A DNA stretch of 64,000 nucleotides from Rhizobium gallicum bv. gallicum R602sp (lineage in GTDB: Bacteria; Pseudomonadota; Alphaproteobacteria; Rhizobiales; Rhizobiaceae), in NCBI RefSeq assembly GCF_000816845.1, contig NZ_CP006880.1:2356001-2420000 (forward strand), given 5' to 3'. Shown here piece after piece: positions 1-64,000 of the stretch; positions within the stretch are counted from its first letter, which is position 1; every line of letters starts with the position of its first letter. Both the position numbers and the translations under genes were made by a program. The notes below the pieces were generated by a model. That model ran no database searches, had not been told where the DNA came from, and saw only the letters and a program-made list of their open reading frames with translations.

Positions 1-887
1 CGATCGAACACGTCCCCCGCTAGAGGCCTGGCGGCTTCGTCAAGCAGGTTCGCGCGGATCATAAGGTCGATGGTGGTGTCCATCGCAGCTTGTGGAATGG
101 CCAGGTCACTCGGCCACATACCCATGTCGCGCATATAGCGAAGGCCATGTGTCGCAAGATCGGCGTCGTCCTTCGTGGTGATCCGCTGGAAAATCGGAAG
201 CGTGACATCTTCTCGACTGGGATCGTTGGTGATCGCATAGGCATCGATGAGCGCCCGCAGGAAACGGATAACGATGTCGCGGTTGCCATCAAGCCAGCTC
301 TTGCGGCCGATAACGGCGGCGAAGACGATTTCAGGGATGACGTCGTTGATCTCGCCGATCAGGTTGAAGCCGTCCCGCTCGGCCAGGAAATTCCAGGGTG
401 CCGGCTGCGGCGCGCAGTCGATCTCTCCTGCCTGGAGTGCTTCCCAGCGCTTGGTGTGGATGCCGGCGAGTTCGAATTCATAGTCTCCTGGATAATGCAG
501 CCCATCCCTGGCGAGCAGCATCTGCGTATAGATCGCGGTGCCTTCGGTGAGCGACGACGTACCGACCTTCTTGCCATTGAGGTCCTTGATCGACTTGATC
601 GAAGGCTGCGCGACGAGCGACATCGGCAGGCGGTTCGAGTTCGAAGCGATCACACGCAATTCGCCGCCCTTGACGAAGTCGGCGACCGCGCCTTCCGGCG
701 GCGTGATGGCGAGGTCTGCTTCACCCTCGAGTACGGCACTGGTCGCCTTGTCGACGGTACCCATCTTTTTGTATTCGATGGACAGCCCATGTTTGGCAAA
801 AATGCCGAGTTCTTCGGCGACGAAGATCGGTAGCCAGTTGAACCCTTGCGCCCCGCCCGCGAGGCTCAGATGTTGGCTCGAAGCCAT
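1..887 (-). CDS. ABC-type solute-binding protein, NMT1/SsuA-like (3' end outside window)
   Basis: The reading frame is open from an ATG at 887 to the left edge of the window, so about 295 codons are seen and the C-terminus is missing. The protein opens with a beta strand and a GGAQGFNWLP loop, then a GIFAKHGL segment and an EGEADLAITPPEG segment, the usual pattern of periplasmic-binding-protein type 2 domains of the NMT1/SsuA/TauA group. No signal peptide precedes the domain, which is odd for a binding protein; it may be a cytosolic ligand-binding protein, or export may use another route. A ribosome site AGGGAG lies 6 bases before the ATG. It follows the LigJ-like gene by 28 bases in the same direction, so it probably shares its transcript. 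Substrate unknown; an aromatic acid would fit the neighbours (inference). Confidence 0.75.
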   Translation of the reverse strand, partial: MASSQHLSLAGGAQGFNWLPIFVAEELGIFAKHGLSIEYKKMGTVDKATSAVLEGEADLAITPPEGAVADFVKGGELRVIASNSNRLPMSLVAQPSIKSIKDLNGKKVGTSSLTEGTAIYTQMLLARDGLHYPGDYEFELAGIHTKRWEALQAGEIDCAPQPAPWNFLAERDGFNLIGEINDVIPEIVFAAVIGRKSWLDGNRDIVIRFLRALIDAYAITNDPSREDVTLPIFQRITTKDDADLATHGLRYMRDMGMWPSDLAIPQAAMDTTIDLMIRANLLDEAARPLAGDVFD

Positions 888-915
888 TTGATTTCTCCCT
901 GATAGTTGCGAGGCT

Positions 916-1941
916 TCAAAGGCCGCGCTCGCGTAGTCTCTTGTCCAACAGCGGGTAGACTCGCCGCGCGTTTCCTTCGAAGACCGCATGTCTTTGGTCG
1001 TCGTCGAGCGCGAGCTGATCGATGTATCTCTTGGTATCGTCGAACGGATGCCCGGTCTCGGGATCGATCGCCTTGACCGCGCCGAGCAGCTCCGAGCCGA
1101 AGAGGATGTTTTTGACGTCGACGACGTTGAATAGCGTGTCGATGCCTGCCTGATGGTAGACGCAGGTGTCGAAGAACAGGTTGTTCATCAGATGCGTGTC
1201 GAGGCTGGGCTTTTCGAGCATGATCGACAGTCCGCGGTAACGGCCCCAATGGTAAGGGGCAGCCCCGCCGCCGTGCGGGATGATCAGCTTGAGCTCCGGG
1301 TGACGCTCGAACAGATCTCCCTGGATGAGCTGCATGAATACCGCGGTGTCGGCGTTGATGTAATGCGCTCCCGTCATGTGAAGGCAGCGTTCGCAGGAGC
1401 TTGACACGTGGATCATCGCGGGAACCTGGAGGGCGACCATGGCCTCCCACATCGGGTCCCACCACGGATCGTAGATCGGAGGGGCGCTCCACCGTCCGCC
1501 CGAGGGATCGGGATTGAGATTACAGCCGACGAAGCCGTTTTCGACGCATCGCTGCAACTCGTCGATGACCGCAGAAAGGTCGCCGTCGACGGTCTGCGGA
1601 AGCTGGCAGACGGCAGCAAAGTTGTCGGGGAACATGTCGACGATCCGGCCGACATTGTCGTTCGACAGACGCGACCAGTCCTTGGCCACTGCCAGACCTG
1701 GAACGTGGTGGCCCATGCCGGAGGCGCGCGGGCTTAAGAGCGTCACATGCGAACCGCGCTCGCGCTGTATCTTCAGCTGGTTTGCCTCGATGATGTCATG
1801 GAGCTGCTTGTCCGGGATGGCAGGATAGATGGGCTGCTCTAAGGATTTGCCTTCCGCATAAGCGACCTGCGCCGTTCGGAAGGCATGATGCTCCGGCGGT
1901 TCCGTGGTGAAGTGGCCGTGGCAGTCGATGATGAGCGACAT
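916..1941 (-). CDS. ligJ: 4-oxalomesaconate hydratase-like amidohydrolase (LigJ type)
   Basis: A 341-residue protein of the amidohydrolase-2 superfamily. It opens with the metal-binding strand DCHGH (His8, His10), has the segments SPRASGMGHH, GCNLNPDPSGG, MIHVSSSC, IPHGGGAAPYHWGR and ILFGSELLGAV, and closes with an EGNARRVYP segment. This order and wording match LigJ, which hydrates 4-oxalomesaconate in the protocatechuate 4,5-cleavage (gallate) pathway in the cytoplasm. The length is normal for the family. The start was set at the ATG whose first base is the last base of the P450 stop codon (TAATG overlap), implying translational coupling; a 16-codon upstream extension into the P450 gene is rejected. 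No ring-cleavage dioxygenase (LigAB) is visible here, so a related hydratase or decarboxylase activity remains possible. Confidence 0.8.
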   Translation of the reverse strand: MSLIIDCHGHFTTEPPEHHAFRTAQVAYAEGKSLEQPIYPAIPDKQLHDIIEANQLKIQRERGSHVTLLSPRASGMGHHVPGLAVAKDWSRLSNDNVGRIVDMFPDNFAAVCQLPQTVDGDLSAVIDELQRCVENGFVGCNLNPDPSGGRWSAPPIYDPWWDPMWEAMVALQVPAMIHVSSSCERCLHMTGAHYINADTAVFMQLIQGDLFERHPELKLIIPHGGGAAPYHWGRYRGLSIMLEKPSLDTHLMNNLFFDTCVYHQAGIDTLFNVVDVKNILFGSELLGAVKAIDPETGHPFDDTKRYIDQLALDDDQRHAVFEGNARRVYPLLDKRLRERGL

Positions 1942-3131
1942 TATGCGTTCCACTTCGCGGGCAGATCGGAGATGCCGCGGAACCGCCAACCCTTGCCCTT
2001 CATCTCGCGCGAGGGGTCAAGCCGGAGTTCAGGCAGTTGCCGGAATACCTCCGCCAGTGCGATCTCGCCCATGGCCCTCGACAGGAAATGGCCGGAACAG
2101 AAATGCGGGCGGAAGCCGAACGACAGGTGCTGCTTCTTCTTGCGGAACATGTCGAACTTGTCGGCGTCTTCGAAGCGGGTCGCATCGCGGTTGGCGGAGC
2201 CCATGACGATCGCCACCGACGCTCCCTGCGGAATGACAGTCCCCGCGATCTCAAAGTCCTCTCTGGCGACGCGTGGCGTTACGCCGATCGGAGCGATCCA
2301 GCGCAGGCCCTCATCGAAGGCGCGCATCGCATTTTCCTGCGGCTGCTCGGCCATGATCTTCGCTTGATCGGAACTTGAAAGAAGACCCGCGCAGGCATTA
2401 GCCGCGGCGTGGCCCGGCTCCTGCAGGCCGCCGAGGATGATGACGCGCATGGTTGGCGAAATTTCTTCCCAGCTGCGGACCTCGCCCTTTTGCATGCCGC
2501 CATACATGACGTGGCTGAGAAGGGAATTGTTGGGCTTGGTGAGGCAGGCTTGATAAAGATCGCCCATCTGCCTGTCGATTTCTGCAAGCGCATCATCGAG
2601 CCGCTTCCAGATTGCCGCGTCATTGCTGACATTCTGCAAGCCGAGCGCCATGGCGTGAAACCACTCGACGAGGGTCTCGTTGGGAGTCTCCGTCAGACCG
2701 ATGACGTCGCCGATGCAGCGCACCGAGATCGGTTCAAAGAGTTCGACAGTGAGGTTCGCTTCTCCATTCTTCTTGATGGAGTCGATATAACGCTGCACGA
2801 CCGGCCGTGTCAGACCCTCAACGAAAGAGCGCACGCGCTCCTGCGTAAGGTTCTGATCAATGCCTTCGCGAAGGCATTGATGGTCCTCGCCGGACATGGT
2901 CAGGACGTTCGGCATGCCCATCACGCGGGCTTCCGGGCGGTCTGTCGATCCTGACGGTCCAAACACCTTGTCGTTGCCGCCGACGGTTCGGCAGTCGTCG
3001 AACCGCGTGATGAAATATTCCTTCGTTCCTTCAAAGAATGCCACGGGCTGCTCTGAGCGCAGACGCGAATAGACGGGATACGGATCCCGGTAGAGGTTTT
3101 CGCCCGTCAGTTCGGTGTGTGATCCCGTCAT
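1941..3131 (-). CDS. cytochrome P450
   Basis: 396 residues, the usual size of a soluble bacterial P450. The heme-ligand loop FGFRPHFCSGHFLSR places the axial thiolate at Cys345, the K-helix ExxR is EGLR, and the I-helix reads GGLQEPGHAAANA. The normal acid-alcohol pair (D/E-T) of the I-helix is absent and replaced by E-P, a variation found in some classes that handle oxygen activation differently. The ATG is preceded by GGGAGGA at good spacing. The gene is first in a leftward unit with the LigJ-like hydratase and a binding protein, so oxidation or O-demethylation of an aromatic substrate is a reasonable guess, but the substrate cannot be read from the sequence. No ferredoxin or reductase gene is visible nearby, so its redox partner must lie elsewhere. 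Confidence 0.92.
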   Translation of the reverse strand: MTGSHTELTGENLYRDPYPVYSRLRSEQPVAFFEGTKEYFITRFDDCRTVGGNDKVFGPSGSTDRPEARVMGMPNVLTMSGEDHQCLREGIDQNLTQERVRSFVEGLTRPVVQRYIDSIKKNGEANLTVELFEPISVRCIGDVIGLTETPNETLVEWFHAMALGLQNVSNDAAIWKRLDDALAEIDRQMGDLYQACLTKPNNSLLSHVMYGGMQKGEVRSWEEISPTMRVIILGGLQEPGHAAANACAGLLSSSDQAKIMAEQPQENAMRAFDEGLRWIAPIGVTPRVAREDFEIAGTVIPQGASVAIVMGSANRDATRFEDADKFDMFRKKKQHLSFGFRPHFCSGHFLSRAMGEIALAEVFRQLPELRLDPSREMKGKGWRFRGISDLPAKWNA

Positions 3132-3245
3132 CGATTTCCTCCCAGCACTCCCGCTTAGGGAGTTGTCGCCAATCTCGCCGCCGGTCTCCAGCCGGGGGCA
3201 CGCATCTCTAGACGTTTCGGGGAAGCAATCGAATAAGATTGAGAC

Positions 3246-3277
3246 TTGACATACCGCAACGTCTTCGAATACGTATT
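3246..3277 (+). promoter_or_regulatory. candidate promoter and palindromic operator before livG
   Basis: A TTGACA box (3246-3251) is followed after 17 bases by ATACGT (3269-3274), a weak -10. The perfect 10-bp palindrome AATACGTATT (3268-3277) sits over the -10, where a repressor would block transcription. It lies in the divergent gap between the P450 operon and the ABC operon. The promoter is read from consensus only; the controlling regulator is not identified. Confidence 0.4.
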
Positions 3278-3355
3278 GGTATCTAAAGCGGGGTTGGCTG
3301 TCAACAACAGAAATTGACGGACAAAGGAGAAGCCGCTTCGGAAGGGAGGAATTCA

Positions 3356-4147
3356 GTGAACGACAGCAGCATCGAAGAGGTGCGCCCGGTGCTCCAGGCG
3401 CGGGATGTGTCCGTGCAGTTTGGCGGCGTAAAAGCGCTGACAGACGTGTCGCTTTCCGTAAGGCGGGGTGAAATCTGTGGTCTGATCGGGCCCAACGGCG
3501 CCGGAAAATCGACCTTTCTCAACGCGGCAACCCGCCTCGTAAACTACGCAACTGGATCGATCATGCTCGACGGCCAGCCGCTCGAAGGCGTGGAAACGCG
3601 CGACATGATTGGAATGGGCGTCGCACGGACGTTCCAGAATCTGGGCATCTATGCATCGATGACGGTCCTCGAAAACGTCATGCTAGGCGCCCATCATCGA
3701 CTTGGCGGAAATTTCGGAAAGGCAATCTTCGCCCCGTTCCACGTAAGGGCGCTGGAGCGGTATACTCGCGAAAAGGCAACGGCAGTGCTCGAGGAGGTCG
3801 GCATGGCGGACCTTGCCGCCCGTGCGGCCGGTTCGCTGCCCTATCCCTTGCAGAAGCGCATGGAAATTGCCCGGGCACTGGCCGCGGAGCCGAAGATACT
3901 CCTGCTCGACGAACCCGCCGGCGGACTGACCCACGGCGAGGTCCACGAATTCGGGGAGCTCGTCGACGGGATCAGGCGCAGACGCAATCTCTCCATCCTT
4001 CTTATCGAGCATCACATGGGCTTGGTGATGAGCCTTTGCGACCGGATCGTTGTCTTCCACCTGGGCCGTAACCTGGCCGAGGGAACGCCTGCCGAAATCA
4101 AGTCAAACGATGCGGTGATCGCCGCTTACCTCGGGAAGGCGGCATGA
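3356..4147 (+). CDS. livG: branched-chain amino acid-type ABC transporter ATPase (LivG)
   Basis: A 263-residue ATPase of the HAAT importer class. Walker A is GPNGAGKS, the Q-loop region is ARTFQNLGIY, Walker B is ILLLDEPAGGL, and the switch histidine lies in LIEHHMG. The signature motif is unusual: LPYPLQKRMEIARAL replaces LSGGQ, with PYPLQ at the usual LSYGQ position. A GTG start at 3356 was chosen because GGGAGGA lies 5 bases upstream; an in-frame TTG 14 codons earlier has no ribosome site. It is the first gene of a five-gene unit and its stop overlaps the livF start (ATGA). LivG subunits usually carry a C-terminal extension ending near AYLG, which is seen here. Cytoplasmic face of the inner membrane. 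Confidence 0.92.
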   Translation: MNDSSIEEVRPVLQARDVSVQFGGVKALTDVSLSVRRGEICGLIGPNGAGKSTFLNAATRLVNYATGSIMLDGQPLEGVETRDMIGMGVARTFQNLGIYASMTVLENVMLGAHHRLGGNFGKAIFAPFHVRALERYTREKATAVLEEVGMADLAARAAGSLPYPLQKRMEIARALAAEPKILLLDEPAGGLTHGEVHEFGELVDGIRRRRNLSILLIEHHMGLVMSLCDRIVVFHLGRNLAEGTPAEIKSNDAVIAAYLGKAA

Positions 4148-4857
4148 CCCTTCTGGATATCAAAGACCTGTCCGTTTTCTACGGCAAGACGCAGGCTCTG
4201 TTTAACTGTTCGTTCTCGGTTGGCGAAGGCGAATTCGTTGCCTTGCTCGGTTCCAATGGAGCCGGAAAGACGACGCTGCTGCGCGCGGTCTCGGGTCTGC
4301 TGCCGTTCAAGGGCTCAGTTTCCTATGCCGGCAAAGCCCTCGACGAGATCTCCGCCCAGACGCGCCTTGCACGCGGCGTCGCGCACATACCGCAAGGTCG
4401 CGGCACCTTCACCGAGTTCACCGTGGAAGAAAACTTGTCACTCGGCGCGACCATCGTGGGCAGCCGCTCGCAAGTGAAGGAAGACAAGGAACGCTGGTAT
4501 GAGACGTTTCCGAGATTGCGGGAACGGCGCAACCAACTCGCCGGAAACCTCAGCGGCGGCGAACAGCAGATGCTCGCCGTGGCCCGCGCGCTGATGTCTA
4601 GGCCGAGACTCTTGATGTGCGATGAGCCGTCTCTCGGGCTGGCGCCGTCCATCACGCAGGAAATCCTGGCGATCTTCAAGTCCCTGAACAAAGAGGCGGG
4701 AATGACATTGCTCGTCGTCGAGCAGAACGTCGATACCACCCTTCAATACGCCGACATAGCCTTTGTCATAGAGGCCGGGCAGGTCGTCGCGAGTGGCGCG
4801 GCGAGCGACCTGATCGGCAATGAAGACATCAAGAAATCATATCTGGGAGTCGCCTGA
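4144..4857 (+). CDS. livF: branched-chain amino acid-type ABC transporter ATPase (LivF)
   Basis: 237 residues, standard LivF size. Walker A is GSNGAGKT, the signature is NLSGGEQQMLAVARAL, Walker B is LLMCDEPSLGLAP, and the protein ends with VASGAASDLIGNEDIKKSYLG as usual for LivF. The MEIPQGRG-like segment (HIPQGRGTFTEFTVEENL) is the Q-loop region. It pairs with LivG to power the two permeases. The start overlaps the livG stop by four bases and its own stop TGA shares its last base with the livH ATG, so the genes are translationally coupled. Assignment to the class is firm. The transported compound is not decided by the ATPases; such systems also import aromatic acids and amides. Confidence 0.94.
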   Translation: MTLLDIKDLSVFYGKTQALFNCSFSVGEGEFVALLGSNGAGKTTLLRAVSGLLPFKGSVSYAGKALDEISAQTRLARGVAHIPQGRGTFTEFTVEENLSLGATIVGSRSQVKEDKERWYETFPRLRERRNQLAGNLSGGEQQMLAVARALMSRPRLLMCDEPSLGLAPSITQEILAIFKSLNKEAGMTLLVVEQNVDTTLQYADIAFVIEAGQVVASGAASDLIGNEDIKKSYLGVA

Positions 4858-5738
4858 TGAGCCTCTTCTTCCAGCTCGTCGTCAGCGGCTTGACCACGGG
4901 TGCTATCTACGCCGCCCTCGCTTTGGCGCTCGTCCTCATCTTCAGGGCGACGAACGTCGTCAATTTTGGCCAGGGCGAGATGGCGACATTCTCGGCCTAT
5001 GGAGCCTGGCAACTGATGCAGTGGGGTGTGCCGCTCTGGATCGCCGTTCTTGTGAGTCTCGCGGCGGCATTCGCCACCGGGATTGTAACATTCCGTTTGA
5101 TCATCCGACCCATGATGGACGCTCCTGTGGAAGCAATCGTCGTCATCACGCTCGGCATCCTCGTATTGTTCCAGGCTGCCTGCATGTGGATTTGGGGGGC
5201 GGAACAGCTCTCCTTCCCAAGCCTTTTCCCGCATGGCGGCTTTAGCATCGGCGACGTTCGCGTGCTTGCCTCCGCCGTCGGGACGCTCGCGATCCTTCTG
5301 GCGATTGCTCTGGCGATGGGCTTTATCTTCCGCTTCACCAAGCTTGGCCTGTCTATGCGCGCAGCCGCATTCGACCATACACGCAGCGTTCTCGTCGGTG
5401 TCAATGTCGAACGAATGTTGATGCTCGGATGGGGCTTCGCGGCCGTCATCGGTGCACTCGCTGCGATTCTAATCGCACCCCGCCTGTTTCTAAGCCCGAC
5501 GATGATGACGCCAATCCTCTTTTATGGCCTGGCGGCCGCGACCCTTGGCGGCTGGGACAGTCCGCTGGGCGCCATCGTCGGCGGCCTTGCGGTTGGCGTC
5601 GCCGAGAGCCTGGGTGCAAGTTACCTTTCGTTCATCGGAGCCGACATGCGTATCGCGGTCCCGATCGCGCTGACGTTGATCATCCTGCTCGTCAAGCCCG
5701 TCGGCCTGTTCGGCTCCTACAAGGTGACAAAACTATGA
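4857..5738 (+). CDS. livH: branched-chain amino acid-type ABC transporter permease (LivH)
   Basis: 293 residues with about eight hydrophobic segments. The typical LivH landmarks are present: GAIYAALALALVLIFRATNVVNFGQGEM near the N-terminus (seen as separate conserved blocks), SMRAAAFDHTRSVLVGVN in the cytoplasmic loop that contacts the ATPases, and a C-terminal VGLFGSYKVTKL tail. It forms the inner-membrane pore together with LivM. The start ATG overlaps the livF stop and the gene's stop overlaps the livM start (ATGA), placing it in one tight operon. No sign of damage. Substrate specificity is set mainly by the binding protein encoded two genes downstream. Confidence 0.93.
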   Translation: MSLFFQLVVSGLTTGAIYAALALALVLIFRATNVVNFGQGEMATFSAYGAWQLMQWGVPLWIAVLVSLAAAFATGIVTFRLIIRPMMDAPVEAIVVITLGILVLFQAACMWIWGAEQLSFPSLFPHGGFSIGDVRVLASAVGTLAILLAIALAMGFIFRFTKLGLSMRAAAFDHTRSVLVGVNVERMLMLGWGFAAVIGALAAILIAPRLFLSPTMMTPILFYGLAAATLGGWDSPLGAIVGGLAVGVAESLGASYLSFIGADMRIAVPIALTLIILLVKPVGLFGSYKVTKL

Positions 5739-6694
5739 GAGACGTCTTCCTCTCAACCGCGATCAAGTTCGGTCTCTTCGCGATCGTCGCGATATTGATC
5801 CCGGTCTCCGCCCCCGCCTACGCTCTCCAGGAAGTGGCCATAGCGATCGCCTATGCCATCGCGATCCTCGGTCTGAACCTGCTGATGGGATATGCCGGGC
5901 AGATTTGCCTTGCCCAAGGGACGTTGTTCGGTGTCGGAGCCTATGTTACCGCGATCCTGAACGCCACCTACGGCGTCTCCCCGCTGGCTACGTTACCGGT
6001 CGCGGCTGCAGTCGCCGCCGCAGTCGGCCTGGTCATCGGCCTTCCGGCGCTCAGGCTCCAGGGTCTGCAGCTGGCCATTGTTACGTTCGGGATCGCAGCA
6101 GCTTTTCCACAACTGCTGCTCAAGATGGGAGGCCTGACCGGAGGCGTGTCCGGGCTTCCCATCGACGCGCCTGAAATGCCTGATGTCATGGCGGATGCCC
6201 CGGAGCTGTGGCTTTACCTCATCTCGCTGGCCTGCGCTGGTGTCGGTGCCTTGCTTGTCTCCCGAATGCTGTCCGGCGATGTCGGCCGCGCTCTCAGGGC
6301 GCAGCGCGACAACCCTCAGATTGCCCAAGCGCTCGGTGTGAACCTGACGCGTGCTCGACTGTGGGCATTCGCGGTCAGCTCGGCGCTCGCGGGACTGGGC
6401 GGTGGGGTGTTCGCGATCGTCAGCGGCTTCATCAGCCCGGAGTCTTTCCTGGCGATCCTGTCGATCAACATCGTGATCGGCAGCATTGTTGGCGGCGTCA
6501 CCAGCATCGTCGGCGCCTTCGTCGGCGGCCTGTTCATGGTGTTCGTTCCGAGTTGGGCATCCGACATCAACCTGAGCCTCGGCAATCTGATTTACGGCCT
6601 CGCGCTGATCCTCATCATGATGGTCGCACGCAACGGGGTGACTGGTTTCATCGAAAAATGGCTTTCGGTGATTTTTCGGAGGGCGGCCGGCTGA
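5735..6694 (+). CDS. livM: branched-chain amino acid-type ABC transporter permease (LivM)
   Basis: 319 residues with nine or so hydrophobic spans. Family landmarks are AIAILGLNLLMGYAGQICLAQG, split over the first conserved block, RLQGLQLAIVTFGIAAAFPQ, and the cytoplasmic loop RALRAQRDNPQIAQALGVN followed by AFAVSSALAGLGG. The start was set at the ATG overlapping the livH stop by four bases; a longer in-frame extension into livH is antisense-like and rejected. LivM usually ends a little longer than LivH, as here. It completes the membrane channel. The binding-protein gene follows after 31 bases. Confidence 0.93.
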   Translation: MRDVFLSTAIKFGLFAIVAILIPVSAPAYALQEVAIAIAYAIAILGLNLLMGYAGQICLAQGTLFGVGAYVTAILNATYGVSPLATLPVAAAVAAAVGLVIGLPALRLQGLQLAIVTFGIAAAFPQLLLKMGGLTGGVSGLPIDAPEMPDVMADAPELWLYLISLACAGVGALLVSRMLSGDVGRALRAQRDNPQIAQALGVNLTRARLWAFAVSSALAGLGGGVFAIVSGFISPESFLAILSINIVIGSIVGGVTSIVGAFVGGLFMVFVPSWASDINLSLGNLIYGLALILIMMVARNGVTGFIEKWLSVIFRRAAG

Positions 6695-6725
6695 AATGCC
6701 CGCCATCGAACTGGGAGGAATTGAA

Positions 6726-7958
6726 ATGAGACTGATCTCTATACTGAAGGGATGTAAGATGCAGCTGGGCGCGGCCGCGTTGCTCGCAGCCTCCCACGCA
6801 GGCGCCGCGGAACCGTCGCCAGGCATCACCGACGACACGATCAAGATTGGTGTGACAGGACCACTCACGGGTCCGGTCGCAGTCGTCGGGGGTGTCGCTG
6901 AAGGCATTCGGGCGCGTATCGAGCAGGGCAACGCCGAAGGCGGCGTCAAGATGGGCGACGGCAAGACACGCAAGATCGAACTCGTCATCGAGGACGATGG
7001 CCTTGATCCGCAGCGCACATTGGCGAATGTCCGCAAGATGGTGGAAAAAGACAAGGTCTTCGCCTTGGTCGGCACGGCTGCCACCCCGAACAACCTCGCA
7101 ATCGGACGTTACATCACCCAGAAGAAGGTTCCGAACGTCTTCATGTATTCCGGGGTTGTCTCCTTGAACGCTCCCGAGTGGGAGGTTGGCTTTGTGCCAT
7201 CGTTCTCGACCGAAGCGGATGCGTTCGCCAAGTATCTCGAAAACAACAAGCCCGACGCCAAGGTCGCCTTTTTGTATCTGAATACGGAAACGGGCCAAAC
7301 CTTCATGAAGGCCTTCGACCGCGCGATCGAGGATTCGACGATCAAGGTGCTCGAACGTCAACCCGTGACGTCCCAGGATCCGACAGTCGAGACTCAGCTC
7401 AACACGCTGAAGGCATCTGGCGCCGATACGCTGATTGTCATCGCCGCTCCTCGCCAGGGCGGCGAGGCCATCCGCTTCCAGTCCGAGAGCGGCTGGAAAC
7501 CGTTGACCCTGGTGACCAATCTTTCGTCTGCCTATCCGGTACTCCAGTCCGTTGGCCTGGAAAACGCAAAAGGCATCATCACCTCGGACTTTCTGAAGCC
7601 GATCATTAGCGACCAGAAGTCCGGTGATGAAGGCGTCGATCGCTATCTCGATGCCATCAAGGCGGCCAAAGTAAACTTCGTCTTCGCCAACACCATCGGC
7701 CAGACCGGCTACGCTATCGGTGATGCGCTTATTCAGTCGCTTGAAAAGCTTAAAGAACCGACTCGGGAGGAACTGATGAACGTCGTCCAAAATATGGACG
7801 GTTGGCAGAACCCGTTGCTTTTCGACGGCATCAAGATTTCGACCAAAGAGAAATCGGACTTATACCCGATCGAGGCACTTCAGCTCTATCAGTTTGATGG
7901 GCAGAAATACGTCCCGGTCGGCGGCGTCCTGGATTTCGAAGGAGATACACACGAGTAA
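6726..7958 (+). CDS. periplasmic substrate-binding protein of the Liv-type importer
   Basis: 410 residues. A short N-terminal basic stretch and hydrophobic core ending in HAGAAE form a signal peptide, so the mature protein is periplasmic. The mature part begins with ITDDTIKIGVTGPLTGP and has LIVIAAPRQGGEAIRFQSE, matching the Peripla_BP_6 (LivJ/LivK-like) fold with two lobes. The ATG at 6726 is preceded by GGGAGGA; an in-frame ATG 30 bases earlier lacks this and would spoil the signal peptide. In such systems the binding protein decides the ligand. Its position beside the P450 and LigJ-like genes suggests an aromatic acid, but true amino acids cannot be excluded. Last gene of the operon. Confidence 0.88.
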   Translation: MRLISILKGCKMQLGAAALLAASHAGAAEPSPGITDDTIKIGVTGPLTGPVAVVGGVAEGIRARIEQGNAEGGVKMGDGKTRKIELVIEDDGLDPQRTLANVRKMVEKDKVFALVGTAATPNNLAIGRYITQKKVPNVFMYSGVVSLNAPEWEVGFVPSFSTEADAFAKYLENNKPDAKVAFLYLNTETGQTFMKAFDRAIEDSTIKVLERQPVTSQDPTVETQLNTLKASGADTLIVIAAPRQGGEAIRFQSESGWKPLTLVTNLSSAYPVLQSVGLENAKGIITSDFLKPIISDQKSGDEGVDRYLDAIKAAKVNFVFANTIGQTGYAIGDALIQSLEKLKEPTREELMNVVQNMDGWQNPLLFDGIKISTKEKSDLYPIEALQLYQFDGQKYVPVGGVLDFEGDTHE

Positions 7959-7975
7959 CCGTTAAGCTCCGTGTG

Positions 7976-7996
7976 GGTGCCGGTTACACCGGCGCC
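7976..7996 (+). terminator. hairpin after the Liv-type operon
   Basis: Arms GGTGCCGGT and ACCGGCGCC (one G-U pair) with a 3-base loop form a strong stem 17 bases after the stop codon. No T-run follows, so it is either an RNA-stabilising or attenuating hairpin or a weak terminator before the DoxX gene. Confidence 0.35.
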
Positions 7997-8093
7997 CTGC
8001 CCTTCCCCTGCTTCGGTCTGCCTGCATTCGGGCTGTGGAATTGTCCTCTGAAGCTGCAGTCCCTTCAACCCTCACAATCTACAGGAGATCCCA

Positions 8094-8510
8094 TTGATCG
8101 ATCAACGCACCGCCCCTTACGCTTTCTTGATATTGCGGCTAGCACTTGGCTTGCTGTTCCTCGCCCATGGAGGTCTGAAGATCTTCGTCTTCACGCCTGC
8201 CGGAACAGCGCAATACTTCGAAAGCCTTGGACTGCCTCCTGCCCTCGCATATCTGACGATGACTCTCGAGATGGCAGGGGGGATCGCCCTTATTGTAGGG
8301 CTTTATGCGCGGCTTGCCGCGTTGGCACTACTCCCAATTCTGCTCGGTGGGATCGTCTCGGTTCACGGCGCAGCTGGCTTTTTCTTCACCAATCCGAATG
8401 GCGGATGGGAATTCCCGGCCTTATGGATCGTCGGCCTGGCAGCGGTCGTTCTCGGCGGCGATGGCGCGCTGGCGCTGCGTCCCACTTTTCGAGAAAGAGC
8501 CGGCGCCTAG
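8094..8510 (+). CDS. DoxX family membrane protein
   Basis: 138 residues with four hydrophobic segments. The opening RLALGLLFLAHGGLKIF and the later MTLEMAGGIALIVGLYARLAAL are the conserved blocks of the DoxX family (inner-membrane proteins of uncertain role, some tied to thiosulfate oxidation or oxidoreductase partners). The start is TTG at 8094, chosen because AGGAG stands 6 bases upstream and no ATG is available near it. It lies 135 bases after the Liv-type operon in the same direction with a hairpin in between, so co-transcription is possible but not certain. Function in this context is unknown. Confidence 0.8.
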   Translation: MIDQRTAPYAFLILRLALGLLFLAHGGLKIFVFTPAGTAQYFESLGLPPALAYLTMTLEMAGGIALIVGLYARLAALALLPILLGGIVSVHGAAGFFFTNPNGGWEFPALWIVGLAAVVLGGDGALALRPTFRERAGA

Positions 8511-8517
8511 TCGACTT

Positions 8518-8545
8518 AGCCCACGTCTCTAAGGAGCCGTGGGCT
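8518..8545 (+). terminator. hairpin downstream of the DoxX gene
   Basis: Perfect 8-bp arms AGCCCACG and CGTGGGCT with a 12-base loop, 8 bases after the DoxX stop. There is no T-run, so termination is uncertain. Confidence 0.35.
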
Positions 8546-8924
8546 CCGTTCGATCAGCCGCAAACGAGCCTGGCACGCCCCCCCCGCCCTGATGGGATCA
8601 GAACCTACGAACCCGCGCTTCGCGGCCCCGTTCTGAGATAGCTGCCGTTTAGCGGCACATTGGCCAAGAGCGCCTCCGGCCTCATTTCGGCCGTCAGAAG
8701 CCATCTCCCTCTTTCTGTTGGCTGAAATCGCCGCCGCATCCGCGACGCAATCTAACGACCTGAGGCAGGGGAGATGGAGCGGTGTCGCCCATCGCTCTCC
8801 CTACATGGCTTGGTGACGTCCCATTGTTAGACTTAGCCGAATACCAGCGTAAATTCTAACGGCTACAGCGGCGCCGAGTTCTGGAACTTCGCCGGCTCGT
8901 CTGCAAACAGGTAGAAACCTGCAT
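8546..8924. other. non-coding gap between convergent units
   Basis: About 380 bases between the DoxX hairpin and the stop of tctA, which converge here. Short open frames on both strands lack family motifs and ribosome sites. I see no gene and no further repeat. Confidence 0.5.
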
Positions 8925-10427
8925 TCAATCTTCTTGGAACGCTACCTTGCGGCCCCGGCGGATGGCTGGGAGCAGCACGGCGGACAGGAGAACGGCAGCG
9001 ACGAAAAGCAACCCAGCGCTCACAGGCCTGGTCACGAGTACCGTCGCGTCGCCCTTCGAAAACAGAAGGGCTCGACGCAGGAATTCCTCCATCATCGGCC
9101 CAAGGATGAACGCCAGCAACATCGGTGCCGGCTCCGCATCGAGCCGTCGGAAGATGTAGCCAGCCACACCGAACAGAGCCATTCCATAGACGTCGAAGAC
9201 GTTGTTGTTGACGCTGAACACCCCGATCGTACAGAACAGGATGATGATCGGAAACAGAAAATGGTACGGAATAGCGATCATCCGGACCCAAAGTCCAATC
9301 AGTGGCAGGTTGAGCACCAGCAACATGAGATTGCCAATCCACATCGAGGCAATCAGCCCCCAGAACAGTTCCGGCTGGTCAGTCATGACCGAAGGTCCGG
9401 GCTGGATACCTTGAATAATCATGGCGCCGATCATCAACGCCATCACGGCGTTCGAAGGGAGTCCAAGCGTCAGCATTGGAATGAAAGAGGTCTGAGCGCC
9501 CGCGTTATTGGCGGACTCCGGACCAGCGACGCCTTCGATCGCCCCCTTGCCGAATTGCTCTGGATGCTTCGACATCTTCTTTTCAAGAGCATAGGAGCCA
9601 AACGAGGCAAGAGCCGCGCCGCCACCCGGAAGGATCCCAAGCAGAGATCCTAGAGCCGTTCCGCGAAGGATGGGCGCGATAATGCGCCCCCAATCCTCTT
9701 TAGTTGGCATGAGGCCGGTCACTTTTTTGGTCACGACTGAACGATCGGTCTCGTCTTCCAGGTTAGCAATGATCTCGCCAAGTCCGAAAACACCCATGGC
9801 TATAACGACGAAATTCAGGCCGTCGGCTACCGAGGTCATTCCGAACGTGTATCGTGGCACCGCGGAATTGACATCGGTTCCGACCATCCCAAGCAGCAGT
9901 CCCACAAGGATCATGCCGAGAGCGTGCAGAAGCTGCCCGGATGCCATCACAATCGAGGCGATCAGACCCAGAACCATCAGCGAGAAATACTCGGCGGGAC
10001 CGAACTGCAAGGCAACCGCCGCGAGCGCCGGGGCAAAGACCGCGATCAGGATGGTAGAGATGGTTCCCGCGATAAATGATCCGATGGCGGCCGTCGATAG
10101 CGCCCGACCGGCGTGACCTTGGCGGGCCATTTGGTAACCATCGAGGGCTGTCACGACTGAGGATGGCTCCCCAGGCAGGTTCACAAGAATAGCAGTTGTC
10201 GAACCGCCGTACTGTGCCCCGTAATAGATTCCGGCCAACATGATGAGCGAAGATTCAGGGGGAAGCCCGAACGTAATCGGGAGCAACATGGCTATCGTCG
10301 CCACCGGACCGAGACCGGGCAGTACGCCAATTGCAGTTCCCAGGAATACGCCGACCAGGCAATAGAACAGGTTATAGAACGTGCCAGCGATTGAGAGGCC
10401 GAGCCAGAGGTTTGCGAATATGTCCAT
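8925..10427 (-). CDS. tctA: tripartite tricarboxylate transporter, large permease TctA
   Basis: 500 residues with about eleven hydrophobic spans, the normal TctA size. The family motif is clear near residue 30: [19 protein letters not shown], and a second glycine-proline loop, [18 protein letters not shown], follows in the middle; these two re-entrant loops mark the TctA inverted-repeat fold. Further blocks such as [20 protein letters not shown] are typical. It is the large inner-membrane subunit of a binding-protein-dependent secondary carrier, usually driven by a cation gradient and importing citrate-like or aromatic di/tricarboxylates. It follows tctB by 12 bases; the binding protein is encoded separately, beyond the regulator and on the other strand. 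Confidence 0.94.
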
Positions 10428-10439
10428 GTTTCAAGGCCC

Positions 10440-10898
10440 CTACTTAAACCATTCGCCGATGATCGGCATAGGAAGTCCCAGCCCCTCGACAAAGACGGCC
10501 AGGCAGAAAATGTTGAGCGCTACGAGACCGATGAGTGGTCGGATCTCGAAGCGAAACCTTTCACTTGCAGCCGCACTGATGAGTATCAGAGCGGTCAATG
10601 CGGCAGCCAAACCGGTGGTCTCCAGCAGGAAGCCGAACGCACATGCAGAAAGCGTGACGAGTGTCAGAGCTTTCCAATTGATCGTGCCGATCCGCTCGCC
10701 ATCGCGCACGAAGCCTTTGGCGATCGTGACGAGGCCGAAGATGATCAAGAGCGACGAAATGATCGTCGGGAAATACCCCGGCCCCATGCCGCCAGCCGTG
10801 CCGAAACTGTAGTTTCGGGCGACGGCAAAACCGACCAGTCCAAGGGTGAGGTAGATTACCCCTATCCCAAGGTCCTTTTCTCCCCGTATGCGGATCAT
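10440..10898 (-). CDS. tctB: tripartite tricarboxylate transporter, small subunit TctB
   Basis: 152 residues with four hydrophobic segments and a short basic start (MIRIRGEKD), matching the small TctB/DUF1468 subunit. The block NYSFGTAGGMGPGYFPT is the family's most conserved stretch. TctB sits with TctA in the inner membrane; its exact part in transport is poorly known. It is translated just before tctA and just after the GntR-type regulator gene, with 22 bases between, so regulator, tctB and tctA may form one leftward transcript. The sequence is complete with no sign of decay. Confidence 0.9.
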   Translation of the reverse strand: MIRIRGEKDLGIGVIYLTLGLVGFAVARNYSFGTAGGMGPGYFPTIISSLLIIFGLVTIAKGFVRDGERIGTINWKALTLVTLSACAFGFLLETTGLAAALTALILISAAASERFRFEIRPLIGLVALNIFCLAVFVEGLGLPMPIIGEWFK

Positions 10899-10920
10899 CC
10901 GTCATCCTCCAGATAGTGAG

Positions 10921-12036
10921 TTACTCTCTCGAGCGGGGGCCGCCGATTGACAGGCCTTCTCGCTCTCTCATGGGAAGCAGCCGCAGCCCGTAAGGCTCCT
11001 TTCGCTTCTGCCAGCGCTCAATCAGACGGCCGTATACGCCATCAACCTGGTCAGCGGTGGTGTAGCCGACCATATGAAAGAAGCCTCCCGCCTCCGGATC
11101 GAGGTCGGTGCGCCCCAGCAAGATCACCGAAAGATCGGCAGGGATTGCGAGCCCTTCTTGTTCCAGAAGATTCTTGAACCGAGCGCCGTCTTCGACGCCC
11201 CAGACGACGACCGCCGGGGCTTGGGAGTTCGGGCTTTCAGAGATCCCCGAAACGAGCGCAGCAACGGCCGCCTCCTCGTAGTCTTTGGCGGGCAGCTTGG
11301 GGATTTTGATTTCAGGCCGGATGACATCTGCGAGTTCGACGGTCTCGCGAAGATTGCGCCACCGATGGAGGCCCATCTCGTTCGCAAGGAAAAAGCTTGC
11401 GGTGGTGATGTAGTGGATGCAGTCGTGCCCTGAACTCACCAAACGGCGCACGGCAGTTTCAACGGATTGTCCCCATTCAAAGCCGACGGCGTCTATATCC
11501 GTTCCGACCAACCAGGCGCCGTCGACGATTATCGTATCGGTTTTGCGACGGATGGCAGAGATCATGTCGACAGGCATGATGTCGAAAGAGTTCTGGACGA
11601 TGCAAGCATCAAAACGGGGAAGCGTGTGGAGTACCTGTTTGGCATGTTCGGGATCGGAATATCCGACTTCGAGCGTGACATGCCCATCACTGTTTAAGCG
11701 ATCTTGCAAAGATTCAAGGACCACCCTGCCGCGCAGATTACTGGAGGATCGGCGAAGCATGATGACGCTGCGAGGCGCGTTATCATGCTTTTTGCTGGAC
11801 GGGCTCGGCACAGATACGCCCACGTCAGATTGCTTGCTCTTTGTGAAAAAAGTTCCGCGACCGACATGGGCATCGACAAGCCCTTCTGCTTTCAGATCGT
11901 TGACCGCGCGTTGGACGACTTGCTGGCTAAGCGAAAAGTCGCGCATCAATTGCCGCACGGTGGGCAAGCGATCTCCCTCCTCCGCCGCCAAGGCGACGGA
12001 TCTCAGATAGGACTGTAATTTACTGGTCTCTCCCAT
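10921..12036 (-). CDS. GntR-type winged-helix regulator with LacI-like ligand domain
   Basis: 371 residues. The N-terminus (about residues 15-70) is a GntR wHTH: RLPTVRQLMRDFSLSQQVVQRA followed by the wing LVDAHVGRGTFF, described here as two adjacent blocks. From about residue 90 the protein is a periplasmic-binding-like sensor of the LacI/AraR kind, with VIMLRRSSSNLRGRVV, DTIIVDGAWLVG and ADLSVILLGRTD. Such proteins repress sugar or acid uptake genes until the ligand binds. It lies between tctB and tctC and should control both through the palindrome near 12142-12162; a related pair of half-sites just before its own start suggests autoregulation (inference). Effector unknown, probably the transported carboxylate or its product. 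Confidence 0.85.
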   Translation of the reverse strand: MGETSKLQSYLRSVALAAEEGDRLPTVRQLMRDFSLSQQVVQRAVNDLKAEGLVDAHVGRGTFFTKSKQSDVGVSVPSPSSKKHDNAPRSVIMLRRSSSNLRGRVVLESLQDRLNSDGHVTLEVGYSDPEHAKQVLHTLPRFDACIVQNSFDIMPVDMISAIRRKTDTIIVDGAWLVGTDIDAVGFEWGQSVETAVRRLVSSGHDCIHYITTASFFLANEMGLHRWRNLRETVELADVIRPEIKIPKLPAKDYEEAAVAALVSGISESPNSQAPAVVVWGVEDGARFKNLLEQEGLAIPADLSVILLGRTDLDPEAGGFFHMVGYTTADQVDGVYGRLIERWQKRKEPYGLRLLPMREREGLSIGGPRSRE

Positions 12037-12049
12037 GCAACGACTCCTA

Positions 12050-12066
12050 TTACAATATAATACAAT
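12050..12066. promoter_or_regulatory. half-sites resembling the tctC operator, before the GntR gene
   Basis: Read on the minus strand, TTGTATT and TTGTAAT lie in tandem 14-30 bases upstream of the regulator's ATG. The heptamer TTGTATT is identical to the core of the palindromic arms at 12142-12162, so this is a plausible secondary binding site for the same protein. Confidence 0.35.
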
Positions 12067-12141
12067 TCGGCAAGAATTATTTTAACTCTGCCGCTTGAGC
12101 TGCCATCAAGCCTGCTGTACATAACATTGCGAGGAATGAAG

Positions 12142-12162
12142 AGCAATACAAATTGTATTGCT
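12142..12162. promoter_or_regulatory. 21-bp perfect palindrome, probable operator of tctC
   Basis: Arms AGCAATACAA and TTGTATTGCT are perfectly complementary around one central base. The site is 20 bases upstream of the tctC start and in the divergent gap shared with the GntR-type regulator, the expected place for that regulator's main operator. Confidence 0.65.
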
Positions 12163-12182
12163 AATTGCCAAGGGAGGCTTAT

Positions 12183-13154
12183 ATGTTCCGACGTCGCTTT
12201 CTAACTGCCATGGCCACCGTGGCCGCGCTTACCGCCATGCCGCTGCATGTAGTGGCCCAGGGCTCGGGTCCGATGACCTTGCTCGTAGGCTACTCCGCTG
12301 GCGGAAGTGCCGATTATGCTGCCCGCGTGGTGGCGTCGGAACTTTCCAAGAAACTCGGACGATCCGTGATTGTCGAAAATGCCACCGGTGGCAGCGGAAT
12401 GATCGCGTTGCAAAAACTGGTCAATAGCAAGGCAGATGGCTCGACGCTCTATTACGGTGGCCATGACACTGTCGCGGTACCGATGCTCAACAAGTCGGTC
12501 GGCATTGACTGGAAAGAAGCGACGCTGCCTGTTGGCCGTACCGCTTTGACGTCCATGTCGATCGCCGTGCCCGCCGACTCCCCATATAAAACCTTGGGGG
12601 ATCTGGTCGCCGCGGCAAAGGAAAGCCCTGAATCCATCACCTATGGCACACCCGGAATCGGCACTGCCCAGCACTTCGTGGGCGAGATGATCAGCCATCG
12701 TGCAGGCGTAAAGCTGCTCCACGCACCATATCGAGGCGGCGCTCAGGTTTCGAACGACATTCTGGCGGGGCTTTTGAATTCGGCCGTCTTTACGACATCG
12801 ACTGCACTTCCGTTCGTGAAGGAAGGAAAAGTCCGCGTTCTCGCCGTAACCAGCGCGGCGCGCTCAGCCGCGCTTCCCGACGTCCCGGCCCTGACGGAAA
12901 TCGAAGGATTTAACGGGCTCGCCCTCCCTCTCTGGCAGGGCATTTTCGTCAAGGCCGGTACCGACACTGCTGCCGCCAAGGAAATTAGCGACGCTATCGT
13001 CGCTTCCCTTGGACATGCAGACGTCAAAAAACGATTGGCCGACGGTGGTTTCGTAGCGGCGCCGATGCCGATGGGTGAATTCACCGGGTTCATCGAAAAG
13101 GAAGCTGAGATCTATCGTCAAATCGTCAAGGATTCGGCGATCTCGATAGAGTGA
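12183..13154 (+). CDS. tctC: tripartite tricarboxylate transporter binding protein TctC
   Basis: 323 residues. The ATG at 12183 has GGGAGG 8 bases upstream and gives a clean signal peptide (basic FRRR, hydrophobic core, VVAQG cleavage region), so the protein is periplasmic. The mature part has the Bug/TctC pattern: LLVGYSAGGSADYAARVVA, IVENATGGSGMIALQ, YGTPGIGTAQHFVGEM and LLHAPYRGGAQ. Bug proteins capture carboxylates and hand them to TctA/TctB. It is read divergently from the regulator-tctBA unit, under the palindromic operator. The lyase gene follows at once with overlapping ends (GTGA) or a 62-base gap, depending on the start used. Confidence 0.92.
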   Translation: MFRRRFLTAMATVAALTAMPLHVVAQGSGPMTLLVGYSAGGSADYAARVVASELSKKLGRSVIVENATGGSGMIALQKLVNSKADGSTLYYGGHDTVAVPMLNKSVGIDWKEATLPVGRTALTSMSIAVPADSPYKTLGDLVAAAKESPESITYGTPGIGTAQHFVGEMISHRAGVKLLHAPYRGGAQVSNDILAGLLNSAVFTTSTALPFVKEGKVRVLAVTSAARSAALPDVPALTEIEGFNGLALPLWQGIFVKAGTDTAAAKEISDAIVASLGHADVKKRLADGGFVAAPMPMGEFTGFIEKEAEIYRQIVKDSAISIE

Positions 13155-13216
13155 AAGCAACGGCGCTCCGACGCGCTCAGAGCGCCACTTCATCATCGTC
13201 AGAAGACGGATATATC

Positions 13217-14551
13217 ATGACCGTGGGAATGTTCGACTCCTTCATCACGCGCTACTGGTTCAGCTTTGAAGCGAAGGAAATTTGGAGTGATATCCAGACC
13301 CTCCAAACCTGGTTGGACGTTGAAGCTGCTTTAGCAGAGGCGCAAGCGCGACTGGGCGTTATTCCAGCCGACGTGGCGCCTGTCATCAAAGAAGCTTGCC
13401 GTCACGAGCGCTTCGATACCGAACGTCTGAGCTGTGAAATTTCCCATGCCCAGCATCCGTTTGTTCCGGTTCTGCGCCAGTTGGAAGAATTCACTGGTGA
13501 GCCTGCTGCTGGATACATCCACTGGGGTGCGACGACGCAGAACATCTTCGACACCACCGCATCCCTGCAAATGAAGGCGACGCACGCCCTGATCGATAGC
13601 AGTCTCGTCCGGATTGAGAGCGCGCTGTCGAAAATGGCGACCAAACATCGCGACACCTTGCAAGCCGGCCGTACCCACGGTCAGCACGCTCTACCGATGA
13701 CCTTCGGCTTCAAAGTAGCCGGCTGGCTGGAAGAAGTCCGCCGCGATCGCCAGCGTCTACAGGACCGACTGAAGTCCTCCTTCGTCGCAAGCTTGGGCGG
13801 CGCCATTGGCACGTTTGCCGCGATGGGGGAAAAAGGACCGGCCGTGGAGGCGGAAATGGCCGCAATCCTTGACCTGGAACCCGCGATTTTGCCGATGCGA
13901 TCCTCTTACGACCGCGTCAGCGATTATGTCTGTGCCTTGGCCCTTTTCGCTGGAACGGCTGAAAAGATCGCGCAGGATATTGTGTTTATGCAGCGGACTG
14001 AGATTGGCGAGATCGAGGAAGCCTTCCATATGGGCAAGGTGGGTAGCTCGACGATGGCGCAGAAACGCAATCCCTCCACAGCCCTAATGCTGATCAGCCT
14101 TTGCCGCATGACGTCGGCTCGCCTTCCCCTTGTAGTCGGCTCGATGGTGCGGATGGACGAAGGTGACTCTTCAGCCTCGAACGTCAGCGACGTCGCAATC
14201 CCCGAAGTCGGGATCCTCGGCGCTTCGATCGCAGCGACACTCGACAGACTGATCGATGGCCTGGACGTGCATGTCGAGGCAATGAGCAAGAACGCCGGGA
14301 TCACAAATGGCCTGATTGTGTCCGAAGCAGCCATGATGCAGCTCTCGGATCGTATTGGCCGTCACCACGCACATCATCTTCTGTACGAAGCCGCACAGCG
14401 TTCAGTCATGGAGGGCGTGGCATTCACACAGGCCATTGCCGAACATCCCCGGATGGCCGGGCACGATATGGTGACGTTGAATGTGAGCGGTTACACAGGG
14501 GAATCCGGTACACTTGTAGATCGGCTCGCCGGCATAAACGAAGACTTATGA
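13217..14551 (+). CDS. fumarase/aspartase-superfamily lyase (PcaB/PurB-like)
   Basis: 444 residues from the ATG at 13217; a GTG at 13151 overlapping the tctC stop would add 22 residues of low quality. The superfamily landmarks are seen: SCEISHAQHPFVPVLRQLEE with the TGEPAAGYIHWGATTQNIFDT region, and AGRTHGQHALPMTFGFKVAGW. The signature loop reads GSSTMAQKRNPS, where the usual MPxKxNP proline is alanine. Family members cleave C-N or C-O bonds of succinate adducts or cycloisomerise carboxymuconate. Since it is transcribed with the binding protein of a tricarboxylate carrier, its substrate is probably the imported acid, for example a carboxymuconate or an aminopolycarboxylate (inference). It is not likely to be the housekeeping adenylosuccinate lyase. 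Confidence 0.82.
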   Translation: MTVGMFDSFITRYWFSFEAKEIWSDIQTLQTWLDVEAALAEAQARLGVIPADVAPVIKEACRHERFDTERLSCEISHAQHPFVPVLRQLEEFTGEPAAGYIHWGATTQNIFDTTASLQMKATHALIDSSLVRIESALSKMATKHRDTLQAGRTHGQHALPMTFGFKVAGWLEEVRRDRQRLQDRLKSSFVASLGGAIGTFAAMGEKGPAVEAEMAAILDLEPAILPMRSSYDRVSDYVCALALFAGTAEKIAQDIVFMQRTEIGEIEEAFHMGKVGSSTMAQKRNPSTALMLISLCRMTSARLPLVVGSMVRMDEGDSSASNVSDVAIPEVGILGASIAATLDRLIDGLDVHVEAMSKNAGITNGLIVSEAAMMQLSDRIGRHHAHHLLYEAAQRSVMEGVAFTQAIAEHPRMAGHDMVTLNVSGYTGESGTLVDRLAGINEDL

Positions 14552-14615
14552 AGGGGACGCGAAGCAGCTATAAGCCCAAACCGCAGCTGGCATGGAGGAC
14601 GATGCCGGGTTAGCT

Positions 14616-14639
14616 TCCTCGCCTTGAAAGGAATCGAAC
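14616..14639 (-). repeat. tRNA-like direct repeat, copy 1
   Basis: A 24-base stretch containing CGCCTTGAAAGGA that recurs with one mismatch and in the same orientation at 18658-18681. On the minus strand it reads as a T-loop (TTCGATTCC) plus a 3' acceptor-like end, so it looks like the 3' part of a tRNA used as an attachment site. No complete cloverleaf can be drawn. Confidence 0.55.
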
Positions 14640-15766
14640 TTCCGACCTACTGAAAACAGGGCCTTAAAGATGCAACTGTCAATAAATAATGCTTGCAAAA
14701 CGTGTGAAAGAATGGCGACGAAACGGCCGGCATTCTCTGCTTGCGGCTATGGTGGCACGCCAGCGGCGAAACCTTCCAACCATCTTTGTTAGAAAGGCCG
14801 CAGGACAATCAGCTGGTGTACGGCTTCGGCCGTAAAATCCTGTGCTGTGGAGGCTGCCCGCGACGACATTCGGATTCGCGGTGAACAATACAACCGCCAA
14901 GCCGTGAGCTCGTGTGTGCCGCTCACGTAAAAACACCGATCGACGGTAGTTTCCCTGCCCTGTCGATAAAGGTGAAGCGCGGCAGCAGAATCAGGTGGGA
15001 GTCAGGCCAGGTTGCTGTGCAAATGCACAACCGCTTCACTATTCCGACGGTTCACTTGATATTCTCTGGCTGGAAAGAAATAAGACAGCACGCTTCGGAA
15101 ATTGACGACCCTAATCCGACAAACTTCGTGGGAGGGGACCGCTGTCCTCAGCGTCGCTGGGCCACCGCTAATAGCGTTAGAAGGCTACCTGAGGCGGCTC
15201 GCGGGAATTGATCTGTGGGCGAGACTGAACCCGAACGAATTTTGATTCATCGCAGCGGCGAATAAGAATGCAATCTGACACTGATCGGCCGGTCAAATTT
15301 GATTCTATCTGGCGCCTTCCTTGATGTGAGGAAGTTTGTTGCTCTCGGCGTTCCAAGAGGTGCATCACTGTATAATTGGTAGTATGCTGTCTTATCTCTT
15401 TGCAGATCGATTTGGGTGATACTGATCTCAAGGCTTTCGCCCGCGAAGCGGGAGATAAGGCGATTTCGCGCGTGTGATCTTCACGCGGGTTTCCGACATA
15501 ACGGTGATATTATTCAAACCCGACGACAGTCCTCATCGCATTGTTTTTATTTAATTTATTTCAGCCTTTACGCCTGATCAACGGCGATTCCGACAAAATG
15601 GGATGATGACAACTGTCGTAAAGATATCGTCGTTACGCATTCCTGCCTGCTTTTTCGGCGCATTAGATTAGGCCATGGCGTCGCGCGCTGCACTTCCTCT
15701 GCTATCATGCCGCTGCGGAAGATACGATTGCGAAGCTTCCCATACCGCTGCCCCGGTCGGTGCGAC
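14640..15766. other. 1.1-kb gap without a recognisable gene
   Basis: Short open frames on both strands (for example 14912-15211 and 15177-15431) show no known motif, poor codon pattern and no ribosome site. Composition is less GC-rich than the neighbours, with an AT-rich stretch near 15535-15570. It probably holds decayed sequence and the downstream region of the Prc protease gene. Confidence 0.45.
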
Positions 15767-17884
15767 TTATTTTCCGTTCGCGTCTCCCGATTGCTTTGTG
15801 GCTGCCTCTACGACGTGTTCCTGCAAATCCGTCTCGTCTGCAAGAATGGCGACGGCCTCGTCCAGCAGGACGTCTTTTGCCTTCTTGCGGGCATTCTCGA
15901 TGGCAATAGCAGCGCTCAGGCTACGCTCATCTGCCTCCAGACCATCATCTCCACCAGGATCCTCGCCATCGCTTGCCTGCGCTCGAGCCTTGAACCGATT
16001 TTTTCGAGCAGTCGCTTCGTTGCGACGTTCCGCTTCATTCAGGGAAACAACCCCTTTCTCGCGCTGCGCCTTGAGGTCGGCAATGTCTTGCAGCAGACGT
16101 TGGAAGTCCGGATCACCCTTAACCCGCGCATCATGGCGGCTTTGCAATGTCGGCAGCAAAGTCTTGACCGTGTCATCGGGAGCGTAGTTCGCGGGCTTGA
16201 TCTGCGCCCACGGCAGCGCATTGTCATAACTGGTCTCGCCGAAGCTCGTCGGATCGGAAAGGCCCGGCAAGCTGATATCAGGCTTCACGCCGCGCAGCTG
16301 CGTAGTCTCGCCGTTGACCCGGAAAAACTGGGCAATCGTCACTTTCAGCTCCCCGAATTCAGGTTTGCTGTTGCGAACCGTCTGGTCAAGATCAATGACG
16401 GTTTGAACGGTGCCCTTCCCGAAACTGGGTTCGCCGACGATCACGCCTCGACCGTAGTCTTGGATGGCCGCGGCAAAAATCTCCGAAGCCGACGCCGAGC
16501 CGCGATTGATCAGGACACCCATCGGACCTGTCCAGACAGGCGCTGCAAACTCAGCGCTTTTGACTTCGATCTTGCCGTTGCTGCTGCGTTGCTGAACAAC
16601 CGGGTCATTGCCGATGAAGAGACCGGTCAAATCAATCGCCTCGTCCAATGAACCGCCGCCATTGTTGCGCAGGTCAATGAGAACACTGTCGACCTTTTCC
16701 TGCTTCAGTTCGTCGAGAAGCTTGGCGACGTCGCGGCTTGCGCTTTTGTAATCCTTGTCTCCTTTGCGCTTGGCTTCAAAATCCTCATAGAATACCGGCA
16801 AAGTAATGATCCCGATTTTGCGCGTGGCGTCGCCCGCCTTCACGGACAGCACAGCCTTCCTGGCAGCCTGCTTATCGAGACTGATTTTATCGCGCACCAG
16901 GCTGATAATGCGATGCGTGCCATCTGCTCCAGCGTCTGCCGGCAGGATGTCCAACCGCACGACGGAGCCTTTTTTCCCGCGTATCATCTGCACGACTTCA
17001 TCAAGGCGCGTGCCCACCACTTCTTTGATCGCCCCATCCTTGCCTTGACCAACGCCGGTAATGCGGTCTCCGACCGAGAGGCTGCCGGACAGCTGCGCCG
17101 GCCCGCCAGGCACGAGCTCACGGATCGTCGTGTAGTCGTCGCGTTCCTGCAGCACAGCACCGATACCAAACAGCGAAAGCTTCATCGAGACATTGAAGTC
17201 GGCTGAAGCGGCCGCGCCGAAATAGTCCGTGTGTGGATCAATCGACGTTGAATAGGCGTCCATGAACGACTGGAAAACATCGTCGCTTTTAAACTTATAA
17301 GCGCGCTCGAGCGTGTTTTCATAACGTTTATCGAGCGTTTCGCGAATAACCGCGTCGGGTTTGCCGCCCAGCTTCAGCCGCAACCAGTCGCTTTTGACGC
17401 GCTTGCGCCAAAGCTCATTGCTCTCCGCTTCCGACTGTGGCCAAGGCTCTTTTTCGCGCAGCACGGAATAGTTTTCCTGTGCGCCGAAGTCGAAGTCCTG
17501 CTTAAGCAAGTTGCGCGCGTAGTTCATGCGATCAACAACGCGCTGTTCATAGGCGTTGAAGATGGCAAATGGGATCTTCAAGTCCTTCCGTTCTATCGCA
17601 TTGTCTAACGCGCTGCGGTCAGACATGAACCTGTCGATGTCCGCTTGCAGGAAGAGCATACGGTCGGGATCAAGTGACTTGATGAACCGATCCATGACCC
17701 TGGCCGACAAGGTGTCGTCGAGTGGAATGGGCCTGTAGCTATACCGCGTAAGAAATTGCGCACTTAACTGGGCGGCTTGCGCCTGTCGCGTCAGCGGCTT
17801 CAAAAGAGGCGGTGGTGCGACTTCAGCATATGCGGACTGTACGATTGCAAGAAATGCACCGAGAAAAACGTTGGGTATGCGCAT
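15767..17884 (-). CDS. prc: tail-specific protease Prc (peptidase family S41A, long form)
   Basis: 705 residues. A signal peptide (MRIPNVFLGAFLAIVQSAYA) sends it to the periplasm. An N-terminal helical domain (to about residue 230) with SLDPHTDYFG-type motif (seen as TSIDPHTDYFG) precedes a PDZ domain (about 235-320), the protease core, and a charged C-terminal DUF3340-like helical tail. Catalytic residues by comparison with E. coli Prc are Ser465 in RGSASASEIF and Lys490 in GEPSFGKGTVQT. Prc trims C-termini of periplasmic proteins and murein enzymes. The long form with this tail is typical of gamma- and some betaproteobacteria, whereas alphaproteobacteria normally carry the short CtpA; with flanking direct repeats this suggests horizontal transfer. 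It has no co-directional partner. Confidence 0.93.
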   Translation of the reverse strand: MRIPNVFLGAFLAIVQSAYAEVAPPPLLKPLTRQAQAAQLSAQFLTRYSYRPIPLDDTLSARVMDRFIKSLDPDRMLFLQADIDRFMSDRSALDNAIERKDLKIPFAIFNAYEQRVVDRMNYARNLLKQDFDFGAQENYSVLREKEPWPQSEAESNELWRKRVKSDWLRLKLGGKPDAVIRETLDKRYENTLERAYKFKSDDVFQSFMDAYSTSIDPHTDYFGAAASADFNVSMKLSLFGIGAVLQERDDYTTIRELVPGGPAQLSGSLSVGDRITGVGQGKDGAIKEVVGTRLDEVVQMIRGKKGSVVRLDILPADAGADGTHRIISLVRDKISLDKQAARKAVLSVKAGDATRKIGIITLPVFYEDFEAKRKGDKDYKSASRDVAKLLDELKQEKVDSVLIDLRNNGGGSLDEAIDLTGLFIGNDPVVQQRSSNGKIEVKSAEFAAPVWTGPMGVLINRGSASASEIFAAAIQDYGRGVIVGEPSFGKGTVQTVIDLDQTVRNSKPEFGELKVTIAQFFRVNGETTQLRGVKPDISLPGLSDPTSFGETSYDNALPWAQIKPANYAPDDTVKTLLPTLQSRHDARVKGDPDFQRLLQDIADLKAQREKGVVSLNEAERRNEATARKNRFKARAQASDGEDPGGDDGLEADERSLSAAIAIENARKKAKDVLLDEAVAILADETDLQEHVVEAATKQSGDANGK

Positions 17885-18101
17885 TCAGCGTTGATCCAAT
17901 TCTTTATGCCTGTTGTCGACGTATGATCTAGGTGAGGCAATTATGGTTTTTTGGTAACCAGGTGGCAAACGGCATCGTCTGCAAAGCCGCAGAAAAAGTA
18001 TCCGGCATGATCAGGCGGAAGAAAATGAAGCGTTATCTTCGAGACGGCCCCGCAATCTGTCGGCGCCGGGAAATCGTCCAGACCGGCGGCAGGCGGAGTG
18101 G

Positions 18102-18240
18102 ATGGCGGATGCCGCCCTGATGCAGGTCGGCTTGACCCTTGAAGAAGTGAAAGGCCAATTTCCCCACGAATTGTCCGGCGGCCAGCTTCAGCGCGTCGCC
18201 ATCGTCCGCGCGCTTATCCCGCAACCGCGCCTCGCACCTG
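18102..18240 (+). pseudogene. fragment of an oligopeptide-type ABC ATPase
   Basis: About 45 codons match the centre of an OppD/DppF-type ATPase: VGLTLEEVKGQFPHELSGG followed by QLQRVAIVRALIPQPRL, that is the helical domain end and the signature motif. The Walker B that should follow (usually VADEP) is replaced by unrelated sequence, and Walker A is absent upstream. It is therefore a broken piece, left by deletion or recombination, inside the segment bounded by the tRNA-like repeats. Confidence 0.75.
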
Positions 18241-18370
18241 GCGACATCGCGAGCGTGACCGGAGTTGGAAGCGCCGAATACCTGACGCTTCAGTTTCGTA
18301 CGCACTATAGCGTCAGCCCCTTGATGTCCCGCAGTCGCTATTTGTAATGGCCGGTGATTCAGAGTCTGTG

Positions 18371-18574
18371 TCAGTAAGCGTCGACTGCCATTGGTTCAGC
18401 GGCGGCCAGAATGATGGCGATCGCGAGTAGCAGGGGACCCATCCACTTGAAGTGGCGAACTACGGGCAATCTGTTGCGCGGGTTCTTTGATAGCGGCAGA
18501 TACTCAAAGCCAACGGCTGTCATCCACAGGCCGGCGCAAAACATGATGAATTCGTCAATGTAAGCTGCGATCAT
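18371..18574 (-). CDS. small two-helix membrane protein, unknown
   Basis: 67 residues with two hydrophobic stretches, one around FIMFCAGLWMTAVGF and one near the C-terminus around LLLAIAIILAAAE, separated by a basic, proline-rich loop KNPRNRLPVVRHFKW. This two-pass shape and the basic cytoplasmic loop are seen in small membrane proteins of rhizobia, but I do not recognise the family. Its ATG overlaps the stop of a 60-codon upstream frame (ATGA), although that frame runs through the tRNA-like repeat and is doubtful. No clear partner; it lies inside the repeat-bounded segment. Confidence 0.4.
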   Translation of the reverse strand: MIAAYIDEFIMFCAGLWMTAVGFEYLPLSKNPRNRLPVVRHFKWMGPLLLAIAIILAAAEPMAVDAY

Positions 18575-18657
18575 GATTTTCTGTCTTCGGAGGCGCTGCG
18601 ACAGTCTATGTGTCCAGGAGTAAAGCGGCTACTATAAAGGCAGGGTGAGAGGCGAAC

Positions 18658-18681
18658 TCCTCGCCTTGAAAGGACTCGAAC
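18658..18681 (-). repeat. tRNA-like direct repeat, copy 2
   Basis: Same 24-base element as at 14616-14639 with one changed base, same orientation. On the minus strand it reads TTCGAGTCC followed by the shared 3' end. The two copies enclose 4.0 kb holding prc, the ABC ATPase fragment and the small membrane protein. Confidence 0.55.
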
Positions 18682-18790
18682 CAGAAGTGCTCCGAGGCCA
18701 GAAAGTGCTAATAAGAAAATTGCATGAAGTGCGTAACACAACGCTTCGCCCACGAAGCATTGATTTCATTCCATAAATCAGAGCTGCTGA

Positions 18791-19420
18791 TCAAAGCCTC
18801 GGCTGCCACTCTGACATGTGGAGTATGTTTCTCCCGAGCTTCTGGAAAGCCCGTTGGCGACAGGAAAAACAATGATCTGCTGGTCTCTCAACTGTCGATG
18901 GAGTGCGCCAAACATCTTCTCAATGCGATCGTCATCCGAATAGACGAGCGCGTCGTCAAGGATGACCGGCGCCGGTCGTCCGTCGCGCGCAAGAAGCCTC
19001 GCAAAGGCGAGCCGTGTCTCCACAGAGAGCTGCTCACGCATACCACCGCTCAGACGATCGACGTCCTCCTCCTGTCCGTTGCGCAAGATAGTCTGCGGCA
19101 GAAGCGTCTTGTCATCGAAGGTGATGGAAACGTCGTCGAAGAGCAGTCTGAGAAGCGGCCCCGCTCTGCCATGTCGGGCTTGAGACAGAGTTCGCGGGCT
19201 TCGGACCGGGCAGTCTCTAATGCTACAGTCAACCGCTGCAGGACAGCTACTTCCTTCTCGAACGCCCCGACACGCGCCTTCGCGGCAGAATAAGCCTCGG
19301 CGGCCTCACGCCATTTCTCTTCCACCGCCTCGTCTAATAGAGCAGACCATCGCGATAGCGTCGGTGTGGTCATCAATTGCGACACGATGGATGGTTTCGG
19401 CTACGCGCGCAAGCTTCCCC
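18791..19420 (-). pseudogene. C-terminal remnant of a YhaN-like SMC/AAA ATPase
   Basis: Three frames together give the end of a YhaN-type ATPase. 19385-19160 encodes the coiled-coil part (EKWREAAEAYSAAKARV, LQRLTVALETARSEA). A frameshift near 19160 leads to LLFDDVSITFDDKTLLPQT, then the signature RLSGGMREQLSVETRLAFAR and Walker B PVILDDALVYSDD. A second shift near 18850 leads to LGRNILHMSEWQPRL and the natural stop at 18791. The N-terminal ATPase half is missing, cut off at about 19420 near the first palindromic repeat. Such proteins resemble RecN/SbcC and act on DNA with a partner nuclease; this copy cannot work. Confidence 0.8.
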
Positions 19421-19427
19421 GCACCCC

Positions 19428-19456
19428 GTTATAAGGTTTTGGCAGACACTAATAGC
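19428..19456 (+). repeat. 29-bp palindromic repeat R1 (half decayed)
   Basis: Left arm GTTATAAG is intact, the 13-base centre GTTTTGGCAGACA matches the other copies, and the right arm is degraded to CTAATAGC. It lies exactly where the YhaN remnant ends. Confidence 0.6.
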
Positions 19457-19549
19457 TGGCGCTTGATCGAAAGGTTCCGGGCAAACGACGCTGTGCTGCC
19501 GATGACATTGGACTACGCCGACGAGCGGGCCGATCAGCCATCGGACTAA
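19457..19549 (+). pseudogene. C-terminal coding remnant before a terminator
   Basis: An open frame ends with RLIERFRANDAVLPMTL and DYADERADQPSD and a TAA, followed 24 bases later by a good terminator. The amino acid composition and the terminator suggest the true 3' end of a rightward gene whose 5' part is lost at repeat R1. It could instead be a very small gene; the family is not recognised. Confidence 0.3.
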
Positions 19550-19573
19550 TTGAACACGACAACCATCTTTAAC

Positions 19574-19593
19574 CCCGGTTTTCCGGGATTTTT
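19574..19593 (+). terminator. rho-independent terminator
   Basis: CCCGG-TTTT-CCGGG stem-loop followed by ATTTTTT on the plus strand. It isolates the downstream nucleotidyltransferase gene from anything upstream. Confidence 0.65.
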
Positions 19594-19607
19594 CGTAGCA
19601 GCCACCC

Positions 19608-19636
19608 GTTATAAGTTTTTGGCAGAGACTTATAAC
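19608..19636 (+). repeat. 29-bp palindromic repeat R2
   Basis: GTTATAAG, a 13-base centre TTTTTGGCAGAGA and CTTATAAC: perfect 8-bp inverted arms. It starts 47 bases before R3 and lies upstream of the nucleotidyltransferase gene. Confidence 0.75.
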
Positions 19637-19654
19637 GTTGACACAGCGAGCATA

Positions 19655-19683
19655 GTTATAAGGTCTTGGCAGACACTTATAAC
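19655..19683 (+). repeat. 29-bp palindromic repeat R3
   Basis: GTTATAAG, centre GTCTTGGCAGACA and CTTATAAC, with perfect 8-bp arms and a centre that is itself partly palindromic (GTCT..AGAC). The conserved centre shows that the whole 29-bp unit, not only the arms, has been kept. Confidence 0.75.
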
Positions 19684-19798
19684 GGCGGTGTGTGAGATGA
19701 GCGAAGACGATGTCATTCGCAGAAGGTAACGGCGCTTCGAAGAGCTGATGACCGAACTTGCCGGCGAGAGGGCCGCCGCACTCGAGAAGGAAACGTCA

Positions 19799-20875
19799 AT
19801 GTTTAGAGAGATCGACATCAGTTACCGGACGATGTTCGCGGAGCTAACGCAGCGGACGCTCGATCCGCAATTCGCGGCGGACTTCCCCTTGGAGGGATGG
19901 TTCGTGACCGTGACCGTCAAAGATCGCGACTACTGGTATTTCGATCTCCCTACCCCCGAGAGCAAGGACAAGCGAAGCTATGTCGGCCCACACTCCGACG
20001 AGGCGATCACGCAGCGGGTGAAGGCCCACAAGGAGATCAAGGACAACATCCGGGAGCGGAGGCGCATGGTTAGCACGCTGCGACGTGCTGGCCTCCCCGG
20101 TCCCGATCCCGTTGCGGGCGACGTCACGAAGGCCCTCGCCGACGCCGGATTGTTCCGGCTGCGGGCCGTCCTGATCGAGTCGGTGGCATTCAGCACCTAT
20201 GCGGGGATGCTCGGCGTTCGGCTGCCCTCGGCTGTAATGCAAACAGGCGACGCGGATTTCGCGCAGGATTTCGCGGTCTCGGCTGGGGTCCAAGACAGCC
20301 TGCCGCCGATCCTCGAAATCCTTCAATCAGTCGATCCAGAATTCCGAGCGGTTCCGCACCAGGCGGACAAAGCCAAAGTGGTCGCCTTCCAGAATGCGAA
20401 GGGCTACCGGGTGGAGTTCCTGACGGGAAACCGGGGATCGGACGAATACACGGGCAAGCCGTCTCCCATGCCTGCCCTCGGCGGCGCGTCGGCGGAAAAC
20501 CTGCGTTTCCTCGATTACCTGATCTACGAGCCCGTTCGCACGGTGCTTCTCTTCCGCGAAGGCGTGAACGTCCTCGTCCCGGCTCCCGAGAGGTATGCCG
20601 TCCACAAGCTGATCGTGTCGTCCAGAAGGCTCACGGACACGCTAGGACGTGTGAAGGCGGACAAGGACCTGTCGCAGGCCGCCTTGCTCTTCGAGGCCCT
20701 CGTGGAGACGCGCCATGGCGACGAGCTGGCCGATGCTTGGGAAGAAGCATGGGAGCGAGGGGATGCGTGGAAAGAGGGGATCGTCAGCGGCCTATCGAGA
20801 CTGCCCAAGAACGGGGTGAAAGCCCTCGAAAAGGTTCTCGGCCCCGAGGTGGTGGAAAGTCTGCTGAAAAGGTGA
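19799..20875 (+). CDS. GSU2403-type nucleotidyltransferase-fold protein
   Basis: 358 residues from the ATG at 19799, which has AAGGA 8 bases upstream; an ATG at 19748 would give 375 residues. The protein starts FREIDISYRTMFAELTQRTLD and contains RAVLIESVAFSTYAGMLGV, EFLTGNRGSDEY, LPALGG-like PMPALGGASAENLRFLDYL and the C-terminal block VPAPERYAVHKLIVSSRR, the pattern of the NTP_transf_8 (GSU2403) family. The fold relates it to minimal nucleotidyltransferases of AbiEii/MenT type, so a toxin or defence role is possible, but none is established. An in-frame frame beginning MSEDDVIRRR at 19697 is ended by TAA just before, suggesting the ancestral N-terminus was longer or that a short leader exists. 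It stands alone behind repeats R2 and R3 and a terminator. Confidence 0.75.
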   Translation: MFREIDISYRTMFAELTQRTLDPQFAADFPLEGWFVTVTVKDRDYWYFDLPTPESKDKRSYVGPHSDEAITQRVKAHKEIKDNIRERRRMVSTLRRAGLPGPDPVAGDVTKALADAGLFRLRAVLIESVAFSTYAGMLGVRLPSAVMQTGDADFAQDFAVSAGVQDSLPPILEILQSVDPEFRAVPHQADKAKVVAFQNAKGYRVEFLTGNRGSDEYTGKPSPMPALGGASAENLRFLDYLIYEPVRTVLLFREGVNVLVPAPERYAVHKLIVSSRRLTDTLGRVKADKDLSQAALLFEALVETRHGDELADAWEEAWERGDAWKEGIVSGLSRLPKNGVKALEKVLGPEVVESLLKR

Positions 20876-21814
20876 TCGAGCGATGATGATCGTGCCAAAG
20901 CGAATATCCCGGGTTCGAACATCGCGGACGCGGCGAACGATCACTATCGCTTATCGATGGTTGATTGATTTGGCGTCCGCTTGCGTGCTAGCCCTTCGTC
21001 ACTGGGCTTTCAGCGCTAAAATTTTGAGCTGATCAATTCGTCCTTGGCACAGGTCCTCTATAGCCTTCTGAAGTGATCGAGTGCGTTCTAGCAGCCACTC
21101 AAACGCCTCTCCCGTGATGCTGTAGTGGCTTGAATATCGGGCCTTAACGTAGGCTTCATTGATGACGTTGAACCAAGCCTCGTAGCGGGCGCGGTCCCGC
21201 GGCCAGACTTCTGCTAATTGCAGCGTTTGCTCCTCGGCGAGACCTCGCAAGAACGTTAGATTGTGAGATGCGGGACTGTAATTCGTCATGACAAGCAAAT
21301 GACAAGAATAAGACTGCTCTATTGCCTGATGAAGCAAAAACGCGCCCTCGTTCAGCATACGATCCCTGTAGGCTGTGTCCGCTAGCCTCGCCATATTCTT
21401 CGCCATTGAAAATTTTTCGGAGAAATGTCGAGCGGCGGCCTCATGAGCAGCGCTTGGAGCCAAAATCTTCGCCACAGGAAGCGGCTCTTGGTCGACTTCA
21501 TAAAGAACGATGCCATCTCGCCGAATATCCGAGAAGAAATGCTGCCCCTGATGTAGGGCGTCGCCAACCTCGCGCCGTGAATGGATGATCGGATTGACGA
21601 GAGTCTTTATGCCCCGGTCGCGCATCAACCGGTGCTTGGCAGCATACCAATATTCGGGATGGGTCGATTTCTTCGTGCTGACGATGATAAGGATATCGTA
21701 GTCCGAACGGTATCCTTTCATCGTATGGGGTTCATCAACCCAGGTGCCGCGGGGTAGAATAGGCGACTAGCGCCGTGCTGCCTCTCGGCAGTCGGTTTCT
21801 AGTCGCCTTTCGCC

Positions 21815-21850
21815 GAACCGGACGTGCATCTTTCGTTATGCATCCAGCTC
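21815..21850 (-). ncRNA. group II intron domain V
   Basis: On the minus strand the 36-base hairpin starts GAGCTGGATGCAT and ends ATGCACGTCCGGTTC, with the catalytic AGC triad in its 5' strand. It overlaps the last five codons of the maturase gene and is followed directly by the domain VI stem. Confidence 0.8.
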
Positions 21851-23353
21851 TCCAGAAGACATGGCAAAGTCAGGCGAGTCCATCCAATCGTAGCGGTACC
21901 GGCAGACCGAGGTCCACGCGAGCAGATGTTGTTCGACGTGGCCTTCGCGCCAGAGCCGCCGTGTCGGACGCCGCAGACTGCGGAGACGATGATCCCGCAA
22001 GATGTTGCGTCCGTGCGTCTTTGGGCGTTTCCGCCGCAACCAGAGCCAGAGCCTTTTGCCGACATACCAATCGAGATCGGTAAAGACGCGCCCGGCTCGG
22101 GCGCAGTAACGGTAGTAGTTCGCCCATCCGCGCAGGATGGGATTGATTTCCTGGAGTGTTTCGCCAAGACTGCGCGCTGTTCTTCGTGTGGTGCACAGTT
22201 TGGCTTTTCGACGCAGATCGGCGGCCTTGGCTTTGGGTATTTCAACGCGGGGGCCGTAGCCGTAGCGTTTGTCCCATCGCATCGTGACGTGGAAGCCAAG
22301 GAATTCGAATCCCTCCGTCACAGCCGTAACCCTTGTCTTTTCCGGCGACAATTCGAGGCCCGTGGTCAGGCGGAGGTGTTCGGCCAGTGCGGATTTTTCC
22401 GCCTTGGCATCGTCCTCCGTACCCGACACCATCACCACGAAGTCGTCGGCGTAGCGTACCGGATAGCAGATGCAGAGCCCAGCTCTGTCATCTCGCTGCC
22501 GCGCACCCCGCGCCGCTGCCACTCCATCACCTTGCCGGTGTGCTCGGATCTTGCTGCGGTGCTCGACCCACCGTTCGTAGCGTTCCTCAATCGCGCTGAG
22601 CGCGATATTGGCCAGCAGGGGTGAGATGATCCCGCCTTGAGGAGTGCCGGCTTCGGTGCGGATGAACTGGTCCTCCGCCATGACGCCGACTTTCAGGAAC
22701 TGTCCGATCAGCCTGACCACCCGACGGTCGGCCACGCGTAAGCGAACCCGGTTCATCAGAAGGTGATGGTTGATGTTATCGAAGCAGCCCTTGATGTCCC
22801 CCTCAATGATCCATGGATACGGCAGCCGGGTCCGGTGACCATCGCCGTCGCGCTTGCGCGGCTGGATAGTCGCCCGGATATTCTCCAAGGCGCCGTGCGT
22901 GCTTCGTCCGGGCCGGAACCCGTAGGAGACCCGCCAGAATTGCGCCTCGAAGATTGGCTCCAGAAGTATTTTGATGGCGCCTTGCACGACGCGATCCTTG
23001 ACCGTGGGGATGCCCAAGGGCCGGAATTGCCCCGGTTTTCCGGGCTTTGGGATGAGTTTGCGTCTCGCCGGGCTGGGCCGGTATGCGCCGGAGCGCAGTT
23101 CGGCTTGCAACTCTTTGAGAAAGCGATCTTCGCCCCTTTTCCGGATGCGACCCACAGTTAACCCGTCGATGCCAGCTGTTCGTCCACCTTTGTTCGAGGC
23201 GACGCGTCGCCAGGCGTGGCGCAGCGTGCGCGGATCGGTTAGCCAACCCCACATATCGCGCCATCCTTCGTCGGGATGTGCCTTACTCCACTGATAGAGT
23301 TTGCGCTGAACGCCGAGTATCCAGGCGAGATCCGCCCGGCGATCCATGTCCAC
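21836..23353 (-). CDS. ltrA: group II intron reverse transcriptase/maturase (LtrA family)
   Basis: 505 residues. The N-terminal RT-0 region and fingers (RRKLIPKPGKPGQFRPLGIP, VSYGFRPGRSTHGAL) lead to the palm with the catalytic YADD at 301-304 and the PQGGIISPLLANI block. Domain X/maturase follows (FEFLGFHVTMRW, NPILRGWANYYRYC, WLWLRRKRPK). There is no HNH endonuclease motif after domain X, so retrohoming would have to use the replication fork, as for other En-lacking introns. The enzyme splices its host intron RNA and copies it into DNA. The gene is intact and lies entirely inside the intron, its end overlapping domain V. Confidence 0.95.
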   Translation of the reverse strand: MDMDRRADLAWILGVQRKLYQWSKAHPDEGWRDMWGWLTDPRTLRHAWRRVASNKGGRTAGIDGLTVGRIRKRGEDRFLKELQAELRSGAYRPSPARRKLIPKPGKPGQFRPLGIPTVKDRVVQGAIKILLEPIFEAQFWRVSYGFRPGRSTHGALENIRATIQPRKRDGDGHRTRLPYPWIIEGDIKGCFDNINHHLLMNRVRLRVADRRVVRLIGQFLKVGVMAEDQFIRTEAGTPQGGIISPLLANIALSAIEERYERWVEHRSKIRAHRQGDGVAAARGARQRDDRAGLCICYPVRYADDFVVMVSGTEDDAKAEKSALAEHLRLTTGLELSPEKTRVTAVTEGFEFLGFHVTMRWDKRYGYGPRVEIPKAKAADLRRKAKLCTTRRTARSLGETLQEINPILRGWANYYRYCARAGRVFTDLDWYVGKRLWLWLRRKRPKTHGRNILRDHRLRSLRRPTRRLWREGHVEQHLLAWTSVCRYRYDWMDSPDFAMSSGELDA

Positions 23354-24229
23354 AGATCCTTCCTCCGTCGTGCAAGTCTATCGTCTTCCTGCTTCCCTTC
23401 GCCCTGTGCGCGGCTTTCCCGCACTCCGACTACTACGGAAGCTCCGCCCTCGGGTTCGTCCTTCTCCGGCCGTCGCGGCTAGCCCAGTTCCTGCTGGGCG
23501 GGCGATCCGAGTTCCCGTGTTCCGGTTCCTAACCTTTGTGTCGGTAGGTGGTGAGCTCTACCCCTGACAATGCGGGAGGAAAGGTTATGGAGAGTGCCCC
23601 TTCCTCGGGTGCGCCCTCGGCGCATCCAGCAGCGAAGAATTACAAGCCCCGCCGCTTCAGATTGCTTGGCCCTCTCGCCATCACGATGTAAGGGCGTGGT
23701 TCGGTAAATACAGAGGCTTCCAGCACTCACTTCGTTGCCTCACCATAGACACTGCGGTAGCCCGGCCTACGGCTGATGGGCCGTATCCGTTTCATTTAAG
23801 ATCGATCTGCTGATGACACTCCGCCGGCGACACCCGGCCGAGCTTTTCGATCCCCTTCCGTCTACTACTCTCTGTAGAGGGGTGACATTCCAGTCACCGG
23901 TCAAGAACCAGTTAGTTTGGGAGGTTGCCTTTATTGCATGATAACCTCCCGCGCCTTCACGGCGCACCGTAAGAGCCGAAGAGGATGATCTTCCAGATGC
24001 GGCCCTTCTTCTTGAATTCCGCCTCCCCTCCCTTCAACGCGTTCTCGAATTCCTCATGAATGATCTCGACAACACGCGCCAGTTCGCGCTGCTTCTTTTC
24101 CGGCAGATGATCGAGGCTCGACTTCATCAAGGGTAAAACTCCCGTTGAATCATTTTCTTAGCGCATCCACTGACCTGCGCGCCACCGCAATTTCTGAAGG
24201 GAAACGGCATGAACCTGGCCGGTTCGCGA

Positions 24230-24433
24230 TTATTCCAGTCGCTTGAGGTGTAGATGTACGATATCGCCGTTCTTCTCCGACGTCCCCAGATACACATCTG
24301 CTCGATACCGGTCTCAACGCCTTGCCCATTCTTCTTCACGCCGGCATCGATCGCGCGCTCAAGGCGGGGAACTTTTTGCCGAAAGCGGCGTTTGTCTGCT
24401 GTCACCGAACTCGACCAAGTCGATGACATTCAT
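24230..24433 (-). pseudogene. small frame-broken gene upstream of the HEPN gene
   Basis: A start MNVIDLVEFGDSRQTP at 24433 is in one frame, RLERAIDAGVKKNGQGVETG and EQMCIW in a second, and TSEKNGDIVHLHLKRLE with a TAA at 24230 in the first again. Two single-base shifts would restore a protein of about 67 residues. I do not know the family. It precedes the HEPN-nucleotidyltransferase start by about 100 bases in the same direction and might be an old partner gene, or a remnant unrelated to it. Confidence 0.35.
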
Positions 24434-24484
24434 GGGGCTCGCCGACATGACAGGAGGCGAGCTTCTTCCTTTTCCGTGGTTTGC

Positions 24485-25408
24485 TCAAAAATAGATCGAC
24501 ATCACCAGGTCCTGGTCGAAATCACCGAAGCCCTTGCCAAAAATATTCATGCCGCCCGGATTGTCCGCCTTCTCGTCAATGCCGATACGAAAGCGAATGG
24601 AATGATGATCGGCAATGCCGAGCGAGGCAATCGTCTGTGTCGAGACCATCGCACCATCGATCCAGGTTCCCTTGTCATCGATCGTCCAGGTCTTGAGCTT
24701 GCCGTATTGCGAGCCGCTAAGCTTCCACCAAGCCGGCGAGTACATGCCGCGCCGGTCGCCGAAATCGCCCGGTGACGTCCAGTGGCCGGCCTTGATGCCA
24801 TTCACCCAGATCGAAATGTCGGATGGCCAGTTGGCATTGGTCGCCGGCGTCTCGGAGCTGAGCTCCGCCGAAAAATCCACCTTGCGGATCTTTCGGCCCG
24901 TGACCTTGGCATTGTTCGGAAATTTGTACTCCACATAGCCGCGGGTGAACCATAAAAGTGCGGCCTGCATGCGCTGCGGGTCGAGGAAGACTTCCTGCAC
25001 GTCCAGCATGCCGATGACATTGTTGACGGAGCACAGGCCACAGGGCGCCTCCACTTCGAACTCCGTGAAAAGTCCGATCGGCATGCTGACGGTTACGACG
25101 TCTTCCGCAGACTTTGTGCCACTGGCGTCAAAACGGATCAGAATTTCGTCGTAGATGCAGGAGCAGACCTTCTGATTACCCTTCGTCGCCTTCATCGTCT
25201 GCGTCTGTATCAGCCCTGCCTGTTCCAGCGCCTTCAAGTTGGTCGCCGCCGTCGATTGCGGCAAGCCCATGTGACCGGCGATGTCGTTCACATTCAACGG
25301 ACCTTTCTGGCGCAGCAGGTTGAGGATTTCGATACGCGTCGGTGAACCGAGGGCCTGTACGACTTCGGCATCCTTCATCGGATCGACGGTTAGAAGCTTA
25401 GTCTCCAT
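24485..25408 (-). CDS. ArsR-type transcriptional regulator with large C-terminal domain
   Basis: 307 residues. Residues 10-90 are an ArsR/HTH_20 winged helix: VVQALGSPTRIEILNLLRQ, then GHMGLPQSTAATNLKALEQAGL. The remaining 200 residues form a beta-rich domain seen in ArsR proteins next to carbohydrate importers (SMPIGLFTEFEVEAPCGLC, WPSDISIWVNGIKAGHW). Four cysteines in CSC and PCGLC patterns near residues 100-150 could bind metal or form a structural site. It lies downstream of the arabinose-type ABC operon in the same direction with 164 bases between and its own start site. A role in regulating that operon is likely from context only. Confidence 0.82.
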   Translation of the reverse strand: METKLLTVDPMKDAEVVQALGSPTRIEILNLLRQKGPLNVNDIAGHMGLPQSTAATNLKALEQAGLIQTQTMKATKGNQKVCSCIYDEILIRFDASGTKSAEDVVTVSMPIGLFTEFEVEAPCGLCSVNNVIGMLDVQEVFLDPQRMQAALLWFTRGYVEYKFPNNAKVTGRKIRKVDFSAELSSETPATNANWPSDISIWVNGIKAGHWTSPGDFGDRRGMYSPAWWKLSGSQYGKLKTWTIDDKGTWIDGAMVSTQTIASLGIADHHSIRFRIGIDEKADNPGGMNIFGKGFGDFDQDLVMSIYF

Positions 25409-25572
25409 GCTCTACTACTGGTTCTCCAGTCTTTCTCGGCTGTACTTCGCTGATACCATGCAGGGTTGCCGGTGTCGCCGCCTTTTCTATAGGTGCCGGC
25501 CCGCGTCTCGGGAGAGCTGCCGCGGACCGGCTGGGCCTTCTCACCTCGGCCCGAAAGGTGTTCTTCACTCGT

Positions 25573-26397
25573 CTACCCCTTGATGCCCGAAGAGAGCATC
25601 AGCGCCTGTGTGACGCGCTTCTGGAAAAGCAGATAGGCAACTGCGACGGGCATGGCGGCGAGGATCGCGACGGCCATGTCACGGGCATATTTGACGCCGA
25701 AGGCATCGCTGATCTGGGTAATGCCGACGGTAACGGTCATCATGTCTTCCGAGCTCGTGACAAGGAAGGGCCACAAGAAGGCGTTCCAGGCCATGATGTA
25801 GGTAATGATCGCAAGTGCCGTGGTAATTCCCCAGTTCAGCGGCAGATAAAGCTTGAAGAGGATCTGGAATTCCCCGCAGCCGTCGAGCTTTGCCGCTTCG
25901 CGCAGTTCCTTTGGAACGGAATCGAAGAACTGCTTGTAGACTATGACGACCACCGGAACGATCAGTTGCGGCAGGATGATGCCACCCCAGGTGTTGATCA
26001 GGCCCAGCCGGTGCATGAGCACGAACTGCGATACCACAAGAGCCTGCGACGGCACCATGAAGCTCGCGAGGATGATGCCGTAGAGCAGTTTGCGGCCCGG
26101 AAAGACGATCTGCGACAACGCGTAGGCGCACATCACGCTGATCACGATCACGACGATCGTGACCGTGACCGACGTCACGATCGAATTCATGTACCAAGTG
26201 GCGAGATTGGTATTGAAAAGCGCAAAGTAATAGGCCGAAAAGTTGAAGACGTCCGGAATGAAGGTCGTTTTCGATACCACCTCCTGCTCCGGTTTGATCG
26301 ATGTAACGATCGCCCAATAGATCGGGAATGCCCACATGCAGGCGATGCACAGGGTCAGGACGAGAAGAAGCGCGTTGCCGATGGTCTTGCCGGGCAT
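25573..26397 (-). CDS. carbohydrate ABC transporter permease (MalG/AraQ type)
   Basis: 274 residues with six hydrophobic segments. The conserved cytoplasmic EAA loop reads ELREAAKLDGCGEFQILFKLYLP in two adjoining blocks, as in CUT1-class inner-membrane permeases. N-terminus and C-terminus are complete; the C-terminal MLSSGIKG is the usual QGLTAGAVKG-like end. It follows the partner permease after 3 bases. With the second permease, the ATPase and the binding protein it forms an importer for an oligosaccharide; arabinose oligomers fit the GH51 enzyme at the head of the operon. Confidence 0.92.
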   Translation of the reverse strand: MPGKTIGNALLLVLTLCIACMWAFPIYWAIVTSIKPEQEVVSKTTFIPDVFNFSAYYFALFNTNLATWYMNSIVTSVTVTIVVIVISVMCAYALSQIVFPGRKLLYGIILASFMVPSQALVVSQFVLMHRLGLINTWGGIILPQLIVPVVVIVYKQFFDSVPKELREAAKLDGCGEFQILFKLYLPLNWGITTALAIITYIMAWNAFLWPFLVTSSEDMMTVTVGITQISDAFGVKYARDMAVAILAAMPVAVAYLLFQKRVTQALMLSSGIKG

Positions 26398-26400
26398 GTG

Positions 26401-27279
26401 TCAGCGCCCCCTTACGCGCAGAAGCTGGTATTGCAGCACCGAAACGACGACGATGATCAGGAAGAGCATCACGGCGACCGCCGAGCCGACACCACCATGA
26501 TTGAGGCGGAAGGCCTCGCGATAAACGAGCTGCAGCAGCACGTAGGTCGAATTGAACGGTCCGCCTTCGGTCATCAGATAGACCTGGTCGAAGATCTTCA
26601 GCTGCAGGATGAGCTGGAGCGTGAGAACGAGCGCCGTGACCGGCCAGATCAGCGGCCAGGTGATGCGGCGGAAGCACTGGAGGCGCGTCGCACCGTCGAG
26701 CATCGCAGCCTCATAATAATCCTGCGGAATATTGCGCAGGCCGGCGATGAAAAGCAAAAGGTTGAAGCCGTTCGTCCACCAGACCGTGACGAGGGCCACC
26801 ATCGGCATGGCCCAGACGGGATCTCGGAAAACACTGATGCGCTTGCCGGTGAAGAATTCGATGATGTACTGCGCGATGCCGAACTGCTGGTCGAGCACCC
26901 ATTGCCATATCTGGGTCACGACAGAAACCGGCAGGATATAGGGAATGAAGAAAAGCACGAGTATCAGGCTCTGCAGCCAGCCCTTCAGCCGCACGACCAT
27001 CAGCGCCAGACCAAGGCCGATCAGCGTATTCGGAATGACGGTCAACAAGACGAAATAGCCGGTGTTCCATACGGACGTATAGAAGAGCTTCTGGCCGAAA
27101 AGCTTCACATAGTTGCCGAAGCCAACCCACTGCCCCACGCCGATCAGTGGCGCGTCGGTGAAGCTCAAGGCAAACATCTTGTAGACCGGGTAGGCAAACA
27201 CGACCAGATAGGCGGTCAGAAACGGGGCGATCATGATGATCGCCGTCAGCGTCTTGCCTCGTCTTTCGCTGCTGAACAC
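26401..27279 (-). CDS. carbohydrate ABC transporter permease (MalF/AraP type)
   Basis: 292 residues with six hydrophobic segments, beginning with a basic stretch and FLTAYLVVFAYPVYKMF. The EAA loop is DYYEAAMLDGATRLQCFRRI followed by TWPLIWPV, typical of CUT1 MalF-like subunits. It is read between the binding-protein gene, from which a 12-bp-stem hairpin separates it, and the second permease gene. Full length, no sign of damage. Confidence 0.92.
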   Translation of the reverse strand: MFSSERRGKTLTAIIMIAPFLTAYLVVFAYPVYKMFALSFTDAPLIGVGQWVGFGNYVKLFGQKLFYTSVWNTGYFVLLTVIPNTLIGLGLALMVVRLKGWLQSLILVLFFIPYILPVSVVTQIWQWVLDQQFGIAQYIIEFFTGKRISVFRDPVWAMPMVALVTVWWTNGFNLLLFIAGLRNIPQDYYEAAMLDGATRLQCFRRITWPLIWPVTALVLTLQLILQLKIFDQVYLMTEGGPFNSTYVLLQLVYREAFRLNHGGVGSAVAVMLFLIIVVVSVLQYQLLRVRGR

Positions 27280-27302
27280 TAAGCATCTCCTTCAAGCGCA
27301 AA

Positions 27303-27331
27303 CGCCGGCCGGAGGGTCGCTCCGGCCGGCG
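27303..27331 (-). promoter_or_regulatory. strong intercistronic hairpin after the sugar-binding-protein gene
   Basis: Perfect 12-bp arms CGCCGGCCGGAG and CTCCGGCCGGCG around a 5-base loop, 6 bases past the binding-protein stop. Hairpins here usually protect the upstream mRNA and lower read-through, so that the binding protein is made in excess over the permeases. Confidence 0.7.
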
Positions 27332-27336
27332 AATTC

Positions 27337-28605
27337 TCACATCTGGCTCTGCAGTTCTTCGCGCATCTGCTCGATCGCGTCTTCCGGTTCGAGCTGCCCG
27401 TTCAATGCCGGAACCACGAAGTTCTGCGTCGCTTCGTAGATCGGGCCTGCGACGCCTGCGAGTTTGGAGACCGGATCGAAGACAGCCGTGTCTGCGAGCT
27501 TCGCATAGGTTGCATTCGGCTGCATTTCCTTGAATTCCTTGCTGTCGGTCACGGGCTTATAGGCCGGAATGTGACCCGCGCTCGCCCAGGAGATGCTGTG
27601 CTCGTTCATCCAGTTGATGATCTCGAGTACGATCTTCACCTTCTCCGGAGCGATCGGCCTGGAATCGCTGTTCGGGATCGCGAAGGAGTGCGAGTCCGCC
27701 CAGGTCGCCTGCGTACCCATGAGGTTCGGGATTTCGATGGCACCCCATTCGAAACCGAGATTGCCGTTCTTCTGCAGGTCGACCATGGTCGGCACCTCCC
27801 AGACGCCGTTGATATGCATGGCGGCCTTGCCGGAGGTGAAAAGCGCAATCGAGGCTTCATAGGAAATCAGTTTCGGCGAATAGCCGGTGGAGACCCAGTG
27901 CGCCATGGTCTGCAGCGCCTTGACGCCGGCATCGCCGGGCAGGATCTCGTCTGCGTCGATGAACTTCGCGCCCTGCTGTGAAAGCAGGGTATAAAAGACG
28001 CGCCACATCGAACCGCCTTCGTCGGTATGCAGCGACAACGGATACTCGACCTTGCCGGTTGCCTTGATCTTCTCGAGCGCGGCATTGAAATTGTCGAGCC
28101 CTTCGAGACCCTTGGGCAGACCGTCGTCGCCCAGCAGCCCGGCCTCTTTCAAAATGGTCTTGTTGTAGTAAAGGACGATCGAATGAACGTCGAAGGGAAT
28201 GCCATAGACCTTGTTGTCAAACGTCGCCTGCTTCCAGGCAGCATCGACGTAGTTTTCCTTCTTGATACCGGCCGAAGCGAGCTCTTCCTCCGAGAAGGGC
28301 CGCAGGATGCCGGTCGGGACGGCGAGCGGATAACGCGACATATGATAGGTCATGATGTCGGGCTGCTGGCCGACGGCTGCCGACGTCTGCACCTTGGTAT
28401 AGAAGGGAACGCCCCATTCAAGCGTCGTCGCGTTGATCTTGATGTCCGGGTGGGTATCGTTGAACTCCTTGATGAGCGCCTTCATGCGGATACCGTCACC
28501 TCCGCTTAAGAAATCCCACCAGGTAATATCCGTCTGTGCGAATGCCGCTGCCGAAGGCAGCAATGCGATTGCCGCCGAAACGGCCAGTTTCAATAGTCTT
28601 TTCAT
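27337..28605 (-). CDS. sugar-binding protein of an arabinose-oligosaccharide-type importer
   Basis: 422 residues. A signal peptide (KRLLKLAVSAAIALLPSAAAFAQ) exports it to the periplasm. The mature protein shows the SBP_bac_1 pattern: ITWWDFLSGGDGIRMKALI, VYGIPFDVHSIVLYYNKTI, AAMHINGVWEVPTM and NVLEIIN-like segments. It captures the sugar for the two permeases encoded downstream. The ATPase gene lies 141 bases upstream in the same direction and a hairpin separates it from the permease gene. The ligand is inferred from the GH51 gene in the operon, not from binding residues. Confidence 0.9.
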   Translation of the reverse strand: MKRLLKLAVSAAIALLPSAAAFAQTDITWWDFLSGGDGIRMKALIKEFNDTHPDIKINATTLEWGVPFYTKVQTSAAVGQQPDIMTYHMSRYPLAVPTGILRPFSEEELASAGIKKENYVDAAWKQATFDNKVYGIPFDVHSIVLYYNKTILKEAGLLGDDGLPKGLEGLDNFNAALEKIKATGKVEYPLSLHTDEGGSMWRVFYTLLSQQGAKFIDADEILPGDAGVKALQTMAHWVSTGYSPKLISYEASIALFTSGKAAMHINGVWEVPTMVDLQKNGNLGFEWGAIEIPNLMGTQATWADSHSFAIPNSDSRPIAPEKVKIVLEIINWMNEHSISWASAGHIPAYKPVTDSKEFKEMQPNATYAKLADTAVFDPVSKLAGVAGPIYEATQNFVVPALNGQLEPEDAIEQMREELQSQM

Positions 28606-28746
28606 GTCGGGTCCTCCTCGATAAATTCATGGGTTGTGACCATCCCGCGGTACGGAACGGTCTTGGCCGCAGACCTCCTCCAAGGCCCGCATCCTCATCT
28701 TGCATTCACTTCCGAAATCCGGGCTCAGGCACCCGAATTGCGGCTA

Positions 28747-29832
28747 TCAGCTGAGCCTCCTGCCTTCGCTGTCGAAGGCCAGCATTTCGGGCACCCTCAA
28801 AGAGAGGCTGATCTTTTCCTTGGGCTGCGGGCGGCTGTCTCGGCACTCGACCGTCATTTCCGCGCCACTCGCAGTCAGTATGTGCAGATAGCCGGTGCCG
28901 CCGAGCTCCTCGGTGAACTCGGCCACGGCCGCAAGCGTCACAGTGCCTTCGCCCGCCCCGAGCCCGATATGCTCCGGACGGACGCCGACATAAACGCAGG
29001 TGCCGGCAGCAACACCCGTACGCGTCGGCAGATCGAACGGCTGGCCGGGCGCGTCTTCAAGCTCGACCCGCAAAAAGCCTTGCCCCGCGTTTACGACTTT
29101 TGCCTTCAGAAAGTTCATACCCGGCGAGCCGATGAAGCCTGCGACGAACATGTTTTGCGGATCGCGATAGAGCTCAAGCGGCGCGCCGACCTGCTGGACG
29201 ACGCCTCCTTTCAGCACGACGATCTTGTCGGCAAGCGTCATCGCCTCGACCTGGTCATGCGTGACATAGACCATGGTCGCGCCGATTTGCCGGTGCAGGC
29301 GGGCGATCTCCATGCGCATCTTTACGCGCAATTCGGCGTCAAGATTGGACAGCGGCTCATCAAAAAGGAAGACGCGCGGCTCGCGCACGATCGCCCGGCC
29401 GATCGCCACGCGCTGGCGCTGGCCGCCGGAAAGCTGGCTTGGCTTGTGATCCAGATAGTCACCGAGACGCAGAATGTCCGCCGCCGCCTTGACCTTCTGC
29501 CGGATCTCCGCTTTCGGCCGACGAGCGATCGACAGGCTGAACGCCATGTTTTCGAAAACGGACAGATGCGGATAAAGCGCATAGGACTGGAAGACCATCG
29601 CCACGCCGCGCTTGGAGGCTTCCCTGTGCGTCACGTCGTCGTTTTCGATGCGGATTTGTCCGCCGCTCGTCTCCTCCAGCCCTGCAATCATTCTGAGCAA
29701 CGTCGACTTTCCGCAGCCCGAGGGACCGACAAAAACCGCGAACTCGCTCTGTTCGATCTCGATATCGACGCCATGAATGACCTTGAACGAGCCGAACGAC
29801 TTGCTGACATTCGTCAGCTTGATACCAGACAT
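28747..29832 (-). CDS. carbohydrate ABC transporter ATPase (MsmK/UgpC type)
   Basis: 361 residues. Walker A GPSGCGKST, Q-loop VFQSYALYPH, signature QLSGGQRQRVAIGRAI, Walker B RVFLFDEPLSNLD and the switch VTHDQVEAMTLAD are all intact. A C-terminal TOBE/regulatory domain (about residue 240 on, with GVRPEHIGLG) is typical of CUT1 ATPases shared between sugars. It drives the importer from the cytoplasmic side. It sits between the GH51 gene and the binding-protein gene, an order that puts the hydrolase first in the transcript. Confidence 0.95.
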   Translation of the reverse strand: MSGIKLTNVSKSFGSFKVIHGVDIEIEQSEFAVFVGPSGCGKSTLLRMIAGLEETSGGQIRIENDDVTHREASKRGVAMVFQSYALYPHLSVFENMAFSLSIARRPKAEIRQKVKAAADILRLGDYLDHKPSQLSGGQRQRVAIGRAIVREPRVFLFDEPLSNLDAELRVKMRMEIARLHRQIGATMVYVTHDQVEAMTLADKIVVLKGGVVQQVGAPLELYRDPQNMFVAGFIGSPGMNFLKAKVVNAGQGFLRVELEDAPGQPFDLPTRTGVAAGTCVYVGVRPEHIGLGAGEGTVTLAAVAEFTEELGGTGYLHILTASGAEMTVECRDSRPQPKEKISLSLRVPEMLAFDSEGRRLS

Positions 29833-29893
29833 GCATCCTCCCGATTGTCGTTTTCATCGGAGCGGCTCCTGCGCCGCCCCGATGGCAATCAGT

Positions 29894-31414
29894 TCACGCC
29901 GAAGCGACAGACAGCAGAATGAAATGATAGGATTTTGCCGGCAGGGCCCCGATGAGCGCACCCTCGTCGGTGATGGAAAGACCTGTGCCCGGCCTTGGGA
30001 CGATGCGCTCCTGGTTCTCGACCGCGTTCCTGGCTTTCAGATCCTCGCCCGTCATGACGTGATGCTGCACGATCTTGAGACCCTTAAAGCCTTGCAGGTC
30101 GACGCTGAGGTCCATCGCCTCGTCGAGGCTGCGGTTGATCGCAAAGAGCGCTATGGTCTTGCCATCGTCGTGCAGCACCGCCGACAGATCGAGATAGGGC
30201 ACGTCCTGCGCGACCTCGCAGTCGTAAGTCGGGCCGGATGACGACACCGTCAGCGCGGTGCCGCGACCGTATTTCGAGGCAAATTGCAGCGGATAATAAA
30301 TCGACTGGCGCCATGCCGGACCGCCGGCCTTGGTGAGGATCGGCGCAATCACATTGACGAGCTGCGCCATGCAGGCGATCTTGACCCGGTCGGAGCGGCG
30401 GATGAAGACATTGATCAGCGAAGCGACGAAAATCGCATCCTCGAGATTATAGAGTTCTTCGAGGAGCGGCGGCGCTTCCGGCCAATCCCAGCTCGCGATA
30501 CGCTCACCGTCTTCCTTGCGGTCGTGATACCAGACGTTCCATTCGTCGAAGCAGATCTTCACGTCGCGCTTCGACCGCTTCTTCGCCTTGATGTAGTCGA
30601 TGACGCCGCCGATGGTGACGATGTAGCGATCGAGCTCGATCGCCTTGGCATAATAGTTCAGCGTGTCGTTTTCTTCGTTGCCGAAGTACTTGTGCAGCGA
30701 AATGTAGTCGACGCTGTCATAGCTCGCATCGAGAACCGTCGCCTCCCATTCGGGATAACTCTTCATCTTGTCGTTGGACGAGCCGCAGACAACCGTCTCC
30801 AGGGTCTTGTCGAAATATTTGAAGGCCTTGCTGACTTCGTTGGCGAGGTGGCCGTACTCGGCAGCACTCTTGTGGCCGACCTGCCAGGGACCGTCCATCT
30901 CGTTTCCGAGGCACCAGATACGGACATTGTGCGGGTTCTTGTAACCGTGCTTGGCGCGCAGGTCGCTCCAGTAGGTTCCGCCCGGATGATTGCAATATTC
31001 GAGGAAGTTGCGGGCATCGTTCAGGCCGCGCGAGCCGAGGTTCATGGCAAGCATCATCTCGGTGTTGGCAAGCTTCGACCAGTCGGCGAATTCGTTGATG
31101 CCCACTTGGTTCGTTTCACGTGTTCGCCACGCAAGATCAAGCCGGGTGGGACGCTGGTCCCGCGGGCCGATACCGTCTTCCCAATGATAGGCCGAGACGA
31201 AATTGCCACCCGGATAACGCACGATCGGCATGTCGAGATCGCGCACCATATCAAGAACATCGGTTCGAAAGCCGTCCTTGTCCGCCTTCGCATGGCCCGG
31301 TTCGTAGATCCCGGTGTAAACGGCGCGGCCCATGTGCTCAAGGAAGGAGCCGTAGACCCGCTTGTCGACGGTCGAAATCGTGAATTCCCGGTTGAGGGTG
31401 GCTTTTGCCCGCAT
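29894..31414 (-). CDS. abfA: alpha-N-arabinofuranosidase, glycoside hydrolase family 51
   Basis: 506 residues, no signal peptide, so cytoplasmic. It has the GH51 layout: an (alpha/beta)8 barrel then a beta domain. The N-terminal VYGSFLEHMGRAVYTGIYEPG and RYPGGNFVSAYHWEDGIGP blocks are characteristic. The acid/base is Glu172 in CLGNEMDGPW and the nucleophile Glu291 in KICFDEWNVWY. It releases L-arabinose from arabino-oligosaccharides brought in by the downstream ABC importer, which fits plant hemicellulose or pectin side chains in the rhizosphere. First gene of the leftward operon. Confidence 0.95.
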   Translation of the reverse strand: MRAKATLNREFTISTVDKRVYGSFLEHMGRAVYTGIYEPGHAKADKDGFRTDVLDMVRDLDMPIVRYPGGNFVSAYHWEDGIGPRDQRPTRLDLAWRTRETNQVGINEFADWSKLANTEMMLAMNLGSRGLNDARNFLEYCNHPGGTYWSDLRAKHGYKNPHNVRIWCLGNEMDGPWQVGHKSAAEYGHLANEVSKAFKYFDKTLETVVCGSSNDKMKSYPEWEATVLDASYDSVDYISLHKYFGNEENDTLNYYAKAIELDRYIVTIGGVIDYIKAKKRSKRDVKICFDEWNVWYHDRKEDGERIASWDWPEAPPLLEELYNLEDAIFVASLINVFIRRSDRVKIACMAQLVNVIAPILTKAGGPAWRQSIYYPLQFASKYGRGTALTVSSSGPTYDCEVAQDVPYLDLSAVLHDDGKTIALFAINRSLDEAMDLSVDLQGFKGLKIVQHHVMTGEDLKARNAVENQERIVPRPGTGLSITDEGALIGALPAKSYHFILLSVASA

Positions 31415-31851
31415 GAATCTTCCTCGTTCATTGAATTTGATTTTTCCGCAAGCTAGACTCGGAAATTTTTTATTTCAAGTATTTTGTTTTATATCAAAAA
31501 ATCAGTTTCATATGGCGGTCGTGTGCGATGGGCGCAGGTATTTGGCGTGATCCTTAACGCTGATTCCAGTATGTGTTGTGCCTTGCTTTATCCTGGCCAC
31601 CTGCGCATTTGAGCTTCGCATTCGGTCGTCATCGACCGGCCTTGATCCACTTGGAGGATCGCTGCCCTGGCGTGACATTGACCGCAGAAGCTGCGATTAT
31701 GAGCGCCAGATCGGGTGAACCGTCACCAGGACAATCCGAGGGAAGGATCTCTTTTCACGTTCGCGTCGTTTCCTCTTCGAGGACTTCTTTGGCGGCGGGA
31801 CGGCGGCGTGTCGGCGGCTATGGAACAGCGATCGTCAACCAGGAAATAACC
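31415..31851. other. divergent gap between abfA and kup
   Basis: 437 bases. The part near abfA (about 31455-31510) is very AT-rich and likely holds the leftward operon promoter. The kup frame stays open upstream to 31573 but lacks ribosome sites and family similarity there, so it is treated as leader. No other gene is seen. Confidence 0.5.
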
Positions 31852-33762
31852 GTGACCTCGACGAAGCCACCCGGGAACGGACCCCAAGCCGGAAACGATC
31901 ACCGACCGGCGAATTTTCCCCTCCTCGTGCTCGGAGCCCTCGGCGTCGTCTACGGCGATATCGGCACAAGCCCGATTTATGCATTCCGCGAAGCCCTGAC
32001 GGTCTCCGGTCAGGTGTCAGGAATGGTCGATGGCAAGCAAATTCTCGGTTTGCTTTCCCTGATCGTCTGGGCATTGACCGCCATCGTCGCCATCAAATAC
32101 GTCGGCTTCGTCTTGAAAGCCGACAACAAAGGAGAAGGCGGCACACTTTCACTGATGTCGCTCGCTCGAGAGAGCCTTGAAGGCAGGCCGGTTTGGGTCC
32201 TTGTGCTTGGCATTGTCGGCGCGTCGCTGTTTCTGGGCGATGCAATAATAACGCCTGCGATATCGGTATTATCGGCCGTCGAGGGCCTCGAGGTGGTCGC
32301 CCCACAGCTTTCGCATTGGGTCGTCCCGACCACGGTTGCCATCATAACGGTACTGTTTCTCGTTCAACGGTTCGGGACCGGCGGTGTCGCATCGGTATTC
32401 GGTCCCGTCACCGCATTATGGTTTTTGACCCTTGGCGTCTCCGGCCTTGCGCACATCCTCCAACAGCCCTTGATCCTCTCGGCCATCAATCCACTTCACG
32501 CCATACAATTTCTCGGCACGCATGCTGGAATTTCGGTGCCGGTTCTGGGTGCAGTGTTCCTGGCGGTAACCGGCGCAGAGGCGCTCTATGTGGATCTTGG
32601 GCATTTCGGGCGCAAGCCGATCGTCTTTGCCTGGTTCGCGCTGGTGTTTCCAAGCCTGCTTTTGAACTATTTCGGTCAGGGCGCATATGTCCTCAGCCAT
32701 CCTGAGGACATCGAACATCCTTTTTTTGCAATGCAGCCCGAATGGGCGCAGTTTCCTGTGGTCGTTCTCGCCACCGCTGCAACCGTCATTGCCAGCCAAG
32801 CGGTCATATCGGGGGCATATTCCCTTATTCGCCAAGCGATGCATCTCAATCTTCTGCCGCGCTTCAGCATCCGCCATACCTCGGAAACTCAGGCCGGACA
32901 GATCTACATGCCCCAGATCAATGCCTTGTTGTTCGTCGCCGTCATCGCATTGGTGATCACATTTCGAAATTCCAGCGGTCTGTCCGCCGCCTACGGCATC
33001 GCCGTCACCGGTGAGATGCTCATTACCGCTATTTTGCTTTTCGTCGTCGCGCGACGCGTCTGGAGATGGCGACGGACACTTGCATTAATGGTAATCGCTC
33101 CGCTGATCTTGATCGACACCAGCTTCTTCGTCGCCAACGTCGCAAAGTTCGGACAAGGCGGCTGGGTTCCCGTCGCCGTGGCCCTCACCGCCGCGTTCTT
33201 GATGCAAACCTGGATTTCCGGGCGTCGCTTGCTGACAATTAGAACGAGGGCAGACGAGGTCCCCCTCACGATGATCATTGACAATCTGACAAGAAAAAGG
33301 CCATCAACCGTGCCGGGAACTGCAGTGTTTCTGACAAGTGACGTCGAAGGTGCGCCTACTGCTCTCTTGCATAGCATGAAGCACTACAAGGTGCTGCACG
33401 AGCACAATATCATCCTCAGCGTTCTCACGTCCCCGTCACCTTATGTTGCCGATGACGAGAAAATCTTCCTTGAGGGCCTGCATCCCCTTTTCAGCCGCAT
33501 CGTCATCACCTTTGGTTATATGGAGACCCCCAACATTCCCCGCGCCCTTATCCTGGCGCGCAAGCTCGGCCTGAAATTCGATATCATGTCGACGACCTTT
33601 TTCCTGTCGCGCAGGACGATCTTGCCGTCCGAGAAAGGCGGCATGCCGCTGTGGCAGGATCGGGTGTTCATCGCACTCGCGCACAATGCCAGCAACGCAA
33701 CCGAGTATTTCCGGCTGCCGACCGGGCGTGTCGTCGAACTCGGCATCCAGGTGACGATATGA
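31852..33762 (+). CDS. kup: potassium uptake protein Kup
   Basis: 636 residues from a GTG at 31852, which has AGGA 8 bases before it and gives the usual Kup length; an upstream in-frame extension of 93 codons is rejected. About twelve membrane segments start with LVLGALGVVYGDIGTSPIYAF, split here as LGALGVVYGDIG and TSPIYAF, the family hallmark. Further blocks are KADNKGEGGTLSLMSLA, LFLGDAIITPAISVLSAVEGL and ALYVDLGHFG. The C-terminal third is a cytoplasmic domain (PGTAVFLTSD, SLR-like RILLTFGYMETPNIP). It is a proton-coupled potassium importer of the inner membrane. It has no operon partner. Confidence 0.95.
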   Translation: MTSTKPPGNGPQAGNDHRPANFPLLVLGALGVVYGDIGTSPIYAFREALTVSGQVSGMVDGKQILGLLSLIVWALTAIVAIKYVGFVLKADNKGEGGTLSLMSLARESLEGRPVWVLVLGIVGASLFLGDAIITPAISVLSAVEGLEVVAPQLSHWVVPTTVAIITVLFLVQRFGTGGVASVFGPVTALWFLTLGVSGLAHILQQPLILSAINPLHAIQFLGTHAGISVPVLGAVFLAVTGAEALYVDLGHFGRKPIVFAWFALVFPSLLLNYFGQGAYVLSHPEDIEHPFFAMQPEWAQFPVVVLATAATVIASQAVISGAYSLIRQAMHLNLLPRFSIRHTSETQAGQIYMPQINALLFVAVIALVITFRNSSGLSAAYGIAVTGEMLITAILLFVVARRVWRWRRTLALMVIAPLILIDTSFFVANVAKFGQGGWVPVAVALTAAFLMQTWISGRRLLTIRTRADEVPLTMIIDNLTRKRPSTVPGTAVFLTSDVEGAPTALLHSMKHYKVLHEHNIILSVLTSPSPYVADDEKIFLEGLHPLFSRIVITFGYMETPNIPRALILARKLGLKFDIMSTTFFLSRRTILPSEKGGMPLWQDRVFIALAHNASNATEYFRLPTGRVVELGIQVTI

Positions 33763-33932
33763 TTGGCTACAAAGGCGAATAACGTCAGACAGTTCGCCCG
33801 GTCGACATCAAAGAGCCGTCAGCGGCAATGGTCGGACTTGTTTTCGGCTTTATCCCGCAATGGGCGGTTCCAGATTGCCGCCAGAGTCTTGAGATACGAG
33901 CAGGGCTTGCTTCTGGCAAAATGACCGGCGCT

Positions 33933-34544
33933 CTAAAGCTTCGGCGTCAGCATCTCGAAGCGGTCGCGGACGGTGGAGCAGAGGTCGCCGCCAAGGCGGG
34001 CGATCGCATCGACTGCTCCCGGTTCAACATGAAAACGCTCCGGATCGACAACCCCGTCACGATAGTGCGCAAAGACGATTTCACCGAGGATAACCTGGCG
34101 CGACTTGCCAAGCTCCAGCGTCACATGCCTGCGGCATTCGAAGGCGGCAGGAGCCTCCGCAATCCACGGCGAACCGACCTTTTCTCCGGGCATGGCCGTC
34201 AGACCCGCCTCCTTCAGTTCGTCGACACCGCGCGGATACTTCGCTCCGCAGACATGCATCGCCTCGGCGATTGAAAACGAGACGATATTGACGGTGAAAA
34301 CCTCGGTCATGCGGATATTGCGGGCGGTATCCTTGAAGGACATGTCCGGATGGTTCTCGACGCCCAGCGCCAGGATCGGCGGATCGGCCGAAAGGCAATT
34401 GAAGAAGGAAAAGGGTGCGGCATTGATGCGGCCATCCTCATCCACCGTCGTCACCAGCGCGATCGGACGCGGAATGATCGTGCCGATCATCAGCTTGTAG
34501 CGCTCGCGCTCGCTCAATGCCGTAAAGTCGAAGGAGATGCTCAT
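33933..34544 (-). CDS. flavin reductase-like FMN-binding protein
   Basis: 203 residues. The split-barrel flavin-binding block is IIPRPIALVTTVDEDGRIN plus AAPFSFFNCLSADPP, with DTARNIRMTEVFTVNIV next, all standard for the flavin_reduct family. Members reduce flavin or use bound FMN to process substrates. The start was placed at MSISFDF (34544), two bases past the racemase stop (TGAGATG), implying coupling; a 9-codon extension is rejected. It is the last gene of the six-gene ABC/racemase operon. The substrate is unknown; it may act on the compound that this importer brings in. Confidence 0.85.
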   Translation of the reverse strand: MSISFDFTALSERERYKLMIGTIIPRPIALVTTVDEDGRINAAPFSFFNCLSADPPILALGVENHPDMSFKDTARNIRMTEVFTVNIVSFSIAEAMHVCGAKYPRGVDELKEAGLTAMPGEKVGSPWIAEAPAAFECRRHVTLELGKSRQVILGEIVFAHYRDGVVDPERFHVEPGAVDAIARLGGDLCSTVRDRFEMLTPKL

Positions 34545-34545
34545 C

Positions 34546-35289
34546 TCAGCTTGGCGTCCCCATCGGCGCAAATCTGCTCATCGCGCCCGTGAAGGCCTTG
34601 GGAAGCGGCGAGGCATAGGAGCCGCGCTTGCTGGTCGAAAGCCCGAGCGATACCAGCGCTTCGGCCTGCTTCACGGCCGCGGCAACGCCATCGACGACCG
34701 GAACACCATAGATCTCCTGCAAATCACGCGCGAGATCGGTCATGCCCGCACAGCCGAGCACGATTGCTTCTGCACCATCCTCGGAAAGGGCCTTTTCGAT
34801 TTCAGCCCGAAGCTTTCCGATGGCACCAGAGGCCTCGTTTTCGAGTTCGAGCACCGGGATGTCGCACGCCCTTACCTTCGCCCGGCCGCCCATGCCGTAG
34901 CGGCGGACAAGATTGTCGATGAGCACGCGGGAGCGTTCCAGCGTTGTAACGACCGTGAAGCGTTGCGCCAGGAAGCCGGCCGTCGCTACCGCAGATTCGC
35001 AAAGGCCGAGCACCGGCACGTCGGCAAAGGCGCGCGCCGCATCAAGGCCGGTGTCGTCGAAGCAGGCGACGACCGCCGCGTCATAGCCGGCCCCCTGGCG
35101 CTCCTTCAGCTCCATCAGCAGTCCCGGGATTGCCAGCGCCCCGTCATAATGGCCTTCGATCGAAACCGGTCCCATCGGGGACGTGGCAGCGATGATGTCC
35201 GTTCCCGTTGCAGCGACGGCGCGTGCGGCGATAGCAGCCTTTTCCGTCATCGAGGCCGTCGTGTTGGGGTTTACCAGCAATATGCGCAT
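34546..35289 (-). CDS. Asp/Glu/hydantoin racemase family protein
   Basis: 247 residues. The N-terminal MRILLVNPNTTASMT and the two catalytic cysteines, in AAVVACFDDTGLDAAR and in IVLGCAGMTDL, are diagnostic of the hydantoin racemase branch. It interconverts enantiomers of hydantoins or a related ring compound in the cytoplasm. The gene lies one base past the permease stop and one base before the flavin-reductase-like start, so it is a true member of the ABC operon. Together they suggest import and processing of a cyclic amide or D-amino-acid-like compound (inference). Confidence 0.88.
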   Translation of the reverse strand: MRILLVNPNTTASMTEKAAIAARAVAATGTDIIAATSPMGPVSIEGHYDGALAIPGLLMELKERQGAGYDAAVVACFDDTGLDAARAFADVPVLGLCESAVATAGFLAQRFTVVTTLERSRVLIDNLVRRYGMGGRAKVRACDIPVLELENEASGAIGKLRAEIEKALSEDGAEAIVLGCAGMTDLARDLQEIYGVPVVDGVAAAVKQAEALVSLGLSTSKRGSYASPLPKAFTGAMSRFAPMGTPS

Positions 35290-35290
35290 G

Positions 35291-36112
35291 TCATTTGATC
35301 TTTGCCTGCCGCCGGCTGAGCATCATCATGATGCCGAGCGCGACGAGGATAATGGTGAAGGAGAAGAGCGTCGTCACCGTTCCGAGTGCATAAAGCACGG
35401 GCGTCGTGACATTCGTCGTCATGCCGTAGATTTCGAGCGGCAGGGTGTTGTAGGTGCCCGACGTCATCAGCGTGCGGGCGAATTCGTCATAGGAGAGCGT
35501 GAAGCCGAACAGGCCGACGCCGATCAGGCTCGGCAGGATCATCGGCAAAACGACGTGCCGGAAGGTCTGCCATGAGCTTGCGCCGAGATCGCGCGCCGCT
35601 TCCTCATAGGCCGGAGAGAAGCGGTTGAAGACGGCAAACATGATCAGCACGCCGAACGGCAGCGTCCAGGTGAGGTGCGCCCCGAAAGCCGAGGAATACC
35701 AGGCAGGCTTCAGACCGCCCTGCTGGAAGACGACGCCGATGCCGAGCGAAATGATGATCGAGGGAACAACGAGGCTCGCAACGGTCGCATAAAACAGTGC
35801 CGTCGAGCCCCGGAATTTCCGGCGGAAGGCAAGACCTGCGAGCAGCGAGACGGCGACGGTGACGATCATCACCATCAGGCCGAGCGTAAAGGACCGTTTG
35901 AAGGATGCGCCGAAGTCGCCAACGGCCTGCTTTTCGAAAAGGTTGAAGAACCAGTGAACCGAAACCCCGTTCAGCGGGAAGGTCAGACCACCGTCCGGCC
36001 CCTGGAACGACAGGATCAGCACCGCCGAGAGCGGGCCGTAGAGAAAAACCACAAAGACGGCGAAAAAGGCCGCGAGCACATAGAATTCGACGCTTCGCTT
36101 TTCATGGTTCAT
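35291..36112 (-). CDS. spermidine/putrescine-type ABC transporter permease (PotC)
   Basis: 273 residues with six hydrophobic spans and the cytoplasmic EAA loop YEEAARDLGASSWQTFRHVV. The pattern FYGPLSAVLILSF near the N-terminus and the C-terminal IMMMLSRRQ fit PotC-like subunits. Its stop is one base from the racemase start and its start one base from the PotB-like stop. Substrate class is set by context and may not be a polyamine: this transporter class also takes opines, amino acids and sulfonates. Confidence 0.92.
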   Translation of the reverse strand: MNHEKRSVEFYVLAAFFAVFVVFLYGPLSAVLILSFQGPDGGLTFPLNGVSVHWFFNLFEKQAVGDFGASFKRSFTLGLMVMIVTVAVSLLAGLAFRRKFRGSTALFYATVASLVVPSIIISLGIGVVFQQGGLKPAWYSSAFGAHLTWTLPFGVLIMFAVFNRFSPAYEEAARDLGASSWQTFRHVVLPMILPSLIGVGLFGFTLSYDEFARTLMTSGTYNTLPLEIYGMTTNVTTPVLYALGTVTTLFSFTIILVALGIMMMLSRRQAKIK

Positions 36113-36113
36113 C

Positions 36114-37028
36114 TCAAAGCTCCTTGCGGATGTCGACGACGCGCAGGATGGCGGCGACCATCAACAGCACGACGACCAGAAGCACGACAGCGTTGGCGGC
36201 AGCGGCCGGATACTGCAGCAGCGACATCTGGTTTTTCATCATCAATGCGACCGAAGCGCTCTGGCCGCCGGACATGACCTGCACGGTCGAAAAATCCGCC
36301 ATCACCAGGGTCACGACGAAGATCGTACCGATCGCCATGCCGGGTTTTGCAAGCGGGATGACGACATTCCAGAGGATTTGCCAGCCACTGGCACCGGCAT
36401 CGCGCGCCGCCTCGAAGAGCGAGCGGTCGATGCGCATCAGCGTGTTGAAGATCGGCGTCACCATGAAGAGCGTATAAAGGTGCACCATGGCGAGTACGAC
36501 GGCGAAATCGGAATAGAGCAACCACTCGATCGGCTGCGGAATGAGACCCATCTCAATCAGCGTCGTATTGACGAGCCCATTGCGGCCGAGCACCGGAATC
36601 CACGAGATCATGCGGATGATGTTCGACGTCATGAAGGGGACGGTGCAGACAAGGAAGAGGATCATCTGCGTCGAGGTCTTGCGGATATGGAAAGCCAGGA
36701 AATAGGCGACCCAAAAGCCGATGAGGAGCGTCAGCGCCCAGACGATGACGGTGAATTTGAGCGTGTTAAGGTAGATCTTCCAGGTGACCCATGATCCGAG
36801 CGTCTCGGTATAATTCATGGTGAGGAAGGCGGGATAGAGCCCCGCAAAGTCGTAATCCCAGAAGCTCACGACCGCGATCATCGCAATCGGCAGCAGGAAG
36901 AACAAACCGAGGATCAGAAAGAGCGGCAGGGCCTGGAGATAGGAAATCGCAGCCAGCGGCACGCGAAAGCCGCCACGTCGAACGCGCTCAGCCTTCTCAC
37001 TGGGTTGTGCGGAAGCAATCGTTGCCAT
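36114..37028 (-). CDS. spermidine/putrescine-type ABC transporter permease (PotB)
   Basis: 304 residues from the ATG at 37028 (GAGGAT upstream); 32 earlier codons lack any support. Six hydrophobic spans, a FLILGLFFLLPIAMIAVVSFWDYD-like first segment (given here as LFFLLPIAMIAVVSFW) and the EAA loop FEAARDAGASGWQILWNVV are seen. It pairs with the PotC-like permease. A 153-base gap with a hairpin separates it from the upstream binding-protein gene. Confidence 0.92.
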   Translation of the reverse strand: MATIASAQPSEKAERVRRGGFRVPLAAISYLQALPLFLILGLFFLLPIAMIAVVSFWDYDFAGLYPAFLTMNYTETLGSWVTWKIYLNTLKFTVIVWALTLLIGFWVAYFLAFHIRKTSTQMILFLVCTVPFMTSNIIRMISWIPVLGRNGLVNTTLIEMGLIPQPIEWLLYSDFAVVLAMVHLYTLFMVTPIFNTLMRIDRSLFEAARDAGASGWQILWNVVIPLAKPGMAIGTIFVVTLVMADFSTVQVMSGGQSASVALMMKNQMSLLQYPAAAANAVVLLVVVLLMVAAILRVVDIRKEL

Positions 37029-37063
37029 CTGCCATCCTCTTAGACATTCGCGGAAGCCAAATT

Positions 37064-37088
37064 GGAAGGGATCCGAAAGACCCCTTCC
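37064..37088 (-). promoter_or_regulatory. intercistronic hairpin after the PotD-like gene
   Basis: GGAAGGG and CCCTTCC arms with an 11-base interior and loop lie in the gap between the binding-protein stop and the first permease start. Like the hairpin of the arabinose operon it may set the ratio of binding protein to permease. Confidence 0.5.
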
Positions 37089-37181
37089 CAGCCCTCGCGC
37101 AGAAGGAGGGCGTTTCTGACGCAACCTCTCCGGTCCGCTCCACCTGTCTGGAGCGTTGAGGAGACGAACGCGGCGAGCAGC

Positions 37182-38480
37182 TTATGCAGCGATGAACTCG
37201 TTCCAGCGGCGGACCATGTAGCGGTCTTCGTCCATGACGGAGTTCCAGCAGGCAACAGCGCCCATGCGGGCCTCGAAGGAGCCGCCATCGCGGACGGCGC
37301 CGGCCTTCTCCATGACCTTGCCTTCCGGCGAGAGAATATCGCCCTGCGCCGGCTTGCCCTCGATCCAGTAGCCCCATTCGTCGGCTGACATGAAGCCCTT
37401 GGCGGTTTCCATGCAGGCCGAGTAGTAGCCCTGGCGGTTGAGATAGCCGCCGACCCAGCCGGACGTGTACCAGTTGATGTACTCGTAGGCGGCGTCGAGC
37501 TGAGCGCCCTTGAGGTGCGAGGCAAGGCCGAGACCGCCGCCCCATGCGCGGTAGCCTTCCTTGAGCGGCTGGTACTTGCAGGAAATGCCCTTGGAACGGA
37601 CAGCGGCAACGGCCGGCGACCACATGGACTGGATGACGACCTCGCCCGACGCCATCAGGTTGACCGACTCGTCGAAGCTCTTCCAGAAGGCGCGGAACTG
37701 GCCTTCGCTCTTTGCCTTGATCAGGAATTCGATCGTCTTGTCGATCTCTTCCTTGGTCATGTTGCCCTTGTCGGCATATTTGATGTTGCCCATGGCTTCC
37801 ATGATCATCGCCGCATCCATGATGCCGATCGAGGGGATGTTCAGGATCGAGGTCTTGCCCTTGAATTTCGGATCCATGATGTCGGCCCAAGTGGTGATCT
37901 CGCGGCCGACGAGATCCGGACGGATGCCCAGGGTGTCGGCGTTGTAAATGGTCGGAACCATCGTCATCCACTTCGTCGGCTCCTTGGCGAAGGACTTGGA
38001 TTCGGCGCCTTCGACGAAGCCGACCGTATGCGGTGCGGTACCCTGCGCAATGACGCTGTCTGGCTTCATCTTGCCGTTGATGAAGAGCGGCACGATCTTG
38101 TCGAAATATTTCAGCTTCGACGTATCCATCGGCTGGAGGACGCCGGTCGGAAAGACTTTCTTGGCAATCCAGTATTCGATGTCGGCGATGTCATAGCTGT
38201 CCGGCTGGGTGACGGCACGCTGCGCAGCAGCGTCCGAGTCCGTTGCCGTCATCTCAAGCGTGATGCCGAGGTCCTTCTTGCACTGTTCGGCGATCGCATT
38301 GATGTTGGAAACGCCCGTGCCGAACTGGCGAAGCGTGATGCTGGACTGCGCCCAAATCGTCGGAAAGCCGGTGATCAGGCCTGAGCCGGCGGCTGCGCCG
38401 ATGGCCGCAGCGCCCGTCTTCAAAAGCGAACGGCGGGAAATGCCCTTCTCAGTCTTGGTTGTCTTCGTTTCAGTCGTCAT
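37182..38480 (-). CDS. PotD-type periplasmic binding protein with Tat signal
   Basis: 432 residues from the ATG at 38480. The N-terminus has a twin-arginine signal, ISRRSLLKTGAAAIGAA, so it is exported folded by the Tat route. The mature part has the PotD/SBP_bac_8 pattern: ITLRQFGTGVSNINAIAEQ, DIADIEYWIAKKVFP, YNADTLGIRPDLVGRE, INWYTSGWVGGYLN. It captures the substrate for the PotB/PotC/PotA system. The ligand is not obvious; polyamine-binding proteins are usually shorter (about 350) and Sec-exported, so another cationic or cyclic amide compound is likely. Confidence 0.9.
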   Translation of the reverse strand: MTTETKTTKTEKGISRRSLLKTGAAAIGAAAGSGLITGFPTIWAQSSITLRQFGTGVSNINAIAEQCKKDLGITLEMTATDSDAAAQRAVTQPDSYDIADIEYWIAKKVFPTGVLQPMDTSKLKYFDKIVPLFINGKMKPDSVIAQGTAPHTVGFVEGAESKSFAKEPTKWMTMVPTIYNADTLGIRPDLVGREITTWADIMDPKFKGKTSILNIPSIGIMDAAMIMEAMGNIKYADKGNMTKEEIDKTIEFLIKAKSEGQFRAFWKSFDESVNLMASGEVVIQSMWSPAVAAVRSKGISCKYQPLKEGYRAWGGGLGLASHLKGAQLDAAYEYINWYTSGWVGGYLNRQGYYSACMETAKGFMSADEWGYWIEGKPAQGDILSPEGKVMEKAGAVRDGGSFEARMGAVACWNSVMDEDRYMVRRWNEFIAA

Positions 38481-38508
38481 GTCAGTTCCCCTTTTTTGAT
38501 TGCGAAAT

Positions 38509-39594
38509 TCATGGACGGCCGAGGAGGACGGCATCCTCCAGGGTCCAACTCAAAGACACCGCATCGCCGATCGATACGGGTTTGGCGAAGTAATCGCCGT
38601 CGCTCGCGATGACCGTGAAGTCGTCACTGCCCGCGCCGACTGCGGTGATCTTCACCGAAGCGCCGCGATATTCGATGTTGGAAACCACGCCGTGGAAGCC
38701 GAGCGTCTTTTCCGCCGGCCGTTCGAGGCGGACGCGATCGGTGCGGATGCCGATATCGACAGGATCGCCCACCTTCCTGCCCTCACCACGCACGGAAAAT
38801 GTCTGGCCTTCCGGCACCTTGAGGGTGATCACGCCGCCTTCGGCAGACACGACACGACCAGATAGAACGTTGTGGTCGCCCATGAAACGGGCGACGAAAG
38901 CCGTGGCCGGCCGTTCGAAGAGCTGGCGCGGTGCTGCCGCCTGTTCGATCTTGCCCTCATTCATGACGACAATCATGTCAGCAAGCGCCATCGCCTCTTC
39001 CTGGCTATGCGTCACATGGACGAAGGTGATGCCAAGCGTCTTTTGGAGCTTCTTGAGCTCCGCGCGCATCCGGATCTTCAAGAACGGGTCGAGGGCCGAC
39101 AAAGGCTCGTCAAGCAAGAGCGCTTCCGGATCGGTGATCAGCGCGCGCGCCAGCGCCACACGCTGCTGCTGGCCACCCGAAAGCTGCGCCGGACGCCTGC
39201 TCGCGTAGGCTTCCATCTGCATCAGCTTCAGCATCTCCAGCGCCTTGGCCCGGCGCTCGTCCTTGCCGACCCCCTTCATCTTCAGGCTGAAGGCGACATT
39301 GTCGATAAGGTCCAGATGCGGAAAGAGTGCATAAGACTGAAACATCATCGCCGTGCCGCGCTTGGCGGGAGGAAAGTCGGTCACAACCGTATTGCCGAGG
39401 CGGATATCGCCCGTCGAGATGCTTTCATGGCCAGCGATCATGCGAAGCGTCGAGGTCTTGCCGCAGCCGGATGGGCCGAGGAAGCAGCAATATGATCCAG
39501 CCGGAATCTTCAAGCTGATGGCATGCACAGCAGTCGTCGCGCCATAAACCTTCGAAACGGATGCTATATCGATTTCCGCCGCTTTCGACATCAT
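38509..39594 (-). CDS. spermidine/putrescine-type ABC transporter ATPase (PotA)
   Basis: 361 residues with Walker A GPSGCGKTS, Q-loop MFQSYALFPH, signature QLSGGQQQRVALARAL, Walker B ALLLDEPLSALD and the switch VTHSQEEAMALAD. The C-terminal part is a TOBE domain (VDIGIRTDRVRLERP). First gene of the leftward operon potA-D-B-C-racemase-flavin reductase. The gap of 264 bases upstream is shared with the divergent GntR-type regulator gene and carries palindromes. Confidence 0.94.
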   Translation of the reverse strand: MMSKAAEIDIASVSKVYGATTAVHAISLKIPAGSYCCFLGPSGCGKTSTLRMIAGHESISTGDIRLGNTVVTDFPPAKRGTAMMFQSYALFPHLDLIDNVAFSLKMKGVGKDERRAKALEMLKLMQMEAYASRRPAQLSGGQQQRVALARALITDPEALLLDEPLSALDPFLKIRMRAELKKLQKTLGITFVHVTHSQEEAMALADMIVVMNEGKIEQAAAPRQLFERPATAFVARFMGDHNVLSGRVVSAEGGVITLKVPEGQTFSVRGEGRKVGDPVDIGIRTDRVRLERPAEKTLGFHGVVSNIEYRGASVKITAVGAGSDDFTVIASDGDYFAKPVSIGDAVSLSWTLEDAVLLGRP

Positions 39595-39742
39595 GTCTTC
39601 CCCTGTTCGAGAAAGATCAATGCATCCGCCGTGCCAGTTTCGTCGCCAGCGTCAAACCCGAAGAATCACTGGGCTTTTTGGAACATCCAAGGGGCGCGCC
39701 CAACTGGGTCTTTCATCGACCTGCACAGGAAATAGGCTTTTG

Positions 39743-39770
39743 TCTGCAATTTATGCAGATAATCGTATAC
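39743..39770. promoter_or_regulatory. palindromes in the divergent potA-like / GntR promoter region
   Basis: TCTGCA and TGCAGA arms around 5 bases (39743-39759), then GTATAC (39765-39770) inside AATCGTATACAATT, which resembles the T-GTATAC-A core of FadR-subfamily GntR operators. Together they are good candidates for the operator of the regulator encoded 89 bases downstream. Confidence 0.45.
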
Positions 39771-39858
39771 AATTTGGACTGTATTTTGCTCGCAAATTCC
39801 ATTTAACTTTTCTTCCGAAGCTGTCTATCATCGGGGCGATAATCAGGTATCCGATTTC

Positions 39859-40572
39859 ATGAAGTCCACCTCTGACGCCGTTCTTTCGGCAGATGATTCA
39901 GCCGAGACAAGCACGCAGCAAATTCGTGATGCCATCCGCGATGCGATCGTCGAGCGGCGCCTTTCTCCCGGTACGAAACTTTCCGAAGCCGATGTCGGAA
40001 ATCTCTTCAACGTCAGCCGCACGCTTGCCCGCGCCGCGCTCCAGGCTCTGTCCTATGAGGGCCTCGTCAGCGTCGAGAAGAACCGTGGCGCCTTCGTCGC
40101 CTATCCGTCCCCGGACGAAGCCCGTCAGATTTTCGCTGCCCGCCGGCTCGTGGAGCCCGGAATCCTGCGCGAAGCGGCCGCGCGCATTACACCTTCGCAA
40201 ATCCAGCATCTGAGGCAGCTTCTATTGGAAGAGGGCCGTCTGATGAGCGAGCGCGGCCAATCAGCGCGACGCGCGGAAATCAAGGCCTCCGGCGATTTTC
40301 ACTTAATGCTCGCACAGATTTCCGGCAATGCCATCATGCAGCGCTTCATGGAAGAGCTCGTCGCCCGCTCCTCGCTTGTCATCGCGCTCTACGGTCAGTC
40401 GACCGTATCGAGCTGCGGCCACACAGAGCACGGCGATATCGTTGCGGCTATTGAACACGACGATCTCGATACCGCCTGCCGCCTGATGGTGCACCATATT
40501 TCCCATATCGAAGCCGATCTGGATCTGCGCGAACGCAAAAGCTTCGGATTGAAGGAGGCGTTTGCGATCTAG
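39859..40572 (+). CDS. GntR-family regulator, FadR/FCD subfamily
   Basis: 237 residues. The N-terminal wHTH (about 15-85) is GTKLSEADVGNLFNVSRTLA plus RAALQALSYEGLVSVEKNRG; the all-helical FCD ligand domain follows, with metal-site residues in AEIKASGDFHLMLAQ and TEHGDIVAAIEHDD. FCD domains sense small carboxylates or amino acids. It is transcribed away from the PotA-led operon and should regulate it and itself. The sensed ligand is probably the imported compound or the racemase product. Confidence 0.88.
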   Translation: MKSTSDAVLSADDSAETSTQQIRDAIRDAIVERRLSPGTKLSEADVGNLFNVSRTLARAALQALSYEGLVSVEKNRGAFVAYPSPDEARQIFAARRLVEPGILREAAARITPSQIQHLRQLLLEEGRLMSERGQSARRAEIKASGDFHLMLAQISGNAIMQRFMEELVARSSLVIALYGQSTVSSCGHTEHGDIVAAIEHDDLDTACRLMVHHISHIEADLDLRERKSFGLKEAFAI

Positions 40573-40633
40573 GATCCAGCCAGCTTGGCGGACGAAGGCC
40601 ATTACCGGCTGTCGGAGCATCGCCAACTCGGTT

Positions 40634-41641
40634 TCATTGCCGTGGTCTATCGGCGAAATGAGACATGCCAAATTCCGCCGCTTTCTGGTTGGATCTCCTG
40701 GCTTCGTCGAGCCAGAACGGAAACAACGACGCCTCGTGGAACAGGCCCGGCACGACGTCGAGCCGCACATCGACATTTGCAGCCTTCAGCTTTTCGAAAA
40801 GACGCTGGACATCCCCCCGCAAAGCCTCCTTTTCGCCGACCTGCAGCAGGGTCGGAGGAAAACCTGAATAATCGCTGTTTATCGGCGAGACCGTTTGAAG
40901 CGAGGGACTACCCTTCCCCGCATACTCCTTCCCCACCTGTTGCAGCCATTCGCGGCTGACGGAAACCTCGTCTTCGCCATGCGCCGGAACCCCCGCACCC
41001 CCAAAATCGGCAACCGGGCTGATAGCGATCACGGCAGCGGGCTTCTCGCCGTTCGTGGCGATCTGGCGAAGGGACATTTGAAGCGCCAAGGTTCCGCCGA
41101 CGGAGTCTCCGATTACCACAATGTTTGCCGCCTCGTAGCCGGATTCAAGGAGCCAGCGAAATGCGGTGACGGAATCGTCGACCTGCCTCGGAAAGCGGTA
41201 CTGAGGCAAAAGCCGATATTCGATCAGCAGCACATCGGCAGACGAGGCCTTCGCGAACGACGCGGCGATGTTGCGATGACTACGCAAGGAGCCGGCATAA
41301 AAGCCTCCACCGTGGAGATAGAGGATCGCCCGCTTGCCAAGCGGGTGGTGGAGGCGAGCGGGCCAGATCAACTCGCCGTCAACGCCATCGGCATCGACCT
41401 GGCGTATCTGCACCCGGGTTGGCTCAGGCGTGGCCCTCATCGCCTCCTCGAAGCGCAGCCTCCGATCGCGAAAATCACTCCTGCGGTCCAGAAGCCGCGC
41501 GATGATTTCCTTGGCGCGCGATCGCGGGTCCGACTTTGTTGCGCTGGCGTCGTCGGCACGGGCAATGTCGATCGGTGATGATACCAGGAGCAAGCATGCC
41601 ATCGCCCTGCCAGCCAAACCGGTTTTTGATCGCAATGGCAT
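40634..41641 (-). CDS. secreted alpha/beta-hydrolase (HSL/esterase family IV)
   Basis: 335 residues. A hydrophobic segment CLLLVSSPIDIARA near the N-terminus suggests Sec export; alternatively translation starts at the internal ATG. The oxyanion motif is HGGG at 110-113 (ILYLHGGGFYAGS), the nucleophile Ser180 in VVIGDSVGGTL, and the catalytic His lies in VPGLFHEASLF near residue 312. This is the family IV lipase/esterase arrangement, active on short acyl esters. It converges with the GntR gene and has no obvious partners, so its natural substrate is not known. Confidence 0.85.
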   Translation of the reverse strand: MPLRSKTGLAGRAMACLLLVSSPIDIARADDASATKSDPRSRAKEIIARLLDRRSDFRDRRLRFEEAMRATPEPTRVQIRQVDADGVDGELIWPARLHHPLGKRAILYLHGGGFYAGSLRSHRNIAASFAKASSADVLLIEYRLLPQYRFPRQVDDSVTAFRWLLESGYEAANIVVIGDSVGGTLALQMSLRQIATNGEKPAAVIAISPVADFGGAGVPAHGEDEVSVSREWLQQVGKEYAGKGSPSLQTVSPINSDYSGFPPTLLQVGEKEALRGDVQRLFEKLKAANVDVRLDVVPGLFHEASLFPFWLDEARRSNQKAAEFGMSHFADRPRQ

Positions 41642-42131
41642 GAAACTCCTCTCGATCCTCGCCTCGCCTGAATATCAGTGATCCGGCCAAGACTGTAGCG
41701 GCAATTGCTATCGTGTAAAGAAAGGGAAGCAGTTGCCAGGCTTATTTGTCCAGGGCCCGCCGCAACGCTCGGCAACACGCCGGCGTCGGGAAAATCTTCG
41801 CAAAGCCGACACCTGGCCACGGCCAATACCGGTGGCTGTTTGGCCGATGCAATGATCTGCGCCGGATTGACGAACTGCGACGCGATCACAAGAAAAGCGT
41901 CGTGATCATATGGACGACAGCCATGACATTGATCGATTGGGTGGCGCGAGAACACCGGAGTCGCAATGGCTGATCGCCAACCAGGAAACGGGCTTGAAGC
42001 GCCAAGGGTAAGTTACTTTGGCAAAAAAGGGTAAGCTTTTGACCCAAAAAGGTAAGTTATCGTGGCCATTGGCCTCTGAAACGACACGCACGATGGCGAA
42101 GTTGATGTTCATGCCGACGAGGAACCGGCGG
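41642..42131. other. 490-bp gap with GGTAAG repeats, no gene seen
   Basis: Frames on both strands lack motifs. GGTAAG occurs three times (42007, 42030, 42051), the last two within A-rich contexts (AAAAAAGGGTAAGC, AAAAAGGTAAGT), about 21-23 bases apart. It may be the end of a lost mobile element or a cluster of binding sites next to the toxin-antitoxin operon. Confidence 0.4.
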
Positions 42132-42554
42132 CTACTCGCTGCGGGCCGTCGCTCGATGACGCTGGGACCGCGCCAGTTCGACAAACCGGCGCTTGACCTC
42201 CTCGAACAGTGCCGGCGGCAGAGGGCCGCAATAGCCGCTTTCATTCTCCGACGGCCTGATATCTGGCCCTGGCCAGACAAAGCGGTTGCTCTCCGTCAAC
42301 ACGATCCACGAGCGTTCGTCATCCAATCCAAGGCGCCGCTTGGTGGCTGCCGGAATCTCGATTGCTTCTTCGGGTTTGGACGGCGGAGAGTGCGTCACTG
42401 GCAAAACGCGCACCACCGGAGTTCCGTCCTCCAGGGCCGCAACGATGGCCAGAACGAGCGCCGGACTATCCTTGTCACCCTCTTCCCGTCCTTCAAGATG
42501 CTGCCAGTACCAGAGATAGGAATAGCGGAAGATCCAGCCGACCTTTGGTTTCAG
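42132..42554 (-). CDS. PemK-like growth-inhibitor toxin of a PHD pair
   Basis: About 140 residues if the frame starts at the CTG at 42554 that overlaps the antitoxin stop (CTGA); the first ATG/GTG (42416) would cut off the conserved first third. The product begins PKVGWIFRYSYLWYWQHLEG, then DSPALVLAIVAALEDGTPVV, THSPPSKPEEAIEIPAATKR and ERSWIVLTESNRFVWPGPD. This resembles the plasmid-maintenance PemK-like family, thought to be RNA-acting toxins. I infer toxin function from the fold resemblance and the PHD-type partner directly upstream. A non-standard start by coupling to the antitoxin, or a single mutated start codon, would explain the missing ATG. Confidence 0.65.
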   Translation of the reverse strand: MKPKVGWIFRYSYLWYWQHLEGREEGDKDSPALVLAIVAALEDGTPVVRVLPVTHSPPSKPEEAIEIPAATKRRLGLDDERSWIVLTESNRFVWPGPDIRPSENESGYCGPLPPALFEEVKRRFVELARSQRHRATARSE

Positions 42555-42829
42555 TCGGCAGCATGCTTGCCCGTCGTCAGCTCGGCATTAAGATGATCGG
42601 AACCCGGTTCCATTTCGGCTTGCTCGACCGCAGCAATATCAGCATCGCTCAACACCGTTGTCGCCTCGACGCGACGGTCACGCCTGGCCAAACGCATATA
42701 ATCTTCATAGGCGATCAACACGGTCCGCGGACGCCCGTTCTTGGTGATAATGACCGGCTCACGCACGGCGGCATCCTGATAGGCACCGAAATTCTTCGAT
42801 ACGGCTGCAGCAGTCACGGTCGATGTCAT
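42551..42829 (-). CDS. PHD/YefM-type antitoxin
   Basis: 92 residues. The N-terminus AAAVSKNFGAYQDAAVREPV and the block VIITKNGRPRTVLIAYEDYMRL are the DNA-binding PHD/YefM fold. The acidic tail (VLSDADIAAVEQAEME) would wrap the toxin. Such antitoxins bind their own promoter and neutralise the toxin encoded downstream, here with overlapping ends. Promoter and operator should lie around 42830-42890, where TTTCCGTAAAATACGG has an inverted CCGTA/TACGG pair. Confidence 0.85.
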   Translation of the reverse strand: MTSTVTAAAVSKNFGAYQDAAVREPVIITKNGRPRTVLIAYEDYMRLARRDRRVEATTVLSDADIAAVEQAEMEPGSDHLNAELTTGKHAAD

Positions 42830-42920
42830 GGCGCATATCCTATTTTCCGTAAAATACGGGATTTCCGGACTTTATTCAACAATCCATCAAAAAGGCACCA
42901 AACATCGCGAATAAAATCCC

Positions 42921-43226
42921 CGTCCGACTGCGTTCTGCTCAAACGCGCCGAGGAGCTCGATGCCATCCTGCCGCTGGATCGCCGTGACCAGTTGGCGGGG
43001 CTCTTGACCGACGATGACGCCGCCACGCTGAAGCATCTTGCCAACGAAGGCATGGGCGAGAACACGTTGCGTGCGCTCGCTTCCGACCTCGCCTATCACG
43101 AAGCCCGGTGCCAGTTTGCCACCGGTTCCCCCTGGCCGGCCCCTCAATCGCTGCTTCTGAAATTCGTCGTCGCCGATCATCCTGTGGGATCCGGAAAAGC
43201 GCGTCACTACACCTTCGAAGTATAAA
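42921..43226 (+). pseudogene. N-terminal fragment of a tyrosine recombinase/phage integrase
   Basis: Plus-strand codons read KRAEELDAILPLDRRDQLA, LTDDDAATLKHLANEGMGEN, TLRALASDLAYHEA and WPAPQSLLLKFV, the SAM-like core-binding domain of site-specific integrases. A frameshift near 43165 leads to ILWDPEKR in another frame. The catalytic R-H-R-Y domain is missing; the frame ends at 43225. It is a relic of an integrated element close to the toxin-antitoxin pair. Confidence 0.75.
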
Positions 43227-43259
43227 CCTTCACGCGCGTAAACGCCCGCGGCGCCAGCA

Positions 43260-45134
43260 TCAGTCGCCGATGGTGCAGAGCGGGCTCTCCCGTCCAAAGG
43301 CGTCGCGCGCCCGCACGGCATAGCGCACGCCCGATTGCGGCGATACATGCAAGTAGGCCGTCGAGATCAGAGGAACGGGATTGACCTTCTCGAAGATCTT
43401 TCCATCGGTGCTGGTCAAAACGTCGTAGAAAATGCCCGGACGGGCATCGCCTGCGGCCCAAAACAGCATCCGTTGCGGCCGCTCTCCAAGACCGCGATAG
43501 CGCCTCGCCGTCAGCCCGGTCGGAGCGGACGGCGCCGCACCCGTGTCGGGCACCACCAGTATCTGCGTGAGGGAGGGCAATGGCACGTCAAGGTCGAGAC
43601 TGATCCGGCCGTCCTGCGCGTCGACGATACTGATCGGGTGCAAAAGCGCAGGTTCCTGGGCTCGCCGCAATTCGGCAAACTGATCGGCGGTGGGCTCGCG
43701 CGGCGCGCCGACCGGCTCCCACGGACCGCGCGGATTGCTTTCGTCGCGCTGCGCCTCCCACACTTCCATGGGATTGGTAAACTCATCGTCGATGCGCAGC
43801 AGGCAAACGCCATGACGGCCCGGCTCCAGTCCGTCGATTTGAAGCCGCACCGACGTGCGGCCGGACTGTGTGATTGCATCGACGGAGTGGATCAGCGCGA
43901 TCGAGGCGCCGCCATCGGCAAGTTTTGTAGGCAGGATGGCCAGTCCGTCTATATCCGGATCGAGTTTCGGATATGCTGTCGCCTCGCAGAGTGTATCGCC
44001 CAGCGTTGCCAGCAGTTCGAGCGACGTCAGGCCGGGCTTTTTGATCTGCTCGAAAGGCGGGGCGGCGTCGACGTCAGTTGCCAGCGTGCTAAGATCGGTC
44101 TTGTGCTCCCATTGCGCCCGCCGAAAATTGCGGGGTCCGAAGTAAGCAAAGATCGTTCTCTGCCCCCAGCCGCCGATGAAGGCGTGATCGTTGCTCAGAA
44201 ACGTGAAGTCGGCCGCCTTGGGCGCGATGATGCGGCGCTCGTGCTGCTCGATGATCTTGCCGATGATGGCGGCATAATAGGCCCTTCCGTGCCACGAGTG
44301 TTGGTCGGACCAACCAAGCTGCGGATCGCATTCATCATTGACGATCGGCAATTCAGCGAGCCGTGGATGATGCTGCCTCAAATAGTCGACGACGAGCAGC
44401 GTGCGGTCGATGATGCCGTTGCTGTTGGGCGTCAGATCCTCGATGCTGCCGTTGACGCCCTTTTCATGGATGGAAATGAAGTCGATCCGCGGCGGGCCGT
44501 CGTTGGTCAGGCAGCTCACGCCTTTATCGCAGTGCGCAACGATGGCGCGAAAGATCGGCGAGAGCGTGCGCGCGGTCCCGGGACCGCCCATCGGCAAGGC
44601 GCGATCGACGGCGTCGAGCCCGGCGACGCAGGCATCGTAGTAGTTTGTGTAGCCCCTCTCACCGTAGGTCCACCAGCCGGAGTCCGCCTCATTGGTCGTC
44701 TCGAAAAACCAGCTGCGAAGCTCCTCCATGCCATAGCGCCCGGCATAACGGTCCGCCACCGCCGTGACCAGGTCGCGCCACGCCTTGACCTGGTCGATGT
44801 TCTCATAGTCGGTAAAGATGCCGGATGGATTGCCCATCAACTCGAAGAACGGTTTGAGCCGATGCTCGACCATCACGTCGAGAGCGCGGTCGAGCAGCGA
44901 CCAGTCATATCTGGGGTTTGCAATGCCTCCGATCACCGTCAGCAGGTTGAGCAGATAGTGAATGCGTAGATAGCGGACGCCTTCATGCGGTACGCCGCCG
45001 AGATAGGCGACCATCTGGCGCATTTCCGGCTCCAGCAGCAGTTCTGCGGGAGAAAAGCCCGTGCCGCGCCAGAAGCGTTTGAAAGGACGCACCGGCTTAC
45101 TCACGTCAACATTTATCTGTGTGCGCTGGCGCAT
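43260..45134 (-). CDS. glycoside hydrolase family 39-like protein
   Basis: 624 residues, no signal peptide, so cytoplasmic. The (alpha/beta)8 barrel covers about residues 1-370 with the acid/base Glu149 in FFETTNEADSGWW and the nucleophile Glu268 in LPIVNDECDPQLGW. The C-terminal part has beta domains, one resembling a fibronectin-like fold (GVRYAVRARDAFGRES at the end). GH39 includes beta-xylosidases and alpha-L-iduronidases; the wording HEKGVNG and SWWTYGE is closer to the iduronidase side, so a uronic-acid oligosaccharide is a possible substrate. It is the last gene of the oligopeptide-type ABC operon, which supports import of a large glycan fragment. Confidence 0.8.
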   Translation of the reverse strand: MRQRTQINVDVSKPVRPFKRFWRGTGFSPAELLLEPEMRQMVAYLGGVPHEGVRYLRIHYLLNLLTVIGGIANPRYDWSLLDRALDVMVEHRLKPFFELMGNPSGIFTDYENIDQVKAWRDLVTAVADRYAGRYGMEELRSWFFETTNEADSGWWTYGERGYTNYYDACVAGLDAVDRALPMGGPGTARTLSPIFRAIVAHCDKGVSCLTNDGPPRIDFISIHEKGVNGSIEDLTPNSNGIIDRTLLVVDYLRQHHPRLAELPIVNDECDPQLGWSDQHSWHGRAYYAAIIGKIIEQHERRIIAPKAADFTFLSNDHAFIGGWGQRTIFAYFGPRNFRRAQWEHKTDLSTLATDVDAAPPFEQIKKPGLTSLELLATLGDTLCEATAYPKLDPDIDGLAILPTKLADGGASIALIHSVDAITQSGRTSVRLQIDGLEPGRHGVCLLRIDDEFTNPMEVWEAQRDESNPRGPWEPVGAPREPTADQFAELRRAQEPALLHPISIVDAQDGRISLDLDVPLPSLTQILVVPDTGAAPSAPTGLTARRYRGLGERPQRMLFWAAGDARPGIFYDVLTSTDGKIFEKVNPVPLISTAYLHVSPQSGVRYAVRARDAFGRESPLCTIGD

Positions 45135-45164
45135 TCGCGCAATCTCCTTGGTTGATCGAAGAGG

Positions 45165-46004
45165 CTATTTGAACTTGGCGCGCATTGCGTCGATGCCTGG
45201 AATGACCCCGGTCAGATGCTCATGCTTCGGGTCGAAGCGTTGGATAAGGCCGCGTCGGTGCTTGCCGACAAGGATGGTGAAGATATAGCTGCGGTGTCCG
45301 GGCGAGGTGACCGTCGGATGATAACCGCGGTCGAGCAGGAACGTATCGCCGCTGCGGGTCATGAATGTCTCGACCGGCCCGTGCTCCTCATAGACGATCT
45401 GTCCACCGAAACCGGTCTCCGGCCAGAAACGGTAATGGTAGAGCTCTTCGTGACGACTTTCGACATCGCCGCACTCGGTGTCGTGCTTGTGGGGCGGGTA
45501 GCCTGACCAGCAGCCATCGCCGGCGTAGAGTTCGCTCACCAGGAGATGACCGCAGCGCCCGTTCTGGCGTTGGCCGAGCAGATGGGCTATGCGGCGCTGA
45601 CTATGCGTCTCCGAGGAGCCGACATTGACCGCGTCGACCTCTTCAGGCGTGACGCGGAAAGCTGCATAGCGCCTCTCGCAGATCCCACCGGCGACGGCGA
45701 TCTCGACACTCTCGCTTATTGCCGTGACGACGACCTCCGCATCGACGGGCGCATAAACGGAATCCGCGTCACCTGACCAGATGTCGGCGCGTTGGCCGAC
45801 TGCTTCGAAGCGAATGCCGTCGACTTCGATGTCGACCCTGCCCGAGAGCACGACATAGAGGCTTTCATGCGCCGGCAGCCGCCTTCGCTCCTGACGGCCG
45901 GCGCAAAGCTTGAGAAGGTCGAAATAAATCAGCTCCAGGGTGGCCGACGATTGGTCGACGAGCGGACGGGCGCGGATCTCGCTAAGGGAAATGAGTTCGG
46001 GCAT
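45165..46004 (-). CDS. IolB-like 5-deoxyglucuronate isomerase family protein
   Basis: 279 residues of double cupin fold. The metal-site motif YPPHKHDTE followed by SRHEELYHYRF and the later DTFLLDRGYHPTVTSPG match IolB/KduI-type isomerases, in which these His and Glu residues bind zinc. IolB converts 5-deoxy-D-glucuronate to 5-dehydro-2-deoxy-gluconate in myo-inositol breakdown, but no other iol gene is visible here. Within an operon with a GH39 enzyme it may act on another uronate. Its ATG directly follows the ATPase stop (TGAATG). Confidence 0.8.
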   Translation of the reverse strand: MPELISLSEIRARPLVDQSSATLELIYFDLLKLCAGRQERRRLPAHESLYVVLSGRVDIEVDGIRFEAVGQRADIWSGDADSVYAPVDAEVVVTAISESVEIAVAGGICERRYAAFRVTPEEVDAVNVGSSETHSQRRIAHLLGQRQNGRCGHLLVSELYAGDGCWSGYPPHKHDTECGDVESRHEELYHYRFWPETGFGGQIVYEEHGPVETFMTRSGDTFLLDRGYHPTVTSPGHRSYIFTILVGKHRRGLIQRFDPKHEHLTGVIPGIDAMRAKFK

Positions 46005-47066
46005 TCAATGCAACTCCGCAAGTGCGTGCTCGTCGAAGGGGGTGAGCTTCAAGGTTTCGGCGTGGTGGCAAGCGACGGAATGGCCATCCATCTTGACTGG
46101 CCGCAGTGGCGGTACGTGGCTCTTGCAGAGGTCTGTAACGTAGCGGCAGCGGGGGTGGAACGGACAGCCTGAAGGAGGGTTCGCCGGATCCGCCACTTCG
46201 CCGGCGAGCCGGATGCGGCGGCCTCGGCGGCGCAGCCGTGGATCCGGGATCGGAACGGCCGAAAGAAGGGCCTCGGTATAAGGGTGGCGAGGGCTGGCGA
46301 AAATGGCGTTGGTCGATGCCTTTTCCACGACCCTCCCCATATACATGACCGCGACGTTGTCGCAGATGTGACGAACGACCGAAAGGTCGTGCGCCACGAA
46401 GAGGTAGGTCAGCCCGAAACGCTCCTGCAGATCCTGCAGCAGGTTGATTGTCTGCGCCTGGACGCTCACGTCCAGAGCCGAGACAGCCTCGTCGGCGATC
46501 ACCAGACGCGGTTCGGGCGCCAGCGCGCGGGCGATGCTGATGCGCTGCCTTTCTCCGCCCGAAAAGGCGTGCGGATAGCGGCGCATGAATTCGGGTCGAA
46601 GTCCGACGCTGCGCAGCAGCTCGGCGACCCGATCCACCAGTTCCGAGCCGGTTGCGATCCCATTCACCTTCAGCACCTCGCCGATGATGTCGATGACACG
46701 CATGCGCGGGTTAAGGGAGGATTGCGGATCCTGGAAGACGACGCGGATATCGCGGTGGATCTCTTTCAGCCCCGGTCCGGACAATGTCGCAAGATCGATG
46801 GGCGCACCGCTGCGCCCGGTATAGACGATCTCGCCTGCCGTCGGGCGGTAAACACGCAGGATGGTGCGTGCGAGCGTCGACTTTCCGCAACCGGATTCGC
46901 CGACGATGCCCAGCGTCTCGCCGCTATCGACGCTGAGTGACACGCCGTCGACGGCCTTGATATGGCCGACGACACGCCGGAATGCACCTCGATGGATCGG
47001 GAAATGCATTTTGAGATTCTGCAATTGGAGCAGCGGGTCCTGTCGCCGGGGTGCGTCAGCCGTCAT
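46005..47066 (-). CDS. oligopeptide-type ABC transporter ATPase (OppF/DppF)
   Basis: 353 residues from the ATG at 47066, which overlaps the stop of the partner ATPase (ATGA). Walker A GESGCGKST, Q-loop VFQDPQSSLNPRM, signature AFSGGERQRISIARAL, Walker B LVIADEAVSALD, and the C-terminal oligopeptide box GCPFHPRC-YVTDLCKSH with cysteines typical of this class. It works with the OppD-type ATPase as a heterodimer under the two permeases. Confidence 0.94.
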   Translation of the reverse strand: MTADAPRRQDPLLQLQNLKMHFPIHRGAFRRVVGHIKAVDGVSLSVDSGETLGIVGESGCGKSTLARTILRVYRPTAGEIVYTGRSGAPIDLATLSGPGLKEIHRDIRVVFQDPQSSLNPRMRVIDIIGEVLKVNGIATGSELVDRVAELLRSVGLRPEFMRRYPHAFSGGERQRISIARALAPEPRLVIADEAVSALDVSVQAQTINLLQDLQERFGLTYLFVAHDLSVVRHICDNVAVMYMGRVVEKASTNAIFASPRHPYTEALLSAVPIPDPRLRRRGRRIRLAGEVADPANPPSGCPFHPRCRYVTDLCKSHVPPLRPVKMDGHSVACHHAETLKLTPFDEHALAELH

Positions 47067-48112
47067 CGGGTCTCTCCGTGCAGGAGGCAGCTTGCAACGT
47101 GGCCTTTCGAAATCGTAACCGGCTCGGGAGCCTTTCGATCGCAAAGCCCTGCCACCGCCTTTGCGCAGCGCGGGTGAAAGCCGCATCCCTGAGGACGGTC
47201 TAAGGGCGAAGGCACCATGCCCTCGATGGTCGGGAGCCGCTTTGTCCCACCGGCATGCATCCGCGGAACCGATTGCAGGAGCGCCCTGGTGTAGGGATGT
47301 GCCGGCGCGTGGAAGATGGTGTCGACGTCGCCGGTCTCGACGACTTTGCCCAGATACATGACGACCACATCATCGGCGATCTCAGACACCACGCCGAGAT
47401 CGTGGGTGACAAACAGCACCGAAAGATTGAAGTCGGCCTGCAGCGTCGAAAGCAGGTCGAGGATATTAGCCTGCGTCGTCACGTCAAGTGCCGTGGTCGG
47501 CTCGTCGGCGATCAGGAGCTTTGGGCGACAGGAAAGCGCAAGCGCAATACAGACGCGCTGGCGCATGCCGCCGGAAAATTGGAAAGCGTAGCTCTCCATA
47601 CGCTCCGTCGGGCGGGGAATGCCGACAAGCGCCAACGTCTCGATCGCATGCTCTTTCGCTTCGCGTCGGCCCATGTTCAGATGCAGGCGAATGACTTCGA
47701 TCATCTGATTGCCAATCGTGTGGACCGGCGAGAGTGCGGCCATCGGCTCCTGGCTGATCAGGGCGATCTGAGCGCCGCGGATCGCCCGCATTTCCTTGCC
47801 GCGTGGATCGAGCGCGACAATGTCCACCGGCGGCTTGCCGGCGTCTGGCCTGTAGCGGATTGCGCCGGACACGACGCGCCCGCCGCGTGGAACCTGGTTC
47901 AGAATCGAGCGCCCGGTAATGCTTTTGCCGGAGCCGGATTCGCCCACGACGCACACCGTCCTGCCGCGCGGGATCGAGAAAGACACACCGTCGACCGCCC
48001 GCACTAATCCCGCATTGCCGAAGAAATGGGTGTGGAGGTTGTCGACCTCGATCAGCAGGTCCGGCGCCGCGCTCCGGTCGGGCTCTTTAGCGGGCATGCG
48101 TTTAGTACTCAT
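47063..48112 (-). CDS. oligopeptide-type ABC transporter ATPase (OppD/DppD)
   Basis: 349 residues, starting at the ATG at 48112 inside the end of the permease gene (11-base overlap); a later ATG at 48097 is also possible. Walker A GESGSGKSI, Q-loop ISQEPMAALSPVH, signature QFSGGMRQRVCIALAL, Walker B LLIADEPTTALD and the C-terminal GCGFHPRCAKAV oligopeptide box. The Fe-S-like cysteine cluster at the end is usual for OppD. Confidence 0.94.
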   Translation of the reverse strand: MSTKRMPAKEPDRSAAPDLLIEVDNLHTHFFGNAGLVRAVDGVSFSIPRGRTVCVVGESGSGKSITGRSILNQVPRGGRVVSGAIRYRPDAGKPPVDIVALDPRGKEMRAIRGAQIALISQEPMAALSPVHTIGNQMIEVIRLHLNMGRREAKEHAIETLALVGIPRPTERMESYAFQFSGGMRQRVCIALALSCRPKLLIADEPTTALDVTTQANILDLLSTLQADFNLSVLFVTHDLGVVSEIADDVVVMYLGKVVETGDVDTIFHAPAHPYTRALLQSVPRMHAGGTKRLPTIEGMVPSPLDRPQGCGFHPRCAKAVAGLCDRKAPEPVTISKGHVASCLLHGETR

Positions 48113-49244
48113 AGGGATCTGCAGCATCGCGTATTCCATCCCCAAGAAAGTTGAGCGCAAGGACCGTGATGATCACCGCCAGTCCGGGCAGGAACAACCA
48201 TGGCGCGTTGGAGACAGCGAGGATGTTCTGCGCCTCCTGCAGCAAGACACCCCAGCTCACCACCGGAGGTCTGAGCCCAATGCCCAGGAAAGACAGCGCC
48301 GTCTCGGCCAGGATCATGGTGGGGATCGCCAGCGTCACCGAGGCGATGATATGGCTCATGAACGACGGCACCATATGTCGCCAGATGATGCGCATCTTGG
48401 AACAGCCGTCGAGCTGGGCGGCGATAACGAAGTCCTCAGACTTGAGCGACAGGAAGCGACCACGCACCACGCGTGCCATGTCAGTCCAGCCGATCAGCGA
48501 CAGGATGACAGTGATCCAGAGGTAGACAACGATCGGGTCGGTGCTGATCGGAACGGCCGCCGCCAGCCCCATCCAGAGCGGGATGGTCGGTATCGACTTC
48601 AAAAGCTCGATGCCGCGCTGGATGACATCATCCACCCAACCGCCGTAGAGGCCCGATATGCCCCCTAAAAGAATGCCGAGGATCAGACTGATGGTGACGC
48701 CGATAAGGCCCACCGACATCGAGATACGGGTGCCATGGATGGTTCTGCTGAGCACGTCACGGCCCAGCCGGTCAGCACCAAAGAGGTAAAAGGGTTGGCC
48801 CGGTTCGAGCGGACCGATCAAGTGACGGTTCGTCTCGAACAGGCCCCAGAACCGGTAAGGCTCGCCCTTGACGAAAAAACCAACAGGGATGAGCGTGTTC
48901 GGATCGGGTTCGTAGATACGGCTGAGTGCAATCGGGTCGACCTTGGCGGAGTAGCCGTTCACATAGAGCATGTGGAACGCGCCGTTGGCGTCATAGCCCG
49001 CAAACCTGATTCGCTGCGGCGGGGCATAGGTGAAGCGTGGATCGTAAGCCTGCTCCGACATCGGCGCCAGGAACTCGGCGAAGGCGGCAATCAGATAGAC
49101 GAGTACGATGACGGCGCCGGAAACCAAAGCCACCCGGTGTTGACAAAAGCGCCACCAGATCAACCGCCATTGCCCCGCAGAAGCGTTTGCGTTCTTGGCG
49201 GGCCGAATCTCGGGGATGGCCGTTGCCACGGTTTGATCGGCCAT
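48102..49244 (-). CDS. oligopeptide-type ABC transporter permease (DppC)
   Basis: 380 residues from the ATG at 49244 with GAGGAGG upstream; longer than most DppC (about 300) because of a periplasmic insert between the first two membrane segments (around residues 60-160, containing the DYDANGAFHMLYVNG-like stretch GYDANGAFHMLYVNG). The block FGADRLGRDVLSRTIHGTR and the EAA loop VIAAQLDGCSKMRIIWRHM are diagnostic. The insert is typical of permeases for glycan or large ligands of this group. Confidence 0.92.
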   Translation of the reverse strand: MADQTVATAIPEIRPAKNANASAGQWRLIWWRFCQHRVALVSGAVIVLVYLIAAFAEFLAPMSEQAYDPRFTYAPPQRIRFAGYDANGAFHMLYVNGYSAKVDPIALSRIYEPDPNTLIPVGFFVKGEPYRFWGLFETNRHLIGPLEPGQPFYLFGADRLGRDVLSRTIHGTRISMSVGLIGVTISLILGILLGGISGLYGGWVDDVIQRGIELLKSIPTIPLWMGLAAAVPISTDPIVVYLWITVILSLIGWTDMARVVRGRFLSLKSEDFVIAAQLDGCSKMRIIWRHMVPSFMSHIIASVTLAIPTMILAETALSFLGIGLRPPVVSWGVLLQEAQNILAVSNAPWLFLPGLAVIITVLALNFLGDGIRDAADPYEY

Positions 49245-49260
49245 TGCGCTTGCCTCCTCT

Positions 49261-50247
49261 TTAACCGTTGCGGATGCGCGGATCGAGCCATGCAAGAAGC
49301 AGGTCGGAGATCAGCGTACCGATGAGGGTAAGGATGCTCATGAGCAGAATGATGCTGCCGGCCAGATACATATCTTGGGCAAAGAGCGCGCTGAGCAGCA
49401 GCGGCCCGGTTGTCGGCAGGCTGAGCACGATGGACACCACGACCGCTCCGGAAACGAGATGCGGCAAGACCCAGCCGAGCGTTGAGACGAACGGGTTGAG
49501 CGCCACGCGCACCGGATACTTCAAGAGCAGCCTGGTTTCGCTGAGACCGCGGGCGCGCGCCATGTCGACATAGGGCTTGTTAAGCTCATCCAGCAGGTTT
49601 GCTCGCATGATGCGGATAAGCGCTGCCGTCGCGCCGGTGCCGAGCACGATGACCGGGATCCACATGTGCTTCATGAGATCCCAAAGCTTGCCCCAGCTCC
49701 AGGCCGCATTCATGTATTCGGGTGAGAACAGTCCACCGATGCTCAGCCCGAAATAGTGAGCGCTGAAATACATCAGCACCAGCGCCAGCAGGAAGCTTGG
49801 AATGGCAAGGCCGAGGAAGCCGAAGAAGGTGGCGACGTAGTCGCCGACGGAATATTGCCGCACTGCCGAATAGATGCCGATCGGGAATGCCACCGCCCAC
49901 ACGAAGATCAGTGTGATGAGCGAAACCACCATCGTCAGGTTCAGGCGCGACCAGATAAGCTCGCTGACCGGTTTGTTCCAGTCGAAAGACTGCCCGAAAT
50001 CGCCGCGCAGCAAAATGCCGCTGATCCACTTCCAGTATTGGACGATCAAGGGCTGATCGAGTCCATAGCGCTCGCGCAGGCCCGCGAGCACCCCGGGATC
50101 GATGGTTTCGTTCTGCGACGCCAGCCGGGCGGTCAAAGCAGTCAGGAAATCACCCGGCGGAAGCTGGATGATGATGAATGTGACGATCGAAATCACGAAC
50201 ATCATCGGGATCATGTAGAGCAGGCGTCTGATCATGAATCCGGCCAT
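49261..50247 (-). CDS. oligopeptide-type ABC transporter permease (DppB)
   Basis: 328 residues from the ATG at 50247 (GAGGAA upstream). The opening MIRRLLYMIPMMFVISIVTF, the block GDFGQSFDWNKPVSELIW and the EAA region MARARGLSETRLLLKYPVRV mark DppB/OppB-like permeases. Six membrane segments. Follows the binding-protein gene after 90 bases. Confidence 0.93.
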   Translation of the reverse strand: MAGFMIRRLLYMIPMMFVISIVTFIIIQLPPGDFLTALTARLASQNETIDPGVLAGLRERYGLDQPLIVQYWKWISGILLRGDFGQSFDWNKPVSELIWSRLNLTMVVSLITLIFVWAVAFPIGIYSAVRQYSVGDYVATFFGFLGLAIPSFLLALVLMYFSAHYFGLSIGGLFSPEYMNAAWSWGKLWDLMKHMWIPVIVLGTGATAALIRIMRANLLDELNKPYVDMARARGLSETRLLLKYPVRVALNPFVSTLGWVLPHLVSGAVVVSIVLSLPTTGPLLLSALFAQDMYLAGSIILLMSILTLIGTLISDLLLAWLDPRIRNG

Positions 50248-50336
50248 TTCCTCGCTCCTTGCCGTGTATGTGGGCAGATCTGCTGCGACACGAAACAAGG
50301 GCGGCGGCAGGACTTGTCGCCGCCCGGTTCGGAAGG

Positions 50337-52265
50337 TCAGTTTTCGTAGTAGAAGGTCTCCGGCTTCACCGGCCCGGGGATCATGTAGAAAGAGGTGCTC
50401 GGGATGACGTCGGGCACATTGCGCATATTCTTCTTGACGATCCCGACGCGGTCGGGTTCGAGGTTGGTACCGATGATGTAGAATTGGTCGCGTGTAATGG
50501 CGAGCAGTTCCTTCATGGCCGCGAGCTGCTGCTCAAGTGTCGCACTCTGCTGCACCTTCCGGTACAGATCCATCTGCTTCTTGGCTTCCTCGCTCGGCTC
50601 CTCGGCATTCGGATCGTTGGGGTTCTGGTAGTAAAGACCCCAGGCGGTCGCGAAGCTCGATTCATATTCATGCGGGAAGTACCATTTGGGATCGAGCAGT
50701 CCCAGAAAATCGTAGCCTCCGCCGCCGACCCAGCCGATGCCATCGTTCTCGTTGGTCTGGAGACGGGCGAAGATGAGCGAGCGCTCCGTCGGTCGCGGCT
50801 GCATATCGATGCCGACGGTCCTCCAGTAGCGCTGGATCAATTCGAGCGCGTCACTTTGGATCGGACTCCCCGTCAGTACGTCTATGGCGAAGGTTACCCG
50901 CCTGCCGTCCGGCCCGAGTCTGTACCCTTCGGCGTCGCGAGTCGTCAGTCCCGCCTTGTCGAGATACCGGTTGGCAAGATTGACGTCGTACTTGAGGTAT
51001 TGGGTCGCCATCTGCTCGTCATAGAGCGCGCTGCCTTCACGCGGAGCGGCCTGGTATGGTTTCGATTGGCCGGCGTAGATGAGCTGGTTGAGCTCCTCGC
51101 GGTTGATCGCGTGGCTGAGACCGATGCGAAAGTTCTTGTCTGAGAAGACCTTGCGCAGCACCTTGTTCTTGTGGGTCTGGTTCAGCGTGATAAGCAAGGC
51201 GTTTGACCAAGCCGGCCGCGCGATGAAAAGCCTGTATCCGCCCTTTTCCTGATTCTGAACGATGACCGGCCGGGCGTCCGTGGTCTCGATGAAACGGTTC
51301 TGCATGTCGATCTCGCCATTGATCGCCTTCAGAATGATCGCCTGTGTGTCCTCCATCACGTCGATGGTGACCTTGTCGAGATAGGGCAGCTGGTTGCCGG
51401 CGGTGTCGACTTTCGCATAGTAGGGGTTGCGCTCGGCCACGACCTGCGATGTGCCCACATAGGGGGCGGCCAGCATCCAGGCGTCGAGCACCGGGCGGCC
51501 GACATCGCGCCAGCGGCCGGGGAACGAGATCTTGTTGTTGAAGAGCTGCACCCAGTCTGCCGCACCGGCCTGCTTGACCAGCGCGGCAATGCCTTCTGGA
51601 TTGAAATCCTTGTGGAATTTCTTGAGGTAGTGCGCCGGCGAGGCGGCAAGGATATCGGCGCCGCGGATGGTGGCCATGTTCATCAGGAACAGGCCGTTGG
51701 GCGCCTTGAATCTAAACACGACTTTGTAGTCGCCAAGCTTTTCGACTTTGACTGGCTCGCCGCCTGCCGTCAGCCATGCCGGGGGCGAGGGCGTGATTTC
51801 CTTGTTGCGCAGGACATGCTCGTCCCAGAAGATCAGGTCGTCGGCGCTGAAGGGCTCGCCGTCCGACCAGCGGGTGCCTTCGCGCAGGGTGAACGTGTAT
51901 TCAGTGGCGTCGGCATTAACCTCGAAACTCTCGGCGATATCGGGAATGACCTCGGTCCATTCGGGGTTCCAGCGGACAAGCCGGGTATAGCCGATCGAGC
52001 GCTCGATCTCGCTGTCGCCGCCGCCGAAAGTGGCGGTGCGCCAGGTGCCGCCGTAGCTGCCAACCGACTGGAGCGGCGCAAGTACGAGGGGCTTTGCCGG
52101 CAGGCGCTTGTCAACAGGAGGCAATTTTTTTGCATCGACGAGCGCTTTGAGCTGCGGAGACTCCTGAAAAGCAACTGCAGCCCCGGCCCAGCCGGCGCCC
52201 ACAACAAGTGCGAGAACGGCAGCACACGCGGCTTGCCGTGGCAGATCTCGGACGAGCTTCATCAT
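50337..52265 (-). CDS. oligopeptide-type periplasmic binding protein (SBP_bac_5)
   Basis: 642 residues, at the large end for the family. A signal peptide with core ACAAVLALVVGAGWAG leads to the periplasm. Family blocks include YEFTLREGTRWSDGEPFSADD in two parts and WSNALLITLNQTHKN. The length and the operon partners GH39 and IolB-like suggest a glycan rather than a peptide ligand; several SBP_bac_5 proteins of rhizobia bind oligosaccharides. First gene of the leftward operon; GGGAGGA precedes the start. Confidence 0.9.
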   Translation of the reverse strand: MMKLVRDLPRQAACAAVLALVVGAGWAGAAVAFQESPQLKALVDAKKLPPVDKRLPAKPLVLAPLQSVGSYGGTWRTATFGGGDSEIERSIGYTRLVRWNPEWTEVIPDIAESFEVNADATEYTFTLREGTRWSDGEPFSADDLIFWDEHVLRNKEITPSPPAWLTAGGEPVKVEKLGDYKVVFRFKAPNGLFLMNMATIRGADILAASPAHYLKKFHKDFNPEGIAALVKQAGAADWVQLFNNKISFPGRWRDVGRPVLDAWMLAAPYVGTSQVVAERNPYYAKVDTAGNQLPYLDKVTIDVMEDTQAIILKAINGEIDMQNRFIETTDARPVIVQNQEKGGYRLFIARPAWSNALLITLNQTHKNKVLRKVFSDKNFRIGLSHAINREELNQLIYAGQSKPYQAAPREGSALYDEQMATQYLKYDVNLANRYLDKAGLTTRDAEGYRLGPDGRRVTFAIDVLTGSPIQSDALELIQRYWRTVGIDMQPRPTERSLIFARLQTNENDGIGWVGGGGYDFLGLLDPKWYFPHEYESSFATAWGLYYQNPNDPNAEEPSEEAKKQMDLYRKVQQSATLEQQLAAMKELLAITRDQFYIIGTNLEPDRVGIVKKNMRNVPDVIPSTSFYMIPGPVKPETFYYEN

Positions 52266-52324
52266 TTCCTCCCAATGTGAACCCGCAGAACGCTGTCGTT
52301 ATCTTAGTCCTTCTTTGTCTTGAG

Positions 52325-52344
52325 TTACGTTATCGTTACCGTAA
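52325..52344. promoter_or_regulatory. LacI-type operator 1
   Basis: Imperfect palindrome with arms TTACGTTATC and GTTACCGTAA (8 of 10 positions symmetric around a central CG), a typical LacI-family site. It lies 60 bases before the binding-protein gene and upstream of the LacI-type gene. Confidence 0.55.
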
Positions 52345-52418
52345 TTTTCTGTCAAATGGATTCTCCTCGCGCCTAGAATAACCGATATTTTTGCTTGGCT
52401 TTGAACTCAGATATGTGC

Positions 52419-52432
52419 GATATCGTTACCAT
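52419..52432. promoter_or_regulatory. LacI-type operator 2
   Basis: The decamer TATCGTTACC (52421-52430) repeats exactly the core of operator 1, 90 bases away. It sits 25 bases before the TTG start chosen for the LacI-type gene; if an earlier start were used it would be inside the coding region. Confidence 0.5.
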
Positions 52433-52454
52433 CTATTTGCAGAGAGACGAGCAT

Positions 52455-53462
52455 TTGACCCGGCATAAGGATTTCGAATCGAAGACCACAATTGCCGACG
52501 TGGCCCGCGCGGCGGGCGTGTCGCCGATGACTGTTTCACGCGTATTGAATGGCCATGGCGGCGCCAGTGCCGAAACCAGCGAGCGCGTTGTCTCGGCTGC
52601 CAGCGCGCTGAACTACCGGCCCAATCCTTTCGCACGCGGGCTGCGGTCCGACCGATCGAGAACCATTGGATTTCTGGTTCCAGACATTACCAACCCGTTC
52701 TTCCCCGAGATTATCCGCGGTGCCGAAGACGCGGCCAACGCCGCCGGCTACAATCTGCTGCTGTCGAACGTCGTGGAAAGCAGCAAGCGCGAGGCCGAGT
52801 TAATCGATGCGTTCCTGTTGCATCGTGTCGATGGAATCATCGTGTGCAGCGCGCGACTGCCGGACGCGGCGCTGCACAAGGCGCTTAGCCCACATCGGGC
52901 AGCGGTGCTTATCAACCGTGAGGCGCCGAAGGATGTCGCCGGCACGATAATGACCGACTATGAGCATGGCGCTTCGCGGGCGATCAACCACCTCGTGGCG
53001 CGTGGCCGGCGCAAGATTGCAATCATTGCCGGTCCTCGCAATTCCTATGGCGGTAAATGTCGCCTGATCGGCATCGGCAAGACCTTAGCCGAACACGGTC
53101 TCCAGGCGCCCGAGCCGATCTACTGCGACCCAACGGTTGCCGGCGGGCGCATCGCGGCAGAAGAGCTGTTAGCTGCGAAGTCGGGCTTCGACGCCCTTGT
53201 CTGCTACAACGATCTCAACGCCATCGGCGCCATGAAGGCCTGCCGGGCGGCGGGCATCACCGTACCGCAGCAAATGGCCCTGGTCGGCTTCGACGACATA
53301 CCGATTGCCGAGCTGATGTCTCCGGCCTTGACTACCCTGCGCGTGCACAAGCGCGAGATGGGCGAAGCGGCCGTAAGGCTTCTACTCAGCCGTATCGTCA
53401 CGAAGAATAAGCAGCACGGGGTCGTAATCGAGCCAGAACTCATGGTCCGCGAGACGACCTGA
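52455..53462 (+). CDS. LacI-family transcriptional regulator
   Basis: 335 residues from the TTG at 52455. This start gives the usual LacI length and leaves the second operator in the leader; an ATG at 52413 is the alternative. The HTH (TTIADVARAAGVSPMTVSRV) and hinge (NYRPNPFARGLRS) are followed by a periplasmic-binding-like sensor domain with GFLVPDITNPFFPEIIRG and LVGFDDIPIAELMSPALTT. It lies divergent from the oligopeptide-type ABC operon and just upstream of the fucosidase gene, so it should repress both until a sugar binds. Confidence 0.9.
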   Translation: MTRHKDFESKTTIADVARAAGVSPMTVSRVLNGHGGASAETSERVVSAASALNYRPNPFARGLRSDRSRTIGFLVPDITNPFFPEIIRGAEDAANAAGYNLLLSNVVESSKREAELIDAFLLHRVDGIIVCSARLPDAALHKALSPHRAAVLINREAPKDVAGTIMTDYEHGASRAINHLVARGRRKIAIIAGPRNSYGGKCRLIGIGKTLAEHGLQAPEPIYCDPTVAGGRIAAEELLAAKSGFDALVCYNDLNAIGAMKACRAAGITVPQQMALVGFDDIPIAELMSPALTTLRVHKREMGEAAVRLLLSRIVTKNKQHGVVIEPELMVRETT

Positions 53463-53485
53463 TCGACAGACAGGAGGAGTTTTTG

Positions 53486-54799
53486 ATGAATGTCCAGAAC
53501 CTGCAAGCTTTGACCTTACCGGATGAAAAGAAGGCGTGGTTCGTGCATGACCGCTTCGGTCTTTTCGTGCATTGGGGGCTCTACGCGCTGCCGGCGAGGC
53601 ACGAATGGGTGAAAAGCCGCGAAGAGCTGAGCGACGCCGACTATCAGAACTATTTTGATCATTTCGATCCGGATCTCTACGATCCCCGCGACTGGGCCAG
53701 GCGCGCCCGCGCCGCAGGCATGAAATATGTCGTGCTGACCTCCAAGCACCATGAAGGTTTTTGTCTCTGGGATACCAAGACGACCGACTACAAGGTGACC
53801 AACACGCCCTACGGACGAGACCTGCTCCTTCCGTTCGTGGAAGCATTTCGAGCCGAAGGACTGAAGATTGGCTTCTACTATTCGCTGATCGACTGGCACC
53901 ATCCAGATTTTACGATCGACCCGCGTCATCCCCAGCGCAACCATCCCGATGCCGTTAAAATAAATGAAGCGCGCGACATTCGACGCTATGCCGCCGTCAT
54001 GCGCGAGCAGGTCCGCGAACTGCTTACCGACTTCGGTCGGGTCGATGTCATGTGGTTCGATTTCTCCTACCCGCAGTGGAAGCAGGGCGACCTCGTCGGC
54101 AAAGGGCACAAGGACTGGGAGAGCGAACCACTGGTGCGCCTGGTGCGCGAACTCGCGCCGGATACGATCATCAACAACCGGCTCGATCTCGCCGATCTCG
54201 TGCCCGATATCGTAACGCCGGAGCAATATGTGCCTCGTGCCTGGCCTGAACGAGACGGCAAACGGATGACCTGGGAGGCGTGCCACACCTTCAGCGGCTC
54301 ATGGGGTTATCACCGAGACGAGGATAGTTGGAAAAGCCCCGAGCAGCTGGTCCAGCTCCTGATCGGCAGTGTGGCGATGGGCGGCAACCTGCTGATGAAC
54401 GTCGGGCCGACGGCGCGCGGCACGCTTGACCATCGCGCCAAGGCTGCGCTCAGCGCCTACGAAGAATGGATTGCGCTGCATGGGCGCAGCATCTATGGCT
54501 GCACCCAGTCTGAATTCTCCGCGCCGATCGACTGCAGGCTGACGCAGAATGGCAGCCGGCTCTACATCCACCTCTTCAACTGGCCGTTCCGGCACCTGCA
54601 TTTCGACGCGCTGGCGGGCAAGATCGAGTATGCCCAGTTTTTGCATGACGGCAGCGAGGTAGCCTGGCTCAAACCATCCGGAAATACGCTTTGGAAGAAC
54701 AGCCAGTTCCCCGTCGGCGAAGATGCCGTCAGCTTCGTGTTGCCGGTACGCAGACCATCTGTCACGGTGCCGGTCATTGAAGTTTTCCTGAAGACGTGA
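53486..54799 (+). CDS. alpha-L-fucosidase, glycoside hydrolase family 29
   Basis: 437 residues, no signal peptide. The opening FVHDRFGLFVHWGLYALPA, the block YVVLTSKHHEGFCLWDTKTT and the nucleophile Asp192 in VDVMWFDFSYPQ mark GH29. The C-terminal beta domain is present. It removes terminal L-fucose from plant or host glycans. The start is the ATG after GGAGGAG; 24 bases separate it from the LacI-type gene, so both are in one transcript. With the GH39 and ABC genes it forms a glycan-use locus. Confidence 0.9.
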   Translation: MNVQNLQALTLPDEKKAWFVHDRFGLFVHWGLYALPARHEWVKSREELSDADYQNYFDHFDPDLYDPRDWARRARAAGMKYVVLTSKHHEGFCLWDTKTTDYKVTNTPYGRDLLLPFVEAFRAEGLKIGFYYSLIDWHHPDFTIDPRHPQRNHPDAVKINEARDIRRYAAVMREQVRELLTDFGRVDVMWFDFSYPQWKQGDLVGKGHKDWESEPLVRLVRELAPDTIINNRLDLADLVPDIVTPEQYVPRAWPERDGKRMTWEACHTFSGSWGYHRDEDSWKSPEQLVQLLIGSVAMGGNLLMNVGPTARGTLDHRAKAALSAYEEWIALHGRSIYGCTQSEFSAPIDCRLTQNGSRLYIHLFNWPFRHLHFDALAGKIEYAQFLHDGSEVAWLKPSGNTLWKNSQFPVGEDAVSFVLPVRRPSVTVPVIEVFLKT

Positions 54800-55042
54800 A
54801 GCTGTCGAGATCGGGCTATATTTGAGAATGGCGCCATGTCTGTCCTGATGACCCGGAACTGCGCAAAGGGTGGAAAGACGAAATTCTCATTCGTTCCCAA
54901 ACGGAAAAAAACGCAGATATTCGGACCTGTGTCGCCGCGCTCAAGCCAAGGCCGGTTTCGAACCGACCGACAACAAAGACCGATCCTGATAGTCCATGAA
55001 CGCTGGTTGGAGCCGGCACCCTTGAGCTGCCGAGGTTTGTGA

Positions 55043-58000
55043 TCACCCTCGGCAGCCGTCGGCCTCGCAAAGGACCCGTTGCGCCGATTGCAGGTCCGAT
55101 GTCGCGAATCCTTCGATAAACTTGCCATAGACGGGTGCGAGCAGGTCATGAGCTTCGTCGCCTCGACCCTGCGCGATCTGTAGCCGGCCGAGACTTGTCG
55201 CCGCGCGCAACTCCCACAAATCGGCGTGTTGCGCTCTGGCTACTTCAATCGCGTGCCGGAGCCGTGCTTCCACCCCGGCTCGATCAGCCATCGGCAACTG
55301 CAGCATCAGTTCGCCTGTCAGCCGATGCAGCTCCGCCTCGAACCACCGCTCGCCGGTTCCGCGCACCCGATCCAGCGCGTCGCTCAGCAAATCCAACCCC
55401 GTCTTCGCTCTGCCGGCTTGGGTTTCGAGGTATGCGAGACAGCTGAGGAAAAATGGAACCAGGAACCTCGCTCCCGTCGCCTGCCACGACCCCAATCCTT
55501 CCTGGACCTGCGTGATGGCCGCCTGTAACTCGCCTGTCTCTCCCAGCGTCCAGCCTCGAATGACCATGCCTGCCCCAAGAAAGTGTGGAGAGCCCTGCGC
55601 TCTCGCGAGCGTGATCAGCGAATCTGCCCGTTCCCGCGCTTCTCGCCGGTCGCCGCGAAGCTGCGACAGGATGCAGCCGTAAAGCAAGGCATAGCCAAGG
55701 GTGTTGCGGTGGGACAGTTCTGCTGCGTCCGTCAGCGCCTGGTTGCTCCTCGTCTGGGCTCGCTCCGGATAACCAAGAGTGAACAGGGTCCAGGATAGGA
55801 CGGACATTCCTGATACCCTGGGGTCCTGGGCGAACAGGAAGGCGAGCGAGCGGTGTTGCTGCGGGTCATAAAGGGCGAGCGACCTCTCCAGATATTTTCG
55901 TGCGATGATCAACTCGCCGCGAAGGAAGGCATCGGTTCCAACGATGCGGTTGCCGACGGTCTCAGCCGACACATCCACTTCTTCTCGGGCGCGACGGAGC
56001 AGGTCCTCTCCGGCCTTTCGCCCCGCCTCCAACTCCGCGCGAACGACGTGGAAGACCCAGTCCCCGTAAAGGACAGGCAAGAGCCGATTAGAGCCACCGA
56101 GCCGCTCGCATAATTCGCGCGCTCGCGCGTTGGTACGCCCGACCTCCGGCGCTGCCCAACCCTTGGAAATCATCAGGGCGACGCCGAGAGCGACCTGCAG
56201 CTCGAGTTCCTGCCGCCAACGTGCGGCATCGTCAGGTAGGGATTCAAGCAGTTCCAGCCCTCTTGTCAGATGGGTAATCGCTTCCGCCGTTGCCGAGCGT
56301 GCAATCTCGGCTTGTCCGGCCCTGAGCCAGTAATTGATCGCCAGTGCGGGCTGTCCCGCCTCCGAGTAGTGCCGGGCTAAAAGTTCGGGTTGCCCCTGGA
56401 CGGTTTCGGGGAAGCGGTGCTCGATCGCCCTGGCAATCGCGGCATGCAAGCGCAGCCGTTTCGTCCGCACAAGCGTCGCATAGGCCGCATCGCGTACAAG
56501 CGCGTGCTTGAAGCTGTAGGTCACCTGCGGAGAAATCGCGTGGCGGAACACCAATCCCGACGTAATAAGGGCGGCCAGCGCATCCTCAACTTCGCCCTTC
56601 GGCAACGCCGCGGCTGCGACGAGCAACTCGTGTGAGAATTCTCGTCCGATAGCGGCTGCAAGCTGCGCGACGTCCCTAGCAGAGGCCAGTCGATCGAGCC
56701 GAGCCAACAGCGATTCCTGAAGCGTGGCTGGAATTGGGATAGCTGACAGCGGATTGGCGAGCGTATAATGGTCGCCCTCGTCCTTGAGCAAGTTGGTCTC
56801 GATCACTGCCCGCGTCAGCTCTTCAACGAATAGAGGCACGCCGTCTGTCTTTGCGACGATGTCGTCTCGTACTTCGGCGGGCAGCTCCCTGCCACCGGTC
56901 AGCCTCTCGACCATAGCTGTGCCCTGCCGTCGGCTCAAACGACTAAGCGTCATCGCAGTGACATGAGCATGGCGCAGCCACGGTGGCAGGAACTCGGGAC
57001 GGAAAGTGATGAGCACCAATACCCGCGAGCCCTGCACGCGGTCAATCACAAGATCGAGCAGCTCCAGCGAGGTCGGATCCGCCCAATGGACGTCCTCATA
57101 CACGGCCAAGACAGGCTGATGCGCCGCAAGCCCCATGAGTTGGTCGACTAACACCTCCAGCGTCTGCTCCTTCTGCAGATGCGGACTCAACTCCAAAGGC
57201 CGATAGCGGTCGCCCGCCGGTATCGACAGCAGCGCCGCGAGCAAAGGGGCTACGCCGGCGACATCTTCCGTTGAAAGCGCAAGCAACCCCTCGAGTTTAC
57301 TCAGTCTCGCTTCGGCGGCATCGCCTGCGGCGAACCCGGCCGCCCGCTCCAGGAGGCCGATCACCGGATGAAGCGGGCTGCTCTGATAATACGGCGAGCA
57401 ATAGTGACTGACTGCCATATGCGGTTCGCTTTCCAACCGCCGCCGAAGGGCCCGGACAAGGCGCGACTTGCCGATGCCGGGCTCCCCCGCAAGCAGCACC
57501 ACCTGGCCCTCGCCTTCCTTGATTGCTTCCCAGTACTTGAGCAGGAGCCCAATCTCATGGTCGCGACCGACGAGCGGGGTCAGCGCCGACCCGTGCAAGG
57601 CTTCGAAACGGCTTTCTGCAGCGCTTTCACCGAGTACGCGCCAAGCGCGTACTGAACCGGGAAAACCCTTCAGCGGCTCGAAACAGAGTTCGACAAGATC
57701 AAACAGAGCACCGATTAACTGCCGCGTGCGGAATGCCACCACCACGGTTCCAGGTTCGGCCAGACTTTGCAGCCGCGCCGCTAGATTGGGCGTGTCGCCG
57801 ACGACCGTCTCCTCACGCGCTGCACCTTCACCAACCAGCTCGCCGACAACCACCAGGCCGGTGGCGATGCCAACCCGAGCTTGAAGCGCCCCACCGTGCG
57901 GTGGTCGCAGATCCCGCACTGCCTCGACTGCCGCCAGCCCCGCCCGCACGGCCCGTTCGGCCTCATCCTCGTGAGCACGCGGATAGCCGAAGTATGCAAG

Positions 58001-58402
58001 CACGCCATCGCCCATGTACTTTGCAACGTGTCCCTCGAACCGCGCAATCGCGCCCGCCACTGCACCCTGATAGTGTCGCAGCAATTCGCTCATCTCCTCC
58101 GGGTCAAGGCGTAACGAGAGCGCAGTCGACTCGACGAGGTCGACAAACATCACGGTGAGCTGGCGGCGCTCCGCCCCGGTGGCGGCTGATGTATCCCCTG
58201 GCCTGGGCGACTGTCGAACGGTCTCGCGCAGCGCTGCAATCGCGGCGAGCAGTCTACGGCGGTGCCCTACTGATATGACGCCGAGCCCAATCAGGTCTTC
58301 GGCGGTAAGATCCCGAAGTATCTCGGGATCGATGTCGTTTTGCCTGAACGCTTCCTCGTACTGTTCCAGGCCCTGATCGCGCAGCCAGGAACCGACCTGC
58401 AT
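55043..58402 (-). CDS. SAM domain - class III cyclase - AAA ATPase - TPR protein (paralog A)
   Basis: 1119 residues from the ATG at 58402 with GGAGGAG upstream. Order: SAM domain (about 1-60, GSWLRDQGLEQYEEAFRQ); class III nucleotide cyclase (about 80-260) with metal aspartates in VMFVDLVEST and KYMGDGVLAYFGYP and the transition-state pair in GDTPNLAARLQ; AAA/MalT-like ATPase (about 300-560) with Walker A GEPGIGKSR and Walker B VLAVYEDVHWADP; then TPR-like helices to the end. It may make cAMP or cGMP, but the substrate-choice residues were not resolved. It is likely a stand-alone signalling protein. It is followed after a 243-base gap by the GH29 gene in convergent orientation. Confidence 0.88.
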   Translation of the reverse strand: MQVGSWLRDQGLEQYEEAFRQNDIDPEILRDLTAEDLIGLGVISVGHRRRLLAAIAALRETVRQSPRPGDTSAATGAERRQLTVMFVDLVESTALSLRLDPEEMSELLRHYQGAVAGAIARFEGHVAKYMGDGVLAYFGYPRAHEDEAERAVRAGLAAVEAVRDLRPPHGGALQARVGIATGLVVVGELVGEGAAREETVVGDTPNLAARLQSLAEPGTVVVAFRTRQLIGALFDLVELCFEPLKGFPGSVRAWRVLGESAAESRFEALHGSALTPLVGRDHEIGLLLKYWEAIKEGEGQVVLLAGEPGIGKSRLVRALRRRLESEPHMAVSHYCSPYYQSSPLHPVIGLLERAAGFAAGDAAEARLSKLEGLLALSTEDVAGVAPLLAALLSIPAGDRYRPLELSPHLQKEQTLEVLVDQLMGLAAHQPVLAVYEDVHWADPTSLELLDLVIDRVQGSRVLVLITFRPEFLPPWLRHAHVTAMTLSRLSRRQGTAMVERLTGGRELPAEVRDDIVAKTDGVPLFVEELTRAVIETNLLKDEGDHYTLANPLSAIPIPATLQESLLARLDRLASARDVAQLAAAIGREFSHELLVAAAALPKGEVEDALAALITSGLVFRHAISPQVTYSFKHALVRDAAYATLVRTKRLRLHAAIARAIEHRFPETVQGQPELLARHYSEAGQPALAINYWLRAGQAEIARSATAEAITHLTRGLELLESLPDDAARWRQELELQVALGVALMISKGWAAPEVGRTNARARELCERLGGSNRLLPVLYGDWVFHVVRAELEAGRKAGEDLLRRAREEVDVSAETVGNRIVGTDAFLRGELIIARKYLERSLALYDPQQHRSLAFLFAQDPRVSGMSVLSWTLFTLGYPERAQTRSNQALTDAAELSHRNTLGYALLYGCILSQLRGDRREARERADSLITLARAQGSPHFLGAGMVIRGWTLGETGELQAAITQVQEGLGSWQATGARFLVPFFLSCLAYLETQAGRAKTGLDLLSDALDRVRGTGERWFEAELHRLTGELMLQLPMADRAGVEARLRHAIEVARAQHADLWELRAATSLGRLQIAQGRGDEAHDLLAPVYGKFIEGFATSDLQSAQRVLCEADGCRG

Positions 58403-58559
58403 GGCTCCTCCTCCATCTGCTCGGACCGCGTGCCTACAGCATACTCCAGAAGCCTTTGAGCGGCACGGAGAAACTTTTTTGCGACGTTCGGACAATCGGG
58501 CCGAAAGCTGCTGTTGGTGGCATTTGCTTATATGAGGAGGGGGTCAACGCGGGACTGTC

Positions 58560-59010
58560 GTCAGGGTGACATTTTTGCACTTGAGACGGCCACTGTTCTG
58601 CTTGGGGCACCCACAACCAGGCCATCTGGATCATCGTCATCCGCAGCCTTGGATTGCCGGATTGTAAGACCCTGGTCATGACCGACCGAGCCACTTTGCC
58701 AAGGTGTCGGCCAAGTCCGGCATGGGCGGTAACCTGTCGTCGGTTGTCGACGTGACGCGACAACGCTGCGACCAGAGCACGGCGGTAAATTCCGGTCCGA
58801 TGCCTTTCAAGGTGGGCAGCATCGCCGGTGCTGGCGTCGCGGGCAGCCTCGACAGCCTTGATCTGCTCGAGCAACAGCTCCAGCCGATCGGTTCGTCCCG
58901 ATCGGTACCTTCAAATGTTCTGGCAACGGACGGCCATTGATCGGAAAGCACCGCCGGTTCGCACCTGCGCCTTCCTCTTGCGTTCGGCAAAACGCGTCAA
59001 CTAGCGACAC
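58560..59010 (-). pseudogene. IS110-family transposase remnant
   Basis: Across several frames the minus strand encodes the end of an IS110 transposase: LLEQIKAVEAARDA, TLKGIGPEFTAVLWSQ, SRHVDNRRQVTAHAGL and GNPRLRMTMIQMAWLWV. Frameshifts break it at least three times and the RuvC-like N-terminal half is absent. It lies between the cyclase paralog A and the SnoaL-like gene. Confidence 0.75.
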
Positions 59011-59052
59011 ACCCGGTGAGAATTCGCTGAAAGGGCCCCGTCTGAAGCCGCT

Positions 59053-59433
59053 TCAGTTCCACGTGTGCAGGCACGTCTTCCAGGAACCGTCGCTTTGTTT
59101 TCGCAAGATCGTGACGACCGTGCCCTCGTAGCGCATCGCCTTCCCGTCTTCTCCCAAACCTGACGCCCACCACTTGCCGCTGGAATATGCGATGTCGCCC
59201 GCATCCTGGGCATCAAGCAATTCTATGCCGTGGCCTTTGATCCCAGCCGAGATCATTCCGGCCCAGAAATCGGCGATTGCCGTGCGGCCTTTTACGATTG
59301 CATGTGTGTGCGGCAGCACGGTTCCGTCTTCGGTGTATAGAGCCGCTATCGAAGCTGAATCTTTGCTGTTGAAAGCTGCATTCCAGCGGTCGTTAGCGTC
59401 TTTGACTATTTCGCGGATATTCGGCTCCGGCAT
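59053..59433 (-). CDS. SnoaL/NTF2-like small protein
   Basis: 126 residues from the ATG at 59433 (GGGAGGT upstream). NTF2-like cone fold shown by NDRWNAAFNSKDSASIAALY, TEDGTVLPHTHAIVKGRTAI and the closing EGTVVTILRKQSDGSWKTC. Such proteins are ketosteroid-isomerase-like, binding small ligands; this group is often of unknown function. It lies 17 bases downstream of cyclase paralog B in the same direction, so it is probably co-transcribed. Confidence 0.8.
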   Translation of the reverse strand: MPEPNIREIVKDANDRWNAAFNSKDSASIAALYTEDGTVLPHTHAIVKGRTAIADFWAGMISAGIKGHGIELLDAQDAGDIAYSSGKWWASGLGEDGKAMRYEGTVVTILRKQSDGSWKTCLHTWN

Positions 59434-59449
59434 GGTCACCTCCCGTGGG

Positions 59450-62400
59450 CTAAGCTGCTCCTGCGGTGTGTCCGCTTAGCAATTGTGCGTTCTTAAGGTC
59501 TGGCAGTGCCGTACCCTCTGTGAAACTTTCACAAATTCGGGCAAGCTGTTCACGCGCAGAAACTTCGTTGTCAATCCGCGCAAGGCTCAATGCTGCCCTC
59601 AATTCCCAAAAGCGTGCGCCCTGTGCTCGGGCAGTGGCCAGTGCCTCGCCGAAACGCTCCGCAGCCATCGTTTTCCGTTCGGGATCGATTTGCAGCATGG
59701 CCTCTCCCTGAAGACGGAAAACCTCGGCCGCGAACCAACGCTCATTGGTACGTTCGATGACCTGCTGTGCTTCCACAAGGAGCGTGAGGGCCGCACCCGG
59801 ATGTCCGGCTTTCATGGCGATCTGGGCTTGAACCGCCGAGAAGTACGGCGACATATACTTCGCCCCGGTGCGACGCCACTCTTCAATACCCCTCAACAAA
59901 TCGGATCTGCCACGATCTGTTTCGCCCTCCTCGGCAATTGCCCAGGCATGCAGGATCATTGCTCCTGCCTGCCAAAAGCGAAATCCCGCCTCTTCCGAGA
60001 TTTCCAGGAGTTCATAGGCCCGACTCTTCACAGCCTCCCGATTGCCTAGTATCTGATGGACGACACCCCCGAAAAACAAAGGCAGGGCGAGACTGTTGCG
60101 GTGTCCTAAGCTTCTCGCTTCCCGCACCGCTTCATCATTGGCCGCAATCGCCTGATCGGGCAAACCAAGCGGCAATAGAGTGCGGGCCAGGTAGTCGAGA
60201 CAGACGACGCGGGGGTCAAAGGCATACACGAATGCTTCAGACCGATGCTCCTGCGGGTCATAAAGCGACAGCGCTTCCTTCAAATGGGCGCGAGCACGCA
60301 AAAATTCGCCCGCGGGAAGCGCGCTGACACCGGCCGCCCGATGGGCGAAGAAAGACAGGCCGCGGTCATTATTCTGACCGGCCAGCTCCAGCAGCTTGTC
60401 GGCGGCGCGACGCGCTTCAGCAAGCTCGGCCGCATAGAGATGGTAGAGACAGAGGCCGTAGAGGACCGGGAACAGCTGGTGCACCTCATCCAGCTCTTCG
60501 CACAGCTCCTGTGCCCGCAGGTACGCCGCTCCTGTTTCCGGTGCGGCAAAGCCATGCGCTGCCACTTGCGCGCTGCCGAACGCGACCTGAATCGCTAGTT
60601 CTCGCCGCGATCGCTCCTGGCAAGGCGGGAGGGCCGCCAATCCGTTCAGGGCATTCCGGAACCGGACAAGGGCTTCCGAAATCGAGGAGCGCGAAAGCGC
60701 GCGCCGTCCGGCCAATTCGTTGTACTCGACGGCCTTGTCTAAAAGACAGGCTTGGTTGAAATGATGAGCAAGCAGCTCGGGCTCAGCTTCCACCTTTTCA
60801 GGGAAGTGTTCCTCCATGATGTGTGCAATTCGCGCGTGTAGCTGTTGGCGTCGGCTCAATAAAAGGCTCCCGTAAGCGGCATCTTGAACCAGTGCGTGTT
60901 TGAAGGCGTAGGTGACATCGCCGCCTCCCCCACGGCGGAATACCAGGCCTGCGGCCACAAGCTGGTCAGTCGCCCTCTCCAGCTCGGGTTCTGTCAGCCC
61001 AGCGGCAGCAGCCAGCAATTCGTGACTGAATTCCCGGCCGATCACTGCACCGATCTGAGCCACCTCCCTGACAGACGCCAGCCGATCGAGCCTTGCCATC
61101 AAGGAGTCGTGCAGCGTTGCGGGTACCGCAAGCGGAGGCAAGGGACCTGACAGTTCGTAATCCTCGCCGGTGTCGCTAAGCATGCCTGATTCCAAGATGA
61201 CCTTGGTCAATTCCTCGATGAAAAGCGGCACGCCCTCGGTTTTTGAAAGAATTTGGTCGAGAACCGAGGGTGGAAGACGCTTTCCTCCTGTCATGGCCAT
61301 GATAATCGAGGCCGCCTGCGCACGACTCAATCGGTTCAGTGTCAATAAAGTTGCGTGCGGAAGGCCATTCCACCGAACCAGGCCTTCCGGCCGGGATGTG
61401 GCGACGAGCATGATTGGAAGCTTTTGAATCCGATCCACAATCACATCGAAGAGCTCGGCCGATACCGGATCAAGATAATGAGCATCCTCAAGCAGCATGA
61501 GAATAGGCTTTGCTCCCGCGAGGGCCACCAGTTGGTCGACCAAGACCTCGAATGTGCGCGTTTTCAACTTTTGCGGCATCAGATCGGGTTTGGGATAACG
61601 GTCTCCCGTGGGAATCGACAGCAGGGTGGCGATCAGCGGCACTTCCTCCTGCGGATTATTGGTCGCTGCAAGCACTCCTTCTAGAAACGCCAGCTGCCGT
61701 TCGGGCGGATCCGTCCGTGAAATGCTGGCAGCGCGCAGCAACTGGTCAATCACTGGGAAAAGCGCGCTCTGCGTATGATAAGGTGAGCAGAAATAACGCA
61801 AATATGTGACGTTCTCCTCCTTCAACCGTTCGCGAAGTTCCTCGAGGATGCGTGACTTTCCGATCCCTGCTTCGCCAAAGAGCTCGACAACCTGACCTTC
61901 CCCCGACGTCGCGAGATTCCATCGCTCGGTCAACAAGGCCAGGTCAAGATCTCGCCCCGCCAGCGCAGCAGTGCCTCCCGCGTGGAGAGCGTCGAAACGG
62001 CTTTCCGCCCGGCCCTCCCCGATTACTTGGTAGGAATTCGTGGGGGTATCGAAACCGTGCAGTTTCTGCGGACGGATACGCTTCACCTCGAAGAGCTTAC
62101 CTGTCAGTCGGAATGTAAGTTCAGAAATCAGCACCGTGTTCGGTTCAGCGAGAGCTTGCAGTCTGGCCGCGAGGTTTGGTGTCTCGCCGACAACTGCATT
62201 CTCTTGAGCGGCGCCGGACCCGACTAAATCGCCGACGACCACCAGACCGGTCGCTATCCCAACACGAACGGAGAGTTGCTGGCCGCCCTTGGTCGACAAG
62301 CCCTTGACCGTTTCTACAACCGCAAGACCTGCCTTGACGGCTCGCTCGGCTTCGTCCTCGTGGGTCTGGGGCCAGCCGAAATAACAAAGCACGCCATCGC

Positions 62401-62830
62401 CCATCAGCTTCGCCACGTAGCCGTCAAAGCGGACGACGTCGCCCGCCACGGCATTTTGGAACTCACGCAACAGCGCGCCCATTTCCTCAGGATCGAGATG
62501 GGTGGAAAAGCCAGTAGAACCCACCAGGTCGACGAACATCACGGTCAGCTGGCGTCTTTCCGCCTCTCGGGGCCGCGCGGACAATGGTTGGGGACGAGGA
62601 GGAACGGCGGTCAAATCCGCCTGAAGACAAAGACGCGGGGCCGCTTGGCCGTTGTCAAGTCCAGCAATTGCCTCGAGTATTTTCTTTCTGTGCGCGAGGG
62701 GAGCCACCCCGATCTCTTTAAGGTCGTCGGAGGTCAGCTTCGGCAGCATCTCCGCGTCAATCGCATTGATCTCGAAGGCCGAGGCGTACTGCCCACATCC
62801 CAAGCTTTCCAGCCAGGAAGAAATAACCAT
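59450..62830 (-). CDS. SAM domain - class III cyclase - AAA ATPase - TPR protein (paralog B)
   Basis: 1126 residues from the ATG at 62830 (AGGG 6 bases upstream). Same layout as paralog A: SAM (VISSWLESLGCGQYASAFE), cyclase with VMFVDLVGST, KLMGDGVLCYFGWP and GETPNLAARLQ, ATPase with Walker A GEAGIGKSR and Walker B ILMLLEDAHYLDP, and TPR-like tail ending with LARICESFTEGTALPDLK. The wording differs widely from paralog A while domain order is identical, so the duplication is old or the copies came separately. Class III cyclases of this build are frequent in Rhizobiaceae. Regulated nucleotide synthesis is likely; the signal is unknown. Confidence 0.88.
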   Translation of the reverse strand: MVISSWLESLGCGQYASAFEINAIDAEMLPKLTSDDLKEIGVAPLAHRKKILEAIAGLDNGQAAPRLCLQADLTAVPPRPQPLSARPREAERRQLTVMFVDLVGSTGFSTHLDPEEMGALLREFQNAVAGDVVRFDGYVAKLMGDGVLCYFGWPQTHEDEAERAVKAGLAVVETVKGLSTKGGQQLSVRVGIATGLVVVGDLVGSGAAQENAVVGETPNLAARLQALAEPNTVLISELTFRLTGKLFEVKRIRPQKLHGFDTPTNSYQVIGEGRAESRFDALHAGGTAALAGRDLDLALLTERWNLATSGEGQVVELFGEAGIGKSRILEELRERLKEENVTYLRYFCSPYHTQSALFPVIDQLLRAASISRTDPPERQLAFLEGVLAATNNPQEEVPLIATLLSIPTGDRYPKPDLMPQKLKTRTFEVLVDQLVALAGAKPILMLLEDAHYLDPVSAELFDVIVDRIQKLPIMLVATSRPEGLVRWNGLPHATLLTLNRLSRAQAASIIMAMTGGKRLPPSVLDQILSKTEGVPLFIEELTKVILESGMLSDTGEDYELSGPLPPLAVPATLHDSLMARLDRLASVREVAQIGAVIGREFSHELLAAAAGLTEPELERATDQLVAAGLVFRRGGGGDVTYAFKHALVQDAAYGSLLLSRRQQLHARIAHIMEEHFPEKVEAEPELLAHHFNQACLLDKAVEYNELAGRRALSRSSISEALVRFRNALNGLAALPPCQERSRRELAIQVAFGSAQVAAHGFAAPETGAAYLRAQELCEELDEVHQLFPVLYGLCLYHLYAAELAEARRAADKLLELAGQNNDRGLSFFAHRAAGVSALPAGEFLRARAHLKEALSLYDPQEHRSEAFVYAFDPRVVCLDYLARTLLPLGLPDQAIAANDEAVREARSLGHRNSLALPLFFGGVVHQILGNREAVKSRAYELLEISEEAGFRFWQAGAMILHAWAIAEEGETDRGRSDLLRGIEEWRRTGAKYMSPYFSAVQAQIAMKAGHPGAALTLLVEAQQVIERTNERWFAAEVFRLQGEAMLQIDPERKTMAAERFGEALATARAQGARFWELRAALSLARIDNEVSAREQLARICESFTEGTALPDLKNAQLLSGHTAGAA

Positions 62831-63016
62831 CGGGGGCCCTCCCCAGGACAACCCTCAAGAAAACACTATACCGCATCCACCGGGAAAAAGCACTCGCCAA
62901 GCCTTGTATACCGACAGTGTCGGAGGGGTACTTCACCCTTGGATAGCCGAAGCTGCTGGGCGATGCCGGCCCCTTTCCAGCTTGCGTCCGGGGCATTGCG
63001 GCAAGCGTTCGCTTCG

Positions 63017-63137
63017 CAATAAAAAGCCCGGCGCGGGAGGAGGTGCGCCGGGCTTCGATAATGACTGGCAGCTTGGGAGGAGGAGTGCTGCCCGTCGGAC
63101 CGAAGCGGCTCGGGAGGAGGGTGAATCGCTTCGGACC
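63017..63137 (-). ncRNA. cuckoo/CcsR-type sRNA: three CCUCCUCCC-loop hairpins
   Basis: On the minus strand three stem-loops follow each other: stem CCGAAGCG/CGCTTCGG (63134-63100), stem GGCAGC/GCTGCC (63092-63067) and stem AAGCCCGGCGC/GCGCCGGGCTT (63055-63024). Each loop contains the identical CCTCCTCCC (63120-63112, 63083-63075, 63043-63035). The last hairpin is followed by TTTTTATT and so is a rho-independent terminator. CCUCCUCCC loops are the mark of the cuckoo (CcsR) RNAs of alphaproteobacteria, stress-induced and able to mask ribosome sites. A heat-shock-like promoter stands just upstream. No DUF1127 gene, the usual partner, is seen. Confidence 0.75.
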
Positions 63138-63143
63138 ATTAAA

Positions 63144-63172
63144 AGGTAATGCTGCAACGCAGCAAATTCAAG
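63144..63172 (-). promoter_or_regulatory. RpoH-like promoter of the hairpin RNA
   Basis: On the minus strand CTTGAA (63172-63167), 17 bases, then TTACCT (63149-63144). CTTGAA is the -35 hallmark of RpoH promoters in alphaproteobacteria; the -10 is a weaker match. Transcription would begin near 63137, just before the first hairpin. Confidence 0.5.
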
Positions 63173-63199
63173 CCCAACGCTCAAAATACTGCTTTCCTT

Positions 63200-63324
63200 T
63201 CCCGTTTCCCGCTGTAGTTGCCAAGAGATTGGGCGCCCCGTCCTGTCACCGCATAAATACACGTTCCGAGAATATCGCCGACGATGAAAAGCAAGAGCAG
63301 ACCGGTCCCATGACCCGATTTCAT
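63200..63324 (-). pseudogene. N-terminal fragment of an APC-type amino acid permease
   Basis: From a start at 63324 the minus strand reads MKSGHGTGLLLLFIVGDILG then TCIYAVTGRGAQSL, the first membrane segment of an amino acid-polyamine-organocation permease, and then loses similarity. No continuation is found downstream. Confidence 0.5.
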
Positions 63325-63396
63325 CCCGGCTGATCCGCAAGCGTCTCCAACGCTATCCCGCTCATGCTCCTCCTTTTCAGAGGGGTCCGACAATAA

Positions 63397-63540
63397 CTGC
63401 ATTCGCTCTTCGCCGTCGTCAATATCGCCGCGCTCGTGCTTTTACGCGACAGGGTTGGGCATTCGCATTTCAAAGCACCCACGATTGCGCCGGTGCTGGG
63501 TTCGATCACCTGTGTGTTTCCGCTCCGGTTCAGTACCTGA
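63397..63540 (+). pseudogene. C-terminal fragment of an APC-type amino acid permease
   Basis: On the plus strand LFAVVNIAALVLLRDRVGHS then HFKAPTIAPVLGSITCVF matches the late transmembrane and loop region of APC permeases, ending in a stop at about 63538. It points away from the N-terminal fragment on the other strand, so an inversion or two separate losses have occurred. Confidence 0.5.
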
Positions 63541-63691
63541 TCGCCCCGTGCTTCTCGGTCTTGGCGTCGTACTGTGATTCGTCTGTGTCGGCATCATGCG
63601 CATCAGCAGTCAGAAGGCCTGCAAGGGCCAGTGCACGGTTGCTGTCGGCGCCGCTCCTTTCGGCGCGCCTTGGCAACAGGCTGCAATTGAT
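63541..63691. other. short non-coding leader before the GntR gene
   Basis: About 150 bases with no gene or strong repeat seen. It should contain the promoter of the rightward GntR-type gene. Confidence 0.4.
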
Positions 63692-63701
63692 ATACTAGTA
63701 T
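63692..63701. promoter_or_regulatory. palindrome, candidate GntR autoregulatory operator
   Basis: ATACTAGTAT is a perfect 10-bp palindrome 27 bases before the GntR-type start, similar to FadR-subfamily operator cores. Confidence 0.45.
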
Positions 63702-63727
63702 GCAAACGAAGACATTTCAGGCAGTCC

Positions 63728-64000
63728 ATGCGGCAGGCGTCCGGTTCCGAAGCGATCGACTTTCCGGCTCTTTTGGAAAGACCGGCGAAGCTTCGCCGCG
63801 TAACGGCGGCGGATGCGATTTTCGAGCGGCTTCATGCCGACATCGTTTCGCTGCGCATGCCGCCGGGAATTGCGCTTCAGGAAAAGCGAATCGCCGAGGA
63901 ATTCGGCGTCAGCCGCACGCCGGTGCGTGAAGCGCTGCTTCGTCTTGCCGAAGGCGGGCTCGTGGAGATTTATCCGCAGTCCGGCACCGTCGTTTCGCGT
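63728..64000 (+). CDS. GntR-family regulator (3' end outside window)
   Basis: 91 codons are visible from the ATG at 63728 to the right edge. The wHTH is complete: ADAIFERLHADIVSLRMPPG, then LQEKRIAEEFGVSRTPVREA and LLRLAEGGLVEIYPQSGTVV, the FadR-subfamily form. The ligand domain lies outside the window. A leading GC-rich extension of about 25 residues precedes the HTH. It is probably regulated by itself through the palindrome just upstream, and may control genes beyond the right edge. Confidence 0.85.
   Translation, partial: MRQASGSEAIDFPALLERPAKLRRVTAADAIFERLHADIVSLRMPPGIALQEKRIAEEFGVSRTPVREALLRLAEGGLVEIYPQSGTVVSR

Follow-up and report, generated by a model that had tools for sequence, protein, structure and literature searches.

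Mobile group II introns whose encoded protein has no endonuclease are distributed over classes A, C, D, E, F and g1-g4, and the S. meliloti intron Sr.me.I2 has been placed in g1 by a reverse transcriptase (RT) tree (Toro and Martinez-Abarca, 2013, PMC3552965). For the introns of T. elongatus, a good match between EBS and IBS was taken as retrohoming, and divergence of the EBS was described as opening new targets (Mohr et al., 2010, PMC2882425, in the part of the paper available). In bacteria, housekeeping genes are rarely the site of a group II intron, according to the accessible text of Qu et al. (2018, PMC6003770). The same text reports that spliced group II introns reopen ligated exons and that host mRNA is lowered, in L. 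lactis by EBS-IBS retargeting. As far as the available portions of the protein literature go, HEPN domains fused to MNT domains are typically without predicted RNase residues (Anantharaman et al., 2013, PMC3710099), and the MNT motif is GSx10DxD (PMC7641770).

The window analysed here, 64,000 nucleotides of R. gallicum bv. gallicum R602sp (NZ_CP006880.1, positions 2,356,001 to 2,420,000), carries, according to a preliminary description, a group II intron that interrupts a nucleotidyltransferase-HEPN gene with exact bounds. Rfam and homologue evidence bore out both the element and its coordinates. The intron occupies 21754..23967 on the minus strand (2,214 nt, ends GTGCGCC...TATTCTAC), and its termini, GTGCG...TAC, match the group II rule of 5′ GTGYG and 3′ AY. 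Domains V and VI were recognised by RF00029 at 21852-21754 (45.3 bits, cutoff 40); domain V lies at 21815..21850 (−) in the Rfam alignment, and domain VI, with the intron 3′ end, occupies 21754..21807 (−). RNA folding showed that the last 107 nt (21754-21860), which contain both domains, fold far above shuffles (z −5.15), and the A at 21760 (−7) was unpaired, as predicted for a branch point, where a bulged A at −7 or −8 is expected. The intron-encoded protein (IEP; 21836..23353, −) has a GTG start and a frame that is intact over 505 codons (505 aa). Its translation contains YADD and matches TIGR04416 (355.9 bits, cutoff 300), PF00078 and PF08388, with a reverse transcriptase and a maturase domain. 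About 54 residues follow the maturase domain, no endonuclease domain was found among the family matches of the IEP, and its PDB relatives show only RT of the group II type. The match goes beyond chance, and window 21754-23967 (−) is a complete group II intron. A second copy was not found in its own genome (7.3 Mb, four contigs), in which the one match to the IEP ORF was the ORF itself.

Exon 1 (the 5′ exon; 23968..24127, −) comprises 160 nt in open frame, from ATG to GGC TCT TAC G, that is, 53 codons and 1 nt. Exon 2 (the 3′ exon; 20999..21753, −) comprises 755 nt that encode the rest of the nucleotidyltransferase domain and the HEPN domain (PF05168, 22.4 bits, cutoff 22), with 250 codons open after the split codon and a TGA stop. 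The sum of 160 and 755 is 915 nt, or 3 × 305 codons (304 aa and a stop), in agreement with the exactly 305 codons claimed earlier for the joined frame, and this is also the length of the gene in the closest intron-free relative, R. gallicum M101 (L011; 304 aa, exon 2 95.6% identical). Exon 1 is 96% identical to exon 1 of two other intron-free genes (L012 and L013).

The joint was judged from intron-free homologues rather than by joining exon letters; a search for such homologues had been proposed in the preliminary description. The result showed that exon-1-like and exon-2-like BLAST pieces touch at the exact joint base in four genes (L009, L012, L013 and L014), and that the pieces in two others (L011 and L015) are positioned in agreement with the same base. 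All six run through the joint in one frame of 300-317 aa, and a seventh gene (L008) gave a single-frame alignment of 298 residues across it. Because the two parts abut at exactly the same base in genes that have no intron, the joined frame is ancestral. The preliminary description had placed the site in the GS active-site loop. It lies directly behind the GS motif; 7/7 intron-free genes examined read GSYARG at the joint, the insertion point being the codon after GSY. Annotated members of the family are named ‘nucleotidyltransferase and HEPN domain-containing protein’. At the window locus itself, the intron is absent in R. etli 8C-3 (L014) and present in R. gallicum IE4872 (L002), and the flanking DNA is about 94% identical to both.

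The preliminary description had also suggested a toxic or defence product, a label that now appears doubtful. MNT and HEPN parts form a single fused ORF in the intron-free homologues and not two genes, the spacing from GS to DxD is 18 residues in 7/7 homologues (counted by hand), not GSx10DxD, and no Rx4-6H was found in the HEPN part of window exon 2, in which RYSSH (Rx3H) is a near miss. PADLOC, applied to three intron-free homologues and the neighbouring gene, gave only weak matches, the best being PDC-S09 with 29.4 bits. With no Rx4-6H in window exon 2 and such PADLOC matches, toxin or defence was rejected as the main claim. Absence of the motif does not seem to be family-wide, since an Rx6H match occurs at a shared place (residue 188-189) in four of seven intron-free homologues, two of which have more; RYSxH occurs at 259-260 in six of seven. 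Because the window HEPN part is without Rx4-6H and fused HEPN domains are typically RNase-less in the available text of PMC3710099, the product is best read as a nucleotidyltransferase whose HEPN domain binds substrate or is regulatory, rather than as an established toxin. A drug-resistance nucleotidyltransferase was rejected as well, no such family having matched in Pfam, or in NCBIfam for the 3′ exon. Two further features of the window were noted: a second nucleotidyltransferase gene at 19748-20875 (+; PF12281 NTP_transf_8, 245.6 bits), which adjoins the split gene and is convergent with it, and the alphaproteobacterial small RNA ar14 at 63019-63139 (−; RF02344, 104.7 bits).

A homologue of the gene family was present at E ≤ 1e-60 in 73 of 148 genus genomes, and the window genome holds three that are intron-free and full-length, besides one fragment. 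Nucleotidyltransferase-HEPN genes with a near copy of the intron were found in at least 2 of the 148 genomes (G000 and G297); G524 additionally has a damaged copy, and relics occur both there and in G523. At least 19 of 148 genomes gave some DNA match to the intron, many of these matches being short and inside the ORFs of other introns, and a family sample gave some match in at least 29 of 394 genomes; the genus and family searches scored two candidates per genome, so that these intron counts are lower bounds.

The same intron (about 94% identical, or 97-99% at the ends) was found in the same codon of six gene copies, namely the window, R. gallicum IE4872 (L002; intron 94.0% identical), N. galegae VafX2 (L003) and three divergent paralogues in one genome of the same genus (G297). 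In G297, three 5′ and three 3′ intron ends were detected, each at the end of a contig and flanked by a nucleotidyltransferase-HEPN exon, so that 3/3 genes found are occupied, and no unoccupied copy was found in that genome. The G297 introns, known by their ends only, are mutually identical over 117/117 and 125/125 nt, while their 3′ exons differ pairwise at dS 1.6-1.8. Because of this disparity the pattern reads as movement and not descent, that is, as recent spread within one genome. The disparity also stands against a single ancient insertion inherited by all occupied copies without repeated homing, as does the N. galegae copy, whose intron is 93.7% identical and whose exon 1 merely 71%. The window and L002 share a locus and a similar divergence of intron and flank, and these two may well share one insertion; for the set as a whole, inheritance from a single event is highly improbable. 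A seventh copy (L059, G524:C115) has a 94% identical intron 5′ part and an exon 1 without its last 28 nt, and therefore keeps no IBS. In addition, remnants of 140 nt from the 5′ end of the intron (83-85%) adjoin degraded nucleotidyltransferase-like DNA at G523:C2:581343-581482 (L062) and G524:C107:179196-179335 (L077).

Both exons are open in four of the six occupied copies, including the window and all three in G297. They are decayed in the other two: L002 is out of frame in the HEPN part, and L003 in exon 1, its IEP being out of frame too. Comparison of the window with L002 gave dS 0.177 and dN/dS 0.12 for the IEP and dS 0.156 for one flanking gene; since the two dS values are similar, the simplest reading would be that the intron has been retained at this locus since the two lineages split. 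For exon 1, dN/dS was 0.10, from only 7 synonymous and 3 non-synonymous changes, and for exon 2 against the intron-free L011 it was 0.17. The window gene is a mosaic, exon 1 being nearest to L012 and L013 and exon 2 to L011. About 250 nt into exon 2, the similarity of L012 and L013 to the window drops abruptly, a pattern that suggests swapping of HEPN halves between genes with conserved N-terminal halves. Since the resemblance to L011 is seen in exon 2 but not in exon 1 or the upstream flank, the window's second exon was probably exchanged by recombination, perhaps after the insertion, and its open frame may therefore be younger than the intron.

Such an exchange would fit the alternative that the intron no longer splices and that its host gene is a pseudogene, disrupted by an element that can still move, the open exons reflecting recent insertion or exchange of exon 2. 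The two out-of-frame copies and the loss of the IBS in L059 point in the same direction, and loss of the gene could be tolerated because three further full-length intron-free copies exist in the genome. However, the predicted EBS1 and EBS2, domains V and VI and the IEP are all intact, the IEP shows the low dN/dS given above, and both exons are fully open in all three G297 copies as well as in the window. We therefore consider a non-splicing intron unlikely and prefer one that splices.

The search for relatives showed that full-length introns 72-77% identical to this one sit in conserved motif codons of IS110, IS256, AbiEii and DinB genes. Among plasmid records, 46 of 72,556 matched the exon-intron region, and the introns were read in 11 records, among the 20 matches listed. 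Altogether 19 full-length introns were obtained, counted as loci and not as independent events and with both ends read to the extent that the contigs reached. Their hosts are nucleotidyltransferase-HEPN (3), IS110 (3), IS256 (10), AbiEii (2) and DinB (1) genes. In 19/19, the last base of the 5′ exon is a G that opens a codon. The insertion motif (the slash marking the intron) is ..GLD/ in IS110, W[IV]D/A in IS256, SEDI/D in AbiEii and HVDMD/A in DinB, motifs that we take to hold catalytic residues. The host families are backed by Pfam on seven single exons. Partial copies added further cases in IS110 (L023 and L048), IS256 (L022, L045, L051, L054 and L061) and DinB (L060).

Several of these copies are damaged. 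In the full-length DinB case (L020), a cut at the canonical AC leaves the exons out of register by one base, so this copy could be damaged or its 3′ end wrongly assigned; L060, also in DinB, is in frame and seen on the 3′ side only. Among the transposase hosts, the 3′ exon is open for merely 57 aa in L004, 43 in L005 and 70 in L007, and L118 has an early stop. The IEP is not a single open frame in L006, L007, L075 and L117. The target count did not take in distant introns with 65-66% identity in the ORF (L030, L033, L064, L065, L078, L079 and similar), in whose 3′ flanks no recognisable gene was found by eye, nor the partial copies L024, L025, L027, L028, L031, L032 and L057, short IEP-only matches, the IEP relatives L085 and L086, and L029, a 255-nt partial copy (73%) within a frame resembling IS110, the exon of which has C instead of G as its last base. 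One of these partial copies (L057, G297:C8:99458-99660) is the 3′ end of a 73% related intron, downstream of which no gene was recognised, and it possibly represents a further target. L085 (G690) and L086 (G830) are 48-51% identical to the IEP, one of them with an internal TGA. On E. adhaerens pD (L007), two CDS with one protein accession (ltrA; 562-1869 and 6611-7918) flank the IS256-inserted intron.

Choice of target was examined by scanning exon positions against intron columns in 14 of the 19 full-length introns, that is, all except L117-L121. Counted unweighted over the 14 introns, the best pairing was that of exon −1 to −6 with intron 324-329, the predicted EBS1; exon −9 to −14 with intron 264-269, the predicted EBS2, came third, with the top Watson-Crick count among the 25 pairings listed. 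When the five targets were weighted equally, EBS2 ranked first, its neighbour second and EBS1 third. When target exons were re-assigned among the five groups, 1 of 120 orders gave a sum as high as that observed, the true order being among the 120. In the window, EBS1 is predicted at 23639..23644 (−) and EBS2 at 23699..23704 (−), and their partners in exon 1 are IBS1 at 23968..23973 (−), its last 6 nt, and IBS2 at 23976..23981 (−). Window IBS1 forms 4 Watson-Crick pairs and 1 G-U pair of 6, with one mismatch, and IBS2 pairs at 5/6; across the nucleotidyltransferase-HEPN group, IBS1 scored 3.5-4.5 of 6 and IBS2 4-5 (G-U counted as half), a good but imperfect fit. The predicted exon-binding sequences vary with the target family. 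Because the same site is occupied in several genes and the EBS changes with the target, these introns are best read as a retrohoming lineage that switches target through EBS/IBS pairing.

A stronger version holds that the lineage is specialised, through change of EBS1 and EBS2, in catalytic-motif codons of unrelated nucleotidyl-transfer enzymes (transposases, polymerase IV, AbiEii and nucleotidyltransferase-HEPN), each codon being split after its first base, and that the intron RNA, once spliced, in addition cuts transcripts of paralogues that have no intron, as a family-wide repressor in trans. We regard this version as improbable. The main reading, that a mobile intron entered a fused nucleotidyltransferase-HEPN gene by retrohoming, at the codon that follows the GS motif, has in our estimate a probability of roughly 0.87 as a whole. 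According to it, the intron RNA would recognise the 5′ exon by EBS1-IBS1 and EBS2-IBS2 pairing, and its own reverse transcriptase/maturase would aid splicing and copy the intron into further targets. Exact boundaries, intact intron parts and exons, a site shared by divergent genes, the recent spread within G297 and target-dependent pairing are read from the DNA itself; we infer in addition that splicing takes place in the cell and that the protein is made from the joined message, probably at a lowered level.

The expected effect on the host gene is likely a lower expression rather than a switch, because group II introns, once spliced, can open the joined exons again (Qu et al., 2018, in the text available). 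A regulatory switch, in which splicing or trans-targeting of related mRNAs would set the level of the gene family, could draw on the L. lactis precedent of host mRNA lowered by EBS-IBS retargeting (PMC6003770, same portion). It could also draw on one intron-free paralogue in the window genome (L087), which keeps all six letters of IBS2 (CTTCGG) and four of six of IBS1, its IBS1, CCTATG, being that of the occupied N. galegae gene; a trans effect of the intron on a paralogue is thus possible. The other two full-length paralogues in the window genome read GSYSRG. Against a switch, the intron is rare relative to the family, with at least 2 of 148 genus genomes against a homologue in 73 of 148, and signal-regulated splicing is, to our knowledge, not the rule for such introns. 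We hold a switch to be quite unlikely and keep to an intron that splices and probably lowers the expression of its host.

The repeated homing is more notable than the single split gene: in a widespread family of accessory genes, a single conserved codon has been hit time and again by this intron, and four of six copies keep both exons open. This offers a natural test system for whether the splicing of group II introns is efficient enough for them to reside in genes, for whether spliced intron RNA represses paralogues, and for how EBS changes move a ribozyme from transposase to cellular-enzyme targets. Neither a group II intron in a HEPN gene nor a report of this intron lineage was found in the open-access literature searched by title and start of abstract.

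Compared with known systems, the element resembles the endonuclease-less mobile introns (PMC3552965) in its RT and maturase, its GTGCG 5′ end and its domain V/VI, and likewise in having about 54 residues after the maturase domain and no endonuclease match. It shares with the T. elongatus introns (Mohr et al., 2010, PMC2882425, in the available part) close relatives that form families with different EBS and targets, insertion elements included. In contrast to the few introns within genes reported in that part, 19/19 full-length introns here lie inside reading frames, in five families and at conserved motifs, and the DinB and nucleotidyltransferase-HEPN hosts are by annotation neither transposases nor TA toxins. 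Like Ll.LtrB in its relaxase gene (Qu et al., 2018, PMC6003770, as far as the accessible text describes it), the intron sits in a protein-coding gene of accessory DNA and its spliced product would be the host mRNA; unlike it, the host is a nucleotidyltransferase-HEPN gene. With the HepT/MntA (HEPN/MNT) toxin-antitoxin systems, as described in the portions of PMC7641770 and PMC3710099 available, that gene shares related nucleotidyltransferase and HEPN domains, but differs in having them in one protein, in GSx18DxD instead of GSx10DxD, and in a window exon 2 without Rx4-6H. The intron is an element of an ordinary kind with an unusual and repeated choice of site.
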